This document shows positions 1 through 64,000 of a DNA stretch of 64,000 bases, one piece after another. Numbering within the stretch: position 1 is the stretch's first letter; each line of letters begins with the position of its first letter. A program made the translations under genes and the position numbers. Source of the stretch: Lodderomyces elongisporus (Eukaryota > Ascomycota > Pichiomycetes > Serinales > Debaryomycetaceae); contig NC_083680.1 in the NCBI RefSeq assembly GCF_030384665.1, positions 653,001-717,000 on the forward strand. The letters run 5' to 3'. The notes under the pieces were generated by a model, which saw only the letters and a list, made by a program, of their open reading frames with translations, was not told the origin of the DNA and searched no databases.

Positions 1-1
1 C

Positions 2-169
2 AGCCAGCAGGCTATTGCTGCAGTGTTTGGACCATTGATCGAGGTACCTGTGCTATTGTTGTTGACGTTTGTTGCTAGGTATTTTCGTGTGGCATATATT
101 TGGGAAGATGTTGACAATAAAAGGGAGAAAGAGGAGGCGAGAGATGTAGTAGAGACTGAATGTCAATAG
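2..169 (+). CDS. ARR3: Arsenite efflux transporter Arr3/Acr3, C-terminal end (partial)
   Basis: Only the last 55 codons are in the window; the 5' part lies to the left. The frame opens at base 2 and ends at TAG 167-169. It reads [19 protein letters not shown] followed by a basic/acidic tail. The small-residue/Gly-Pro-Leu-Ile-Glu-Val-Pro-Val pattern is the signature of the last membrane helix of the Acr3 family, plasma-membrane carriers that export arsenite (and antimonite) from the cell. A short hydrophilic cytoplasmic tail rich in Lys/Glu follows. The assignment rests on this single conserved helix, so another member of the bile-acid/arsenite transporter superfamily is possible but less likely. 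Confidence 0.72.
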
Positions 170-946
170 GGATTAAGCTTAATAAAATGCTGGTTGTTTT
201 TTTGTTGTTTTTACTATGATTGCAAATTTGTCAATCTCCTGTGTTCAAGTGATGGAAATTATTTTAATATATCACTATTTATTTCTGTTTTTTTCTGTTT
301 ATTACTGTACATTAATTGTAACCAACTGACTAAGAACATGCGCTGTATGGTTGTTAATTACTGTATATTTTCGATCGATGAACAACCAACCATTGTAATA
401 GTTGATCTTCCTTTCCATTCTTTGTATTTTCTTGTTGCGTTCTTTTTTTTTTTTTTGTTTGGCCTTTCAGCTTTTTTCTATTTTTTTTTTGGTTTTTTAA
501 TACAAGAAGAAATATTAGTTCTGATTTAAAGAGAATCAGATTCAATGAAAATTGATTCTTATTAGCTCAGTGGCTGTTGGGACAATAGCCAATGTGGGTT
601 TGGTTGCATTTTGTGAATAAGTTTGTTTTTTTTTTTTGTTTTTTTGATGGAAATGAGTGCAAAATTCACCAGTTCTTTGAAAAGAAAAGAGAAAAAAATA
701 GAAAAGAAAATACACATTAAAAAGCACGTTGTGGTTAGGAGCACAATTTATACCAAATGTATCTCTACTTGTGAGGAAATGATTAATGAAATGAATCTAT
801 CTGATTTATGGTCACATTGATATCATCACATTTCTTACCTTGGGTAATAACTCGTCAATTAGAATAGTACTTTGATACTCAACAACGCTTTATCTATTCA
901 TATCATATATATATATATATGACAAGAGAAGCACATGATTTTTAAA

Positions 947-956
947 GTCACGTGAT
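947..956. promoter_or_regulatory. Cbf1-type E-box GTCACGTGAT
   Basis: GTCACGTGAT matches the RTCACGTGAY consensus of the bHLH factor Cbf1. It lies 778 bp after the ARR3-like stop codon and 2.8 kb upstream of FLO8, so its target gene is unclear. Confidence 0.35.
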
Positions 957-1287
957 ATATCAGTATTGATAGATTTGTTTTGCCTTTGCATATATCCGTT
1001 ACTTTTTTACCCTTTTTGTTTTCATCCTAAAGAAAAAAAAAAAGAAAAAACAAAAGAAAAAAAAGGTAACAAACCATAATCCATGAAGCCAGATTGACAA
1101 TAAATATGATGGACAATAACAATATTGTATAATAATGATACATTTTGACTTGCTCACTTCAACATAGATGTATTCGAATGTATGTAATCAAATTTGTTGG
1201 TAAAAAAGCAGCAATGATTATGCTAATACAAGTAAAATTTAATGTTATTCCTAGTAAAAGTCAATAGCTTCTGGTTTCCACACACAC

Positions 1288-1319
1288 ATATACACATATA
1301 CATAAGTATATGTGTATAT
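1288..1319. repeat. Perfect 14-bp inverted repeat, 4-nt spacer
   Basis: Left arm ATATACACATATAC (1288-1301), spacer ATAA (1302-1305), and right arm GTATATGTGTATAT (1306-1319) are exactly complementary. In DNA this could extrude as a small cruciform; in RNA it would fold as a hairpin. No flanking coding sequence explains it. Confidence 0.6.
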
Positions 1320-1610
1320 CATATGTGTCAAGGAAAATGTACGAAGACTGTAGAGTCAGATGTCATATGGTTTTATGGTGGTGGTAATTGGAAGAAAACA
1401 GAGGTGGGTGTGGTTTAGGGGTTGGGGCAAGAGATTAAGGAGTGGAAAGCAAGAGTGTGAATGGGGTCACCTTAGAACAATAGAGCTAGAGGAAATAATA
1501 ATGACAAAGCAAAATCTCCCTCGAAAGTTTTCATCCTTTATTTTTGTTCTCACTTTGTTTCCTACTTCTGCTACACCTGTCTTTATGCCTGATTCTTGTT
1601 TCTAGATTCT

Positions 1611-1671
1611 TATTTGTTATTTGTTATTTGTTATTTGTTATTTGTTATTTGTTATTTGTTATTTGTTATTT
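1611..1671. repeat. (ATTTGTT)n heptanucleotide microsatellite
   Basis: About eight uninterrupted copies of a 7-bp unit. It is followed about 70 bp later by an 8-bp (TTTCTGTC)n block of roughly nine copies that passes into (CTTT)n, ending near 1846. No coding function is seen. Confidence 0.8.
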
Positions 1672-2353
1672 GCTGATTCGGCATATAGTGGCATGAGGTA
1701 CTCTTGCAAGATTCGGTGCAGATCTTACATTTACCTTACCCTTTCTCTTTCTGTCTTTCTGTCTTTCTGTCTTTCTGTCTTTCTGTCTTTCTGTCTTTCT
1801 GTCTTTCTGTCTTTCTGTCTTTCTTTCTTTCTTTCTTTCTTTCTTTTTTTTTTCTTTTTTGATTCTTTCATGGATCTCCAGATTTTCAGATCTGCTACTT
1901 ATCAAACTAATCAGTATCTACATTTATAAAATATCGTACTTTTATAATATGGAAACATTTTGTTTCTTCTTGTATTTTTGTTTTTTTGGTGAAGACCCCA
2001 AGTAAAATACAATAGGGAAAAGAAATAAAAAAGATAAGACTAGAAGAAAAGGAGAAATAGGATAAGCCTGAGAATAAGTGTGTTTTGGTTTATCAGACTG
2101 TGGAATTCTAGATAGTGGGCCCACCCAAAGATTGAGAAGCAGTTTTTGGGCGGAAGGGAGGGAAGAGGAAGAAGAAGAAGAAGAAGAAGAAGAAAAACAA
2201 GAGGACGTGGAGGAGGAGGAGGAGGAGTAGGGTGAAGGTATCACCTTTATGCTGAACTTCCTATGCGTCTCTCTTTATCTCATAGGGTCGTACAAGATAT
2301 TTGCGTGTCAAATGGACCAAAAGTGGAAAATAATTTATATCAAATAAATCAAA

Positions 2354-2354
<1 letters not shown>

Positions 2355-2414
<60 letters not shown>
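2355..2414. repeat. (ATT)n trinucleotide microsatellite
   Basis: About twenty uninterrupted ATT units followed by an (AT)n run to about 2432. It is intergenic; any long Tyr/Ile reading is an artefact of the repeat. Confidence 0.85.
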
Positions 2415-2430
<16 letters not shown>

Positions 2431-3737
2431 TACATAATATCCAATGTATCGTTATGAAAGGGCGAGTGGGGCAGAGAAGTTAAGCATTTGTACTAGTGTC
2501 AGATGACGATGAAGCGATATAGAACATAGAAGAAGAAGGGGATGTGGTTGTAGTAATAATAATTTAAGAAGAATTAGAAACCAAAACAAATGCACTTGCA
2601 CTTGCACTTGCACTTGCACTTGCAGTGATAATTGTTTCAATAAAGTCGTGATGACCCATTCAAGAGATGTAAATGAAATGAAAAAAAAAAAAACCTGTTT
2701 TCAAACTTCTCTTTACCAACTCTTTTTCGTACCCTCCAAAGGTTTCCCATGGTTTCAGTTAATCAGTCGAAACAACAATTGCTTTGCTCAAGAGGAGATT
2801 TTCCAAAAAGTGTGAATCTGCAATTTGTAAATAAATTGAAATAATAATAAAAAAATAATGGCAAAATGAATATATATATATGTATATATATATATGTATA
2901 TATGTATATGTATATGTATATACATATAAACAAAAAAATTAACACAGCGACACAAACACAGTTTGACCTTGGGATTGTACTAAATATCAGTAGGGTTTAC
3001 ATAATCTTAGTCCCCTAATAACTAATTAACCAGGGTAATGAGGAGAGCATCCTCTACAATACAGTGGAGGTTATTTACCAGGACTTCTGCTACTTCTCAA
3101 AGTGTTTGTAGTATCGCCTCAGCTACACACATTGTTTATATAACGATACTGTATCATTATCCTTAGTTTCTGTCTCTGTCTTTGTCTTTGTCTTTGTCTT
3201 TGTCTTTGTTTCTGTTTCTGTTTCTCGCTAAATATTATTTTTAGTGCTCTAATTTATTTATTATTTTATTATTATTATTTTTTTTATATTTTAAATATGT
3301 TCAGTACTATGAGAGACAGAAACAGAAACACAGACAGAGACAAAGTGCGAGAGGAGGGTCTAAGATAAATTCCAAATGGTTTAAATTTTACAACTAAAAA
3401 GGCACACCACCATTACCACCACCACCACCACCATCATCAACATCAACAACAACAACAACAACATCATCATCATATAATATCACATATCATCATACTACCA
3501 GCAGCTGTATTGTTACCAATAACAACAACTGCATCAACAAGAACATCTGTACCAGCAACCACTCGGACAGTATTACCCTACCAAAAGCTCAAATTGATTT
3601 TTTCAATAATAAACAAAATTAACATCTGACACTTGCTAAATCCCTCGACTGCTTCCCCTTATTCACACTTTGACTCTACTTACTTATTCTTTTTCTTTTT
3701 ATATTCTGTTGGTAATCAATCAAGAGGTTTTCACAAC

Positions 3738-6700
3738 ATGTCAGCGCATGCACTGTTGGAATCACCAACACGATCATCCTCTTCAGCCACATCTCCGAAA
3801 TCGACAACTAGAAACATAAGCATATCTGACTCCAACGCATCAAACCCAAAACAATTGATAAATGCATATATATACGATTTTCTTGTCAAACAGAAACTAT
3901 CCCAGACAGCAAAGAGCTTTATCAATGAAGCAGAGGTATCCACATTGAACGAACAACAACAACAGCAAATTCCAAAAGAAAAAAACACACTCTCTCCATC
4001 GCAATTAAAGTTTTTCAAGGATCATGGATTGCCGCACTTGTCATTAGCAATGGACTGTCCCCAAAGCTTTCTCTATGAATGGTGGCATATGTTTTGGCAA
4101 ATGTTCCAAGCTAAAAATAACGCAGCAGCATCAAGAGCAGGAATCAACAATAGCAATGCTAATGGGTTTAAAGCAGGCGAAGAAAATAATTTTAACAACC
4201 AAGCACTTGCATCTAGATACTTTCAACTACAATTTATGAAACAAAGACAACATTTTCAGCAGCAGCAACAACAACAACAACAACAACAGTATATTCAAAA
4301 CCGTCAAGTTTCAGGTCAGCCTTTTGCTCAACCACCAGCCCAAAAGCCTTTACAAAGACCAATGCAACCATCACAACAACAACTTCATAACCAGCAGCGT
4401 ATAAATCCTCAGCAAGTACAACAAGGTCCTCAACCTCCTGCTCCTCCTCCTCCTCCTCCTCAACAACAACAACAACAACCTCAACCTCAACCTCAACCTC
4501 AACCTCAAACCCAGTTGAATACTCTGTCACAGGCACAAATGCAACAAGCCCAGTTGCAGGCCCAACTACAAGCACAGGCCCAAGCTCAAGCTCGAGCCAG
4601 AGCGCAGATGCAGTTTCAGCAACCACAAACACAACATCAATCTCAACCGCAACCACAGAACCCACAACAACAACAACAGCAACAGCTCTCCAACCACGCA
4701 TTGCACCCAAGACAACAATCGATCCCCAACCAAATGTCACCACCACCACAACATATGCAGCAGCCACAACAGCCACTTGGCGTAAATAATAGTTTCCCGC
4801 TTACTCCCGCAATGCCCCAAAGTGGCCAGCAAATTATGATGAGTCAACAACAACAACAGCAACAGCGTCAACCACATTTCGGTGTCAACCCTCCCAGTTC
4901 CAATCTTCCAATGGAGTCACAACAACAACAGCAAATGATGATGATGATGATGATGCGACAACAGCAGCAACAAGCAGCAGCAGCAGCAGCAGCCGCAAAT
5001 GCTGGTGCACCTGGTGCACCTGGTGCTGTGGGAGGACAAAGGCCTAATAGTATGAACATCGACCCTCAGCAGCAGCAGCAGCAGCAGCGGCATGCAATGA
5101 TGAGTTCCGCAGCTGCAAATTCTAATATCCCATTAGAACAACAAATGTTTCTTCAACAACAGCAGCAGTTGCAAGCACAACAGCATCATCAGCAAAACCC
5201 ACAGCAGGTTTCCAAGGCTACTCTACAGGAACAGGCTCAAAATCAAATGAATAACTTGCGCCATCAAGCTACAGCACACCAACAACTATTTCCAAGTCAA
5301 AATATGTCCAGTCCTGGTCCTGGTCCTGGTTCTGGAAATGCCAATGCCAATGTCAATGGAAAACAAGTACCCGGTCAAAAAGTTGCTCCTCCAAATCGAA
5401 TGAACTCTCAAGCTGGCCTAAAGAGAGGGAACACTAACGTAAATTCAAACTCCAATCTGAACGGAAACGGAAATGGGAATGGAAACGAAAACAAAATCAC
5501 ACCGGTTGCTAATGCGCGTTCTTCTATAGCCAATGGAGAAAATAGCAATGGATCAGTAAATATGAACCCATCTGCTAATGGAGGACGTAATATGAATGCA
5601 TTGCAAGACTATCAAAATCAACTCATGCTTCTCGAAAAGCAAAATAAAAAAAGGTTGGAAATTGCAAGAAGTTCGGGTGGCTCAGAAACTAGTCTACTTT
5701 CTGCTGGAATGGCCAATTCACAATTATCTTCAGATCAACCACCACCACCACCACAACAACAACAACAACAACAACAATCACAACAGCAACAACAATCACA
5801 ACAGCAACAACAATCACAACAGCAACAACAATCACAGCCACAACCACAACAGCAGCAGCAGCAGTCGCGTTCTCAACAGCCTACTCCTTTCATGTTCCAC
5901 GCGCCAGCACCAGCAACGAATCAGTATAGCCAAAAACCATCACCCACGACTTCTCTTAATTCACCTATGAATAACACTAAAAGCCCTGCAATTGGCAACA
6001 AGAAAGCTAGTAAGGGGACTACAGGAAGAAAAAATCGTAAGCAGAGCATAGCTCAGGAAAACTCTCACTTACAAGGTACTGCCCCTAATTCCCAACCGTC
6101 GAATGAACCATTATCTCAAAAGCAAGCACAATCTCAACACCAGCAGCTGATGAAGCGACCAAACAGTACTCCCAACATTGGCAAGAAGGATTTTGCGCCG
6201 CTAACACCATCAAGCGAGCCTGCATCAACCCTTGACCCCAAAAAGAAGAGGAAAATGAACCCGGTGTCCGAGTCACCAAGGAAGCAAAACGCGCCAACTC
6301 CATCTTCTGCTTCGTCAACGGGTAGTTTGCCTGCAAAGCAAAACCCCATGCATGAAAAGAAGCAGCTGAAGCAACAATCTCAACAATTTCAACATTCAAA
6401 TAGTCAACATCAACATCAGCCACCCATGATTAAAGAAGAGTCTAAAGAGTCCAATCTCCATGAGGATGGATTCAACAACAACTCCATGAACCCACCTGCC
6501 GCGCCAACACAGTCGACATTCAATAATAATGAGCTTCCGCAAGGTAATTCTGCAGCAGATGATTTGTTTAGTGTTGATATTTTACCATCAGACAGAAACA
6601 ATAACCACCATAACCACCAAGATCGTCAGAACAACGAAAACAATCAGCACCTGCAACACAACTCAAGCAATGACAGTCTTTCCAATGCAGCAGGTGAATT

Positions 6701-7010
6701 TTTAGGAGGCGATGCCACAGCATCAGGAGGGGATGGAATAGCGGGGGCAGCAAATTTATCAGTTGACTCAACGAGCTTTGCCGCCATTCCAGGATTCAAC
6801 ATGAAGATGGGCAACATGAACACAAATATGTCTAATACGTTTGGAGGAATGAACTTAGGCGCAAGTGGTAATGGCTTTGAAGATTTGGATTTCGATCTCA
6901 ACCAATTTTGGGGTGCCCCACAAGAACACGATAATGAGAATAATGACACGATGAATGGGTTAAGTGGGTTCAATTGGAATGGGGATTCAGCCATCAAAAA
7001 TGGAGAGTAA
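3738..7010 (+). CDS. FLO8: Flo8-type transcription factor with LisH domain
   Basis: Encodes about 1090 aa from the first ATG at 3738; the open frame extends upstream only through non-ATG codons. Residues 40-67 form a LisH dimerisation motif (INAYIYDFLVKQKLSQTAKS). Around residues 98-130 comes the FLYEWWHMFW segment typical of Flo8/Som1/LUG (LUFS) proteins. The rest is very low complexity: long poly-Gln (CAA/CAG mixed), Pro-Gln, Met, Ala and Asn/Gly-Asn tracts. The C-terminus has an acidic-aromatic stretch (GFEDLDFDLNQFW) that looks like an activation domain. Flo8 acts downstream of cAMP-PKA to control filamentation, adhesion and biofilm genes in the nucleus. The protein is longer than S. cerevisiae Flo8 (about 800 aa), mainly through Gln tracts. 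Several CTG codons here should be read as Ser. Confidence 0.85.
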   Translation: MSAHALLESPTRSSSSATSPKSTTRNISISDSNASNPKQLINAYIYDFLVKQKLSQTAKSFINEAEVSTLNEQQQQQIPKEKNTLSPSQLKFFKDHGLPHLSLAMDCPQSFLYEWWHMFWQMFQAKNNAAASRAGINNSNANGFKAGEENNFNNQALASRYFQLQFMKQRQHFQQQQQQQQQQQYIQNRQVSGQPFAQPPAQKPLQRPMQPSQQQLHNQQRINPQQVQQGPQPPAPPPPPPQQQQQQPQPQPQPQPQTQLNTLSQAQMQQAQLQAQLQAQAQAQARARAQMQFQQPQTQHQSQPQPQNPQQQQQQQLSNHALHPRQQSIPNQMSPPPQHMQQPQQPLGVNNSFPLTPAMPQSGQQIMMSQQQQQQQRQPHFGVNPPSSNLPMESQQQQQMMMMMMMRQQQQQAAAAAAAANAGAPGAPGAVGGQRPNSMNIDPQQQQQQQRHAMMSSAAANSNIPLEQQMFLQQQQQLQAQQHHQQNPQQVSKATLQEQAQNQMNNLRHQATAHQQLFPSQNMSSPGPGPGSGNANANVNGKQVPGQKVAPPNRMNSQAGLKRGNTNVNSNSNLNGNGNGNGNENKITPVANARSSIANGENSNGSVNMNPSANGGRNMNALQDYQNQLMLLEKQNKKRLEIARSSGGSETSLLSAGMANSQLSSDQPPPPPQQQQQQQQSQQQQQSQQQQQSQQQQQSQPQPQQQQQQSRSQQPTPFMFHAPAPATNQYSQKPSPTTSLNSPMNNTKSPAIGNKKASKGTTGRKNRKQSIAQENSHLQGTAPNSQPSNEPLSQKQAQSQHQQLMKRPNSTPNIGKKDFAPLTPSSEPASTLDPKKKRKMNPVSESPRKQNAPTPSSASSTGSLPAKQNPMHEKKQLKQQSQQFQHSNSQHQHQPPMIKEESKESNLHEDGFNNNSMNPPAAPTQSTFNNNELPQGNSAADDLFSVDILPSDRNNNHHNHQDRQNNENNQHLQHNSSNDSLSNAAGEFLGGDATASGGDGIAGAANLSVDSTSFAAIPGFNMKMGNMNTNMSNTFGGMNLGASGNGFEDLDFDLNQFWGAPQEHDNENNDTMNGLSGFNWNGDSAIKNGE

Positions 7011-7737
7011 TAAAATGCATTATTGTTGTGAGTGACGACGTATGGGAAGAAAGAGGGTAGTTGAGTAGAGGTAAAGGCTAAGAGCCGATTCACATAATGG
7101 AAAAGATAATAACAACAAGAATGTCAAAGCCATCTGAAATGCTGCATGATAAAGTGCAATAAAAACTGGAGGGAGAGGAGAAGAAAAGCTCAAAGGTTTG
7201 GAGATGGGTTATACATTTATTTGATTTTGTTTTCTATTGTTCCTTGTTCCATGTTGCATGGTTTATTTTTAATTTTTTTTTTTTTCAGCTTTTTGCTTTT
7301 TTGCTTTTCGCTTTACACTTTCCACAGGTTTTGCATCCATATACAAGAACCGCTATATATTCTTTTTTATTATTTTTCGGATACTGTAATTTCTTTACTT
7401 TTGATTCATTTAGATGTATTAATACATAGACTATTGATTTACTTTTCCTTTTTTTTTGGTTTTCCATGAATATTAGCCAGAACTGTATTGTACATTTACA
7501 CACCGAGTATCGCAAACAATCTGTTGATGAAGAAAAAAAGTTTCTGGTAGCGAATTTTTCAGAAAAAGTATGAAATAACAAGTAAATTCAAAACGAAAGA
7601 GGAGGAGGAGGAGGAATAGGAGAGAACAAAAAAAATTAGTAAGTAGATAAAATTCCAATTAGTGTTTCTCACAGTTTCTTTTGCATTTTTTTTTTTTGGT
7701 TTTGGCAGCCACGTACAAATCTTTCTCCACACACCCA
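7011..7737. other. Intergenic region between FLO8 and the DUF1992 gene
   Basis: T-rich spacer of about 730 bp that serves as FLO8 3' end and promoter of the next gene. No ORF with coding character and no RNA gene was recognised. Confidence 0.6.
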
Positions 7738-9351
7738 ATGATTAATCGAAATGCAGTATATTCCACAAATTGTTTATTTCGTCAATTTTTTTACTGCATA
7801 CATTGCAAAAGATGTATAGGCAATAGGGGTAAGTCAACAAAGAGTGCCGTGGAATCAACCACTGTACACTTGGCGATCGACAAAGATGCACCAGAAATCA
7901 AAAGAAGTAGAACAACTTCTACTAATGTAGATGGTGAGAATGCAAACACCAATAATGGAAATGGAAATAGAAATCGAAAAGGGAACGAAAAAGAAAAAGC
8001 AAAAGAAGAAGAAAATGGGAATAAAAATCGAAGTGGAATTAGAAGTGGAAATGGAAATGAAATAACAGATGTCAATTCGGTCATTGTTGAGCGTATGAAA
8101 CGGATCATCGAGGAAAAGATTACTACTCAACTGACATCTATTTCGTCGCTTCGTAACTCAAATGATCCACATATCAGATCCATGCTCACTGAATCCGATT
8201 TTGGAGATCCCAATCGTGAGTCACGAATCAAAGCAAGTATGTATATCAAATCGGAGCCTTTACTTTCTAGAAACAAGCATGCTAAAGACATCTACCAAAG
8301 TAAGCCTTGGACCGGAGAAGAATCCTCCCACGATGCTAACTTGCGAATGATTCTTGACTCTACTCCAAAACAGAAGCCAATTCTTAACGATCCCGTTGCA
8401 TCCTTACGGCACAAAAAACGCATTACTCCTCAAGCGCGGTTGTCAAATGCTAGAGATGTTAGTTTGGATTACAAATTGAACAAGAAACTTGACTCAGACC
8501 TGGAAGAGAGTAGGTTTCGTGAAATGTACAAAGAGCGATTACTAGGACCCTCGATGTTGCTCAATTCATCTGCTTCATCTGCTATCGATTATGTCGGAGC
8601 CGTTGCTAGCAATAAAATAAATGCTTCTATCAATCAACAGACAGGTAAATTTGATGATGAACCCCGGATGCAAGATGTAAGAGGCAAGCCGTTGAGTAGT
8701 GAACATTTAAAGAATTGTACGGACCTGAATTATTTTATGAATCAGATATTGAACAAACAAGAAGTCTTGCCGCCTTGGATTGAAGCACAACAAAACCTAG
8801 ACAAATCAGTGAGCTCCTTTAGAGCAAACTTGGATCAACTATGGTTTAAATGGATAGTCAATGATTCCATAATGAGCAATGTGGTAAACAAACTGAACAC
8901 AAGTCTAGACGAAATCTTGAATGTTTATGAAAAAGACATCAAAAAAATCACCTTTGCAGATAACAAGCTACCCGATGTTGACTTGAAATATATTAAAAAA
9001 AAAGTAGAGAGTTTAAATAACGAGGTTAGACATTATAATTTGCAATGTCCTAGTCTCAGCGGACATAAATTAAAACTTGACGCTGAAAAGGAGATCAAGG
9101 CATCTTATTGGAGGACATTGGAACAATTTCCAACATCAATCGAGCAGTGGTTAGAGGTAAATAAAGGAAGAAATAAAAAAAGGTCCGACTCAGTTAAGAA
9201 CGACGGATGGATCTCTACGTCCAAAAACATGCTTGGTTTATTTAGAGAAAGTGCACCAGATATTCACGAAAACAAAGAAATAGACACGAATTTGCATATT
9301 TGGCAAGCTATTAAGGACATTTTCAAGCCTGATACAAAGAAAAAGAGCTAA
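7738..9351 (+). CDS. Mitochondrial DUF1992 / DNAJC28-like protein
   Basis: Encodes about 537 aa from the first ATG (7738); upstream in-frame codons are a T-rich leader with no ATG. The N-terminus (MINRNAVYSTNCLF, then many Arg/Lys and few acids) looks like a mitochondrial presequence. Next is a low-complexity Asn/Lys/Glu linker. Around residues 300-370 lies the block RGKPLSSEHL then DLNYFMNQILNKQEVLPPWI, the conserved DUF1992 core found in DnaJ homologue subfamily C member 28. In that family the core reads 'GKPL..... N......L....PPW'. No J-domain HPD motif is visible. The C-terminal part is helical and basic. Molecular role is not established; a mitochondrial location is inferred. Confidence 0.68.
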   Translation: MINRNAVYSTNCLFRQFFYCIHCKRCIGNRGKSTKSAVESTTVHLAIDKDAPEIKRSRTTSTNVDGENANTNNGNGNRNRKGNEKEKAKEEENGNKNRSGIRSGNGNEITDVNSVIVERMKRIIEEKITTQLTSISSLRNSNDPHIRSMLTESDFGDPNRESRIKASMYIKSEPLLSRNKHAKDIYQSKPWTGEESSHDANLRMILDSTPKQKPILNDPVASLRHKKRITPQARLSNARDVSLDYKLNKKLDSDLEESRFREMYKERLLGPSMLLNSSASSAIDYVGAVASNKINASINQQTGKFDDEPRMQDVRGKPLSSEHLKNCTDLNYFMNQILNKQEVLPPWIEAQQNLDKSVSSFRANLDQLWFKWIVNDSIMSNVVNKLNTSLDEILNVYEKDIKKITFADNKLPDVDLKYIKKKVESLNNEVRHYNLQCPSLSGHKLKLDAEKEIKASYWRTLEQFPTSIEQWLEVNKGRNKKRSDSVKNDGWISTSKNMLGLFRESAPDIHENKEIDTNLHIWQAIKDIFKPDTKKKS

Positions 9352-9414
9352 TGCTGTATGTTTTCACATTAAGAATCTATCCAAATCTAAATATACATTT
9401 CATGTCGATTTTGT

Positions 9415-9510
9415 GTCGATTTTATATCTATTTTATATCTATTTTATATCTATTTTATATCTATTTTATATCTATTTTATATCTATTTTATATCTATTTT
9501 ATATCTATTT
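9415..9510. repeat. 11-bp minisatellite (TTTTATATCTA)n
   Basis: About eight near-perfect copies of an 11-bp AT-rich unit begin some 65 bp after the DUF1992 stop codon, in the spacer between convergent genes (the DUF1992 gene and ALG2). The period of 11 is close to one DNA helical turn. No stop codons occur in two frames, which makes spurious short ORFs. Confidence 0.8.
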
Positions 9511-9623
9511 TCTTTTCCTTTTTTTATATACTTTTCCTTGTTTATTTATTTTTATGTTCATTTTTATGTTCATTTTCATTGTTATTTTTACTTTAATTTT
9601 ACTTTCTCTTGATCTTTTTAGTA

Positions 9624-11012
9624 CTATTTCAATACGAGACTTACAATATACGCCAATATTGTAATCACCAACGCAAGCAGCAATGAAAGTTTATATATAG
9701 ACACAATTTTTCTCTTTTTCTTTGTGGAGGAAATTTTTAAAATCTCCATAAAAGCTGCGCTAGTTTTGGCTCTAGAGAACTTCTCTTGTGCGCGCTTGTA
9801 CCCATTCTCGCCCAATTTTCTTTTTGTAGGCTCATCAATCTCATTAAAGAAACGCAACATAATTTTGGCCCATTTGACATAGTCGCCTTCTTCGGTAAAC
9901 CCTGTTGCAGCATTAATATTGTCACCGGTATAATTTACGACCGTTTCCAAAGGGCCACCAAAATTCCGCGCCAATACTGGTGTCTTAAATTGCATACTCT
10001 CCACCGGAACAATTCCAAAATGTTCTCTGCCTGGCGTGTACAATAACATCTCGGCATTCTTCAAAAGCGCATTCTTGAGAGAGGTCTTGATGCTGGGAAG
10101 AAACAAGACATCTGTCGAAGGGGGCATGATAATGAGCTTGCCTCGTACCGTAAAGTTTGTCAATTTCAATTCATCACAAATCTGCGTCAACTCTTTCAAA
10201 TACTCAACATTCTCCACGACGCGTGCATCGTATCCCCCAGCAATAACTAGTCTCAGCTTTGTTTTCCCGGAAAACACTTTTCGCAGCCTAGCATATGCTC
10301 GGATGGCAAGCTCTATTTCTTTACTCCGTTCAAATCTATTAATGGATAAGAAGTATTTGGAATCTTTAAAGAAATTACACACCTCTTCGTCTGAAGGCGT
10401 GATTTCCATAGTACTTGCATCAGCATTGATACACGGATAAATCACGCCCGGCTCTGTTTTTAAATTCTTGAAAGTTTCGTGAAACACACCCTTGGTGAAA
10501 TTAGAATTCACTACAATCTCATCGCTGCAGCCAGTAGACCATTCCTCAATAAAATCAAATGGGACACGGTATAAACTTTTTAAAAAACTGCTGCGTTTGG
10601 TCAATAATTGATCTGGGAAATGGCAATAAAATAGTGTTCGCGAAGACTGTTTGCTGAATATGTTGATGAATGGGACACAGAACGATAATTGGTCGATCAC
10701 AAAGTAGTCGTATTTTTTTACCTCACCGGTCAAAATTAGGACCAAGACAAGATACAATTGCCGCAAAATGGCAAACAATATATGAAGACGCTTCATTATT
10801 TGAGTCGGTAAAAAATCTCCGTAAACTTTGACACTTAATTTTCCAGAGCTTATTTCGTCAAAGCAATGTGTAAGATCGCAATGTGAAGTATAAATGGTGA
10901 TGTCGTTGCCTAGTTCTTGTAAACCCATTGCCGCATCAACAACAAGCCGTTCGGCACCACCTATCCCCAAGTCTGGGTGAATGAATGCTATTTTTGCCAG
11001 ATGTTTTGTCAT
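9624..11012 (-). CDS. ALG2: Alpha-1,3/1,6-mannosyltransferase Alg2
   Basis: Encodes 462 aa starting at ATG 11010-11012. This GT4-family enzyme adds the second and third mannose (alpha-1,3 then alpha-1,6) to Man1GlcNAc2-PP-dolichol on the cytoplasmic face of the ER. The N-terminal acceptor region has IHPDLGIGGAERLVVDAAMG and the TSHCDLTHCFDE block diagnostic of Alg2. The C-terminal nucleotide-sugar region has GREHFGIVPVESMQF with the E-x7-E pair (E330, E338) followed by GGPLETV. The last 20 residues form a hydrophobic anchor. Length is near S. cerevisiae Alg2 (503 aa). A recent retrotransposon insertion lies 302 bp upstream of the start codon, within its likely promoter. The 3' end faces the DUF1992 gene. 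Confidence 0.93.
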   Translation of the reverse strand: MTKHLAKIAFIHPDLGIGGAERLVVDAAMGLQELGNDITIYTSHCDLTHCFDEISSGKLSVKVYGDFLPTQIMKRLHILFAILRQLYLVLVLILTGEVKKYDYFVIDQLSFCVPFINIFSKQSSRTLFYCHFPDQLLTKRSSFLKSLYRVPFDFIEEWSTGCSDEIVVNSNFTKGVFHETFKNLKTEPGVIYPCINADASTMEITPSDEEVCNFFKDSKYFLSINRFERSKEIELAIRAYARLRKVFSGKTKLRLVIAGGYDARVVENVEYLKELTQICDELKLTNFTVRGKLIIMPPSTDVLFLPSIKTSLKNALLKNAEMLLYTPGREHFGIVPVESMQFKTPVLARNFGGPLETVVNYTGDNINAATGFTEEGDYVKWAKIMLRFFNEIDEPTKRKLGENGYKRAQEKFSRAKTSAAFMEILKISSTKKKRKIVSIYKLSLLLALVITILAYIVSLVLK

Positions 11013-11314
11013 TGCTTGATACTAAAAGCTGAAGCAAATGACGTTGTTTGATTTCTCTTTTTTGAGTGAGAGAAATAAAGAAAATAAATAAGGAAAAGGA
11101 AAAAAGAAAAACAAAAAGCGATTGATCTATTCAAATTCTTGCAATTCTATATTTTGGATTGTATGAGCTATGCAGTTGTTTGGTAAAAAGATGGTTGTAT
11201 GTATTGCAAATGTGTTTCAATCGTTTTGCACTATTTTGATTTTTTTCTTTCTTATATTATTATTATTTATTTTTTTATTTATTTTGTTTCTTTGAAAAGT
11301 GAGCGGAGGGGAGG
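11013..11314. other. ALG2 5' flank, truncated by LTR element
   Basis: About 300 bp of AT-rich DNA between the ALG2 start codon and the 5' LTR. It ends in a purine-rich GGAGGGGAGG stretch whose last five bases form the left target-site duplication. Confidence 0.6.
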
Positions 11315-11777
11315 TGTCACATTGCGACACTAACTTGTCGCAATATGCCCATATTTCCACAAAGTGGAAATTCGTGCCAAACCCAAAAATGAGAAGATTT
11401 GGCGAAGACAATAGAATTAAATGTAGAAATGAGAATATAAATAGAGGAGAGAAGTCGCATCTCGAACTACTCTCAATTTATATAGAATTATCGATAAATA
11501 CTAGTTTTATTGGTCACCATAAGTTAGACGCAATCTGCCGTGTATTCGAAGAGAATGGCCACTCTGCCGAATGCCTACACTTAACAGATTGTGTCAGATA
11601 ATTTACACCTTACACTTAAAGCATTTGTTATACTCAGTATACAATCAAGGAAGAATTCACTCCCTTCGAATATAGTCAATTGGTAGTTAAATATAATCGT
11701 TGGCACTAGTGAGCTAGGTAACGAAATCTAGTGTACAGCAGTCGCACACTTACGAGGAGTGACGTTGCTATGTGACA
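11315..11777 (+). repeat. 5' LTR (463 bp)
   Basis: It begins TGTCACATTGCG and ends GCTATGTGACA. A TATAAATA box at 11436-11443, followed by AGAGGAGAG, is a plausible core promoter for the element's genomic RNA. A small imperfect palindrome (TTTCCACAAAGTGGAAA) lies near 11354-11371. Confidence 0.92.
11436..11443 (+). promoter_or_regulatory. TATA box in 5' LTR
   Basis: TATAAATA is a consensus TATA element in the middle of the LTR, positioned to drive + strand transcription through the element. The same box occurs in the 3' LTR at 15940-15947, where it could drive transcription outward into the TYW1 3' side. Confidence 0.5.
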
Positions 11778-11780
11778 AAA

Positions 11781-11815
11781 TGGTGGTCCCTAGCAGGAAC
11801 AATGACCATTCCTGC
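11781..11815 (+). promoter_or_regulatory. Candidate primer-binding site and adjacent hairpin
   Basis: Three bases after the 5' LTR the sequence TGGTGGTCCCTAGC starts with TGG, as expected for pairing with a tRNA 3' CCA end. It overlaps a perfect stem GCAGGAA (11793-11799) / TTCCTGC (11809-11815) with a 9-nt loop. The matching tRNA was not identified, so use as a primer site is an inference from position. Confidence 0.4.
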
Positions 11816-12000
11816 AACTTTGCAGATCAATTGACTCAGACAACCGATTGTTGCTGATTGATGTTCTGGTGCATTAAATTGTCAAACTGGAATGTGACAC
11901 TGTCGCGAAAGTTGATCACTATCCAGTATAAAATACGATCGGAAGACCCTACCCGAAAGACAAAGTTAGGGGATATGCTGAAAAGAAATGCATGAATGTT

Positions 12001-12062
12001 GGAGATCTCACTCCCACAGGGTGGAAGTCCCTAGGAACAAAGAAGGCCTAGCTGAAATAGCT
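12001..12062 (+). repeat. Diverged first monomer of the tandem array
   Basis: It shares the spaced motif 'cactccc...gggtggaagtccc...agctgaaatagctga' with the 67-bp monomers that follow, but differs at many positions and in length. It marks the left edge of the array. Confidence 0.6.
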
Positions 12063-12650
12063 GACGAGGAGAGCACACTCCCCTTGGGTGAAAGTCCCGT
12101 AAATTAAAAGACATTTAGCTGAGATAGCTGACGAGGAGAGCACACTCCCCTTGGGTGAAAGTCCCGTAAATTAAAAGACATTTAGCTGAAATAGCTGACG
12201 AGGAGAGCACACTCCCCTTGGGTGAAAGTCCCGTAAATTAAAAGACCTTTAGCTGAAATAGCTGACGAGGAGAGCACACTCCCCTTGGGTGAAAGTCCCG
12301 TAAATTAAAAGACCTTTAGCTGAAATAGCTGACGAGGAGAGCACACTCCCCTTGGGTGAAAGTCCCGTAGATTAAAAGACATTTAGCTGAAATAGCTGAC
12401 GAGGAGAGCACACTCCCCTTGGGTGAAAGTCCCGTAAATTAAAAGACATTTAGCTGAAATAGCTGACGAGGAGAGCACACTCCCCTTGGGTGAAAGTCCC
12501 GTAAATTAAAAGACCTTTAGCTGAAATAGCTGACGAGGAGAGCACACTCCCCTTGGGTGAAAGTCCCGTAAATTAAAAGACCTTTAGCTGAAATAGCTGA
12601 CGAGGAGAGCACACTCCCCTTGGGTGAAAGTCCCGTAAATTAAAAGACCT
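12063..12650 (+). repeat. 67-bp tandem array, nine monomers, 4-monomer higher-order pattern
   Basis: Monomers begin (GACGAGG) at 12063, 12130, 12197, 12264, 12331, 12398, 12465, 12532 and 12599, an exact 67-bp period. They are nearly identical. One diagnostic position near the end of each monomer reads ACATTT in copies 1, 2, 5 and 6 and ACCTTT in copies 3, 4, 7 and 8, giving an A-A-C-C/A-A-C-C pattern. That is a 268-bp higher-order duplication of four monomers. Copy 9 breaks into the integrase fragment. The unit contains AGCTGAAATAGCT (a short hairpin) and GGGTGAAAGTCCC. No open reading frame spans the array. Confidence 0.93.
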
Positions 12651-12947
12651 ACTAAAATTACGGAAACCAGAGTATTGTGGGATTTCACAGCAGCAGCTCT
12701 AGCGAAATTCCTTTATGATGCTTTTATTGCTCGAGTGGGGTCATTTCAAGTGTTAAGGACTGACAACGGACCAGAGTTTATCAAGGGTGTTTCTGCGATA
12801 CTTATTATAAATTCATGGAATCAAAGGAACCTTCTCAGTCCCGTACCACCCCCAAGACAATGGGATGATTGAATCATCCCATAAAGGAATTATTCGATTT
12901 ATGTGCCTGTTACTCCCCAAAGCTTTGGTGGAAGTCCCCGAAATTAA
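12651..12947 (+). pseudogene. Integrase catalytic-core fragment, frameshifted
   Basis: The first frame (to 12872) has LAKFLYDAFIARVGSFQVLR followed by TDNGPEF, the second-Asp block of a DDE retroviral-type integrase core. From about 12817 the similarity continues in the +1 frame with VPYHPQDNGMIESSHKG. This holds the HPQ.NG..E block and the catalytic Glu, which is typical of Ty3/gypsy integrases. The first catalytic Asp, the zinc-binding N-terminus and the C-terminal domain are missing. The fragment is embedded between tandem repeats on both sides, and its second frame runs into the diverged repeats without a stop until 13026. It cannot make an active integrase. Confidence 0.8.
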
Positions 12948-13195
12948 AAGTATTTTATATTTGAAAGCTAGGAGAGCCTACTCCTCTTGGGTGGAAGTCC
13001 CAGAAATGAAAAGTAATTTATTTTGAAGGTTAGGAGAGCAAACTCTTCTTGGGTGGAAGTCCCAAAAATGAAAAGCGCTTATTTACGATTGAGAAGATCA
13101 AACTTCCATTGGATGGAAATCCCATAAATTAAAGAACTTACGAATGAGAAGAGAAAACTTCCATTGGGTGGAAACCCCATAAATTAAAGAAGGTT
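12924..13195 (+). repeat. Diverged tandem repeats downstream of the integrase fragment
   Basis: About five units of 51-62 bp, each with a 'ag-agag...actcc/acttcc-ttgg-gtggaa-gtccc/accc-ataaatt/aaatgaaaag' core. They resemble the 67-bp monomers but are shorter and diverged, increasingly so to the right. Together with the left array they flank the integrase piece. Confidence 0.7.
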
Positions 13196-13562
13196 GTCAC
13201 TACTCGTAGGATGCCTTAATATCTTACCTGTTTCAGAATTAAACGGCAAAATTGATCGTTGTTGACATGACACAATCGGGAAGAGATTCCGAAAGTGAAA
13301 ATAATGCGAAATTGCTACAACTACTGCAAGTTGGAAAAATTTTGATTTCGCGATGAGCCATCGTGGAATTTATTCGCAATATTATTGGTCAGAAAATTTT
13401 ATACTGAAAACAGGAGATGGCCTATACATATCCATGCTATTCTCGACAAAGTAATCAACCTTACATTGAAAAACACCTAAACACAATTAACAAATTAACC
13501 TATAGCAATACAACCATTAACATTGCAATGCACCTATCCAATCTTTACATATACTGAACCAT
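13196..13562. other. Retroelement internal non-coding stretch
   Basis: There is no ORF of note. A pyrimidine-rich TTACCTGTTTCAG near 13225 resembles a 3' splice site, but no matching 5' splice site or branch point was found. Confidence 0.4.
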
Positions 13563-14016
13563 ATGTCAAACCCTGAAAACACTAAGTCCACAGAAAATAA
13601 AGTTCAACCTGGCAAACCATATACTCATGTCTCAACACCTGGTAGAACTGATCTAAGACAGACGCTCCACTCAAACTCCACTATCGAAGATGAAGTTACG
13701 TCCTTCATCGGTGATAATGTTAAACTGATTGTGCAAGAATTGGTAAACTCCAGTAGAGAAGATGTGACTAGAGAAACCAGTTACCATGAACTCAAACCAA
13801 GAATCTATATCAGAATTGGAAAATCGGATGAGTAGGATTGAACAATTTTTGCTGAACTTGACTACGATGTTGACCGGTATCTCAAAAGGATTTCAAACTC
13901 ATAGTTCTGAACCTGAAAATAAATCAAGAATGCTGGAGCAACCCATGCAGTCGACGCCTACTATGGGATCAAATTTGTGTAACAGTCCAGCCCGTACTAT
14001 ACCATTGTAAAACTAA
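13563..14016 (+). pseudogene. Gag N-terminal region, broken by +1 shift and two stops
   Basis: An ATG at 13563 opens a 90-codon hydrophilic frame. From about 13786 the adjacent +1 frame continues with ISELENRMSRIEQFLLNLTT, a heptad-like coiled coil typical of the start of Gag. That frame is closed by TAA at 14008 and TAA at 14014, after which the same frame reopens into the long Gag frame. The arrangement looks like a decayed Gag N-terminus. A programmed +1 shift is possible for the first break but does not explain the stops. Confidence 0.5.
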
Positions 14017-14100
14017 AGTCTTGACATTCAAGGAGGTTTACAACCTTCTACCATTTATGACAGAACTTCCTACACTCTGCAATCAAGGCCTGATGGTATC

Positions 14101-15222
14101 ATGGTGAAAGGGTATGAAGAGACTTGTGAATATATTAATGAGATTCGAAGGAGGTTTATTGATGATAGTAAAGTTGAAGAAATTCCTTATATCATGTATC
14201 CGAATTCCGCAGTTGAGAAGACCTTTATGGCATACTACAATGCTTTAACCGCGAATTTGAATAGGACACCTAGCGATGAACTAGCTTTGAAACGGTATAA
14301 CGTTCGGAAGTTCCCGCCTATGAAAGTGAAAGATATAGATGGATTCTATTATTGGTTAAGGAGTATGGTTTGGTATAAACACACTTATTTCATTCCGGAT
14401 TACTTAATTCGTGATACGATAATTGCAACAGCCAAGGAAGTAGATGATCCAGCATTGACTGGGACCGTCCAAACGAGTTGCAAGAAAATAGACAAAGCAC
14501 TATATTCTCCTATTAAGTATAACCTTCTATTCAAGGACTGGAGAAAAAGCAACAATGGTGAGAGGCCTACCGATATAATCAGGGAGGTGGATGAGATATT
14601 CAAGTCGAACATTCATCCAAAGAGTGTGATGGTAAATGTACAAGGAGAAATTGAAAATTACCTTGAGAGTAATCACGTGAATGCTTTGCCTGTCATGACA
14701 TGGATCAGAATATTCAAGATGTTATTTGGGAGACTAAGTGTGGTAATGGATCAAATTATATATTATATGAGTCCAGATATCAAGGTAGTAAAAGTAAATG
14801 AAAAAGGGTTAAACTATGAAATCACATTGAATGGATTCGAAATTAGGCACCACCTATATTCCTTGAAAATGGGTAGTCTAAAACAATTGTTGGATGTGGA
14901 AGGCGAAGTACCGTATAATGATATATGGGATGCGGTTAGTACAACATATGACGATAACATGTCACGTATACACGTCGTAGGACTGACTTTGAAGATGAAG
15001 CAGACGAAAGGAGACTTGTGTCAAGTATGCATAAAAATCGGACATGAGTTAACAAAATGTTATAGAGCAAAAGAGGCAGAGAAGTGTGGTACAATACTAA
15101 TGAAAAATAGAAGGGTGTTTACTCCTGACGGCACTGAATTGATGATAAGTGAAAAAGAGACAATGATGAGAAAGTATCCGGATTTATTCACGAGTGCAGA
15201 AGGACGACACCTGTATAAATAA
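14101..15222 (+). CDS. Gag-like protein with CCHC zinc knuckle
   Basis: Encodes 373 aa from ATG 14101; the same frame is open from 14017. The body is rich in Tyr/Lys/Asp and helix formers, like retrotransposon capsid domains. It has no membrane segment. Near the C-terminus CQVCIKIGHELTKC is a perfect C-x2-C-x4-H-x4-C nucleic-acid-binding knuckle, the hallmark of nucleocapsid. No protease motif (D-S/T-G) or polymerase motif follows; the remaining 600 bp before the 3' LTR is non-coding. In the element it would form the virus-like particle and bind RNA. It is unusual that it lies downstream of integrase sequence. A host-derived or captured gag cannot be excluded. Confidence 0.72.
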   Translation: MVKGYEETCEYINEIRRRFIDDSKVEEIPYIMYPNSAVEKTFMAYYNALTANLNRTPSDELALKRYNVRKFPPMKVKDIDGFYYWLRSMVWYKHTYFIPDYLIRDTIIATAKEVDDPALTGTVQTSCKKIDKALYSPIKYNLLFKDWRKSNNGERPTDIIREVDEIFKSNIHPKSVMVNVQGEIENYLESNHVNALPVMTWIRIFKMLFGRLSVVMDQIIYYMSPDIKVVKVNEKGLNYEITLNGFEIRHHLYSLKMGSLKQLLDVEGEVPYNDIWDAVSTTYDDNMSRIHVVGLTLKMKQTKGDLCQVCIKIGHELTKCYRAKEAEKCGTILMKNRRVFTPDGTELMISEKETMMRKYPDLFTSAEGRHLYK

Positions 15223-15804
15223 TGAGAGCCGATAGAGATAATGATGTAATATGGGTATTGAACAAATCTTCAGATGGTCGAAGTAAAGTGAATCAGTTCA
15301 CAGTATCAAAGACATGATTTCATGATGATACTAAGATAATGATAGATCCTAAAAGAAGAACCCGTGAGACCATTAAAGTATGAAGGTTTGAAAACAAGGA
15401 TACCCTAGTGCAGAGAAGAGGATGATTTTTCATGTCTGTTCCTATTGCAACTGAAAGCAAAGGAAACTTGATTGTACTATTAAATTTTTTTCAAAGGGAG
15501 GGTGCGATCCATGAAAAAATCATCGCTGAAACCTATTTAAAGAAATCACATGAAATTTAAACAAAAATTTCAAAGCTTATTTACAATGTTATAAAAGAGT
15601 AATCATGACGTTACTTCAAATTGAAAACAAAGGTTTGTGAATCTAATGATAAGACCAAATAAAGAACAAAAAATTTCAATGAGTTTACCAAATGAATTTA
15701 CTCAATAAGCAAATACAAGTTGACCATTATATTGAATTAAGATTAACCGAAAGAAAATATTGTTAAGTCGAAAATCGTCGACATACCCCCCCTTACTCCC
15801 TCGT
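15223..15804. other. Retroelement 3' internal non-coding region
   Basis: About 580 bp between the Gag stop and the polypurine tract with multiple stops in all frames. No pol domain can be recognised. Confidence 0.6.
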
Positions 15805-15817
15805 GGAGGGGGGAGGA
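15805..15817 (+). promoter_or_regulatory. Polypurine tract
   Basis: GGAGGGGGGAGGA directly precedes the 3' LTR (one T between tract and TG), the expected site of plus-strand DNA priming. The upstream CCCCCCC...CTCCCTC makes a potential stem with it. Confidence 0.75.
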
Positions 15818-15818
15818 T

Positions 15819-16281
15819 TGTCACATTGCGACACTAACTTGTCGCAATATGCCCATATTTCCACAAAGTGGAAATTCGTGCCAAACCCAAAAATGAGAAG
15901 ATTTGGCGAAGACAATAGAATTAAATGTAGAAATGAGAATATAAATAGAGGAGAGAAGTCGCATCTCGAACTACTCTCAATTTATATAGAATTATCGATA
16001 AATACTAGTTTTATTGGTCACCATAAGTTAGACGCAATCTGCCGTGTATTCGAAGAGAATGGCCACTCTGCCGAATGCCTACACTTAACAGATTGTGTCA
16101 GATAATTTACACCTTACACTTAAAGCATTTGTTATACTCAGTATACAATCAAGGAAGAATTCACTCCCTTCGAATATAGTCAATTGGTAGTTAAATATAA
16201 TCGTTGGCACTAGTGAGCTAGGTAACGAAATCTAGTGTACAGCAGTCGCACACTTACGAGGAGTGACGTTGCTATGTGACA
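15819..16281 (+). repeat. 3' LTR (463 bp), identical to the 5' LTR
   Basis: The sequence matches 11315-11777 base for base as far as read by eye. It is followed by GGAGG, the right target-site duplication. Confidence 0.92.
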
Positions 16282-16596
16282 GGAGGGGAGAGTGGTTTGA
16301 CCGTTTTCTATCATTTGGCAACAGGCCAAGCGCGTGCTCAAAATTTCGAAAATGGCAACGCGATAATTGTAGAATTTTGTTAAATATTTCATTTATTTGA
16401 TTCTTCTGTGAAATCCGATAACGATTATGCTTATATTAAATTTCAATCTTCTATAATTTGTGATTACACACTTGAGTAAGTTAAAACATACACCTATACG
16501 AACATATAGACAACCATATATACATATATATAAATGTATATATATAAATATATATAAATATATACGTGTAACTGGCGTAGGCGATGTACATTAGAA
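16282..16596. other. Spacer between LTR element and TYW1 3' end
   Basis: About 315 bp of unique then AT-rich DNA ((AT)n near 16515-16565). It would hold the TYW1 transcription end. No gene seen. Confidence 0.55.
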
Positions 16597-18987
16597 TTAT
16601 TTGACTTCTGCAACAAGATCCTCTTCCTTGAGTATTGCCTCCTCTTCTCTTGCCAATTTGTTCTTCAATTTCTCCGCTTTACGATCCCATCGGGTATCCA
16701 CAGGATTGAATCCTGCTTCTTGAGAGCCCCATATGGCCCATTCTGGAGTTGGTGCCACGTAGTCAATATCGACAAAATCCTTACCGCTTTCTAATAATTC
16801 AAAGAACTTGGCATAGTCGATATGTGTGTGCCAAACACCATTAATCCTGAATTTTTCATGAGCAACAAGGATACAACAAGAGTGTGCATGCTCTGCGGCA
16901 ATATCGTAATCAAGTCCTCTTCTATGTAACTCTGAGTTCAAGCTTTGCACAAAATTCTTACATTCTTCGTAAAATGGAATGTTTTGCATCGTTAATGGAT
17001 TCCCATTCCCAGTAGACGAACCGCAGAATGTTGCTCCCTTGATTTCTATTTGTGAGGGCATTGCACGCTCCACCATATCAGCATAACTCTCAATGTCCGT
17101 CATATTAAACCCCTTAACCAATGTTAACCTGAAAACAGTTCGTTGGTGGGATTGTGTTGTGCGTAGAATATCCAAACATGACATTAAACGTTCCCAAAAA
17201 TCACTATTTAAAGGACGATCAACTTTTTTGAGATCAGACTTGGTTGGTGCATCGATACTAACGTATAATTGAGTAACTTTACTTAATTTGGCAAGATTGT
17301 CTGGATGCTGGGCATTACATACTAAGAAGGAGGAAATATGTTGATCATGAAGCATTTTGACAAACTCATTGATGTGTGGGTAAAAGATGGGCTCACCAAC
17401 TAATGAAAGGGCACAATGCTTAACTTGGAATGCTTCTTGGAACCTATCCATTTGTATACCAGGAACACCTCTCATTTGTTTGATTTTTTGATAATGGCCC
17501 TGTAATGCCCCCTCCATGACTTTTTCTGGTGGATCAACCTCCCACCGCCAATTCAGCTTTGCTACCGGATTAGTTCCATGTCTCCAACAAAAGACACATT
17601 TATTTGAGCATGCTAATGATGGAGTTGTCTCCATACACAAATGACTCTTGATACCGTAAAATGCAAATTTGTAACACGATCCTCTACCGCGCAAGGCTGA
17701 CTTTGTCCACCTACAAATCTTGACACCCGAATGCGAGCCAACAATGGTATATCCTTGCTTTGTAAGTGATTTGTATGTTGGGGAATCTTTAGTAACCATT
17801 TGTTTGATCTCCAATTCTCTTGATCCAGGTTGTCTTTGGATCTGTCCAGTTTTACGGATAATGTCACCCATGTCTTCAACATCAACCAACGTGTCGGCAT
17901 CGTCACTAGCCTCGGTCTCGGCATCACTGTCATCAAAAGCAGCATCATCATTTTCATCAACGTAAAATGGTTCATCATCAACCAATAATTCGGCAAAACC
18001 CTGAATCCATTCCTGTGCTTTAGGTTCACCTTCATACTTCATACAAACAGTTCCAGCAGGGAATAACCTCCTCGCACCCAATTTTCCTAACCATCTGTCG
18101 GCTAGTTTTGCTTGCTGACAAAACTTTTCACCTGCCCAGCTCTCTCTGTCTCCTAAACCTAGTACGGCAAAACCTAAAAGTGACCTCAATGGGTACTTGT
18201 CTACTCGGAAATCTTGGTATGTGTCAACCAAATGTTCAAGGAAATAATCGATTGGCGAATCTGTTTCGTATGAAGGCAAAACCATCAAGTAGATATTTTT
18301 TTCATTTACCTCGCTATTCCCATTTGTTGTCTCGCTGTTATTCTTAGGTGTCTTTAAGAAATATTTTTCGAGGTCATCAACGTCGTCATCAAGGCTTAGC
18401 AATTTGGGTTTGTGTTTGAGCTCGAGCGACGTCAATTTCTCACAAAGCTTTTTGGCTATCCTAGTTGAAGACCCAGTTAAAGATGTGTAAAAAATATAAA
18501 TCTGTGCTTGTTTGAGATCTACTTGGGTAGAGTTGGTGAGATGTGCTCCAACTTTCTCAATAGTTGGCTTACTGGCTTTGAAAACTTTCGGCGACCTCTT
18601 GGCGCGTGTAGGAAACGGTTTCGTACGTTCTGCAGTTGGTCCATTATTCAGTGAAGCAAAGTTTTTTGACGTTGTGAAATCTACTGCAAGAATAGGTGAA
18701 CTGTGATTTTGAGACTCTTTGCGAAGAAATGCCTGTTTACCTCCAAGATTTTGAAAGTTTGCATTTGGTTTAGAAATTACAGATCTAGCATCTTGTTCCA
18801 GGTTTTGGCCATGAACTTGTATTTGTATTTGCCCTTGCTGTTGCTGTTGTTGATGCTGTTGTTGTTGTTGTTGTTCATGTTTATATATGTATGATAATAC
18901 CAAGGCGCAAAGTGCCAAAGACCATCTTCCTCCGTTTAAGAGGTACGTTGCAATGCAAGCCGAAAGAATTAAATTGCCCGACCCCAT
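16597..18987 (-). CDS. TYW1: tRNA 4-demethylwyosine synthase Tyw1
   Basis: Encodes 796 aa from ATG 18985-18987, against about 810 in S. cerevisiae. It catalyses the radical-SAM step that condenses pyruvate carbons onto m1G37 of tRNA-Phe to make the tricyclic wyosine core at the ER surface. The N-terminus has a hydrophobic segment, then a Gln-rich linker. A flavodoxin-like FMN domain (YIFYTSLTGSSTRIAKKLCE through LGLGDRESW) covers roughly residues 160-320. After an acidic linker comes the radical-SAM/Fe-S domain with C460-x3-C464-x2-C467 (CSNKCVFCWRHGTNP). The Tyw1 motifs VGEPIFYPHINEF and YVSIDAPTKSDLKKVDRPL follow. All key cysteines are present. Confidence 0.95.
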   Translation of the reverse strand: MGSGNLILSACIATYLLNGGRWSLALCALVLSYIYKHEQQQQQQHQQQQQQGQIQIQVHGQNLEQDARSVISKPNANFQNLGGKQAFLRKESQNHSSPILAVDFTTSKNFASLNNGPTAERTKPFPTRAKRSPKVFKASKPTIEKVGAHLTNSTQVDLKQAQIYIFYTSLTGSSTRIAKKLCEKLTSLELKHKPKLLSLDDDVDDLEKYFLKTPKNNSETTNGNSEVNEKNIYLMVLPSYETDSPIDYFLEHLVDTYQDFRVDKYPLRSLLGFAVLGLGDRESWAGEKFCQQAKLADRWLGKLGARRLFPAGTVCMKYEGEPKAQEWIQGFAELLVDDEPFYVDENDDAAFDDSDAETEASDDADTLVDVEDMGDIIRKTGQIQRQPGSRELEIKQMVTKDSPTYKSLTKQGYTIVGSHSGVKICRWTKSALRGRGSCYKFAFYGIKSHLCMETTPSLACSNKCVFCWRHGTNPVAKLNWRWEVDPPEKVMEGALQGHYQKIKQMRGVPGIQMDRFQEAFQVKHCALSLVGEPIFYPHINEFVKMLHDQHISSFLVCNAQHPDNLAKLSKVTQLYVSIDAPTKSDLKKVDRPLNSDFWERLMSCLDILRTTQSHQRTVFRLTLVKGFNMTDIESYADMVERAMPSQIEIKGATFCGSSTGNGNPLTMQNIPFYEECKNFVQSLNSELHRRGLDYDIAAEHAHSCCILVAHEKFRINGVWHTHIDYAKFFELLESGKDFVDIDYVAPTPEWAIWGSQEAGFNPVDTRWDRKAEKLKNKLAREEEAILKEEDLVAEVK

Positions 18988-19507
18988 TAAGTCTAGTTAT
19001 CTCTCCTTTCTATTGGTAAACGCGTCCCTTGTACTATGACTCGTTGTTTCTGCCCAAAGTCTATAGATCCAAGTCGAAAACTGTGATGGAATGTTATCTA
19101 TTTAAAAAAATAAACATAAGAAATTGAAAAAAAAAAAAAAAAAAGAAAAGAAAAGAAGACATAAAAAAAGAATAAACCAAAGATCCATCTGCTAATGTGG
19201 AGCTGACTTATCGTACGCAGAAAAAAAAAAAAAATAAGGAGAAAAAAAAAATTATCAAGACCAGAAAAAAGCATCGAGGTTAGGGTCGTGCACATCATTC
19301 CTACCCATTAACACTGTGCTGATTACTAACACCTTCTTTAATCATGGTCAGCTTTACTATTTTTTTGGGGGGGTCCTCTACAAAACAAAAGTAAGGAACA
19401 ACTAGATCAAATACTTTATGGCGTTTGCTTTTTCTTTATTAATTGGTTTTTCTTTTTTATGAAAGGCTTGTCATATAATTGCAATTCATAATCATGCAAT
19501 TTGTTTC
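18988..19507. other. TYW1 promoter / CDC26 3' region
   Basis: AT-rich spacer of about 520 bp with A-tracts near 19125-19150 and 19220-19250. No gene seen. Confidence 0.55.
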
Positions 19508-19846
19508 TTAATTTCTTGGGGGAACTCCGATTCTTTCATTTTTTGAACGTCGGTTGGGTGAGGTTTCTTGTATATTACCGTCTGTTTCATCATATTCCGA
19601 GTTTTGATTGCGATCGGCATCTTGATAAATCGATGATTGCTGAACTGAGTTTTGATTGCTTGATGAACCAATACCCATTCTCATATCAACGCTAGCACCA
19701 TTACCAGTACCAGCTTGGACGCTTTGCAGAGTACCATGAGCCATCACCAGTCGTTTTGGCGAAAGCTTTTGACTTTTCAACTCCTCATCGTATGCAATGA
19801 CATCTTCTGCTGATAATCTAATTGTGGTTGCGTCTCTCCTAAGCAT
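19508..19846 (-). CDS. CDC26: Anaphase-promoting complex subunit Cdc26
   Basis: Encodes 112 aa from ATG 19844-19846. The N-terminus MLRRDATTIRLSAEDVIAYD matches the conserved Cdc26/Hcn1 start (acidic/hydrophobic peptide after M-[LI]-R-R-x-x-T-T). In known structures this segment threads through the TPR superhelix of Cdc16/Cut9 and stabilises it in the APC/C ubiquitin ligase. The rest is hydrophilic, Ser/Asn/Gln-rich and probably disordered. It is a short, easily missed gene lying divergently from SGF73. Identity is inferred from the N-terminal 20 residues. Confidence 0.82.
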   Translation of the reverse strand: MLRRDATTIRLSAEDVIAYDEELKSQKLSPKRLVMAHGTLQSVQAGTGNGASVDMRMGIGSSSNQNSVQQSSIYQDADRNQNSEYDETDGNIQETSPNRRSKNERIGVPPRN

Positions 19847-19875
19847 ACTGTTTATATGTAAAGAAAAAAAAAGTG

Positions 19876-19906
<31 letters not shown>

Positions 19907-20778
19907 TACTATATGTATGTGTATTCTTCTGTGCTTGAACTTGTACTTTGTTCAATTCAATGTTTTTGTCTTGCAATCTAGTACGGAAGTAGACGCGATA
20001 AATGTGTTGGAGTAGAACAAATACAACTCACAGTGTTAAAACTGTTGCAGATTAAAAAAAAAAAAAAAAAAAAAGAATAGAAATCGAAGGTGTAACATGG
20101 AAGCGCAACTTCGATACCAACACTCACAGTAAATTATCTAAAAGAGGAAAAGGAACAAACAAAACATATGAGATAAAAACTCAGGTAGCTTTTGGTTTTC
20201 CAACTGCCAACCGTGAATTTATCATCAACAATTTTCTGCAGCACATCTCCTAGGTGATTTTTAATTGATAAGCGCGATTTGTACTAATTGTTTGACTCCC
20301 TTCTGGTAGTGAATCGTGTCTCTGAACAAGAGGGTGTGTACGTGTCTAAGTTAGTGTGTGTGTGTGTGTGTCTAGCTAAGTGTGTTTCCTTACTTTCCGA
20401 GGGTCGCATTGTGCATTTCTAATCACAAAACAACTGTAAACTACCAAACATCACAAACTTGACAAACCTCACAATCGAAATCGAAATCATTAAGGTGTGC
20501 AGGCTCGCTTTTCAGAGCTCGAGTTAGATTTTTATTTTTTAACCTTAAGAAATAACTATCGATACATCAATTTGCTCATTATCAAAACTTGTTTAGCTAT
20601 TCATTCAAGCAACCAGTAACAAGTAAAGGAGCAAAAAAAATTAAAAAAAAAGCAAAGAAGCAAAGACGCAAAGAAGCTAGGAAGCTAAGAAATAAAAAAA
20701 ACATATTCACAAACTAAGAATAGATTCTAGCTTGTGACCATAACAACCTTCACCTTCATCTTGATCATCCACCAGAGA
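19847..20778. other. Divergent promoter region of CDC26 and SGF73
   Basis: About 930 bp with (TA)n at 19881-19905, an A20-class tract near 20053-20074, (TG)n at 20355-20372 and an A-rich leader with AAGAAGCAAAG repeats just before the SGF73 ATG. No additional gene is visible. Confidence 0.55.
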
Positions 20779-22179
20779 ATGACCACAAACTCTGACCAAG
20801 TCGTTACCTTATCGCAATTAAACTCATCAAACAAGTTACTTAATACTTCGAAACCAGTGGTTTGGAAGGAATTTGGAAACTACCTTGATAAATCTGTTGA
20901 GATTAAACAATCATCATTTTCGTCAGATGATAATGAAACAAATCAAGCAAGCTCAAACAGTATTAATAACTTTCTAGATATAAATTTCAATTCGAACCAA
21001 TCTATATTATCACAGACTGTGCAATATAAAATCTGTACATCCTGCCAACGACCAATAGGATTAGCAAGTCTTCTGCTGCATTATCAAAAGTGTATCGAAA
21101 TGAAACAAAAAAGGCAACAAGAACAAGCTGATATTGCCCTTCAAGATGCTGCCACTAACGGCACTGCAAACAACAACAACAACAACAGCAGCAGCAGCAG
21201 CAACAGCACTTCTACTAACAAGAAAAAGAGAGGAAGAAATGGCGCTCTAGGTGATGGCTTGGATATCTCATCATCCGTGGATAGTTCCAGAAACAATACA
21301 CCTGCGCCACCTGGAGGTAACGCAAGTGGTGGAGAAGGTGTAAGCCACAATAACGCTAACCAAACGAGACCCAAAAAGAAGTATAAAAAATCACAAGCTC
21401 AAAAGCAAAAAGAAGCTGCTAATGCAGCAGCTGCCGCCGCCGCAGCAGCTGCTGCGGGAACTACATCAGCAACAGCATCAGCAACGGCACCTACCACTTC
21501 AACATCAAATTCTATGGCTGCTAATACTGCCTCCGGCGCTTCTGCCACTACAGGTACTTCTACAACTGTACCAAAAACTGCACCAGATAAACCTCCAAAG
21601 AAGACAAAGAAAGGAAGCACTGCTTCGTCGCAAACTCAACAAGCAAATGCAAAAAACTCTCAGCTGCCGCTGCAACTGCAACTGCAACTGCAACTGCACG
21701 CACTGCTGAAATCCAAACAACTGGTTAAACCCAAAGGTCCAGTGGATGTTGAGAAGCAATGTGGTGTTGCACTTCCCTCGGGCGGTTTATGTGCACGTTC
21801 ACTAACTTGTAAAACCCATTCTATGGGTGCTAAAAGAGCAGTCTTGGGTAGGTCTGCTCCATACGATGTCTTATTACAACAGTATCAGAAACGAAACCAG
21901 GCCAAGATTGCACAAAACAATGCCTTGGCTGCTCAGCGTAGAGAGAATGCCGCGTTCAATGATGACGGATCCGATGTCAATCTCAATAATGCTAATAAAG
22001 TATTGGACCCCGATGAGGAAACACATTTAGTATTAGAGGGTTTATCAAAAAACAATCCGATACCTTTAGAAAGGAAGATCATGATGCCTGTACGGTATAG
22101 ACATCGATTTTTACAAGCTAGAGAATTTTATGCAAATGCATTGATTGTATCTGCTCAACACACACAACAACAACAACAG

Positions 22180-22229
<50 letters not shown>

Positions 22230-22581
22230 GCAACAAGGAAGTGCTGGTGGTGCACTGGGAGAACAAACTTTGGCCAATCAAGCTATATCCGGTTCCATTG
22301 GTGGTATGCAAGGTAGATGTGCATTGATCAATGTTGATGCTCCGGTCAACCCAAACTCAGATTCACAAACTCAACTGTTTAGTGCAATACTGGGAGAAAT
22401 GTATCAAGTGCGAGCACCCTCGAAGGCAATCTTAACAACTGCTCAGTATAATAATTTGCAGCATCAAGCATTCCAGCAGCAAGTAATGAAGCTTCAACAA
22501 AAGCAACAACAGCAGCAGCAACAACAACAACAGCTAGCCCAACGATCGCAAAGGCCACCTTCAGCTAGCGTACAGCAATAA
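20779..22581 (+). CDS. SGF73: SAGA deubiquitinase-module subunit Sgf73 (ataxin-7 homologue)
   Basis: Encodes about 600 aa from ATG 20779; the upstream in-frame codon is GTG, so the first ATG is preferred. An N-terminal zinc motif (CTSCQRPIGLASLLLHYQKC) corresponds to the part that anchors Ubp8-Sgf11-Sus1. The SCA7 domain has C328-x9-C338-x5-C344-x2-H347 (GLCARSLTCKTHSMGAKRAV), the exact spacing of the ataxin-7 family. A 24-residue pure Gln tract lies at 22165-22236, with further Gln, Asn, Ser and Ala runs. A QLQLQL-type stretch near 21663-21715 is encoded by CTG and would be Gln-Ser repeats in this genetic code. It acts in the nucleus in H2B deubiquitination and SAGA integrity. Confidence 0.92.
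22165..22236 (+). repeat. 24-codon CAA/CAG polyglutamine tract in SGF73
   Basis: Twenty-four consecutive Gln codons, a mix of CAA and CAG, sit C-terminal to the SCA7 domain. Human ataxin-7 has its disease polyQ near the N-terminus, so the location is not conserved. Confidence 0.9.
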
Positions 22582-22785
22582 GAGATGAATAAGACTTATT
22601 TAACCGAGAATTTGTTTTCAATAGATTGTTGTTCTTTTTTTTGTTTTTTTGTTTTACTTTTGTTTTTCAGTTTTATTTTTCTTGCTAATGTATGTTGTAT
22701 ATTTATTCTTCACTTCATTTACTTTAACGTACAGTGTAGAATATACATTATATATACCACTAAAAAGCTTCCCCCCCCCCCACTA

Positions 22786-24474
22786 TCAGTGTTTTGGCCA
22801 AAGTGGCTTATTTTTCAAAATCCATGGATGTTTCAACACTTTCTGCAAACTTATTCTCTCCTCTGGCTGCTTTTTTAATAATCGAAGGATCAAATCTCTC
22901 GCATCGATATCTATACTCCTGGGAAATTTTAAATCCACTCTTACTATTCTTTTGTAAGTGGCGTTTTTATCGGGCTCCTCAAATGGTGGTTTGCCAACTA
23001 GAAATTCATAAATTAAAACACCCAAAGCCCAAACATCTACTTTTTCGTCGTGTGGTTTTTGTTCAATCATCTCTGGTGGTAAATAATCAATCGTACCACA
23101 AAATGTGACACGACGCGTCGAAGGAAAAGTTGACGACAGTAATGATGATGGCAAAGGCTGTGTTATTGCTGATGCTGTTACTCCTGGTGTTCCAGTCACT
23201 ACTGATGCTTTTGTTGGATGTCTCAGCAGTTGAAAATTACCACCACTTGTGAGATTCCGTTTTGTATACACTGACCAGCCAAAATCACTCAACTTGACAA
23301 CATTGTTCGCATCTAACATGATATTTTCGGGCTTCAAATCTCGATGAATGATACCTTTGGAATGTAAGTAAATTAGCGCTTTTGTGACTTGAAAGACGTA
23401 ACAGCTTGCGGTGCGGTTGCTAAACCGTTTACTCTTTTTCAAGTGGGTGTATATTTCTCCCTGAAGTCCATATTCAAGTACAAGATATACGTTTGTTGTA
23501 TCGTAAAACCAAGTATATAATTTCGTGATATTATCATGGTGTAATGCAGACTGTATTTCGATTTCTCGGCGAAAGTTTCTTTCAATACGATTATTCACAA
23601 TCTCTTGTTTGTTCATGACTTTGAGCGCAACAAGATAATCCGACTTTATATGTTTGGCGCAATAAACTTTACCAAGTTTCCCTTTTCCCAAACACCGGCC
23701 AATTTCAAAATCTTCAAACTTTGGAAGTAAAAGTGTTGATTGTGTTAACTGTGCTGGTTGTGTTAAATTTTTGGGGATGGATTGTTGTGGTACTGGTTGG
23801 GAAGGTGATGCTTGTGAGGTTGGTGATGCGGAAGAGGCAGTAGTTATCACGTTTGATTTGTGTTGCATCCCTGTTTCTGTATCTTGAACTGGTCTTGCTG
23901 GCTTGTATATATTTGATTCTGGTCTGGAGGGCGAGTTTGTAGATGCTAAAAATGGTAACGACGTGTGATATTTCTCTATGCAGAGTACTGGTGCATTCTC
24001 CGTTAATTGCATTGGTGCATTTGTCGTTACTCCTGCAGTGTGCTTTGGTTTATCGATAAATGGCGAAGAAGAATGTTTTCGTGATGCTACTTTATTTGGA
24101 ACACTAGTTTCCAGCCCCAACAAATGTTGAGAGATTTTTGTTGATAGCGGTGAGGTTCTGCGTTTTTTACTAATTGGAGTTTGTACTCGTCGATAAGGTG
24201 TCGGAGTAGTAAACGCATCTTTGGACTTTGTAGTAGATCGAACTGCCAATACAGGTTTTAATGCGGATACTTCAGTGCCCTGATGACTTTGATTATTTTC
24301 TTTAGTGTGGTCTCCTCGTCGGTAACCACCAATTGGTTTGGATATGTTTTTGATACTTCGGCGGTATCTATCTAGATGCGGAGTGTTTGACGTAGCGCTG
24401 TGTATGTCTATATTGGTCAAAACTTTTCTTTCTCTTCCCGCCAGACCAACACTTGTAGCTGAATTATTAAACAT
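22786..24474 (-). CDS. IPL1: Aurora kinase Ipl1
   Basis: Encodes 562 aa from ATG 24472-24474. A disordered 240-residue N-terminus rich in Ser/Thr/Pro precedes the kinase domain. The domain has glycine-loop GRCLGKGKLGKVY, ATP-binding K285 (VALKVMNK), catalytic HRDLKPEN (D379), DFGWS (D397; Trp after DFG is Aurora-typical), FCGTIDYLPPEM (E468) and the closing KHPWI. As the chromosomal passenger complex kinase it corrects kinetochore attachment with Sli15/INCENP. The activation segment carries an in-frame insertion: 71 residues separate DFG from PPE against about 25 in canonical Auroras. The inserted part is Ser/Thr/Pro-rich. It converges on SGF73 with a 204-bp spacer. Confidence 0.93.
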   Translation of the reverse strand: MFNNSATSVGLAGRERKVLTNIDIHSATSNTPHLDRYRRSIKNISKPIGGYRRGDHTKENNQSHQGTEVSALKPVLAVRSTTKSKDAFTTPTPYRRVQTPISKKRRTSPLSTKISQHLLGLETSVPNKVASRKHSSSPFIDKPKHTAGVTTNAPMQLTENAPVLCIEKYHTSLPFLASTNSPSRPESNIYKPARPVQDTETGMQHKSNVITTASSASPTSQASPSQPVPQQSIPKNLTQPAQLTQSTLLLPKFEDFEIGRCLGKGKLGKVYCAKHIKSDYLVALKVMNKQEIVNNRIERNFRREIEIQSALHHDNITKLYTWFYDTTNVYLVLEYGLQGEIYTHLKKSKRFSNRTASCYVFQVTKALIYLHSKGIIHRDLKPENIMLDANNVVKLSDFGWSVYTKRNLTSGGNFQLLRHPTKASVVTGTPGVTASAITQPLPSSLLSSTFPSTRRVTFCGTIDYLPPEMIEQKPHDEKVDVWALGVLIYEFLVGKPPFEEPDKNATYKRIVRVDLKFPRSIDIDARDLILRLLKKQPEERISLQKVLKHPWILKNKPLWPKH

Positions 24475-24522
24475 TGGTTTTTGATGCTGCTGATGTTGCT
24501 ATATTCTTTTTTATGATAATAT

Positions 24523-24572
<50 letters not shown>

Positions 24573-25486
24573 CTGACTTTTCCTTCTACCAAGTGGACTT
24601 AATTCCTTTCCAAAATTTTAAAAAGTGAGTAAGAAATACTATGCCAGCCTTGGCTAAAAAGTATGTATCTGTGTATCTGTGTGTTCTTCGTTCTATGTAT
24701 ATATTTATACAGAAATGTAGTTTGGCATGTAGACTAAACTTTAGTAATGACAATTGTATCAGTTGGCTCTATTGTTTACAATATACATTCTATTTGAATA
24801 TTTGTTATTGATTTGGTAATGAATACACGCTTAGTGAAAGAAAATAAAAAAAATATAAAAAATAAAAAAATAAAATAGAAAAAATAAAAATAGAAAAAAT
24901 AGAAAACAATACTCATGAGTATCTTACAGTTATATACTCCAAGGATAAATTGTCCCCACATTTAGCATATCCCTCCCCTTGACTTCCTTGTTTTCTTGTT
25001 TTGTTTATTTTTCTTCATCAATCCAGTGACTGTTTCTGTTCCTGTCACAGTAAGTTCTTCAATTTTTTTTACAATTTTCAACTTCAGAAATACTACCTAA
25101 TGATTTCATTATTTGTTGAGCGTTATCACAATTGAAGTTGATAACATCTTGATGTGCATTAAAAATCAACAATATTTCTTCCCTTTTTTTTTATCAATGC
25201 TCATTAATATAGGTGTCACGTGGAAACTGCTTTTGTGTAACTTGTCTTTGACTTTTTCTCTTTTCTTCTCTTTTCTTTTCTGTCTCATCTCACTTTCCTT
25301 CACTTTTTGTCCCTATAAGAATTGCAACTGCAAGATTGCCATCATCTTTGCTCCTTGCCTTGTATCAACCCTAAATTCTCTACTCCCAACAGCAATAACA
25401 GCAATAACAGCAACTTTTTGGGGGGATTCTTTTTTTTTTCCATATTTCGTACTAGATACTATCATCACAAAAATTACATTCCAAAT
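24475..25486. other. Divergent promoter region of IPL1 and LSG1
   Basis: About 1 kb containing a (GAT)n tract at 24521-24572 just upstream of IPL1, A-rich repeats near 24840-24905, and a TCACGTGG E-box at 25215-25222. Open frames on the right side are leader sequence without an ATG that would extend LSG1. No separate gene was recognised. Confidence 0.55.
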
Positions 25487-27643
25487 ATGAATGAGAACAA
25501 GGTATCACTTCATCCAGAGCAGAAGAAATGGAAGGCACCTAAAGGTCCCAAACCAGTGCACCACAAGAACAAGAATCTTATTGGACTTGGTCGTACAATT
25601 GCAAACCAAAGATCTAAGGAAAATCAAATACAATACCTTCCAGATGGTGAGATGAGATTTACCACTGACAAGAAGGATCCTAATTGGGTCAAGTTGAGAT
25701 CGGTGACTCAGGAAAACTCGTTGGACGAATTTTTGAGTACTGCCCAATTGGCGGACACTGATTTTACAGCTGAACGTAGTCAACAAGTCAAGATTATCAA
25801 AGTTGGTAATACTAATATTGTCAACCAGAACGGTCTCTTAACACAAGATGAGATGTTGGCAATGAGACAAAAGCATATGATGTTTGAAAACAAATTAACT
25901 ATTCCAAGGAGGCCGAAATGGAATAAGCTGCAAAGTAAGCTTGAGATAGAGAGACAAGAAAACTTGGCATTTTTGTCATGGAGGAGAGATTTAGCAGCAT
26001 TAACTGAGAATAACGATTTGTTGTTGACTCCGTTTGAAAGAAATTTGGAAGTTTGGAGACAATTATGGAGAGTTGTAGAAAGATGTGATTTGGTGGTGCA
26101 AATTGTTGATGCACGGAATCCATTATTCTTCAGATCGGTGGATTTGGAAAAATATGTTGAGAGCTTCAATCAAGCCGGGGATGAGAATAAGCAGAAGCGA
26201 AACCTTCTTTTAGTCAACAAAGCGGATTTGTTGACTCGGGATCAAAGAATTGCATGGGCAGACTTTTTCAAGAACAAGGGAATCAATTATGTATTTTTTT
26301 CTGCGGCTAAGGCCAATGAGCTTTTGGAAAAGGAAAGAGAAGAAGCAGAACAACGATTAGAGCAGCAAAGGGAACTGGCGACAACCCAAGCATCTACTCT
26401 GTCTTCCTCTTCTTCTTCTTCTTCCTCGTCATCAGCAAAAGCATCAATGAAACCAGCTGCTCAAATTGAAAATCGTGGTGGTAAAGTAAAATTGGACGAA
26501 ATATCCGACGAAGCAGCCAACTATTCGTCTATAAATGATAATGACATTGGAGAAGACGAAGCTATTAGAATATTGAAGATCGAGGAACTTGAAGAACTTT
26601 TTATGACATCTGCTCCAAAATTCGAACAAGACCCTGAATACCCAGACCGAAAATTGCAAATTGGACTTGTTGGTTACCCAAATGTTGGTAAATCTTCTAC
26701 GATCAATGCTTTAATTGGATCTAAAAAGGTTTCAGTTTCTTCTACTCCTGGTAAGACAAAACATTTCCAAACTTTGCACCTCACTCCTGAAGTTCTTCTT
26801 TGCGATTGTCCTGGTTTAGTGTTTCCTAACTTTGCTTACACGAATGCGGAATTGGTTTGTAATGGTGTGCTTCCCATCGACCAGTTACGTGAGCACATCC
26901 CACCAATCTCTTTGGTTTGCCAGCGTATCCCCAAATTTTTCCTTGAAGCAGTCTATGGTATCCATATCCCAATTCAAAAGGTAGAAGATGGTGGAAATGG
27001 AGAATATCCAACTGCGCGCGAGCTTCTTAATGCATATGCAAGAGCTCGTGGTTACATGACACAGGGATTTGGTGCGGCTGATGAGCCAAGAGCAGCAAGA
27101 TACATTTTGAAGGATTATGTCAATGGTAAACTACTATACGTCAACCCGCCACCAGTAATGCAAGATGATGGAGCTTGGCATTTGCTTGATTTGCAGCAGC
27201 TGCGAAAGTTCAACAAGGAGTTATATACATTAAACCACTTACCCGAGTCTAGACAACAACAGATTGTACATGCCATGCATGCAAAGAGTATACCAATTGA
27301 CAAATTCGATTTGCAAAAGGACCTATCTAGATTAAACTTTTCTATGCATATCGGTGGTAGTGCTAGTGGTAATCTTGTTGGAGGCGAAGGTGAACTTGGT
27401 GGTGATGAATCATCCGTTGGGTCGCAAGGTCAAGCAAAGACCTTATTCTATGGTGGTAAACAGGCAAAGTTGGAAAGTGCTGGTGATGAACTTGATGAGG
27501 AATTTTTTGCAATGAACAATGTCGAGGGTAAGTTGAACACCCCATTCCATAAAAAGCTTATAAGTTTGCCTACAAAAGCTGATAAGAAGCACAATAAAAA
27601 AAACAAGAAGCAAGAAAAGAAACATAGAGTTGTGGGTTATTAG
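25487..27643 (+). CDS. LSG1: Cytoplasmic 60S-biogenesis GTPase Lsg1
   Basis: Encodes about 718 aa from ATG 25487 (first in-frame ATG; start MNENKVSLHPEQ). It is a circularly permuted GTPase: G4 LLVNKADLL (N244) comes before G1 GYPNVGKSS (from G396) and G3 CDCPGLVFPNFAY. Lsg1 drives release of the export adaptor Nmd3 from late pre-60S subunits in the cytoplasm. N-terminal family blocks are NSLDEFLSTAQLADTDF, IPRRPKWN and LTPFERNLEVWRQLWRV. Between G4 and G1 lies a species-specific poly-Ser/Glu insertion. The C-terminus is Lys-rich. Longer than S. cerevisiae Lsg1 (640 aa). Nog2 was considered, but the N-terminal blocks fit Lsg1. Confidence 0.94.
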   Translation: MNENKVSLHPEQKKWKAPKGPKPVHHKNKNLIGLGRTIANQRSKENQIQYLPDGEMRFTTDKKDPNWVKLRSVTQENSLDEFLSTAQLADTDFTAERSQQVKIIKVGNTNIVNQNGLLTQDEMLAMRQKHMMFENKLTIPRRPKWNKLQSKLEIERQENLAFLSWRRDLAALTENNDLLLTPFERNLEVWRQLWRVVERCDLVVQIVDARNPLFFRSVDLEKYVESFNQAGDENKQKRNLLLVNKADLLTRDQRIAWADFFKNKGINYVFFSAAKANELLEKEREEAEQRLEQQRELATTQASTLSSSSSSSSSSSAKASMKPAAQIENRGGKVKLDEISDEAANYSSINDNDIGEDEAIRILKIEELEELFMTSAPKFEQDPEYPDRKLQIGLVGYPNVGKSSTINALIGSKKVSVSSTPGKTKHFQTLHLTPEVLLCDCPGLVFPNFAYTNAELVCNGVLPIDQLREHIPPISLVCQRIPKFFLEAVYGIHIPIQKVEDGGNGEYPTARELLNAYARARGYMTQGFGAADEPRAARYILKDYVNGKLLYVNPPPVMQDDGAWHLLDLQQLRKFNKELYTLNHLPESRQQQIVHAMHAKSIPIDKFDLQKDLSRLNFSMHIGGSASGNLVGGEGELGGDESSVGSQGQAKTLFYGGKQAKLESAGDELDEEFFAMNNVEGKLNTPFHKKLISLPTKADKKHNKKNKKQEKKHRVVGY

Positions 27644-27983
27644 TATAGGTTTTTTTAAATAAATCCCTTAATGCATGAAAAGATTAGGAAAAAAAAAAAA
27701 AAGAGAATAATAATAATAATAATAATACTGTACCTAAGTCTGTATATGTATATTTAGAACACAGTTGTGATGAGAGGGAAACCAAGAATCAAAAATCAAA
27801 AATCAATAAGATTTCCCGTTTCCCTTCATTTCTCAACCTTCAAATATTCCTCTACAAAAAGAAAAACTGATTAGATTCACATTACAAGAAACAGAGTAAA
27901 ATTGTTTAAATTAAATGATTCGTCAATATAAAAAGAGTTATATACTTATACATATACATGTAAATGCACTCTATTATGTTAAC
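27644..27983. other. Convergent spacer between LSG1 and RPL10A
   Basis: 340 bp with A13 and (AAT)n near 27690-27727. It holds both 3' ends. No gene seen. Confidence 0.55.
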
Positions 27984-28637
27984 TTAGTAGATTCTGAATG
28001 ATGGACCCATAGTTGATTTGATAACCAAAGATCCAACGTTTTGCCAGTTCTTCTTCAACAAAGAGACCAAGAAGTTAGCAGCCATCATGATTTGGTTAAC
28101 CAAGACATCTTCTTCCATCTCAACGTTACCAACAGCAACAGCCAAACACAAGACCTTCTTCAATTGGAACTTGATGGTTGATTTGACATCAGTAACCTTG
28201 GAGTACAAGTCATCGTTGTGAGAAACTGGGGTTGGGAACTTACCAGCCTTGGACAAAGTAGGACCCAACAATCTAGGAATTTGCTTAATCAAGACTTCGG
28301 AAGCAATGAAAGCATTGTATTTCTTAGCCAATTTCTTGATCAATTTCTTGTTCTTGTTCAACTTTTTCAAGTCATCGACTGACATAGCGTCAACACCCAA
28401 TGACTTAGCTCTGTCGACATCGAAAGCATCACCAAAAATACACAAGGTCATGTTTGGTCTTGGGACTTGAGGCAATTTCAAGGTACCAGAGAAACGCTTG
28501 TCTCTTTGTGGGTCATAGTTTTTCAAACCGACTTGCAATTCAACGGTTTCCAAAAAGTTTCTCTTTTTGGTTTCGTTGGAGTGCTCGAGCAACTTCTTGA
28601 CGTTCTCTCTAACGTGAGCTGAGGTAATTTTGGACAT
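27984..28637 (-). CDS. RPL10A: 60S ribosomal protein uL1 (L1/L10a)
   Basis: Encodes 217 aa from ATG 28635-28637, exactly the eukaryotic family length. It is the L1-stalk protein that guides deacylated tRNA from the E site. Recognisable blocks are [10 protein letters not shown] near the start, [13 protein letters not shown], and the C-terminal [18 protein letters not shown]. Codon use is extreme: Leu is almost always TTG and there is no CTG codon, as expected for a highly expressed gene in a CUG-Ser yeast. No intron is visible. A Cbf1 site lies about 260 bp upstream of the ATG. S. cerevisiae calls the orthologues RPL1A/RPL1B. Confidence 0.97.
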
Positions 28638-29963
28638 CTTGACTAGTGGTTAAGTTTCGTCTCCCAAAAAAATTTATTGGTAAATGTGATTGATTCGACG
28701 AGGATGAAGATCAAGAAAAGGAGAAAGAACCAGCGGGATGGGGGGGGGGAGAGATGGTTACTGAGTTGAAAGAGCTAATAAGTGAAAAAATTCCATTTCC
28801 TCACGATGCGCACAAACGAGAGAGTGTGTACTAGAGGAAAAAAAGAAAAAAAAAAAAAAGAAGCATATAGTGATACCTGAAAGCTACCAGTTATTCAATC
28901 ACGTGATACACGGGACTGCTTTTTTCGCCATATATATACCACTCTCATAAGCCTCGAGATCCATTACTTTGTTAATTGATGTTAAACTTTTCAAAGTACC
29001 TGTAGATGATTAACAATTGTAGCCGATACGTATTAACTTATAAAGAAAAAGTCTTGAAACAAACAAAGAAAGAAAGAAAGAGAGAAAGAAAGAGAGAGAG
29101 AGAGAGAGTGTGTGTGTGTGTGTGTATGTGATAAATGCAATACTGGCAACAGTAATAATGATTTTAAAAGCATAAAAGAGAAAACTGTGTGAATGTTTTA
29201 ACTAAAAGTAACAGCTTATGTTCTCTGTTTTTAACTTTCTGTTTGCCTTTTTCTTCATCTGTCTTGAATAGAACCAAGGAGAAACACTGAAGCATAATAT
29301 CTCAGAATGCGGCAATTTTGGACATCTGTGTCCGTCATAGAAACAAAAATAATAAATGAAGGTGAAAAATAAAAATTAAAAGAAAAAAAAATTAAAACAG
29401 GAGACAGTCTTCCTTATTGATAATTTGCAATCTTAAGGCTTTATTGTTACTTATTATGTCCCTTAAATGAAATAATTATAATAGTTCTCCGAGAGATATA
29501 CTATTTCAGATACTCAAAAAAAGGGGGGGCCTTGGGTTGGCATCTTGTAATTTCCAATTTTTAAATTTTTTTCAAAGGTGCTTTCAGCTTGAAGAATAAT
29601 AGAAACTAACAAAGATGCAGTGCAATACAGTACAGAAGCTACGTACATATAAAACAAAAACAAAATAAAAATAAAAGTGAAAAATCAAAAAGAAAAAGTC
29701 TATCATCACTATGGGCGCCGCACACATTGTAATACGCGTCAGTTCTCTTTGTTCACGCAAAACATACATTATGTTGTACTTCGTGCAATTGGTTTATTCC
29801 TCTATATCTCACTCGGTCTGTACTTTTATTAGAAGCAAATTCGTCTCCGGGCCTCTTCAACACAACTTTTTAGTTATTTTTATTGATACGACTACTGTTG
29901 TTATTGCTGTTACTAGGTACATTGTGCAATGCTGCCTCTGTTTTGCACACCAAGTTCAATATA
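28638..29963. other. RPL10A promoter and upstream region of MRM2
   Basis: About 1.3 kb divergent spacer. It has a G-run at about 28740-28750, the E-box at 28898-28907, (GA)n/(GT)n at 29070-29127 and AT-rich sequence toward MRM2. In-frame codons upstream of the MRM2 ATG lack an ATG. No other gene recognised. Confidence 0.55.
28898..28907. promoter_or_regulatory. Cbf1 site ATCACGTGAT in RPL10A promoter
   Basis: A perfect palindrome fitting RTCACGTGAY, 261 bp upstream of the RPL10A start codon. In Candida albicans ribosomal-protein promoters are reported to use Tbf1 together with Cbf1. No clear Tbf1 (TTAGGG-like) motif was seen nearby. Confidence 0.6.
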
Positions 29964-31133
29964 ATGCGAACAAAACTATCAATCGATAGACTCATCTCAA
30001 CATTTCAACAATGGCTGCAAATACACAGTTTATTCAAAAGACGACTAGCTACTCGCACCAATAAACTTTTGGCGGCTTCAACTCGAAAACCATATGATAG
30101 AAGCTTATTATCGGATGGTTTCCAGACACAACGACTATTCTCGTCATCGTTTCTATTGTCGTCGAAAAATGGATCCTTCATTTCAAATTCGCCAGTAAAA
30201 AAGATAACGCGACAGCTTGAGGCCGAGCTTGCAGAAATAGAATACACGGATAAATTGGCATACCTTGATGCTAAGTACCGACTAATAACACCTGAAACCA
30301 AAAAAGTCCTTGACATTGGGTTTTCTCCTGGGCATTGGATGAATTATGTTGTTGAGCAAATGTGCGAACTTCACAACGTAGCTCAGGACAAACTATACAC
30401 TAAAGATGTGATGATCTTGGGCTTTGATTTATTGTTTAAGAACCCGCCGGCAGGAACTAGTTCAATACAAGGAAATATCTTTTCCAAGTTTGCCCAGGCA
30501 TTGGTGGTCAATCATTTCAAGGAATGTGAATTTAAGCAAAGGAAAAAAAGAATGAAGGACTTGGTAGAAAAAGAGCAAGAACCAGCCCAAAAACATCAAC
30601 ATCAACAGCGGCAGCAGCAGCAGATTGAAGAGGACGAAATTCGGCGAAAATCATATTTTGATCATGAACAAGAAGAGCACATGATTGAAACCGACTTGGC
30701 CGAATCTTTGAGAAACTTGAGTATATCCGAATCCAAATTACAACCAGAATCAACTCAAAAAAACATTCTAGTGTCCGATGATGCATGGAAAGTGGATTTG
30801 GTGCTTAGTGACTTGTCGCGACCCTTAAGACAAGTGTCCGGATACTACGATCGAACAGAAACGTACCCTTACATCCGGTCAAATACTAATAAAGGTTTGA
30901 ACCATCATGTACTAAATCCTCAAAAAGCCAACTTGGATTTGGGAGAGGCATCCATTATTTTAATGAAACAAGTATTGAGAAGAGGGGGGAGCTTTGTATT
31001 GCGACTACAGGATGTTAACGGCAAAGACGCCGAGTTCATAATCATGAGATTGGGTCTTGAGAAAATGTTTAAAAAAGTAGTTACAATCGAAGTAGGAGCT
31101 GAAGTAATCCTTGTATGCAGTGTGAGAAAATAA
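29964..31133 (+). CDS. MRM2: Mitochondrial 21S rRNA 2'-O-methyltransferase Mrm2 (FtsJ/RrmJ family)
   Basis: Encodes 389 aa from ATG 29964; upstream codons start with TTG only. The N-terminus is Arg/Lys/Ser-rich with no acids for about 35 residues, a mitochondrial presequence. The SAM motif is VLDIGFSPGHW, then MILGFDLL and SSIQGNIF as in yeast Mrm2. The catalytic Asp lies in VLSDLSRP (D283) and the family block NLDLGEASIILMKQVLRRGG follows. K97 (DKLAYLDAKYRL) fits the first catalytic Lys, but the preceding RSRAA motif is absent. The second catalytic Lys (E. coli RrmJ K164) is Arg347 (GSFVLRLQD; codon CGA). A Gln/Glu-rich insertion separates the halves. Activity may be altered. Confidence 0.78.
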   Translation: MRTKLSIDRLISTFQQWLQIHSLFKRRLATRTNKLLAASTRKPYDRSLLSDGFQTQRLFSSSFLLSSKNGSFISNSPVKKITRQLEAELAEIEYTDKLAYLDAKYRLITPETKKVLDIGFSPGHWMNYVVEQMCELHNVAQDKLYTKDVMILGFDLLFKNPPAGTSSIQGNIFSKFAQALVVNHFKECEFKQRKKRMKDLVEKEQEPAQKHQHQQRQQQQIEEDEIRRKSYFDHEQEEHMIETDLAESLRNLSISESKLQPESTQKNILVSDDAWKVDLVLSDLSRPLRQVSGYYDRTETYPYIRSNTNKGLNHHVLNPQKANLDLGEASIILMKQVLRRGGSFVLRLQDVNGKDAEFIIMRLGLEKMFKKVVTIEVGAEVILVCSVRK

Positions 31134-31280
31134 CCACATCAGTCATTTATAGAAAGTTTCTTTACCTTTACAAGTTCCTTTTCTTTTAGCTATAACTCTT
31201 TCTTTTATTTTGTTTTGTTTTTCATCTTTCTGTCTTCTTTTAATGAAAATGTACATACATCATATAAAATGATCTACACC

Positions 31281-34142
31281 CTATTCACCGTTAACATTAA
31301 CTTCCTCGTCAACTGCCTCATTAGCGTCTTCTTCAACGGCATCATCGTCTTCTTCCTCGGCTTTTTCCACTTCATCCAATTCATTCTTCTGTGTTTGCTC
31401 TTCACCCAAAGCGTCACTCTTCTTTTCCTCGGTCTCGCCATCTAGACTGATCAAAGGTTCTTCCGAGGTTTTCTCATTGATTTCTGCTGATGCTTCCTCT
31501 CCAATTGATGATCCGTTTATACTCAACTTGGCTAAATCGTCTGTCCATCTTCCAGCAATTCTTTCCTTTTGCTTCTCATTTCTCAAAACATCCTTCCACT
31601 CGGAAATACGGCTGGCCAACTTCTCGTGATCAATTCCATAGTTTGCACCAAAGAGTACTGCTTCTGTGTACCTGCCGCTCATGATCAACAAATCAAAACA
31701 TTTGTTCACGTCGCGGACCTGCCACCACGCTTGCCATGCAATGTTATACTTACCTTTTGCCTGACACTCTTCGGCCAACTTGATCAATTCTGCCTTATTT
31801 TGTGATGATGATAATAAAAGCAACAAAGAAGAGTAATCTTTGGCAAGCCAGAATGATTCTTGAGCAAGTTTAACATTCCACTTCGACAAAGCTAAGTCAC
31901 CGAGTTTTTTCCATTTTGGAATGTTTGAGGTAGCTATGGCCGATGGCTGCTGCTGCTGCTGCTGCTGTTGCTGCTGAGTCTCCTGGCCTGAAAGCAAACC
32001 ATAGGCTTGTTTTAAGTCACCAGTATTTAAGGCAATCTGGAACTTGGAATCAAAATCTTGCGACAACAGGAAAGATAAAGAAAGGTATCCTAACTTTTCA
32101 AAAAACCTTGACAATTGATTCAACTCTGTCTTGGAGAGATTGGCAATTAAACTTGCATAATCTTCTGACAAGCTCTCTTGTGTAACTGTAGATACATCGG
32201 GAATTTCCTCCTCCGTTTCTTCGTCAATCACATTTTGTGTGGCAAACTGTTCGAGGTCTCCTCTCATCACCAAAGTCTGTAACTCCAACATGCTCGTGTT
32301 GAGGTACCATGAAATAACATCAAATGATTTGTCAATAAGAAACAATCTTCCATCTTGAGCCTTATAGCCGAGTATATAGAATTTACGGTCGAAATGTCCC
32401 AAGTTGATCACTTCACCACCAACGAAATAATTCAACCTATTGGTGCTTGCTGTGGTATAAACAAAAACATCGCCAATAAATTTACCAGACAAGATGGACT
32501 CTGAGGTAGGGAGAGTATATAAAACATCGAATGATTGCTCTGCACCCTCTTCAACGTCCAATTCATCATTCGCCAATGCTTGGTCGAATACCTCGCGGTC
32601 ATAGCTCAAAAAATATGTTTCATCATTCTTCTTTCCTGCCTGAGTCAGTGGGGTGGAACTTGATCTATCGCCAGCATTTGATGTAGTCACAATAGCAAGT
32701 AACTCGCCATTATCAGACCAAATCACATCAGAAATTTCTTCATCAATGTCCACTCTTCTTGCTAATTTCCCACTTTCCCAATCATAGAATGAGACGCATC
32801 CTTCGGATTTGACACCCAACAAGGCACCGCCAAAAATTTTATCAGCTTGATACTGCAAATCAATAACTAGATACTCCTGGAAGTTTTTCAAGACTTTCAC
32901 ACTAATGCTTGATTCTCTGATGGCGAATGGGCAAGCTGCAGAAGTGTCATGGGTATTCCATACAAAATCAAGTGCACTACCGTATGATTTGGACCTCCAA
33001 CCCAATGCACTGTAAACAATATATTCGCCATCGCCACAAACTGCAGCGTATCTACCATTTGGTGAGTGTGCCAAAGTCTGAGGGAAAATTTCAATCGTTC
33101 CTAAATCTCTTTGTTGCAAATTCAATGGTTCTCCGTCTTTCAACCCTTGAGTGGCGTTGGGCTTGATGACAGATTGGAAAACTTCAGAGTTTTTGGCAAA
33201 AATCAACTTGTTATTGGAGTCCAACGAGAAAAGTGGCTCTTCATTTCCGAGCTTGATTATAACAAATCCAGAGTCAAAACCGGCAGCAATAACGTTGGAT
33301 TTTGGCAAGATTCCAACACACCAAACTCTTTCCAAACTGTAGTTGATAGATTTTTCCAATTTGAATGTGTTGGAGTTCCAAAATCTAACGGTTCCATCTT
33401 CGGATCCTGATACAATAATTGGCAATTCTGGATGGAAAATTGCAAACGAGACATTCAGTAGATGACCTTCCAAAGTGGCAACGCAAGATTTCGTTTGGTA
33501 ATCCCATACTTTAATTGTTTTGTCATCACTCGAAGTAATCAAATAAGGCTTGTCTGCTTGGGGGTAATAATCGACATAATTGACACCTTTGGTATCATGA
33601 GCCACCAAAGTGAAGTTTGGTTGCAGACTGCCCAAGGACCAAATCTTAACGGTTCTATCCAAGCACGCAGATGCAAAGGTGTTTGGGTCTTTGGGATTGA
33701 AGTTCACACTCATTACATAATGTTGGTGACCTTCAAACACTTGCTCCAACTTCCAGTTGTTATCCCAGTTCCACAATTTAATAGTCAAATCGTCAGAAGA
33801 GGTTAAAATGTATGGCTTTGTTGGATGCACTGCAATTGATCTAATATAATCTGGGTGGGCTTCAAACTGAGTGATTTTCTCACCAGTGTTGTAATTGTAA
33901 ACACGAATCTGGAAATCATCAGAGCCAACAACAATCCAATTCTTTCGAGGAATGAATTTACCCGTACGCACTGGCATCTCCGTGACCTGGATGGACTTGA
34001 CTAATGCATTGGTGGCATAGGACCATATCTCAATCTTACCGTTATAAAGTGTTGTCAACACCCATGGTTCTGTTGGGTGAAAATCTATACCCTTGACACG
34101 ATCTGAATGGTGACTGAATGTCTTGGTGATGTCCAATTTCAT
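31281..34142 (-). CDS. SEC27: COPI coat beta'-subunit Sec27
   Basis: Encodes about 953 aa from ATG 34140-34142 (MKLDITKTFSHHSDRVKG); a TTG four codons upstream is not preferred because the family begins MKLDI. Two N-terminal WD40 propellers (GIDFHPTEPWVLTTLYNG, EAHPDYIRSIAVHPTKPY, SGSEDGTVRFWNS) are followed by the alpha-solenoid that pairs with alpha-COP. The first propeller binds KKxx retrieval signals for Golgi-to-ER transport. The C-terminus is very acidic (Glu/Asp tail), with a Gln8-class tract near 31950-31975. Two CTG codons align with Ser of S. cerevisiae Sec27 (EGHL[CTG]NVSF and SLGS[CTG]QPNF). Confidence 0.96.
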   Translation of the reverse strand: MKLDITKTFSHHSDRVKGIDFHPTEPWVLTTLYNGKIEIWSYATNALVKSIQVTEMPVRTGKFIPRKNWIVVGSDDFQIRVYNYNTGEKITQFEAHPDYIRSIAVHPTKPYILTSSDDLTIKLWNWDNNWKLEQVFEGHQHYVMSVNFNPKDPNTFASACLDRTVKIWSLGSLQPNFTLVAHDTKGVNYVDYYPQADKPYLITSSDDKTIKVWDYQTKSCVATLEGHLLNVSFAIFHPELPIIVSGSEDGTVRFWNSNTFKLEKSINYSLERVWCVGILPKSNVIAAGFDSGFVIIKLGNEEPLFSLDSNNKLIFAKNSEVFQSVIKPNATQGLKDGEPLNLQQRDLGTIEIFPQTLAHSPNGRYAAVCGDGEYIVYSALGWRSKSYGSALDFVWNTHDTSAACPFAIRESSISVKVLKNFQEYLVIDLQYQADKIFGGALLGVKSEGCVSFYDWESGKLARRVDIDEEISDVIWSDNGELLAIVTTSNAGDRSSSTPLTQAGKKNDETYFLSYDREVFDQALANDELDVEEGAEQSFDVLYTLPTSESILSGKFIGDVFVYTTASTNRLNYFVGGEVINLGHFDRKFYILGYKAQDGRLFLIDKSFDVISWYLNTSMLELQTLVMRGDLEQFATQNVIDEETEEEIPDVSTVTQESLSEDYASLIANLSKTELNQLSRFFEKLGYLSLSFLLSQDFDSKFQIALNTGDLKQAYGLLSGQETQQQQQQQQQQPSAIATSNIPKWKKLGDLALSKWNVKLAQESFWLAKDYSSLLLLLSSSQNKAELIKLAEECQAKGKYNIAWQAWWQVRDVNKCFDLLIMSGRYTEAVLFGANYGIDHEKLASRISEWKDVLRNEKQKERIAGRWTDDLAKLSINGSSIGEEASAEINEKTSEEPLISLDGETEEKKSDALGEEQTQKNELDEVEKAEEEDDDAVEEDANEAVDEEVNVNGE

Positions 34143-34419
34143 TTTAGCAACCAATTATGAAACAATTAAGGTGGATGGGTGTAAAAATAAAAAGTAGTAG
34201 AAGCGCAGTGGTAATGGTGGTGTTGGTAATTGGTGGAGTAATGATTCAAGTGTCAGGTATTTGTGTGTATGTGCTTGTGTTGTGATATTTTATAAAACTA
34301 AAAAAGAAGAAGAAGAAGAAGAAAAAAAAGAGGGCACTCGTTTGCTAAACGTGTGTTTTGTCTATGCTGTTGATTTGGTTTGTTCGGTGTTCCCTCAGTG
34401 GTTTTGTCTCGATTTGTCC

Positions 34420-34467
<48 letters not shown>

Positions 34468-34525
34468 GTCTCTGTTTATGTCTCTGACTCTATGTGAAAG
34501 TGTGTGTTTATCTCGACTGAGGATG

Positions 34526-34560
<35 letters not shown>

Positions 34561-34764
34561 AGCAAAAAAAAAAGGAGGAATATTTAGTGGACACGTTACT
34601 CAATCTACACGACTTTAAATAGTACTCTACTATATGTGTACTCGCATCAAACCTACTGCTAATAATCTATAATTAATTCTCTATAATTTAATATCTATAT
34701 AGTATTCCGTCTACAATCTGCAGTGTATGACCCTACTGTTCTCCATTTATAACGCTCCAACGGA
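34143..34764. other. SEC27 promoter / ALG11 3' region
   Basis: About 620 bp with (TC)n at 34420-34464 and a very long A-run at 34526-34558 that passes into further A-rich sequence. No gene seen. Confidence 0.6.
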
Positions 34765-36690
34765 TTAGTACACTTTTTCAAGCTTGCCACGTCTCTCATT
34801 TCTGTATTCTTTCTCAAGTATATCAAGCGTCTCTAAATGGTGTGTCCACGAAGCATCGAACTTGGCATTGGAAAACTTCTCGCGCACCAACTCCTGACCT
34901 TGCAACCTCATGTTTCGCAACTTTTCCTCGAAAACTAATGCATCTGCATTTATACTATTGAGAACAAATATATCTTGCAAAAGATTTTCCAATGTAGGAA
35001 ACAATACTTTTTTTCCATTGACTTGGAATGCTAGTTTCCCATTCTCGTCCTCTGGTTCTTGTAATTTAGGATCAAAGTCTGGATCAGCATAAGATTTGAA
35101 AAAAAAACCTGGCTGTGGCTGAGATTGTTGCAGTTGTTCACTGTTGGTTTTGGCCCCCACAATGTCAAGGTATGGACCTGCTGATGCGTGAACTATAGGT
35201 ATACAGCCTTTAGCCATATACTCCACAACTCCTATACCAAAATGCTCGTTCCACATTGCATTTAAACCAAACTTGCATGTTGTCAAGAGCTCAACCACTC
35301 GACTATATGGGATATCGACCTCAAAAGTGACAAACCGTTCCAACTTAAGCATCTCAACTTGCAGCTTGAGAATCTCTAGGGTTGCCGTATCATCAGATGT
35401 TCGGCATGACCCAGCAAATACTAACGTTGGAATACTACCATTTCCCTTGGAAGTCTCAACATTGGGAAACTCGTTGGCCAAAAATTGTTGGTATTCCTTT
35501 AAAACCAATATATGACGTTTTTCCGGTCTAAATTGGGCCAAATATAAGAGTTTGTTTTCCCTGACTTCAAGCTTATCTTTTTCGAGTAATGAGATTGCTG
35601 GTGCTGTTGATGGTGCTATTGATGGTGCTATTGATGGTGCTGTTGATGGTGCTGTTGTTGATGCTGTTGATGTAAGATACTCGGTGCCACACGGAGGATA
35701 TAACACCTCAAGTTTATTTCCTAATGCCTTATTGAAAGACCATATTTTGTCAAGATGACTATACGTCCAAGATCCGTTCGCCAAGGTAATATCAACTAGT
35801 GATCCCAAGTAGACATAAAAGTAGTACAATGCGGTCCAGTAGAGAAACTTTCCGTAAGCGATAAAATCATTTATGGATCTGATGTGCAAAACCTCCCCAA
35901 GTTTCTGATATTTGAGCTTGTTGAACATATCTTCTTGCAAGATTGGGTAATGAACGTAGGCAATAATTGGTATTTTCAAAACTTTATTCGCAACAAGAAA
36001 ACTACTGGGTAACCCCATTGTGTCCACCCATACATCAGGAGACACTTCAAAGCACGCTTCCAAGCTGAGCAACCCAGTACCAAATAATTGTCCAATTATT
36101 GTGAATCGTTTCCAATATGCCGAATCAATCAAGTGACCAAATCTCCGTAGATAAATGAACACAATACGCGAAGAGTCGAGTCCCGTTATTTGAAATTTGC
36201 TCTCTGTCTTTCCGAGTATCTCCAATGGCTCGGCGTCCAAATTTGTTGTATAAATAACACATATGTTTTTACTATTTGCGTTCAATGTAGCCTTGACTGC
36301 TTCCCAAAGCACTTTTTCACCACCGCCGCCGTTATTTGCATATGGGTGGAAGAACCCGTACAACAATCTTCTTTGTGGGTCATCCACATCCCTTCTTCTT
36401 GTTTCCCTCATAAATTCTTCTTTCGCTTCGACATCTCTTGGCGCAATTTTGAGCTTATTGTTTCGATAATTAGTGTAATAGGAAGGTACAAAGCTAGCAA
36501 GAATCAATCTTCTACGCACGCTAGATCTCTTGTAAGTCGTGGTGAGATAGATAGGTTTTGCATAATTGAGCACTTTAAGAAATTGATCCTGCCATCTTTG
36601 AGGTGGAACAAGAAAAAAGTGTGGAAGCACACTATGAACCACTTGGTGTAGGAAATATATTGCAAGAGCCACTCCCAAAATCAACCACAT
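34765..36690 (-). CDS. ALG11: Alpha-1,2-mannosyltransferase Alg11
   Basis: Encodes 641 aa from ATG 36688-36690. It adds the fourth and fifth (alpha-1,2) mannoses to the lipid-linked oligosaccharide on the cytosolic ER face, directly after Alg2. An N-terminal hydrophobic anchor (LILGVALAIYFLHQVV) precedes the Alg11 signature FFHPYANNGGGGEKVLW. The Alg11 block EVSPDVWVDTMGLP and the C-terminal GT4 site NEHFGIGVVEYMAKGCIPI follow. Around 35590-35665 a repetitive TAPSTAPSIAPS insertion, encoded by GGTGCTGTTGAT-type repeats, sits in the linker between the two Rossmann domains. S. cerevisiae Alg11 is 548 aa, so the extra length is this insertion plus loops. Confidence 0.95.
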   Translation of the reverse strand: MWLILGVALAIYFLHQVVHSVLPHFFLVPPQRWQDQFLKVLNYAKPIYLTTTYKRSSVRRRLILASFVPSYYTNYRNNKLKIAPRDVEAKEEFMRETRRRDVDDPQRRLLYGFFHPYANNGGGGEKVLWEAVKATLNANSKNICVIYTTNLDAEPLEILGKTESKFQITGLDSSRIVFIYLRRFGHLIDSAYWKRFTIIGQLFGTGLLSLEACFEVSPDVWVDTMGLPSSFLVANKVLKIPIIAYVHYPILQEDMFNKLKYQKLGEVLHIRSINDFIAYGKFLYWTALYYFYVYLGSLVDITLANGSWTYSHLDKIWSFNKALGNKLEVLYPPCGTEYLTSTASTTAPSTAPSIAPSIAPSTAPAISLLEKDKLEVRENKLLYLAQFRPEKRHILVLKEYQQFLANEFPNVETSKGNGSIPTLVFAGSCRTSDDTATLEILKLQVEMLKLERFVTFEVDIPYSRVVELLTTCKFGLNAMWNEHFGIGVVEYMAKGCIPIVHASAGPYLDIVGAKTNSEQLQQSQPQPGFFFKSYADPDFDPKLQEPEDENGKLAFQVNGKKVLFPTLENLLQDIFVLNSINADALVFEEKLRNMRLQGQELVREKFSNAKFDASWTHHLETLDILEKEYRNERRGKLEKVY

Positions 36691-38327
36691 TCTTTAATCA
36701 ATTGGAAATCGAAAATTGATAAAAACAACAAAAAATGAAACAAAAAAATGAAACAAAAAAATGAAACAAAAATTTCACTAATCAAATAATGAAAACTAAC
36801 AAAATGAAGTAAAAGAACAAAATGCACTTTAGTTATTAATTTTAATTGAAGTCGACGTGTGAGAAAAAAAATGTGGCTATTAGTGTTGATTTATACAGTA
36901 CAAAAAGTGTTATCAGTACTTTCAATCCTTGACTTTAAGTCACAGTTTTAGATTTAGATTAAAAGGTTTGATTTTTTGATTTTTTTTTTGTTTTCTCTCT
37001 TTTCGCATAAAGATATCGGGCAAGTCCGAGTCGAGAATAAATCGCATCAATATTCAATCACGCAGTATATAAAAGTATTCACTGTAAAGTATTGAAACAT
37101 ACAATATGCAAAAGATGTGAGCGACTCTCATTTGTTTTTGGATACTACTTGGTATGGTGATGATGATGATGATATGCAGTAAAACCACTAGATGTTCAAT
37201 CAATAGATTTGTATAAGCAATCTAGTTCAAAGATTTGATTTCCATAAGCGCAAAGGCTGCTCTGCTTTCTTTGTTCACCTGTTCCATTATCTTGCTTTAA
37301 CAAACCAGTTGACTAAACCTACTAAGTTGTTTGCAGTTCGAAAAGGTCTATTTCGACATTCGTCAAAATTTTATACTTTCAAATGGTACGAAGGCCGAAA
37401 CAAGAGTCTCGATTTTGTAAAAAAAATACGACATAAAAACAAAAAAAAAAAAAAGAAATATAAAACAAAAAGGTTTTATGAAGAACAAGGTTGAATCTAT
37501 ATAGGGAAAAAAGAGACTAAAGTTTAGAAAAAGGTGATCTTTACAAGCTTACCCCTATCTCGCTTGACCAACCCTCACGTACACAGAAATACAACTTGCC
37601 ATCCCAATATACATATACATATATAGAGAAAGAGAGAGAGTGTGTGTGTGTGTGTGAAAGAAAGATTATACGTCACTAGTACAAGTGGTTAACTGTGGGT
37701 GATGGGTTCTGAGAATGGTCGTATTTGTAGAATATAATAAAGTAAAGTGGTTGGTAAGTAATTACATTTCCTAATCGGGGTAAATGCTTAAGAAATGAGA
37801 TGTTTCACAAATCCTTCATTACGCGTCTTCCTTCTCTTGCTCCTTGTCCCACTCGCAGTCTCTGATACAATTTTTAAATTTTTTTTTTTTGGTATATATT
37901 ACTGCTAAGCAACTTCTCATAGACACCACGTATTCTCCATAAACTTGTCGAACTTAAAAAGATAATTATCTCAAAGGCATTTTCTTTACTTGAGATACTC
38001 ATATTGCTACTGTTATTGCCAATACCAAACTGCATTGCATTGATACTTGATCGGAAGTAGCTTTAAACATCTCCAATTATATTTTTTTTTTGCCTATTTT
38101 TTTTCTAACCTCATTCTGCCCAGCCATTTCATTTTCAAGCTTCGGGTTCGAAAGTTTCCAAATTACAGACACTATACTTTTTTTTTTTGGAGATCCCATC
38201 AACTTCTCTTATCATAAAATATAATCAAAAATCTTCAAACTTTGCACGATTAGATTTCATAACATCGTGTGCATAATTTTTCCACAAAAAAGAAAGGAGG
38301 AGAAAGAATATTATTGAATATTTTAAC
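36691..38327. other. Intergenic region, ALG11 to Whi5/Nrm1-like gene
   Basis: About 1.6 kb of AT-rich divergent promoter DNA: repeated AAATGAAACAAAA near 36728-36770, (GA)n(TG)n at 37625-37657 and T-runs near 37877, 38082 and 38177. No coding sequence with support. The length suggests elaborate regulation of the downstream cell-cycle gene. Confidence 0.55.
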
Positions 38328-39989
38328 ATGTCAAGAACATCTGCAGTTGCACCAACAGCATCTGGCTCGAATGGCCAAAAAGTCAAGACGCCTCTTAAAA
38401 AAGAAGAATTGGATGAAATAGCTCGGCAATTGAAGAAGAAGTTGTCAAAGGCAAGTATTGCTGCCAAACAATCATTATCGCCAATGAGAGCGAGGTCTAG
38501 CAGTATCAACACCAATAACGACAACAGCAATAAGAATAATAATAATAATTACAATAACAATAATAATTATAAGAACAGTGCCAGCAGCATATCCACCGTA
38601 TCTACCTCATTTTCCTCCGGTCCTAAATCATCTCCATTGAAAAACCATATTCTAAACAGTACGGCCAAATTCAAGCAGAGCAGAAGAGACTCATCATCAA
38701 CAGATCTGCAACAGCATGACTCGTTTGATTTGTCCTCGTCTTCGCCTAATTTTTACTCACCAACTCGTCGATCACCTACTCATATGAGAACTCCTGCCGC
38801 TGCCTTTTTGTCCTCCTCCCCATTGAAAAATGAATCTTTTACACATTCCAACGATGTGAATGACCTGATTTTGGTTGACTCACCGACTAAAAAACGAAAG
38901 ACAAACCTTTCTCCTGGCAAGATGATCTTGGCTGAGTTGACGCCACCAGAAGCAGAAAGTAAGCAGCAGCAGCAGCAGCAACAACAACAACAACAACAAC
39001 AACAACAACGACAACAGCAACAAAGAAATCCACCTATGTTGAAACCATCGTTAGATGTGTCCTCCTCGTCTTCTTCGTCTTTTTCTTCATCCTCTTCTGC
39101 TAATGCTAATCCTACCAGTGTTCGTAAAACTGCTACTGCCACAAATGCTAACACTACTACTATTACCGCCACCAACACCACCAACACCACACCAAAAAGA
39201 AGAGAAAGTACAAGTAATGTTAGCCGAGGTAATGAGAGAGGGAAAGAGGGTGCAGATACCGCGAAAACACCTGGTCCGGATGAAACTGAAGGTGCAGACT
39301 TGCTAATCTACCTTGCAACTTCACCAAGCCCTGCAAAGAAATTTCAAGGAAAACCTCGTATATCATTCAGCACTGCTCCAACACCAAAACAAACACACGC
39401 ACAGCCTGTAATGCATACCCCTCATTTATCTGCAGCACAAGCACCCGCTGGATCAGTGACAAACGTAAACTCAAACTCAAACTCAAACTCAAACTCAAAC
39501 TCAAACTCAAACTCGCAGCAAATACATATGCAATCTTCGCAGCAGCATTTGCAACCTCATCTGAATCAACTTTCATCATCACTTATGGCACCACCGGTCA
39601 CTCCAAAACGCATAAATTACCACAACAGCAATGCGCGTACCCCGCAAAATAGATTGACGCCGTTTTTGAACAATTTGGCATCATCAAATTTGCCCTCTTC
39701 AGGCCTTACTTTGACACCAACGGGTTTTAACATGAATGATTATGTTAACATTTTCACACCATCACCGGGTCAAGCAATGAAGCAAAACTTGTTGAAAACA
39801 CCGGATTTTAATAATTTGCTTGCTGGTGCAAATCCAAGTGGTTCAGGACATACTAATGCAATGGGTCCTTTGGGGTTGCAAAATAAAAGAACAGAGGGCA
39901 GCAGATTATGGAACTTGAACAAAAACTTGTACCATGGACATGGATCTGGTGTAGATCAAAACTCCAACTCAACGCGAGAGGAAGTTTAA
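38328..39989 (+). CDS. Probable Whi5/Nrm1-type G1/S transcriptional repressor
   Basis: Encodes 553 aa from ATG 38328. The N-terminal ELDEIARQLKKKLSKASIAA resembles the short GTB-type helix by which Whi5, Nrm1 and Stb1 dock on SBF/MBF. A second block, ADLLIYLATSPSPAKK (about residue 325-340), also resembles sequences in fungal Nrm1-like proteins. Numerous SP/TP sites (SPMRARS, SPTRRSP, TPKR, FTPSP) fit CDK control. A Lys/Arg patch PTKKRKTNLSP is a candidate nuclear signal. The rest is poly-Gln (38967-39021), poly-Asn, poly-Ser and a (Asn-Ser)n run from an AAACTC hexanucleotide repeat (39466-39510). The assignment is by short motifs only; orthology to WHI5 or NRM1 is not settled. Confidence 0.55.
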   Translation: MSRTSAVAPTASGSNGQKVKTPLKKEELDEIARQLKKKLSKASIAAKQSLSPMRARSSSINTNNDNSNKNNNNNYNNNNNYKNSASSISTVSTSFSSGPKSSPLKNHILNSTAKFKQSRRDSSSTDLQQHDSFDLSSSSPNFYSPTRRSPTHMRTPAAAFLSSSPLKNESFTHSNDVNDLILVDSPTKKRKTNLSPGKMILAELTPPEAESKQQQQQQQQQQQQQQQRQQQQRNPPMLKPSLDVSSSSSSSFSSSSSANANPTSVRKTATATNANTTTITATNTTNTTPKRRESTSNVSRGNERGKEGADTAKTPGPDETEGADLLIYLATSPSPAKKFQGKPRISFSTAPTPKQTHAQPVMHTPHLSAAQAPAGSVTNVNSNSNSNSNSNSNSNSQQIHMQSSQQHLQPHLNQLSSSLMAPPVTPKRINYHNSNARTPQNRLTPFLNNLASSNLPSSGLTLTPTGFNMNDYVNIFTPSPGQAMKQNLLKTPDFNNLLAGANPSGSGHTNAMGPLGLQNKRTEGSRLWNLNKNLYHGHGSGVDQNSNSTREEV

Positions 39990-40307
39990 TGTTGGCTTAT
40001 GATAGTATTTTGTTTAGTTTTTGGAAACTTCTTTCCTAATACTATTCTGCAGTGCTTGCTTTTGAAAAATGAAGGTTATCGATGCACGTCTCCTAGATCT
40101 ACATCTAGCATTGCATGCCTTTTTTATTCAATTGCTCGCGGCCGCCGCTGCTTCCCTCGTTCTTTTTATTATTTTTTAATTACGAACATAGAAGACTGCA
40201 AACGATAAAGAAAAATTGGTGTTAGTTGATTATTTATTGATTATTTTTGGTGCAGAATGATACCTTGTTTAGGTAGAGAATGATCAAATACCAATTAAAT
40301 TCCATGA

Positions 40308-40338
<31 letters not shown>

Positions 40339-40790
40339 TTATAAACTCCAAAATAGTCATCATGAAAAAAATGGAAATTCGAAAGGGTAAGATCTGGTAG
40401 TGGCAAATCGAAATCTTGAATTATTAAGCTCGAAATTAGCCCACTGCTACTTTAGAAAGACAAAATAGTAGGCGATGGGTATTACTTTGGTTGTTTCTTT
40501 AATTGTTCTTTTTTTTTTCGTTATGCTTCATCCTCAGTTTTTAAAAAGAAAAGAAAAAGAAAGGAAAGGAAAAGGAACAGAGATAGCATAGGAATAATTT
40601 GCTTGGTTATTAAAGGTTAAGGAATAATGAGTTAGGGTCTGGACGATGCTATAAGAAGAGGGTCTTTTGCATATTGAGGGATTTTGATTTCTTGAGTGTT
40701 GATGGAAAGGAAAGGTGAGTTTTTGGTTTTCTTTTTTGCATTTCCGACTATGCACATTGTATATTAAAGTCAGGGTACTGTGATAAACAA
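39990..40790. other. Intergenic region
   Basis: About 800 bp, AT-rich, with (AT)n at 40311-40337. It includes the 3' end of the Whi5/Nrm1-like gene and the promoter of the protease gene. A NotI-like GCGGCCGC occurs at about 40137-40144. No gene seen. Confidence 0.55.
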
Positions 40791-42008
40791 ATGTTATTAA
40801 GTTATTTATTTGTGCTATTGCTTTATTCAATCGGTGGTTCTATAGCTATTGCAATATACGAAAAGCAACCATATTTCGTCGCTTTGAAAGCATCTGAGTC
40901 TCTTGAAAAATTTATGGCACATGACAAGACTTATCCACAACATTTGCAAGTCCGCGATTTGATTGCATCATCAGTAGAAATTGGCGATTTTAGAGGTTTT
41001 GCAGGAAAGTTTTCAAAAGAAATTGTTGAGAGATTGAAAAGATGTCCACTAGTAAGGGAGGTTGCAGAGGATACAATTTTTCAAGCTTTCGACTATGCAA
41101 TCCAAGAGGATGCGCCAAGGCACTTGGCAAGGATTAGTCGAAGAAAAAAGATGCAGCCTTATAAAAAGTACCCGTATATCTATGATAGTGAGTTTATGGG
41201 CCAAGGCATCAATGCATACGTAGTTGATTCTGGGGTCAATATTGACCATCCCGAGTTTGAAGGTCGTGCAAAAGCAGGTAAGGATTTTACTAAGGAAGGC
41301 TCGGGCGATGCCAACGGTCATGGTACTCATGTTGCTGGTATAATTGGTTCGGTTACTTATGGAGTCGCCAAAAATGTCACCATTATTGAAGTGAAAGCAT
41401 TGAATAGCAAAGGTTCGGGTTCGCTACATACCATCTTGCATTCGATTGAATTCGCTGTGCAGCATAGTCTCGAAACTGGTAAGAAGGGGGTAGTAAATCT
41501 ATCACTTGGTGCATTCAAAAATCGACAATTAAACGAGGCGATTAAGAGTGCCACAAAGCAGGGCCTTGTTTTTGTTGTTGCTGCTGGTAACTCCAATGTC
41601 AATGCTTGTTTGACAAGCCCTGGAAGTTCAGAGTACGCAATCACCGTTGGTGCGATTGACGACTACAATGATGCAATGGCTAGCTTCTCAAATTGGGGAG
41701 AGTGTGTTGATGTGTTTGCCAGTGGTGCTTATGTTCTGAGTGTGGATGCAAAAAACAACGGTAGTAGTTCACAAGTCTTGTCTGGTACCTCAATGGCTTC
41801 ACCTGTAGTCACAGGAATGGTTGCAAATTTATTGAGCGAGGGAGTGGAACCAGGGGATGTGAAGGCAATTGTGCTCAATATGGCTGCGAAAAACCGTATT
41901 TCGAGAACATCAATGTTCTTCAAAAAGCACACGCCTAATAAAATTGTTTATAATGGAATCAAAGAAAAAGTACTAATGTGGGAAAATTTGAAACAAGAAG
42001 AATTTTGA
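40791..42008 (+). CDS. Subtilisin-like serine protease, proteinase K type (S8), Rrt12/Ysp3/Prb1 family
   Basis: Encodes 405 aa from ATG 40791. A signal-peptide-like start (MLLSYLFVLLLYSIGGSIAI) is followed by an I9-type inhibitory propeptide (YFVALKASESLEKFM). The protease domain then has the full catalytic triad: D146 (YVVDSGVNIDHPEFEGR), H177 (NGHGTHVAG) and S334 (SGTSMASP), with oxyanion Asn in VAAGNSN. Expected location is the secretory pathway, vacuole or spore wall. It is shorter than Prb1 (635 aa) and lacks a long acidic propeptide, so it fits the Rrt12/Ysp3-like group better. Its exact orthologue was not determined. Catalytic residues are intact. Confidence 0.88.
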   Translation: MLLSYLFVLLLYSIGGSIAIAIYEKQPYFVALKASESLEKFMAHDKTYPQHLQVRDLIASSVEIGDFRGFAGKFSKEIVERLKRCPLVREVAEDTIFQAFDYAIQEDAPRHLARISRRKKMQPYKKYPYIYDSEFMGQGINAYVVDSGVNIDHPEFEGRAKAGKDFTKEGSGDANGHGTHVAGIIGSVTYGVAKNVTIIEVKALNSKGSGSLHTILHSIEFAVQHSLETGKKGVVNLSLGAFKNRQLNEAIKSATKQGLVFVVAAGNSNVNACLTSPGSSEYAITVGAIDDYNDAMASFSNWGECVDVFASGAYVLSVDAKNNGSSSQVLSGTSMASPVVTGMVANLLSEGVEPGDVKAIVLNMAAKNRISRTSMFFKKHTPNKIVYNGIKEKVLMWENLKQEEF

Positions 42009-42771
42009 GGATGGCAATTATGGAGATAATTATCAGGAAGAGCAAAAGCAGGATCAAGAAAGTTGGCCAAAGCTTCTCTCTATTTTGCAACAATAAGCTA
42101 CCGGGAAATGGAGATTGGTTTTCACCTTATTTTATTTTTATTTTATTTTTATTTTATTTTTTATTTTTTAATTTTTTTTTGTTATTTAGTATTAACTTAT
42201 TATTAAAAATTATGTATAGTTTGAAAAGATTTATTAGAATGAAAGAAAAATAGGAAACATCAAAGACTTTGTTTTTGAAGAAAGTTATATAAGTGATTGC
42301 TTTCTCTTTTGGATCTCCCTTTGATTGATTCTGATATTGTTCGTTAGGAAGGGAGGTGTATAGGGGAAACGATAGTCCGTTGCGATTTCCAAAAAGATGA
42401 ACAAAGTTTACCATGTGTGCAAATGGCGTTTAGTTCGGATCCTATTCTCAAAACCCATTTCCGATTCTCTCTCTTTAAATATTCTTTGCGCTTTTTTCAT
42501 ATGTGAACTTTTTCTCTCTTGACAATTTCTTTTCTTTTTTTTTTTTTTTTTTTCTTTAATAATTATTATTCGGCTCTTGAAGGTTTCTGACAAATACCGA
42601 GCAGAAGTGCTTATTATTCTTTTGTTTTTTTTTTTTTTCTATGGTTTTTCTTTCCTTCTTTTAGTTCTATTTTTACTATTTGCAACTACAGTTTTGTTTA
42701 TTTTTTCTTTTTATTTCGTAATTAAGACTTGGACCCCGAGTTTATTTCTGATTACTTACTTTCCATAAAAA
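42009..42771. other. Intergenic region before MAP2
   Basis: About 760 bp of T-rich spacer with (TTTTA)n at 42126-42165 and long T-runs at 42535-42553 and 42627-42640, typical of strong AT promoters. No gene seen. Confidence 0.55.
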
Positions 42772-44193
42772 ATGTCAACCGATACATCAATCAAAGCAGG
42801 TATTGACAGCATTAGGGCCAAGGCCGATGACTTACATCTTGCCGAAGATTCAAGTAATGGAACCCAAGCCAACCTCGACAAGCACCAGATCAAAGCAACT
42901 ACTGCCTTTGGACAAGACAATGGTAACAACGCTGGTGTAGCAGGTCATAATGATGATAAGAATAATAAGAATAATAAGAATAAGAATGATGATGATGATG
43001 ATGATGAAGATGATGATGATGTTGCTGCTGCTGCTGCTGTTGGAGATGCTGGCTCTGACAAGAAGAAAAAGAAAAAGAAGAGTAGCAATAAAAAGAAGAA
43101 GAAAAAGCTTGTTTCCATTGACCAGTCCTATCCCGATGGTGTTTTCCCTGAAGGTGAATGGCAAGAATATGGATTGGACTCAAACAAATACCGTACAACA
43201 TCTGAGGAGATGCGATATCTAGACAGACAACAAAATAATAAGTGGGAGGACTTTCGTAAAGGTGCTGAGATCCACCGTCGAGTTCGTGCTAAGGCAAAGT
43301 CTTCTATTCGTCCCGGAATGACGATGATTGAGATTGCCGACCTTATTGAAAACTCGGTTCGCGCTTATGCTAGTGCAGACCATACTTTGAAGGCTGGTAT
43401 TGGTTTCCCAACAGGGTTATCTTTGAACCACGTGGCAGCTCATTATACTCCAAACACTGGTGATAAGTTGACATTGGGCAAGGACGATTTGATGAAAGTG
43501 GATATTGGAGTGCATGTCAATGGAAGAATCTGTGACTCTGCATTCACGATGACTTTTAATGAAGATGGAAAATATGATTCCATCATGCAAGCAGTTAAGG
43601 AGGCAACAAATACCGGTGTGAAGGAAGCGGGTATTGATGTGAGATTAAACGACATTGGTGCTGCAGTCCAAGAAGTCATGGAATCGTACGAGATGGAGCT
43701 TGATGGAAAAACTTATCCTATCAAATGTATCAAGAATCTCAACGGTCACAATATTGGTGATTTTATTATTCATTCAGGTAAGACTGTGCCCATCGTAGCC
43801 AATGGAGATATGACAAAGATGGAAGAAGGAGAGACTTTTGCCATTGAAACTTTTGGGTCTACTGGTAATGGATATGTGCTTCCTGAAGGTGAGTGTTCTC
43901 ACTATGCATTGAACTCAGGAGTTGAATCTATTAAGCCTCCAAGCGATAAAGCTAAACATTTGTTAAACACCATTCAGTCCAATTTTGGTACATTACCCTG
44001 GTGTAGACGTTACTTGGAAAGGACAGGTGAAGAGAAGTATTTGTTTGCATTGAATCAATTGGTTAAAGCCGGAATTGTAGAAGATTACCCACCTATTGTC
44101 GATAAAAGAGGAAGCTATACTGCGCAATTTGAGCATACAATATTGTTGCACCCACACAAGAAAGAAGTAGTTACTCGTGGTGATGACTATTAA
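42772..44193 (+). CDS. MAP2: Methionine aminopeptidase 2
   Basis: Encodes 473 aa from ATG 42772. It removes the initiator Met from nascent proteins with small second residues, on cytosolic ribosomes. The N-terminal 120 residues are a poly-Asn/Lys, poly-Asp and poly-Lys region ([15 protein letters not shown]) like the ribosome-binding extension of eukaryotic MetAP2. The pita-bread metallopeptidase has all five metal ligands: D244 (VDIGVH), D255 (CDSAFT), H326 (NGHNIG), E359 (ETFGS) and E454 (QFEHTI). A MetAP2 insert is present between the last ligands. S. cerevisiae Map2 is 421 aa; the extra length is in the acidic tract. Confidence 0.96.
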
Positions 44194-44908
44194 GATTAGT
44201 CTAAAGAGCCATATTGTGAATAACTGTGTCTATTTTCTATTTTCTTTTTAATCTATTCATTCTTTGGTTGTTTTTCCGTAAATAGAAAATAAAAAAGTAT
44301 TAAGATTAAAAAAAATTAGACGGTCAGCTATTGCTAGAAACTGAGGGGATGGTGGGGGGGGTAGAATAGTAAAGTTTTATCGATTCAGTTAGTTATTGAA
44401 TGCACCTCGTTGACTGATGAGTGTAACATTTACAGCTTGTTCTCTTAATAATTCAGATTGAAAATATTAGTATATGAGCAGATATTTTTTACTTTTGTTT
44501 TTTTTTTTATTTGAAAAATATAAAAATTTGTTTTGGAAAAAGAAAGAGAAATAAAATTGGTTCTTTTGGTGTTGAAGCGTGGTTTTGTATTAAGGTCGGC
44601 TTTGCCTTTGATAAAGGTCAAATAAAGCAATTCATATTTCAACATACTTGGAAAACCGTTTCAGGCCAATAATGCAGGTTTAAAGGCTATTTCCATAAGT
44701 ATTCTATCTACTTTTTACTTTTTACTTTAAAATATGAGTGGTCCCCACTAGCATTCATACTCTTATGACCAGTAAGAGCACCCGCGCTACCGCTACATTA
44801 TGCACATTTCTTTCTAGCTTTTGCAACCACAATGTACATGGCATATACAAGTATACTTGTTTATCTCCAATTACAAGCCATAACAAGAGAGCTAGCTACT
44901 TGGTGAAG

Positions 44909-44916
44909 TATAAATA
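44909..44916 (+). promoter_or_regulatory. TATA box upstream of decayed frame
   Basis: TATAAATA lies 198 bp before the ATG at 45107 and is followed by a pyrimidine-rich leader (44930-45000), the layout of a yeast TATA-type promoter. Confidence 0.4.
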
Positions 44917-45106
44917 CCTACAAATATGTTCTTTTTTTTAGGTTTCAACCTTTGTTTTTTAGTTTTTTTTTTATCATATTTCTTTCTTTTCCTAACTGGA
45001 ACTACACCCACAACTAAGTCTCACTTACTACTTTTCAAACTTCAATTATACAGTTTTAGTATAAACACTACCTGTAATTACCAACTTCAATCGCTACTTA
45101 AAGAGC

Positions 45107-45574
45107 ATGAAAACGAAGTTCAAAAAGGTTAGCAAAATCTTTTTGAATAGATCCAAGGCTTTGCAAATTGCAGAACCTGGACAAAGCTTAAACAATGCTA
45201 GCAATACAATACTAGTCTCAACAAAGAAATAAAAGGAAAAAAAAAAAATGAAAATGACAAGAACGGACAAAAAAAGACACGTTGCTACTAATGAAGCTAT
45301 TTCTGATGTTACCTCTGTTGCTGCTTCACGGACGACTATATCACAAACCCAACCATGATCCCAAAGCAGGGGGAGCCCACTAACCTCTGCTACCGTTTCC
45401 CATAGCCTACCACAACATTGCACTAGTGTAGCTGCTGACTCACACATTTATTCTGAACTTGGCAGATCCTGCGACAAAATGGCGCCTTTGTCGTATGATC
45501 TTGTACGGGGAACGAAAAATGTCGAGGACGCATATGCACTAGGGGTATCAACAAGGCACAGCGGGATCATATAA
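45107..45574 (+). pseudogene. Probable decayed small gene with two in-frame stops
   Basis: An ATG at 45107 opens 41 basic codons (MKTKFKKVSKIFLNRSK) ending at TAA 45230-45232. The very same frame reopens after 6 codons (ATG 45248) for 36 codons to TGA 45356-45358. It then runs a further 71 codons without a stop to TAA 45572-45574. A total of about 156 codons in one frame with only two stops, preceded by a TATA box and pyrimidine leader, suggests a gene that has recently lost function or uses stop readthrough. Its product was not recognised; the N-terminus is Lys-rich and the middle Ser/Thr-rich. Chance openness of short frames remains possible. Confidence 0.45.
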
Positions 45575-46521
45575 TCACAGGTTGAGTTGTATAAGTCACC
45601 GTGCAAGTTGTTATTGGAACACATTGCAAATGGTGACCCTCATGCTATATTTAATTTTAAACACCAACCATTTCAAACAATTGGAAATTCCATTTACAAC
45701 TCGTTTTTTTAAAGAAAAATCAATTGTATGAAACTATCGAGATCCATCACTTGGAATAGAAATTTATGCTATTTTACTGGTTTTGGTATAATTGTTGCAT
45801 TTTAGCAATGATTAAACAAATATTCAATTTAGCATCTAAAGTATTATATTATATGTTTAAATCAATACTTGTTTTTATCTTGTATCGATATAGTGCTCAC
45901 TCTAAATATTTCCATGCTAGCGATATGTCTCGTTGAATCAACATGGTGTATCGTATTGTGATCTTTCTTTCCCTCCCTTTTCCCCCTTTCTTTACTATTA
46001 TTCAAAATTCCTTTGCACTTCGCTATTCGAAAATTTCATTAACTCATTTTGACATTTTTTTGCAAAATACATTGTTCTCTTGTCACCTGAATTTTCTACA
46101 AAGTACTAAATGTTTGAGTACGAAAGGTATCCATTACCGGAACTGAATGATGTGGGCCAATTAAAAAAAAAAAAAAATTCCAATTAAAATACTCAGCCCT
46201 CTTCATATCATTCAATCAAGCATCAAATATGTATATAAAGAAAATGAAAAAAAGAAATGAAATATACAAGTCGTACATATCATTTAAACTGAGATTTGAT
46301 TAAGCAAAGAAAATAACACTGACCTGAATAAGTTGAAAAGAAAAAAAAAACAATTAAACGATAACAAAGCTCAGCCACGGACCATCTAAACCGTGCTAAT
46401 ATTGTCCCTATTTCCTAAGCATGATGATCAAATCTATTTTATCTTCGTATGAGACAGAAATTGGCACCTGGTTGCTTTTAATTCTTTTTTTTTTTCGTCT
46501 ATTTTGCTTTTCCCAATGCTT

Positions 46522-46770
46522 TTAATACTTGACACTTAACCATCCGATTGGACGCTCCGACTTGAATAGAAAATTAGGTGCCACGATCAATAGGAGTGCA
46601 ACTAGTTGTGCAGCAAAAGCATAACTCAAGTAGAGTAAAGAGCCTGAAGCAAGTCCAACTGTTAATGATACGAGTATGTTCAAGTAAGATGCATAGTTGA
46701 TGATTTGTTCGACTTTTCGTTGATTTGGAATAGTCACTGGAAATTCTATGTATTGCATTATTTCGTCCAT
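46522..46770 (-). CDS. SPC1: Signal peptidase complex subunit Spc1
   Basis: Encodes 82 aa from ATG 46768-46770; a TTG six codons upstream is not preferred. After a short cytosolic start with FPVTIPNQRKVEQ, which matches the conserved F-P-x-D/T-x-x-x-Q-R-K of Spc1/SPCS1, two hydrophobic helices follow (about residues 25-45 and 49-68). A short tail follows (ERPIGWLSVKY). Spc1 is a non-catalytic two-helix subunit of the ER signal peptidase that shields transmembrane segments from cleavage. S. cerevisiae Spc1 is 94 aa. The gene is easily overlooked because of its size. Confidence 0.87.
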   Translation of the reverse strand: MDEIMQYIEFPVTIPNQRKVEQIINYASYLNILVSLTVGLASGSLLYLSYAFAAQLVALLLIVAPNFLFKSERPIGWLSVKY

Positions 46771-47272
46771 TGTAAAAATAGTTCTCAAAAAACGCTGAAG
46801 TTGGTGACTAAAGAAGTAGCAAAATAATGAGAATCACTTATATATAAGTGTGTTGGTCCAAACTTGGTTATTATGAGATGTTGGACGTGTACAGCCTATA
46901 TAGTGTATATTGTACAGGTAGTGGGTCTAGGAAATAAAAATAAAAATAAAAAGGAGGTTTTGTCTTACTCTACTTTATCAGCAAAAAACAAATAAAGAGA
47001 AAGGAAAAAAAAGGGAAAAAAGAGAGATACACAGCGCTTTTGATCCCGCGCCAAAGATAAACATGAATAGAATTATGGGAATCTGACAATCAGTAGACAA
47101 ATTCCTTCAGATAAAAATACAAAAGTACGTATATGTGTATATTGAATGATAAGAGTTAATACTTACTATACCCGAAGTCTATACAGGAAATTCAGAAGAA
47201 AAAAAAAGAATCTATTCATTTTCTTAATTTTGTTTTTTGGCTCGTGGTTGCTTTCATATGAATTGTTCTACT
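46771..47272. other. SPC1 promoter / ALG3 3' region
   Basis: About 500 bp of AT-rich spacer; no gene seen. Confidence 0.55.
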
Positions 47273-48934
47273 TTATTCATCCTTCCTTTCTTTTTGCGCT
47301 GTTTCCCATTCTCGATATTCCGCAATGGTTTTTGACAGTGGGAACCATTTTTTAAAGTTTATGTAACTGAGTATAATGGTTACCAGCAAAATACTTACCA
47401 ATAAGATTGAGCTTAATTTCGTTGAAGGAAAGACATTCCAACACCACTCATGGACAAACCAGATTGGAACACCGATGTATACTGGGAAATTGAGCAGTAG
47501 CAATGCTGGGAATGACCATGCATACCACGCAAGAAACTGATAGTGTAACGATCTTGAAAACAAGACTCCAATCAAATTGGTGATGGCCATAATGTAAAAT
47601 ATTAATTGTGGTGCAATTAATTTATCGACGAATGCATTCTTTGAGTACGTTATTGTAGACTTGTGGTTAAAAGCATCTTTCACAAGTTGATTAAACAGCT
47701 TACCGGTAATTCTTTCGTTGAGAAACCTAGTAAAGATGAATAATAAAAGTGTGGCGCTATGGGCGACGAGCAAAAAACGTGAAAAATAATCCGATAGAAA
47801 TACTTGCTCCAGTAAGAATCTCCAGTTTACAGTCCACTCATATAAAAACTTTCTCTTAAAGTCAAATGCTTGTGTAATGTAATTCCATCTGATTTGTCTT
47901 GCTACCTCATCGTTGTATAACGGCAACAAGAATTTCCAACCCATTACCAATTGAATAAATGGAATTATCAATACAACGGAAATGAATTTGAACAAGTTTT
48001 CGTCATTTAAGAAATACACAATAATCAAAAATGCAGGTAGGTATAGCAACGCATTCATTTTGATGGAGATGGCCATACTATAAAGATCGGCGGCAGCTAG
48101 GGTTAGCATATAGCTCAAATCAAACCCATTCAGCTTGGTAATAATTTCATTTTCCTGTGTTTGTTGTGTTTGTTGTGTTTGTTTTCTTTTATTGGCTTTT
48201 GTTCTTTTCTCTGATTTCGAATTTAAACTCTCAGTACCATTATCTGAGATCTTTTCATTATGTGTGGACTTATAAACTGCTGCCTGTTGCAAAAGCACAA
48301 CAGTGCCTAAAATTGCCAAAGTTGTCCAGCAATCATTGAACATTCTCAACATGTAAATCGATACCAACCGCTTGCTGGCCAATAACAAATAAATAGGCCA
48401 TGGTGGAACATCCCAGATCTGAGCATATATGACTGTGGTTAATAACACACTTGCTGTGAATACATAGCCAAAAATGTTTTGTGCTTCTTTAATGTTATCA
48501 CCAATAAACCAGTAAATATAAGAATACACCGAATAAAAACCTGCAGGGTAAACAATGGGACCTGAATCGCCATAAACTTCAGCATAATCAATCTCTCCTT
48601 GGTCGATTAACTTGATTTGTTGAATATACGTGGAGTAATCGATTTCGGTATACGGTACCGTCTTGATAACAATCTTTGCAAGTAATGATGAAAAACAAAT
48701 TACTAATGGATAGACAATTCGTGCGGCCTGGGGATTAATGAGAAGACCCACTACTCCGTCGTATATATCTTTGCATACATTCGCCAAAGTTAATTGCGGT
48801 ACGTCTTCCTCTGATGCTAATCTGGATGTTGAGTGTTGTACATCATTTTTTACAAAAGAATGCAGCAGAGCCGAAGATGTCAATGACGACAGTGATGATG
48901 ATGGTGGTGGTGGTGGACGGGGGCGTGGTGTCAT
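47273..48934 (-). CDS. ALG3: Dol-P-Man:Man5GlcNAc2-PP-Dol alpha-1,3-mannosyltransferase Alg3
   Basis: Encodes 553 aa from ATG 48932-48934, with a Pro/Ser-rich start. This polytopic ER enzyme adds the sixth mannose, the first luminal step after flipping. Family blocks are EIDYSTYIQQIKLIDQGEID, YGDSGPIVYPAGF, SKRLVSIYMLRMFNDCW and SIKMNALLYLPAFL. The conserved RSLHYQFLAWYAWSFPALL follows. Around 48140-48260 a hydrophilic loop with repeated Q-T-Q and Lys enlarges the protein (S. cerevisiae Alg3, 458 aa). Many hydrophobic helices are visible. It lies downstream of NOP8, 254 bp away on the same strand. Confidence 0.95.
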   Translation of the reverse strand: MTPRPRPPPPPSSSLSSLTSSALLHSFVKNDVQHSTSRLASEEDVPQLTLANVCKDIYDGVVGLLINPQAARIVYPLVICFSSLLAKIVIKTVPYTEIDYSTYIQQIKLIDQGEIDYAEVYGDSGPIVYPAGFYSVYSYIYWFIGDNIKEAQNIFGYVFTASVLLTTVIYAQIWDVPPWPIYLLLASKRLVSIYMLRMFNDCWTTLAILGTVVLLQQAAVYKSTHNEKISDNGTESLNSKSEKRTKANKRKQTQQTQQTQENEIITKLNGFDLSYMLTLAAADLYSMAISIKMNALLYLPAFLIIVYFLNDENLFKFISVVLIIPFIQLVMGWKFLLPLYNDEVARQIRWNYITQAFDFKRKFLYEWTVNWRFLLEQVFLSDYFSRFLLVAHSATLLLFIFTRFLNERITGKLFNQLVKDAFNHKSTITYSKNAFVDKLIAPQLIFYIMAITNLIGVLFSRSLHYQFLAWYAWSFPALLLLNFPVYIGVPIWFVHEWCWNVFPSTKLSSILLVSILLVTIILSYINFKKWFPLSKTIAEYREWETAQKERKDE

Positions 48935-49188
48935 TGTCTTTGTTTACCCTTGACTACAATTGTAGAGATTAACTTCTTGTAAATATGAGTTCGAAATTCA
49001 TTTATTCTGCGCGAGAAATGTCAAAATAGTTTGTTTACTCTGAAAAATGAAAAAACAAGAAAGAGAATAAAATAAATAAAGGGAAAAGGAAAAAGGGAAT
49101 ATTGGACATTGATTCTCTTCATTTTTTAGTGCCAGTTAGTAGTAAGAATTTTATTTTGCTCTATAGAGTTGGATTGCTTCGTCAATCT

Positions 49189-51375
49189 TTACTTGCGTTT
49201 ACGGAAATTTCTGACTAAGTCTCTTCTACGACGTTTACACTCACGAGTAATTTCACCACGAACGGACCAAAACCACTTCTCATACTCGGTCTCTTCTCCC
49301 ACTTCTACTTGCTTGTCATCATTTCCGTTTCCGCTTGTGCTTGGTATCTTTGAAACATCGCCATTTGGACTATTTGGGCCAATTTGGCCATTTTGAGTCA
49401 TTGGCCAAGTATACTTGTAATCATCTTCCACGGCTCCAATCTTTGCCAAATGTGATTGAGTTGAAAGGAAAGGAGAGTCCAAATGGGGCCAAAAAAGACC
49501 AAAATGACTCATCTTTTGATTTTTCAACTGGCTTTGGATTTGTGTATTAAACGCATGGTCCTGATTGTTTGAATTCTGATTGTTATCATTTTGTTGCTGA
49601 TTTTGTACGATAGGAAATACTTTCTCTGTATCAATATCTTCATCGTCGTCAGAAAGAGCTAGTTTGAAGCCACCACCTGTTGTTGTTTTTGTAGTAGTAG
49701 TAGTAGTGGTGGTGGTGGTAGTAGTATCAGTAGTAGTAGCTCTTGCTAGTTCGTCTTCGTCTGCATTCAGAATCACGTCTGTTGCGATTGAGACTGTTGG
49801 GTTAAACAAAGAGCGAAGGGCTTTGGTTGTTTGTGATGATTGCTTTTCCAAGGATGTATCTAATGTCGGTGTAGGTTCCACCTCAGAACTTTTTGACTCT
49901 AACTGCTCTTCGTTTAGATCCACTTTTTCTTTGACTATCAGTCCGACATTTTGTGTTGCACTTGTCCCCAATTCTACTCCTGAGTCTGCTTTTGTTTGTC
50001 TTTCCAAATTTGTCGGAATATCACCTTGAGATACAAATGCAGCTTTCTCGATAAACTCCAAGTCCAGAATATCGTTACCTTCGTCATCTTCGTCATAATA
50101 TGTCTCTTCCTTTGGTTTTTCCAAATCAACTGTACTTTGTTTGATAACTTGTTCAATATCGATGTCTTTTAGCTCTCTATTCTCTTGGCCCTTCTCATTC
50201 TCACTTTCATTTTCATTTTCATTTTCATTTTCATCCACATCCATGTCCGTATCATTTATAGAATCTTTAATCTCGTAATCATAGTGTTGCACTTTTCTAC
50301 GACCTTTTGAATCAACTTCAATGTCATCTTTCTCCAAATTTGCTTCTTCTTCGACATCAACTGGTTTATCAAAATCAAATGTTTGTAAGAAAGCAGCAAG
50401 GACCAATTTGTTCTTCTTCGCGTCATTGTCTTCGTCCAACGAGTGAAAGCCTTTACTATATGATTCTGAATTTGATGGACCTTTTCCAGTGTGTGCATCA
50501 ACCATGGCCACTCTCTTACCATATTCCATGGCTTGTCTTCCATTGATTCCACAACTTACACTTTCTACAAGGTGATCATCGCCACTTTTCCATCCAATGC
50601 CATCCTCGTATTTCCAGGTCAATTCCCGCAAACTTCTTCCCCTCTCGACGCCCCACAACTTGGTCTTGTAACATTTATAAGTTTTCAACTCTCCGTTTAT
50701 CAATATTCTCAAAGTTTGCAGTTTCAAATCTTTTCTTGGTGTACGTCGATGAACACCTTTGATCACGCTAGCAGAATTCCCATCTTTGTATTTGTAAACA
50801 AGACTACCCGTTGTAGCACCATACGACTTGGTTCCATCTAAGCGATGAGTTGGTGGTGGATTTTTCGTGTTTGCGGTAGTATTGTTTGCTGTGTGTTCAG
50901 AAAGTGAAAACCAATCATGAATGGGAAGTCGATCTGATATTCGTATACCCAGGGTAAACGAGTTTGTCGGGTATGTACATTGAGACTCTTCTATTCGTCT
51001 AGCTCTTGCCTGTGCTATTTTAACCTCTTTTTCCAACTTCTTTGCAACCTTTCGCAGATTTACCGAAGCCTTGTTCTTTGTTGCTTGTTCCTCTAGTCTT
51101 GCAGTATACGATGGCTTTGCTATTGAGACACTAAGTTTACTTCCCATAAACACGACTCCATTCAATGCTGATTTCAACTTCTCATAGTTTTGCTGTGTAA
51201 TAGAAATAGTGACATATGCGAAATAGTGAAGTTGCAATGGCTTGGTGTGAAACTCCAAAGGTGAAATCACCGATGTGGCATATTTGGAAAATCGTTGTTC
51301 TAAAAGGCTGCTATTATCATGTAATTTACTTGAAATATTTCCAATATGGATCCTTAGCTCTTTCAACTCGCTCAT
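49189..51375 (-). CDS. NOP8: Nucleolar 60S-biogenesis protein Nop8
   Basis: Encodes about 728 aa from ATG 51373-51375 (the upstream in-frame codon is GTG). An N-terminal RRM starts LRIHIGNISSKL and contains HYFAYVTISI as the RNP1-like strand. After a basic helix come low-complexity acidic and Thr-rich stretches and a (Glu-Asn)n repeat encoded by CATTTT-type repeats. The C-terminus is strongly basic (ECKRRRRDLVRNFRKRK), as in Nop8, which acts with Rrp6/Dbp6 partners in early pre-60S particles. S. cerevisiae Nop8 is 484 aa, so most added length is acidic low complexity. The assignment rests on RRM plus basic tail plus overall layout. Confidence 0.72.
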   Translation of the reverse strand: MSELKELRIHIGNISSKLHDNSSLLEQRFSKYATSVISPLEFHTKPLQLHYFAYVTISITQQNYEKLKSALNGVVFMGSKLSVSIAKPSYTARLEEQATKNKASVNLRKVAKKLEKEVKIAQARARRIEESQCTYPTNSFTLGIRISDRLPIHDWFSLSEHTANNTTANTKNPPPTHRLDGTKSYGATTGSLVYKYKDGNSASVIKGVHRRTPRKDLKLQTLRILINGELKTYKCYKTKLWGVERGRSLRELTWKYEDGIGWKSGDDHLVESVSCGINGRQAMEYGKRVAMVDAHTGKGPSNSESYSKGFHSLDEDNDAKKNKLVLAAFLQTFDFDKPVDVEEEANLEKDDIEVDSKGRRKVQHYDYEIKDSINDTDMDVDENENENENESENEKGQENRELKDIDIEQVIKQSTVDLEKPKEETYYDEDDEGNDILDLEFIEKAAFVSQGDIPTNLERQTKADSGVELGTSATQNVGLIVKEKVDLNEEQLESKSSEVEPTPTLDTSLEKQSSQTTKALRSLFNPTVSIATDVILNADEDELARATTTDTTTTTTTTTTTTKTTTGGGFKLALSDDDEDIDTEKVFPIVQNQQQNDNNQNSNNQDHAFNTQIQSQLKNQKMSHFGLFWPHLDSPFLSTQSHLAKIGAVEDDYKYTWPMTQNGQIGPNSPNGDVSKIPSTSGNGNDDKQVEVGEETEYEKWFWSVRGEITRECKRRRRDLVRNFRKRK

Positions 51376-51794
51376 CTTGATATCAAGCACTTTAACGTAT
51401 CTTGATTAATAGGTAGTAAACGCCTTTCGAGAACACTTTTAAGAAATGTTTGACTTGACTACTGCTTACTTACCTATTTGTTAAAATGATGATACAGTAA
51501 TAATGATAAAAAAAAAGTGAAAAAAAAAAAACAAAAAATTAAAAAACAAAAAAAAGTATACTACCATCCAGATGTACTTTCGAAGACTGCGCAAATCGCG
51601 ATGCCTAATGTTTGAGTACATTGAAAGCCGCACAGTACACAAAATTTAAAGACTTGCAACTAGGCTGAAAAAACTACATTTGTTCTTCCGTAGTTGCTGT
51701 GATTGTTGTGGTTGTTTTGATTGTTCTTTTTTTCTTCTTTCGTTCATCATAATAATAGTTTTGAGACCTATCATTTTTGCCTGATGAATCTGCA
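51376..51794. other. Divergent spacer, NOP8 to SMN-like gene
   Basis: About 420 bp with A-tracts near 51510-51555. No gene seen; a small upstream exon of the SMN-like gene cannot be excluded. Confidence 0.5.
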
Positions 51795-52340
51795 ATGTCA
51801 CTAGATGATGAGGTAAATAAGGCATGGTTGACTCTGTATGTTTCATACACTAAGTTGAATGGTTTGTCAATAAATTCTAATTTGATAAATCAACACTCAT
51901 TACTATCGTCAAAAACTCAGCAAATAGAACACGAAGGTATAGCTATTGATATAAGCCGAGAAGTTCCACATTTGACGTCCTTAATAGAAGCTCAGCCAAA
52001 TAGCCTTGAACTTGAGTCTGAATTCAAGCGCTTGATGATGAAATTTTTCTGGGCTGGTTTTGAGATGAAACTGAGAATGAAGCTGGAGTTGGCCGGTGGT
52101 GACAAGGAGCAGGACCAAAGGCAAGAGCAAGAGCAAGAGCAAGAGCAAGAACAAGAGCAAGAGCAAGAGCAAGAGCAAGAGCAAGAGCAAGAGCAAGAGC
52201 AAGAGCAAGAACAAGAGCAAGAACAAGAGCAAGAGCAAGAGCAAGAGCAAGAGCAAAAGCAAGAGCAAGAGCAAGAGCAAGAGCAAGAGCAAGAACAAGA
52301 GCAAGAGCAAGAGCAAAAGCGGAATAATGTTAATGAATGA
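51795..52340 (+). CDS. Possible SMN-like protein with (Glu-Gln)n tail
   Basis: Encodes about 181 aa from the first ATG (51795). The N-terminus MSLDDEVNKAWLTLYVSYTK resembles the Gemin2-binding helix of fungal Smn1 (acidic start, then W...Y). Around residues 75-97 SEFKRLMMKFFWAGFEMK resembles the SMN YG-box oligomerisation helix (LM.+[FY][YW]AG[YF]), although the later Gly residues are absent. From 52120 the protein becomes an almost pure Glu-Gln repeat of about 60 residues, encoded by a GAGCAA hexanucleotide array. If correct it would act in snRNP assembly. Two short motifs are weak evidence, and the start could lie in an upstream exon. Confidence 0.42.
   Translation: MSLDDEVNKAWLTLYVSYTKLNGLSINSNLINQHSLLSSKTQQIEHEGIAIDISREVPHLTSLIEAQPNSLELESEFKRLMMKFFWAGFEMKLRMKLELAGGDKEQDQRQEQEQEQEQEQEQEQEQEQEQEQEQEQEQEQEQEQEQEQEQEQEQKQEQEQEQEQEQEQEQEQEQKRNNVNE
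52118..52320 (+). repeat. (GAGCAA)n hexanucleotide array, coding
   Basis: More than 30 tandem GAGCAA units with rare GAACAA/GAGCAAAA variants, read as Glu-Gln. The reverse strand would give Ser/Cys or Leu-only frames, which are artefacts. Confidence 0.92.
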
Positions 52341-52577
52341 ACGTGTTGCATATTTGTTGTTACAAGCAGTGTGTCTATAAATAAACTCAGGTTTATTACC
52401 TATGTAGTTGTTTTTCTAAATTCTATAAGCAATACTCGAGTCAACATCAAAATCAATATGTCCCTTAGTTAAACAAACTATACTTCCAGTCTCACTTCTT
52501 TGCCCTTTTCTTTTTCTTGTTCTTTTTCTTTTTCCTTTTCCTGTTCTTTTTCTTGTTCTTGTTCTTGCTACTTTTTT

Positions 52578-53279
52578 TTAAATCTTTTGAGCAGCCCATT
52601 GGTCTTCCAATCCAAAGATTGAGGTAATGACACCTGCCAAACCAACGTCACCTTCTGTAAAGTGCAAGTAGTCTAAAGAGTTCAAGGCAATGAAAGCATC
52701 CAACAAGTCCCAAATGAGTTTTCTCTTTGCGGCATAGAGCTTCTTCTTGACATCTGCAAGACTCAATCCTGTTTTTTCGTTCTCGTCGGTTTGTTTGTAA
52801 GAATTTAATGAGTAAATGATTCTCAATGAGTTTATGATACCTGCAACCAAGCCAAGCAACCAGAATCTGCTGGCGTATTTTGATGCGTTTGGCCATTTCT
52901 TCTTGTCTACTACACCCAACAATTTAAAAAACAAGAATCCATCAATGGTCAAGTACCCAGCATATCCCAAGTTTCTAATGATGGTAGTGAGTTGCAAAAT
53001 AGGGTCCATTAACTTGTTGTCGTAGGCCTTAGCAGCGGTTTGCAAATGTGGGATTGGCTTGAAGAACCTCATACCTTTACGGATAAAGGTAAAGTGACTC
53101 TTCAAGTTGGCAAACATTTCAATTGTTTCCTTTGAATAGCCCTTCTTATAAGCATAGTATCCGAGAAATCTGGACAAGTATGCAAGTAAACGAAACGACT
53201 TTTCTCTTTGTGGGGTAACATCCCAAAATTTGACGAGTTTTGTGAGAGTCGGATGATAAACTACTGAATCGGCAACCAT
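52578..53279 (-). CDS. PEX11: Peroxisomal membrane protein Pex11
   Basis: Encodes 233 aa from ATG 53277-53279. Pex11 elongates and divides peroxisomes and affects medium-chain fatty acid oxidation. The N-terminus VYHPTLTKLVKFWDVTPQRE and following LLAYLSRFLGYYAYKKGYS are the conserved amphipathic region. The family block RFFKPIPHLQTAAKAY follows, and a C-terminal part ends in DYLHFTEGDVGLAGVITS. The length matches S. cerevisiae Pex11 (236 aa). No PTS sequence is expected. The 3' end faces the SMN-like gene. Confidence 0.95.
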   Translation of the reverse strand: MVADSVVYHPTLTKLVKFWDVTPQREKSFRLLAYLSRFLGYYAYKKGYSKETIEMFANLKSHFTFIRKGMRFFKPIPHLQTAAKAYDNKLMDPILQLTTIIRNLGYAGYLTIDGFLFFKLLGVVDKKKWPNASKYASRFWLLGLVAGIINSLRIIYSLNSYKQTDENEKTGLSLADVKKKLYAAKRKLIWDLLDAFIALNSLDYLHFTEGDVGLAGVITSIFGLEDQWAAQKI

Positions 53280-54699
53280 TTTTGTTATTACTATTGCTGT
53301 TGTTTGTAAGATTATTTGTACCTTCTATATGGTTCAGTTGAAAGACCTAGCTGGAAACAATAAAAAGGAAAGAAGAAAAAGGAAAGAGGATTGGTAAAAA
53401 GAAAAAAAAAAAAAATTTTTGAAGGAAAAAATAATGAGAGTAGCAAGATTATAACAAAGCTGTAAATTGTGGAGATTAGAATTATTGGTGGAGTGGCAGA
53501 TTAGAACGTGAAAAATACAGAACAAAAAAATAAAAAAAATAAAATAAAAAAAATAAAATATAAAAAGGATAGAGAGAGAGAGTGTGTGTGTGGGTTGGTG
53601 TATTTGTGTATTTGTGTAATGTACATTGTTCAAGGTGTGAGTTTTCATTTTGCAAGAGTAAAGTTCCAAATTTTTAAAAGGTCTTTAACTGGTGCTACCA
53701 AATGTAAGAAGCTAAGTAGCAGAACTTTACTCTGCGTCGGTTTAAGGGAGAACGATAAAAAAATAAAATAAAATAAAATAAAATCTACAAACGGGGAAAC
53801 AATACTCAAGTGGTGCACATGACACCGACGCTCGAATTTATACAACATAAAACAGTTTGGCATGCAGTAGAAATGATGTCTTTGCAAGAAGTAGTGATTT
53901 CTACTAGATACAAGAAGAAGTGGAACTGATATATACAATGTAATATTTAATTTCAATACAGTGCTTGTAGATGTGAATTATCAAGTGATGAATATTCTCA
54001 ACCTAGCTGTTGCTACTGGTCTATTGCACTGTGGTTGTGGAAATTTATGGATTGAACAAAACACAACAACAATAAAGCACTAAAAATAGAAAAATTGAAC
54101 ATCTTATCGACTTGCTGAATTAAAGGTTTGCCGTAATAATGGCGATGATAGTAACAGTAGTAGTACTAGTATTACTAGTATTACTAGTAGTACCAGTAGT
54201 GAAGAAAAAAAAAGGTGAAAATAAAAAATAAAATAAAAAATAAAATAAAAAAGACAAAAAGACAAAAAGACAAAAAGACAAAAAGACAAAAAGACAAAAA
54301 AATATTTTCAGCCGAGGGTTTATGGAGTGCTAGTGAAACCCAAGCAAAATCTTAAATTCAATGGTGTCTCTCCCGTTTTCTTCCCCACCCTCGCCCCTCC
54401 TTCTGTCTACTACAATAAAAAAGATATCTGACAACAGAACCTACAATAATAAAAAATACGTCAATTTTATAGTAATTTTTATATACACCAAAAGTGATTA
54501 CAAAGGGACTACAAAGTTCAAGGGTTAATGTAGAATTTTATGTTCAATAGAGAACCCTTATATCCTCTTTTCCCTATTTCTTTTCCTCTTCCCTTCCCTT
54601 CCCTTCCCTTCTCTTCTCTTCTCTTCTCTTCTCTCTTCCAAAAACTTCCACCAGCGGATTTAGTCCAACCACTATTAAGTATATCTAGTTCAATTGATA
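53280..54699. other. Intergenic region upstream of PEX11
   Basis: About 1.4 kb, repeat-rich: AAAAT-type pentamers at 53520-53565 and 53758-53784, (AG)n(TG)n at 53571-53592, a trinucleotide AGTAGT/ATT region at 54151-54200, (AAAAAGAC)n at 54252-54301, and (CTTCC)n/(CTTCT)n at 54588-54635. No gene recognised. Confidence 0.55.
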
Positions 54700-57144
54700 T
54701 CAATTGATATCAACCATCTCTCCCTCTACCAAATGCTTGCCAGCCACTTTCATCAACTCATATGACTCCTGAACCTCGTCTTTTTCTTCTTGGCTCATTT
54801 CATTCCATTCTTGTTCAATCAAATCAATATCTGCTTCGTTATCATAATTTCTACGAGCAAATTGATAATACCTTTTGGCTTCTGTTTCTGATCCTGATTT
54901 TAATTCTGATTTTGATTCTGATTCTGATTCTGATTCTGATTCTGATTCTGCTTCGGCTTCGGCTTCGGCTTCGACTTCGACTACGGCTCCTCTCTCCCTA
55001 TATTCCCCCTTCTGCTCTACCTCGGTCCCCAACACTGCATTTGTCCTATTGTCTTTTGCACCAACTGAAATACTAGGCTTTTCTTTAACACCTGACAGTG
55101 CCGGCTCCTTGACCAAAAAGACCACATTGCTGCCCGTGCCAGTTAACTCTCGAATCTTGTACAAATGTTCATTTTTTTCCATAATTGGTACTATCTCCCC
55201 ATACAAATAGTCCTTACCAGATTCAACGAGTCTCAAATACTCCTGTCTTATGTCTTCTTTCTCATGGGATGATTTTGCAATCCATTCGGCTTGCAAATGC
55301 TCAATAGCCTTGCCCATCTCTACTGATATTTTCAGCTCAACATTAACCTTCTCCTTCTTCATTTCATCGATTCTCTTGGCTAAAAAGCAATTGTACGCAT
55401 GAACTTCCAGAACAGATTCTACCAATTTTGTCCTACCCAGAGAAACATCCAAGAGAGTGGAGAGTGGTGGTATCAGTGGTTTCCTAGAATGCCTATTGGT
55501 GATAACCCATTGACCCCAAACCTCAACAAGGTATTCCTTCTTCATTTCTTTTGTAAAACTTTTGGCAAGCTGCAGTTTCTGTTCATGGGTAACTTTCTTC
55601 CCCATAAATATATCATATCCTGATAGCAACAACTCCCTATACTCGGATTCAATCTGTTGTTTCTGAGTCTCATTCATACACTTCCACTCCTTTTGAAACT
55701 CAAAGATCTCTTTTTGATGTTGCTTACTCGATTTATACACAAAATAGTTCCACACATGGTCTCTATTAAGTTCCCCAATGATTGTATAATTCCCCACAGT
55801 TTGATTCCTGACAAACCTTAAAAAAGATACTTCGGGAACTCTGTGGCTAGTCCTTGTCCCACTTGGAATCAAATGACCATCCCAACATTCCACTTCGCCT
55901 CTAATGTATCTAATATCATATGCCGGGTTCCGACCAATGGCCCTCTGTTTAAATTCAATGTCAACAATGTGACCTCCGTATATATCCTTTTGTAGCTCTA
56001 AAAGCCGCATATACTCTTTTTCTAGTTCTGAATAGTCAGTCTTGCTCATTTCTCTCCATTGAATTTCAATTTCGCGAAGTACTTGGCCATAAAAGAGATC
56101 CACTTTCTGATCCTCGCTAGTGATTATTTGCAACTTTGGCCTCACCTTGCTAAATTCTCGCCCCAAAAAGTAGTTCCACAAATGAGCCTTGGTCATTCCA
56201 AGCACCGAAACTTTGCCAGTAAATTCGTTGATTATAATCTTCATTCCCAAATCTTTACTTAACCTTGCTCCCTTTCTCGCCATAGCTTCTCTTAACTCGG
56301 GGTCTTTGTCTCCAAAGGGAAAAAAATTAACTGTACCATATCCCATCTTTTGATCTACAGTGACTAGATTATATTCCTTGTCTAAGTCGTACCCAAATAA
56401 GATATTGTTTTCATACTTGAGCCAGAGCGACATCTGTGTATTATAGTCAACTTTGCTGAACGATTTACCAATCTTTTTGAGTAATTGCTGCTTCTCCTTA
56501 TAAGTAATATTCCTCTTGTCCAGTTCTGACTCTTGATCTTGTTCCACTTGATTGGAATTGCGCAAATTATTCTCCTTCAAATATTTCTGCAATTGCAAGA
56601 AATAGTAAAATCGTCGACTAAGGGAAAATCTAAGGGGCAAACGCATACTTCGTGTTCCGGAAATAGCATTGTAGTTGTATAATGCTTTTTTGTATGGTTG
56701 ACCTTTAACATTCTTTGGTCTTTGTGGAAAGTCTGCCCTAGTTAATATCGTATTATTCGTCTCTGTTGAAACAGTTGAGTTTTCGGTCTCTATAAGTTGA
56801 CGTAATACACTAGTATCTGTCTTGTTATTTACATGTTCTTGCTCCTGTTCTTGCTGTTTCTCTTGCTCTTGCATTTCAACGGAATCTCCATCTTTCCTTG
56901 CAGCATTCTGGATTGCATTCCAATTAGTATGCAAGAAATCACCCATTATACTTTCAAATACCGAGGCAAGCTCTCGTTTTTGCTGACTTGACCTAACATT
57001 ATAAGCATGAACAGCTTTTCTTAATTTTTCCTCTTGTTTTATAAAAGTCCCGCTTTCTGCTATTTTGATAGCAACATAATAGTTTTTTACATCTTTGTCC
57101 TTGAGTTTTGGTATAAGTTTTGCAACCTTGTTGAATCTTGACAA
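54700..57144 (-). CDS. Multi-module degenerate HMG-box-like protein, start unresolved
   Basis: The open frame codes for 814 residues but begins at a TTG (57142-57144) just after an in-frame stop. The first ATG is at 56946, inside a conserved-looking module. About five modules share an entry helix (HAYNCFLA, HLWNYFLG, HVWNYFVY) and an exit pattern 'EW..MS..EK..I..EY..L..SGKD...GE.V.I', e.g. EWIAKSSHEKEDIRQEYLRL. This resembles HMG-box helices 1 and 3. No HMG DNA-wedge residues were checked. The neighbour at 57886-58926 shares the exit module, so they look like tandem paralogues. A (Glu/Ala/Ser)n run lies near 54915-54980. Function unknown; nucleoid or chromatin binding is a guess. Confidence 0.6.
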   Translation of the reverse strand: MSRFNKVAKLIPKLKDKDVKNYYVAIKIAESGTFIKQEEKLRKAVHAYNVRSSQQKRELASVFESIMGDFLHTNWNAIQNAARKDGDSVEMQEQEKQQEQEQEHVNNKTDTSVLRQLIETENSTVSTETNNTILTRADFPQRPKNVKGQPYKKALYNYNAISGTRSMRLPLRFSLSRRFYYFLQLQKYLKENNLRNSNQVEQDQESELDKRNITYKEKQQLLKKIGKSFSKVDYNTQMSLWLKYENNILFGYDLDKEYNLVTVDQKMGYGTVNFFPFGDKDPELREAMARKGARLSKDLGMKIIINEFTGKVSVLGMTKAHLWNYFLGREFSKVRPKLQIITSEDQKVDLFYGQVLREIEIQWREMSKTDYSELEKEYMRLLELQKDIYGGHIVDIEFKQRAIGRNPAYDIRYIRGEVECWDGHLIPSGTRTSHRVPEVSFLRFVRNQTVGNYTIIGELNRDHVWNYFVYKSSKQHQKEIFEFQKEWKCMNETQKQQIESEYRELLLSGYDIFMGKKVTHEQKLQLAKSFTKEMKKEYLVEVWGQWVITNRHSRKPLIPPLSTLLDVSLGRTKLVESVLEVHAYNCFLAKRIDEMKKEKVNVELKISVEMGKAIEHLQAEWIAKSSHEKEDIRQEYLRLVESGKDYLYGEIVPIMEKNEHLYKIRELTGTGSNVVFLVKEPALSGVKEKPSISVGAKDNRTNAVLGTEVEQKGEYRERGAVVEVEAEAEAEAESESESESESESKSELKSGSETEAKRYYQFARRNYDNEADIDLIEQEWNEMSQEEKDEVQESYELMKVAGKHLVEGEMVDIN

Positions 57145-57885
57145 CTTTTAAGAGAAATAAATTGTGAAAAAAATGAATGGGAAACAAAGTGGAAAACAAA
57201 ACTGAAAACAGAAATGTTGAGATGAGTTTCGTGGTGAAAAAAAAAAAAAGAAAACGCAATCAGACAAAGAACAATTGTGACTTATCTAATGCTTTTTTTT
57301 TTATTTTTCCCCTATGCTGTTGATAAATTGGTCAAAGAATGATTAATTTGGCTCCTACTTCTGATTTGTTTACCAGGAAATATATACTGATGGTATTCTG
57401 GTTCAAGGAACACAAAATGGATATTCCTTTCTCCCTTTTCCTGTCGTAGTCCATTATTGTGGTGGTTCTTTATTTATTTTATTTATTATTACTTATATAT
57501 TTGTGTATATACATACTTATTAATTTTCACTTGGTTTCTTTTCCTCGCTTGTTAAAATGCAGCTATGTACATTTGGCAGTATATGTTTATAACCACAAGG
57601 ACCTACTGAAGAAAAAAAAAAAAGCTATAAAAAACTTGAATAAGTTGGAAAAGACATTATCGCTGGTCTTATTTAAAATTAAATATGCTTGATAATCACA
57701 TGTACATACAAGTTATATTGTGGTTGTCATTCTTTCTTTCATTTTTCTATTTACTTTTCCTTTTGCAATGATCAGTTTTTCTATACACAGTTGATTGCTA
57801 TGCTTTTATTTTTTTTTTACTTCTTTTTTACTTCTTCTTCTTCTTCTCCTTATTTCTCTGCTGCTGCTGCTGCTGCTGCTGTCAT
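57145..57885. other. Spacer between the two HMG-like genes
   Basis: About 740 bp, T-rich. It should hold the promoter and possibly a missing first exon of the multi-module gene. The bases immediately upstream of 57144 read TTAAAAG on the minus strand, a weak 3' splice site. A (CTG)n-type run at 57859-57881 abuts the 3' end of the neighbour. Confidence 0.5.
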
Positions 57886-58926
57886 CTATTCTTTTGCTTC
57901 AGTGCTTTTTGTACTTTCAGATATAGTTTTCTTTTTGTTGGGTTTGGCAATAGCTCCGTTTTTTCGAAGCCTGTACCCTTCTGCGTCTGCTTTCTCTTCG
58001 AGCATTGATTCTAAAGGCAAGATCTCTCCGCGATAAAAGTCTTTACCGGATTTCAATAAAGCCGAGTATCTTTCTTTCCATGTGTACTTGTCTTTCAAAG
58101 AAAGAGTCTTCCATTCATTTTTGAAATGTTTATTTTTTTGAGCAGATGTCATTTTGCTTATTTCAAAGACATTTTGCGTCTCGTGGATTCTTTCAATTAT
58201 AAAGTATCCTTGGACTCTGCTTAACATTATGTCGCCTTTTATATCTTCAACTTCTTTGGTTTCTGGATTGATTTTAAATCTAAAACGCAAGTGTGCACTC
58301 TGGTGGGGACCAAAACCTTGTGCAATCATTGCTTGTTTAAAAGCAGCCAGTTCTTCTTGTTTTCTTTTGCGTTCCAACAGTTTTTTAAGTTTTTCCTCCT
58401 TTGCCTTTTCACGAGCCATCTTTTTTTCTTCTTTCGATCTCAAGTCCAACTTCATTATATTAGTTTGTTTCTTAAATTCTTGTTCTTCGAGTAGTAATTT
58501 CTTGTTCTTTACACTACGCAATAACGACCTTTGCTTTTGAACGTCTTCTGGTGTATACGATTTGCACCATTCGAATATGAAGTTTTGGACCACTTCCTTT
58601 TCGGTGGTTTGATCGAAACCTTGTTGTGCGAATGTGGCGTTAAGGTCGGCAGCAGTTTTCTGCGATTGATTGTAAAAAGCATGGATGTAGAACCATCCCA
58701 AGGAGGTATGGATAGCTGAAACTTCATCTGGCCAATTTCTGAAATCGAATTCTGAAGTGCTTTTAAAAGGGACTATTGGTTGTCGGAAATGAGGGATACG
58801 TGAGTTGTGAGGTAAGTTCACCTTAGTGCCTCTTGTTGCTAGAGTGCGTGCAAGCGATACATTATTCCGCAGTAGATGTTTGAGTAAATTAGTTGCTATA
58901 GTTGTGCTTAAAGTCCTGCTGTACAT
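57886..58926 (-). CDS. Mitochondrial HMG-box-like protein
   Basis: Encodes 346 aa from ATG 58924-58926. The N-terminus MYSRTLSTTIATNLLKHLLR then LARTLATRG is a textbook mitochondrial presequence. The middle is a Lys/Glu-rich coiled coil (EEKKMAREKAKEEKLKKLLE). The last third has the module KNEWKTLSLKDKYTWKERY then SALLKSGKDFYRGEILPLE, shared with the adjacent 814-residue frame. The layout of presequence, coiled coil and HMG-like modules resembles mitochondrial nucleoid proteins such as Candida Gcf1, but orthology was not established. It is transcribed in the same direction as the neighbour and upstream of it. Confidence 0.6.
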   Translation of the reverse strand: MYSRTLSTTIATNLLKHLLRNNVSLARTLATRGTKVNLPHNSRIPHFRQPIVPFKSTSEFDFRNWPDEVSAIHTSLGWFYIHAFYNQSQKTAADLNATFAQQGFDQTTEKEVVQNFIFEWCKSYTPEDVQKQRSLLRSVKNKKLLLEEQEFKKQTNIMKLDLRSKEEKKMAREKAKEEKLKKLLERKRKQEELAAFKQAMIAQGFGPHQSAHLRFRFKINPETKEVEDIKGDIMLSRVQGYFIIERIHETQNVFEISKMTSAQKNKHFKNEWKTLSLKDKYTWKERYSALLKSGKDFYRGEILPLESMLEEKADAEGYRLRKNGAIAKPNKKKTISESTKSTEAKE

Positions 58927-60721
58927 GATGTTGTGTATGTTGTATATATGTTGTTTGCACTTTGCTTAATCCAAAAAGCAGTGTATACTGGCTCACAAAT
59001 GCCAACGAAGGATGTTCTTCATCTCCTTTGTCTCTCTTTGTCTCTCTTTGTCTCTGTTTGTCTCTGTTTGATTCTCTGTTTAGTTTCTTCTTTTTCTTTT
59101 TTTTTTTTTTCTTTTTTTTTTTTCTCTTTTTTCTTTTTCTTTTGAAGTGTTTTTTGTTTTGTTGTTTTGTTTCATGATGGGGTGGTGCGAAATACAGTGT
59201 GATGAATAAGATAGCAGCTTCTTCTCAAACGATGTGCACAGTTGTTACTATGAGTCGTGCGTTATGTGCCAATTTACTCAAAGTTGAGTGCACTAGGTTT
59301 GGGAGAGAAACAAAAACCGTGCATAAAGTAAGAATTGATTTGAAAACGTCTCTCAAATTGTTACTATTGAACATTGATCCAATTTGGAAAGGTGTATTCT
59401 GTTAATGCTTAAGTTGTAATCTGTTCATCTCGCAAAATATGGTATTTTTTTTCTTGAAGAAGATTTGTATTTAATTTTTATTTCTATGTTTGCACTCCTC
59501 TTGATAAATTTTTTTTTTTTTGCAGCAAATTCGAATGAAAAATCAATCCTCCCGAAGGAGAAGAAAAAAAAAAAGTGGCTAAAAAATTGTCAACTGAAAA
59601 ATTGAAACCTTTACAAAGGGGACGGAGATAGCAATTAACAATGCCAAAGATAAGTCCCTTGTAAATGTGTTCACATGTACACACATATATACCCATTCTC
59701 CCAATCGCTATTTTTTTTTTCCTCCTCATTTTATGTCTAAGTATAGTTTGACACCAAACTTCTTATGTCTTCTTGTCGTTTACTGCTTTCTCTTCACATT
59801 GCTTATATTGTTTGGTGTAGCCCAAAAATAAATTATAGATACGGAATTAAACCTCACATGATCCCGCGTGAATTCTACGAGCCACAAAAGCAAACTGGCA
59901 CGGAAACTGGAACTGTACCTCCCCCCCCCACCCACTCCTTCCGCCCTCCCCACACTTAAACCCACACTTAAACCCACACTCTTTCTCTCTTTCTCTCTCG
60001 TTGCAATCAAATATCTCCTTTCTATTATTCCGTTGACTTGAGGATCCCCCCCCTCCTATTCCTCCTACTCCTCCTCCAAGCATTTTCTTTATTATTTGAG
60101 AATACAAAAGCATACGTAACACCACTGCTTCCTGTGCCATAAGCAAATTTTATACACGGAATGAATGTAATCTGTGGCTTGGTATCAAAACAATGAGCAA
60201 CAAAGTCAACAACAACAACTACTATTACTACTACTATTACTACTACTACTACTACTATTACTACTATACTCTACCTATACATCCTTGTATATTTCCTGAG
60301 CAGAACTCCCTCTCTATCTCTTTCTCTTTTTTTTTTCTTTAATTTTTTTTTTCCTTCGCCTCGGCAACCTATATCTGCCGTATATTAGATACGGTATCGG
60401 GCACACAGTGTAGTACATAAGGGCTCTATAACATTTACACCCTCCTAAATAATAAATTGAAGGAACACACAAAAAAAGAAATCAAAAATGAAGAAGAAGA
60501 AAAAATAAAAAAAATAAAAATAAAAAAGAAAGGGAAATCCCATATTTGAATACATCTTAATCTACATTACACATATACTCAAACATTTATCGCTAGTAAA
60601 TTTCAACTACTCCCAACTTATACATACATATATATATATATATATATACATATATTAATTTTTTTTTATCACATCAACCAACCATTAAAGGACCAATTTG
60701 TACACTCTTTATGAGACCAAT
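58927..60721. other. Long divergent promoter region
   Basis: About 1.8 kb of repeat-rich spacer: (TCTCTTTG)n near 59026-59070, T-runs near 59098-59140 and 59500-59520, C-runs at 59920-59930 and 60046-60055, (ACT)n at 60220-60265 and (TA)n at 60628-60648. No gene with support; it probably controls the arrestin gene. Confidence 0.55.
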
Positions 60722-63700
60722 ATGTCGAATCACTATTCCCAAAACCGAAAACACAATAACCAGCAAGAACTTCTACCCCCCAGCTCCCCGCTATTCCCAG
60801 CGCTGCAGCTAACCAACCAGCTGCCGCACAATACAAATATCTTTACTCCAACATTGCCCGATAAACCAACATGTTCTACTTCCTCACTATCCGTATACAT
60901 CATCCCTTCAGAACAAAACCTCTTTGTCCAAGGGTTTGATCCAAGAGAATACATATCAAGACCACCGACAATTCTTCGTGGAACTCTTTTCATCCGTGTA
61001 ATCAAGCCTACAAAAATCAAATCCATTTCACTATCTTTTCGTGGTGTTCAACGAACGGAATGGCCGGAAGGTATACCCCCAAAGAAAAACAGCTACGCAG
61101 AGGTCAACGATGTAATCAACCATACTTGGCCCTTCTTCCAAACACCATCGGCTGGTGGTAGCAGCAGCAGTAGCGGTAATGCTACTGCTACTGCTACTGC
61201 TGCTACTGCTTCTTCTACCTCTTTTTCTTCCCCACATAATGGAGCTGATTTTTATATCGAAAGAAATGGTGCAAACCGATCCGGACTCAATGATGAAACA
61301 AGCGCTAGTAATGTTAATGTTGCTGCTGCTGCTGCTGCTGCTGCAAGATCCCCTTCTCCTGCACCAAGAAGATCGGCTGGTACTTCAACCTCCCTCAACT
61401 CCACCGAGTCCTCCGGTAATTTCTTACTGAGAAACTTATCACCAAGTTTCCTTAGACGTTCTAAATCACCTTCAATAGGCTCCTTGGACGCAGCAGCTCT
61501 CGGAGAACTAACCACGGTAACTTCACCTTCTTCTGATCCTCAATCCCAGATGCATTTTGCTCCAGGAGACTACTTGTACAATTTTGAACACCCTTTACCA
61601 CCATCCATCCCAGAATCATGCAATGTTACTTTTGGCTCTACTGCTTACAATTTAGAAGTCTCTATTCAAAGACCGGGAACTTTTAAATCAAATCTATCGG
61701 GAAAACTCCCCATCAATATCATCCGTACCCCCTCCGAGCTAAACATGGAAGAAAACGAATCAATTGTAATCTCAAGAGATTGGGAAGATCAAATCAAGTA
61801 CGATATTGTCATTGGTGCAAAATCTGTCGTCCTAAACTCATACCTCCCCTTGGCTTTTCGGTTTGTGCCCTTGTGGGGAAAAGTAGCTTTACACAGGATC
61901 AGAATATATTTGACTGAGAATTTGGAATATTATTGTAACAATAAGAAAGTGCATAGAATGGAACCACCAAAGAAATTTTTACTTTTAGAACACAAGGCAA
62001 GGAAAGGTAGATCTCTTTTGCAGACTAATCCACACGATGAGTCAGAAGTTGGCTTGGATCAGTACGATGAAGATGTTTTGCCCAAGGAATTAGAATTTCA
62101 ACTATACGTACCTAAAGATATTACTGGTAGAGGATTGACTCAAATACATCCCGATACTTCTTATGAAAATATACAGGCTCATCATTGGATCAAAATATGT
62201 TTAAGGATTAGCAAACAAGATCCGGAAAACCCGCAAAAGAGGAAACATTATGAGATCTCCATCGACTCGCCATTACATGTCTTGTCGCCTTTAGCAGCGC
62301 ACGGCAATACATTATTGCCAGCGTACGACGATCTAATTGACAGTAACAACAATACACACACACCAGCATCGGTTGCAGACAATATCCTATCCCCTGGTGT
62401 GACACCGGTTGACTACCACCACAACCACCATAGTCACCATAGTCACCATAGTAGTAATGAGCCTACACCTGAAGCCTCTTCATCATCAACTACAGCAATC
62501 AGGTCGATGCTCAACAACAATCGGAGATCAAGTTCTCCAGGTAATCGACCCGTAATCCCGGACCCAGACATTTTATCCCCCGCGAGGTCGATTGAGTTCC
62601 ATCACATCAAATCAGAATTAAACTTGGCAGGGTTGGCAGGAGAAACCGAAGCCAATATGCATTTGGATGCAAACTTGTACAAACCAGAAACTGAAGAAAC
62701 TATATCCACGATAAATTCACCACAAGCCAGACCGCACGACGGGACATTCACCTCACCTTTAAACTCACCAATACAGAGACCTATCCATCTCATAAGAAAA
62801 CCCTCGATTGCCCCACCACCATTCGACGAGGCTGCCAAAGACCCAAAGATGTCTTTACACCCACCTGCATACCAGGAAAGAGACGAGGGGTCATTGAGCT
62901 TAAGTCCTTTGAGAATTGACGACACAAATGACGCATCTTTTGCTAACCCATTAAACCCGTCATCTAGCTCCAAAGGAATTTCAAGTTTGAATGCCCAGTC
63001 CAACACACCAGTGAGAGACCTATTAATTCAACAATTGAATGGCAGTCGTTCCGAACTGGCGCAAGACACACAAACGCAACAATCATCGGCTTCACCCATT
63101 ACCGAAAATAACAGCTCAACGCTTCCCCAAATTACCATAGACGCCTCGGATTCCAGCCATGAAGAGCAATCTATTGCTAAAAAGGAAAATAAAACCGAGA
63201 ACAAGATATCTGCACCAGCTAAAACTGAGGAAAAAGACCTTGCCGATGATGAGTTTTTACCTGTATCCCCCAGTTTGCCAGCCATTGGTTCCTGCTCAAG
63301 AAGGAACAGAGAACGTACAAGTACTGATGGGTCGTCAGATAAAATGTCACCTTCGCCGAGACGCACATCAAATGCACAAGCAGAGTATAATAATAACAAA
63401 ACTAGAAAAAACTCAACTGCAGATAATCAGGATATGCACTCATCATCAAATTCGCGATCTCGTGCATCTTCAATCTCCTCAATAAGTTCGGAACAAACCC
63501 CACTCGATCAAACGATGCCATTACTAAACCAGTCGACGAGCTCTATTGCAACTCACAATGCGTTCTTCAATTCGGGCTCCAACATGTACGCCACAGAAAC
63601 GAATCAGTCAATTGGCTCTTCAATCTATGATTTGGCGTATCGTCGCCCAAGCCAGGTGGGTACCAAACCTGCAGGTGTGTTTATGTCTGCACTTGGTAAT

Positions 63701-64000
63701 GATATTGCTGAAGATGAGTTTAGAGGCTTTAACAGTTTACATCACTTGCGAAACCCTAGAATCGGGAAGCACTACCAAAACTTTGACAATGACAATGATA
63801 ACGATGCAGGCATGAGCACTGGCACTGGAACTGGAACTGGCACTAGCACTGGAACTGGCACTGGCACTGGCAATACGTCTGATTCATTGGCAATTTTACC
63901 TGACAAAACAGGAGTTGCCACAACAAATACAAACCTTTTTACACTGGATAATCGGCTGGTAACTCACAATGCTGTTCCTGAAGAGATTATTGATGAAGAA
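60722..64000 (+). CDS. Alpha-arrestin (arrestin-related trafficking adaptor), Ecm21/Csr2-like, 3' partial
   Basis: Begins at ATG 60722 and is open to the last base (1093 codons so far). The arrestin-N fold is visible early: SRPPTILRGTLFIRVIKPTK followed by ISLSFRGVQRTEWPEGIPPK, then INHTWPFF. The arrestin-C part has DIVIGAKSVVLNSYLPLAF and PLWGKVALHRIRIYLTEN. A typical insertion rich in Ser/Thr/Ala splits the N-half. Downstream are Nedd4/Rsp5-binding PY-like sites (LLPAYDD; HPPAYQE) and a very long phosphosite-rich tail with a Thr-Gly repeat (63811-63873). Such ARTs bring the Rsp5 ubiquitin ligase to plasma-membrane transporters. The WPEGIPP block points to the Ecm21/Csr2 group; Aly-type is the alternative. 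Confidence 0.86.
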   Translation, partial: MSNHYSQNRKHNNQQELLPPSSPLFPALQLTNQLPHNTNIFTPTLPDKPTCSTSSLSVYIIPSEQNLFVQGFDPREYISRPPTILRGTLFIRVIKPTKIKSISLSFRGVQRTEWPEGIPPKKNSYAEVNDVINHTWPFFQTPSAGGSSSSSGNATATATAATASSTSFSSPHNGADFYIERNGANRSGLNDETSASNVNVAAAAAAAARSPSPAPRRSAGTSTSLNSTESSGNFLLRNLSPSFLRRSKSPSIGSLDAAALGELTTVTSPSSDPQSQMHFAPGDYLYNFEHPLPPSIPESCNVTFGSTAYNLEVSIQRPGTFKSNLSGKLPINIIRTPSELNMEENESIVISRDWEDQIKYDIVIGAKSVVLNSYLPLAFRFVPLWGKVALHRIRIYLTENLEYYCNNKKVHRMEPPKKFLLLEHKARKGRSLLQTNPHDESEVGLDQYDEDVLPKELEFQLYVPKDITGRGLTQIHPDTSYENIQAHHWIKICLRISKQDPENPQKRKHYEISIDSPLHVLSPLAAHGNTLLPAYDDLIDSNNNTHTPASVADNILSPGVTPVDYHHNHHSHHSHHSSNEPTPEASSSSTTAIRSMLNNNRRSSSPGNRPVIPDPDILSPARSIEFHHIKSELNLAGLAGETEANMHLDANLYKPETEETISTINSPQARPHDGTFTSPLNSPIQRPIHLIRKPSIAPPPFDEAAKDPKMSLHPPAYQERDEGSLSLSPLRIDDTNDASFANPLNPSSSSKGISSLNAQSNTPVRDLLIQQLNGSRSELAQDTQTQQSSASPITENNSSTLPQITIDASDSSHEEQSIAKKENKTENKISAPAKTEEKDLADDEFLPVSPSLPAIGSCSRRNRERTSTDGSSDKMSPSPRRTSNAQAEYNNNKTRKNSTADNQDMHSSSNSRSRASSISSISSEQTPLDQTMPLLNQSTSSIATHNAFFNSGSNMYATETNQSIGSSIYDLAYRRPSQVGTKPAGVFMSALGNDIAEDEFRGFNSLHHLRNPRIGKHYQNFDNDNDNDAGMSTGTGTGTGTSTGTGTGTGNTSDSLAILPDKTGVATTNTNLFTLDNRLVTHNAVPEEIIDEE
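63811..63873 (+). repeat. (ACTGGA/C)n coding hexanucleotide repeat
   Basis: About ten ACTGGC/ACTGGA/ACTAGC units encode alternating Thr-Gly with two Ser replacements, inside the arrestin tail. Confidence 0.85.

Follow-up and report, generated by a model that had tools for sequence, protein, structure and literature searches.

An LTR retrotransposon on contig C8 of Lodderomyces elongisporus, here termed W (positions 11315-16281 of the window, the whole 64,000-nucleotide stretch of DNA that was analysed), is probably a Gag-only, non-autonomous Ty3/gypsy element, which would obtain its enzymes in trans and whose Gag would have been kept under selection after a single loss of pol. W is 4967 bp long, of which the interior accounts for 4041 bp, and it has the hallmarks of Ty3/gypsy LTR retrotransposons: an LTR at each end, a short duplication of the target site, a primer site and a purine tract (Table 1). 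In a pairwise comparison, the two LTRs matched at 463 of 463 bp, with 0 differences; the terminal inverted repeat measures exactly 8 bp (TGTCACAT), GGAGG borders the element on the left and on the right, and the polypurine tract reads GGAGGGGGGAGGA. The LTR identity, terminal repeats, GGAGG duplication, purine tract and 4.04-kb interior given in a preliminary description of the element were all borne out, and the identical LTRs, the duplication and the terminal repeats support its view of W as a recent insertion in a CUG-clade yeast. ARAGORN detected no tRNA in the window or at 11 element loci (each with some 0.7 to 2 kb of flanking sequence), and tRNA-targeted insertion was therefore dropped.

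Table 1. Features of W, in positions of the window.
Feature	Position	Strand
Target-site duplication GGAGG, left	11310-11314	
5' LTR, 463 bp, TGTCACAT...ATGTGACA; TATAAATA at 11436	11315-11777	+
Primer-binding site: 18 nt that pair with the tRNA-Ile(AAU) 3' end (CCA added)	11781-11798	+
Leader, first double-hairpin unit	11996-12036	+
Leader array of 67-bp tandem repeats (9.0 copies), each unit one double hairpin	12049-12650	+
Integrase-core scrap, 5' of gag, between leader arrays	12663-12921	+
Leader array of 62-bp tandem repeats (2.4 copies), double hairpins	12923-13075	+
Leader array of 55-bp tandem repeats (2.0 copies), double hairpins	13083-13191	+
Upstream gag remains, stops at 14008-14010 and 14014-14016	13858-14100	+
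Open frame, 373 aa: the greater part of the conserved Gag block, with zinc knuckle CQVCIKIGHELTKC	14101-15222	+
3' non-coding region, without pol match	15223-15804	+
Polypurine tract	15805-15817	+
3' LTR, same letters as 5' LTR	15819-16281	+
Target-site duplication GGAGG, right	16282-16286	

Protease, reverse transcriptase and RNase H, reported as missing from the interior of W, were likewise not found there in two further searches. When the assembly was searched with RVT_1, 36 matches were obtained among the best-scored candidates, none of them on contig C8, and no RT frame was found inside W; tblastn with the Gag and Pol of relatives returned matches in W to Gag and to an integrase scrap only. 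This scrap, all that is detectable of pol, matched 82 residues spanning 86 Pol positions, in two reading frames, and its two pieces are 74% and 64% identical to the pol of a relative on contig C7 (C7a). Neither the scrap nor the tandem arrays of the leader appeared in the preliminary description.

A search of the genome for other copies of W yielded a second full pol-less copy (C4n), with 98% identity to W in the LTRs and 94% in the interior, its own LTRs identical to each other and a target-site duplication of CGGTG, together with a solo LTR bordered by its own 5-bp duplication and an older remnant. The genome also holds four near-identical 8-kb relatives (C7:652437, which is C7a, C4:912300, C3:2268097 and C2:477544), separated by 1-7 substitutions between copies, each with identical LTRs of its own and with open frames of 587 aa (gag) and 1422 aa (pol); in C7a, the one copy examined, Pfam domains follow the order protease (below cut-off), RT, RNase H and integrase. 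These Ty3/gypsy elements, whose Gag is 47% identical to that of W over 391 aligned residues, have in common with W the primer site, the purine tract, the LTR ends, the 5-bp duplications and, as tested in C7a, the TATA position. The 18-nt primer site was present in nine of the ten elements compared side by side, W included, and the purine tract AGAGGGGGGAG or GGAGGGGGGAG in seven of the nine others compared; the last 16 bp of the W LTR are identical to those of the autonomous copies, and 5-bp duplications, all different, occur at 9 of 11 paired elements.

The cis sites common to the open-pol relatives favour mobilisation of W in trans, as had been proposed, but the autonomous relative with matching LTRs that this proposal envisaged was not found in the assembly: no open-pol relative exceeded 75% LTR identity to W (the best, the 8-kb elements, reached 75% over positions 118-463 only), and the sole pol seen beside an LTR of higher identity (85%) is fragmentary, broken and rearranged. 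An 8.26-kb element at C3:1324930-1333041 resembles W in its primer site and in a leader array of double-hairpin form, but it has pol (with one in-frame stop) and an LTR about 69% identical over positions 151-463. W RNA would be transcribed from its own LTR and packaged, a tRNA-Ile(AAU) would prime its copying, and the product would be integrated with a 5-bp duplication, with protease, RT/RNase H and integrase supplied by pol-bearing relatives; the four 8-kb copies may act as helpers, or the helper may be a more closely related autonomous form that this assembly does not contain.

The claim that W still keeps a Gag held for most of the conserved block, which is open from an ATG, and failed for the upstream part, which is interrupted by two stops and is missing from the open frame. 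Both full pol-less copies now have a broken gag, at different places, the break in C4n falling within the conserved block. Over 14101-15219, W and C4n are separated by 24 synonymous and 23 nonsynonymous changes and no stops; 24 of the 47 changes were thus synonymous, as against 12.6 under the null (P=0.0002), in what is a single comparison because only two full copies exist. The dN/dS for gag 14017-15219 was 0.21, and the controls for the synonymous excess (off-frame and flanking non-coding) were not significant. Constraint was not detected in upstream gag, either at 13563-13766, where 10 of 10 changes were nonsynonymous, or at 13774-14005 (two of seven synonymous, one stop, P=0.56). In both copies, the end of gag joins the 3' region at the same point, and divergence between the copies is similar in the 3' region (4.7%) and in gag (4.2%), suggesting that the synonymous excess most simply arose after pol was lost. 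Pol would then have been lost once in the family, before the two full copies split, and the Gag block was probably under protein-level selection thereafter, at any rate until gag was broken independently in the two copies. Structure comparison gave no confirmation of a retroviral capsid fold for this Gag; matches to PNMA2 and the Rous sarcoma capsid were within noise and were rejected.

Alternatively, W could be an ordinary internal-deletion derivative carried in trans, with Gag as a passenger whose conservation was left from an autonomous ancestor or re-imported by recombination. Divergence between W and C4n is uneven, at 1.5-2% for the LTR together with the 5' leader and 4-6.5% over 12923-15818; this mosaic suggests recombination, and an exchange of gag with an unseen autonomous sister could yield an equal synonymous signal. 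The gag frames broken in both copies today also speak for a passenger, as does a second family of pol-less deletion derivatives in this genome (C8:827400 and C2:1262332), whose integrase remnant does not share the reading frame of the leader ATG tested and is without detectable constraint (5 synonymous and 6 nonsynonymous changes and 1 stop, P=0.19, in only 12 changes). The 3' junction common to both copies of W, with a 3' region as diverged as gag, argues against this reading, which we consider unlikely while giving it real weight.

It is improbable that the capsid-nucleocapsid frame kept by W inhibits its autonomous relatives in the manner of Ty1 p22 or Drt2 of Saccharomyces. These two are also truncated Gags in yeast (PMC4599808, PMC10951436), the latter report describing DRT2, from a Ty1' GAG, as a restrictor of Ty1', and the open frame of W similarly lacks the upstream part of Gag. 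However, these inhibitors derive from Ty1-family Gag; moreover, W has nearly the whole conserved block and not a C-terminal half, the break in the second copy differs and lies inside the block, and W retains transposition sites and is a recent insertion, as a domesticated gene need not. Segmental duplication or rearrangement mimicking an insertion, for which nothing speaks beyond an odd internal order in which the integrase scrap precedes gag, is scarcely credible in view of the complete LTR ends, the primer site and purine tract in place and the differing 5-bp duplications of the paired elements.

The leader of W comprises 14 two-hairpin units. In an alignment (A2) restricted to W and C4n and comprising 12 distinct units, the covariation score was reached by none of 500 shuffles, and two of five covariation measures were not clearly above shuffles (both-side pair changes, 38 of 500; further pair types, 488 of 500). 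When applied to the 63-bp array of C3_1324, a structure model trained on the W family matched seven of seven units, weakly (E 0.0004-0.024), with one strong match besides in the leader of the C3:1324930-1333041 element; on the same array, a sequence-only model matched one unit (E 0.083) and a wrong-structure model none. In the same structure-model search, E 0.016 was obtained at a place that looks unrelated (L053, 307-371). The 8-kb elements, unlike W, have a 55-bp leader array, and the structure model had no match in C7a (L018), the one copy of the four searched. At a remnant unit (L052/L011, one place), the wrong-structure model scored 42.4 bits versus 39.0 bits, which counts against the structure at this unit. 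The reverse strand folded better in two of three leader arrays. Folding energies of nine units were not unusual (z +0.68 to -2.20), and the structure claim therefore rests on covariation and the model controls. Rfam returned only a sub-threshold T-box match, taken as chance at 19.7 bits against a cut-off of 93; a likeness of the repeats to a group II intron or ribozyme, which we take to be a resemblance only, had no Rfam support and was rejected as a reading. The tandem double hairpins probably represent repeated copies of an RNA signal that would serve packaging or dimerisation, packaging being our guess.

LARDs are defined by a long non-coding interior, and TRIMs as very short elements without coding capacity. 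W had been placed in a non-autonomous, LARD/TRIM-like family of a CUG-clade yeast; the non-autonomous family and the clade stand, but the label does not fit because the conserved Gag block is present, in a frame with a synonymous excess and an element of 4967 bp. TR-GAG is a closer name, and the plant TR-GAG elements, which have LTRs, no pol, Gag as their only protein and a full-pol relative, are the closest known kind; W departs from them in a gag broken upstream of the main block and in the tandem double hairpins of its leader. Tca3 and Tca8 are possible precedents, on which a literature search gave nothing useful. One report presents a new TR-GAG insertion in Arabidopsis, of ATCOPIA63 with a 562-aa GAG, as the first direct evidence of transposition (PMC8704663), whereas W is a Ty3/gypsy-type element of yeast. 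Tca1 of Candida albicans is also a non-autonomous LTR element of a CUG-clade yeast but is 5.6 kb without any ORF (PMC7175516). Among titles and abstract openings outside subscription journals, neither a Gag-only Lodderomyces element nor a double-hairpin leader array was found.

More tentatively, and at low confidence, W may belong to a satellite-like retrotransposon lineage of yeast: pol would have been abandoned, the lineage's own Gag retained by selection, and a double-hairpin RNA signal in the leader amplified, so that the element could vie for particles and enzymes made by its autonomous relatives. To our knowledge, why pol-less elements keep Gag is an open point for the plant TR-GAG elements. 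With W and C4n as two full copies and few candidate helpers, this question becomes testable in a 16-Mb yeast genome, in which the second pol-less family, having kept integrase instead with no detectable constraint upon it, offers a natural contrast. The double-hairpin leader, in turn, provides a defined candidate packaging or dimerisation signal for fungal Ty3/gypsy elements.

The LTR retrotransposon W lies on contig C8 (the window being C8:653001-717000, in a Lodderomyces elongisporus assembly of 16,086,460 bases and 8 contigs), next to one minus-strand frame which we take to be ALG2 and, on the other side, another which presumably resembles TYW1. The preliminary description of W as an inserted LTR element was borne out in full: its LTR pair is identical (463 bp each), with an 8-bp inverted repeat, a GGAGG duplication and a purine tract 5' of the 3' LTR, and neither the RVT_1 search of the assembly nor comparison with the Gag and Pol of relatives yielded a match to protease, RT or RNase H within W. 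The primer site, TGGTGGTCCCTAGCAGGA, starts three bases past the 5' LTR, its 18 nt being the complement of the tRNA-Ile(AAU) 3' terminus with CCA added; six further candidates outside known elements comprised five tRNA-Ile genes and a primer site belonging to a different element remnant. The leader, between primer site and gag, carries three tandem arrays, and between the first two sits an integrase-core scrap, of which 82 residues matched in two frames; its placement 5' of gag reflects a rearrangement. From its ATG at 14101 the gag frame continues uninterrupted to 15222, giving 373 aa with a zinc knuckle; it begins about 20 residues past the onset of recognisable conservation in an alignment with four relatives, and two stops interrupt gag 5' of it. 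Comparison of the Gag for a capsid fold gave no confirmation. A Gag of W's relatives matches the Lodderomyces elongisporus record PVL30_005174.

Frames beside W and tandem arrays of its leader
Feature	Position	Strand	Repeat (unit x copies)	Basis
Minus-strand frame beside W	9624-11021	-		frame reading
Minus-strand frame on the other side of W	16597-18996	-		frame reading
Leader array 1			67 bp x 9.0	
Leader array 2			62 bp x 2.4	
Leader array 3			55 bp x 2.0	

An LTR search of the assembly returned at least 36 matches; among 36, 22 formed 11 pairs, 10 were taken to be single or old LTRs and 4 were short. Nine of the 11 paired elements have 5-bp duplications, the exceptions being C1:1531069 and C2:34114. 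A second full copy, the likewise pol-less C4n (C4:1372926-1377747), has identical LTRs and a CGGTG duplication, and is 98% identical to W in the LTRs and 94% in the interior. A solo LTR at C3:41713, 98% identical to W's, is flanked on both sides by AACAG, and an older LTR at C1:1479259 (85%) retains a single hairpin unit as well as the primer site; beside it lie pieces of a broken pol whose order is inverted, and the main one is 59-60% identical to both autonomous types. The W Gag frame also occurs in a public contig, 1,045,478 bases long (C8 here has 1,088,720; the cluster has 16 member sequences), and given this difference in length a further assembly probably carries the frame.

Alignment of W with C4n gave 4763 sites, 168 of them different. 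Within 14101-15219 there were 24 synonymous and 23 nonsynonymous differences and no stops, whereas random placement of the same changes gave 12.6 +- 3.0 synonymous (P=0.0002; 0.00015 with roles reversed). The excess held for gag on either side of the C4n frame break (P=0.029 and 0.0005) and was not significant in off-frame readings or in the three frames of each of two flanking non-coding stretches; dN/dS was 0.21 across 14017-15219. Further 5', there was no sign of constraint in 13563-13766 (10 of 10 changes nonsynonymous) or in 13774-14005 (2 of 7 synonymous, one change being a stop). The breaks in W and C4n now lie at different places, which points to an ancestor that was intact. The end of gag joins the 3' region at an identical point in both copies, free of gaps, and the two diverge by 4.7% in the 3' region and 4.2% in gag. 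Because the junction is common to both and the 3' region matches gag in divergence, the simplest reading of these sequences would be that the loss of pol came first, with Gag retained afterwards. Counting against this order, some parts of the element have diverged more than others, and an unseen sister may have recombined with it.

Possible helpers are four autonomous Ty3/gypsy elements of 7.8-8.0 kb (C7:652437, C4:912300, C3:2268097 and C2:477544), which have open frames of 587 and 1422 aa and LTRs identical within each, the copies being 1-7 substitutions apart. In the one examined by Pfam, C7:652437, pol reads protease (weak, below cut-off), RT, RNase H and integrase, the Ty3/gypsy order. 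All four share with W the primer site, purine tract and last 16 LTR bases, but LTR identity to W reaches only 75%, and that over 118-463. Mobilisation of W in trans, as previously proposed, is something we infer with good support, although no helper whose LTRs match came to light. Another relative, C3_1324 (C3:1324930-1333041, 8.26 kb), has a single in-frame stop in pol. The RVT_1 search gave 36 matches, including other families, and those read were 23-54% identical to the C7:652437 pol. C1:23081 and 17 more places, with equal RVT_1 score and 1529-aa open frames, form a related Ty3/gypsy-like family that seems to have expanded recently; the stretches read in two of its copies (L045, L046), whose 5' ends are possibly cut off, contained no tandem array.

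Every leader repeat unit is predicted to be able to form two adjacent hairpins. An alignment limited to W and C4n (12 distinct units) has pairing in 91.7% of its cells; none of 500 shuffles reached this fraction, the covariation score or the tally of doubly changed cells. Both sides changed in two pairs (equalled in 38 of 500), and further pair types were no more numerous than in shuffles (equalled in 488 of 500); none of these fractions is a probability, because the units are related. Unit folding energies were unexceptional. A covariance model of the 12 units made 14 full matches in W and, against 17 other loci (124 kb), strong matches to the unit of the C1:1479259 remnant and to the one that opens the C3_1324 leader; in the 63-bp array of C3_1324 each of the seven units matched weakly (E 0.0004 to 0.024), as did a place in locus L053 (E 0.016) and two fragments (E 0.43). 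A sequence-only model recovered both strong units and one of the seven array units (E 0.083), and a shifted-pairs model both strong units and none of the seven. The covariance model had no match to the 55-bp array of C7:652437 or the 101-bp array of C8:827400. At C5:14700-14908 (L053 201-409), a 105-bp near-duplicate pair (91%) lies upstream of related gag and pol, and is possibly another leader of the double-hairpin type. The array differs between W and C4n by 201 bp, or three units, and between C4:912300 and the other, near-identical autonomous copies by about three 55-bp units; array length therefore changes in whole units, during or after copying.

A second pol-less family (C8:827400-831299 and C2:1262332-1266230, 3.9 kb each, LTRs identical within each) retains only integrase and the tail of RNase H, in a frame other than that of the leader ATG tested, and one copy has a stop. 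A 481-aa integrase on a public contig of 3,891 bp, near the length of this family, is 98% identical over 87% of the query. C1:1531069-1534909 (3.84 kb) has lost its primer site but keeps 496 aa of Gag in an open frame, between LTRs that are 97% identical to each other; its LTR is about 81% and its leader 73-79% identical to the integrase-only family, so that a single lineage may have given rise to both as complementary deletion forms. With Gag only in this element and the W family, and integrase only in the other, the genome has both deletion forms side by side. C2:34114-40522 has two W-like LTRs (83%) around a 382-aa frame, which we take to resemble a non-LTR-element endonuclease; its interior matched neither gag nor pol. 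An open 431-aa Gag frame at C4:675600-677700, possibly a truncated Gag gene, matches the conserved Gag block in part only (query 160-372 of 552), and C5:864081 gave a similar match.

Non-autonomous LTR elements are common. One source has LTR elements readily turning non-autonomous, and mentions Ylt1-like elements in L. elongisporus (PMC3248453); in others, Tca1 of a CUG-clade yeast is non-autonomous and without ORFs (PMC7175516), truncated Gag is also able to inhibit (PMC4599808, PMC10951436), and TR-GAG are Gag-only plant elements, one caught transposing in Arabidopsis (PMC8704663). TR-GAG is closest in how W works; W is a candidate member of that class, as its gag is partly broken and its capsid fold not confirmed. 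The further findings that merit follow-up are probable selection on Gag in a lineage without pol and, common to W and one pol-bearing relative, a leader of structured repeats.
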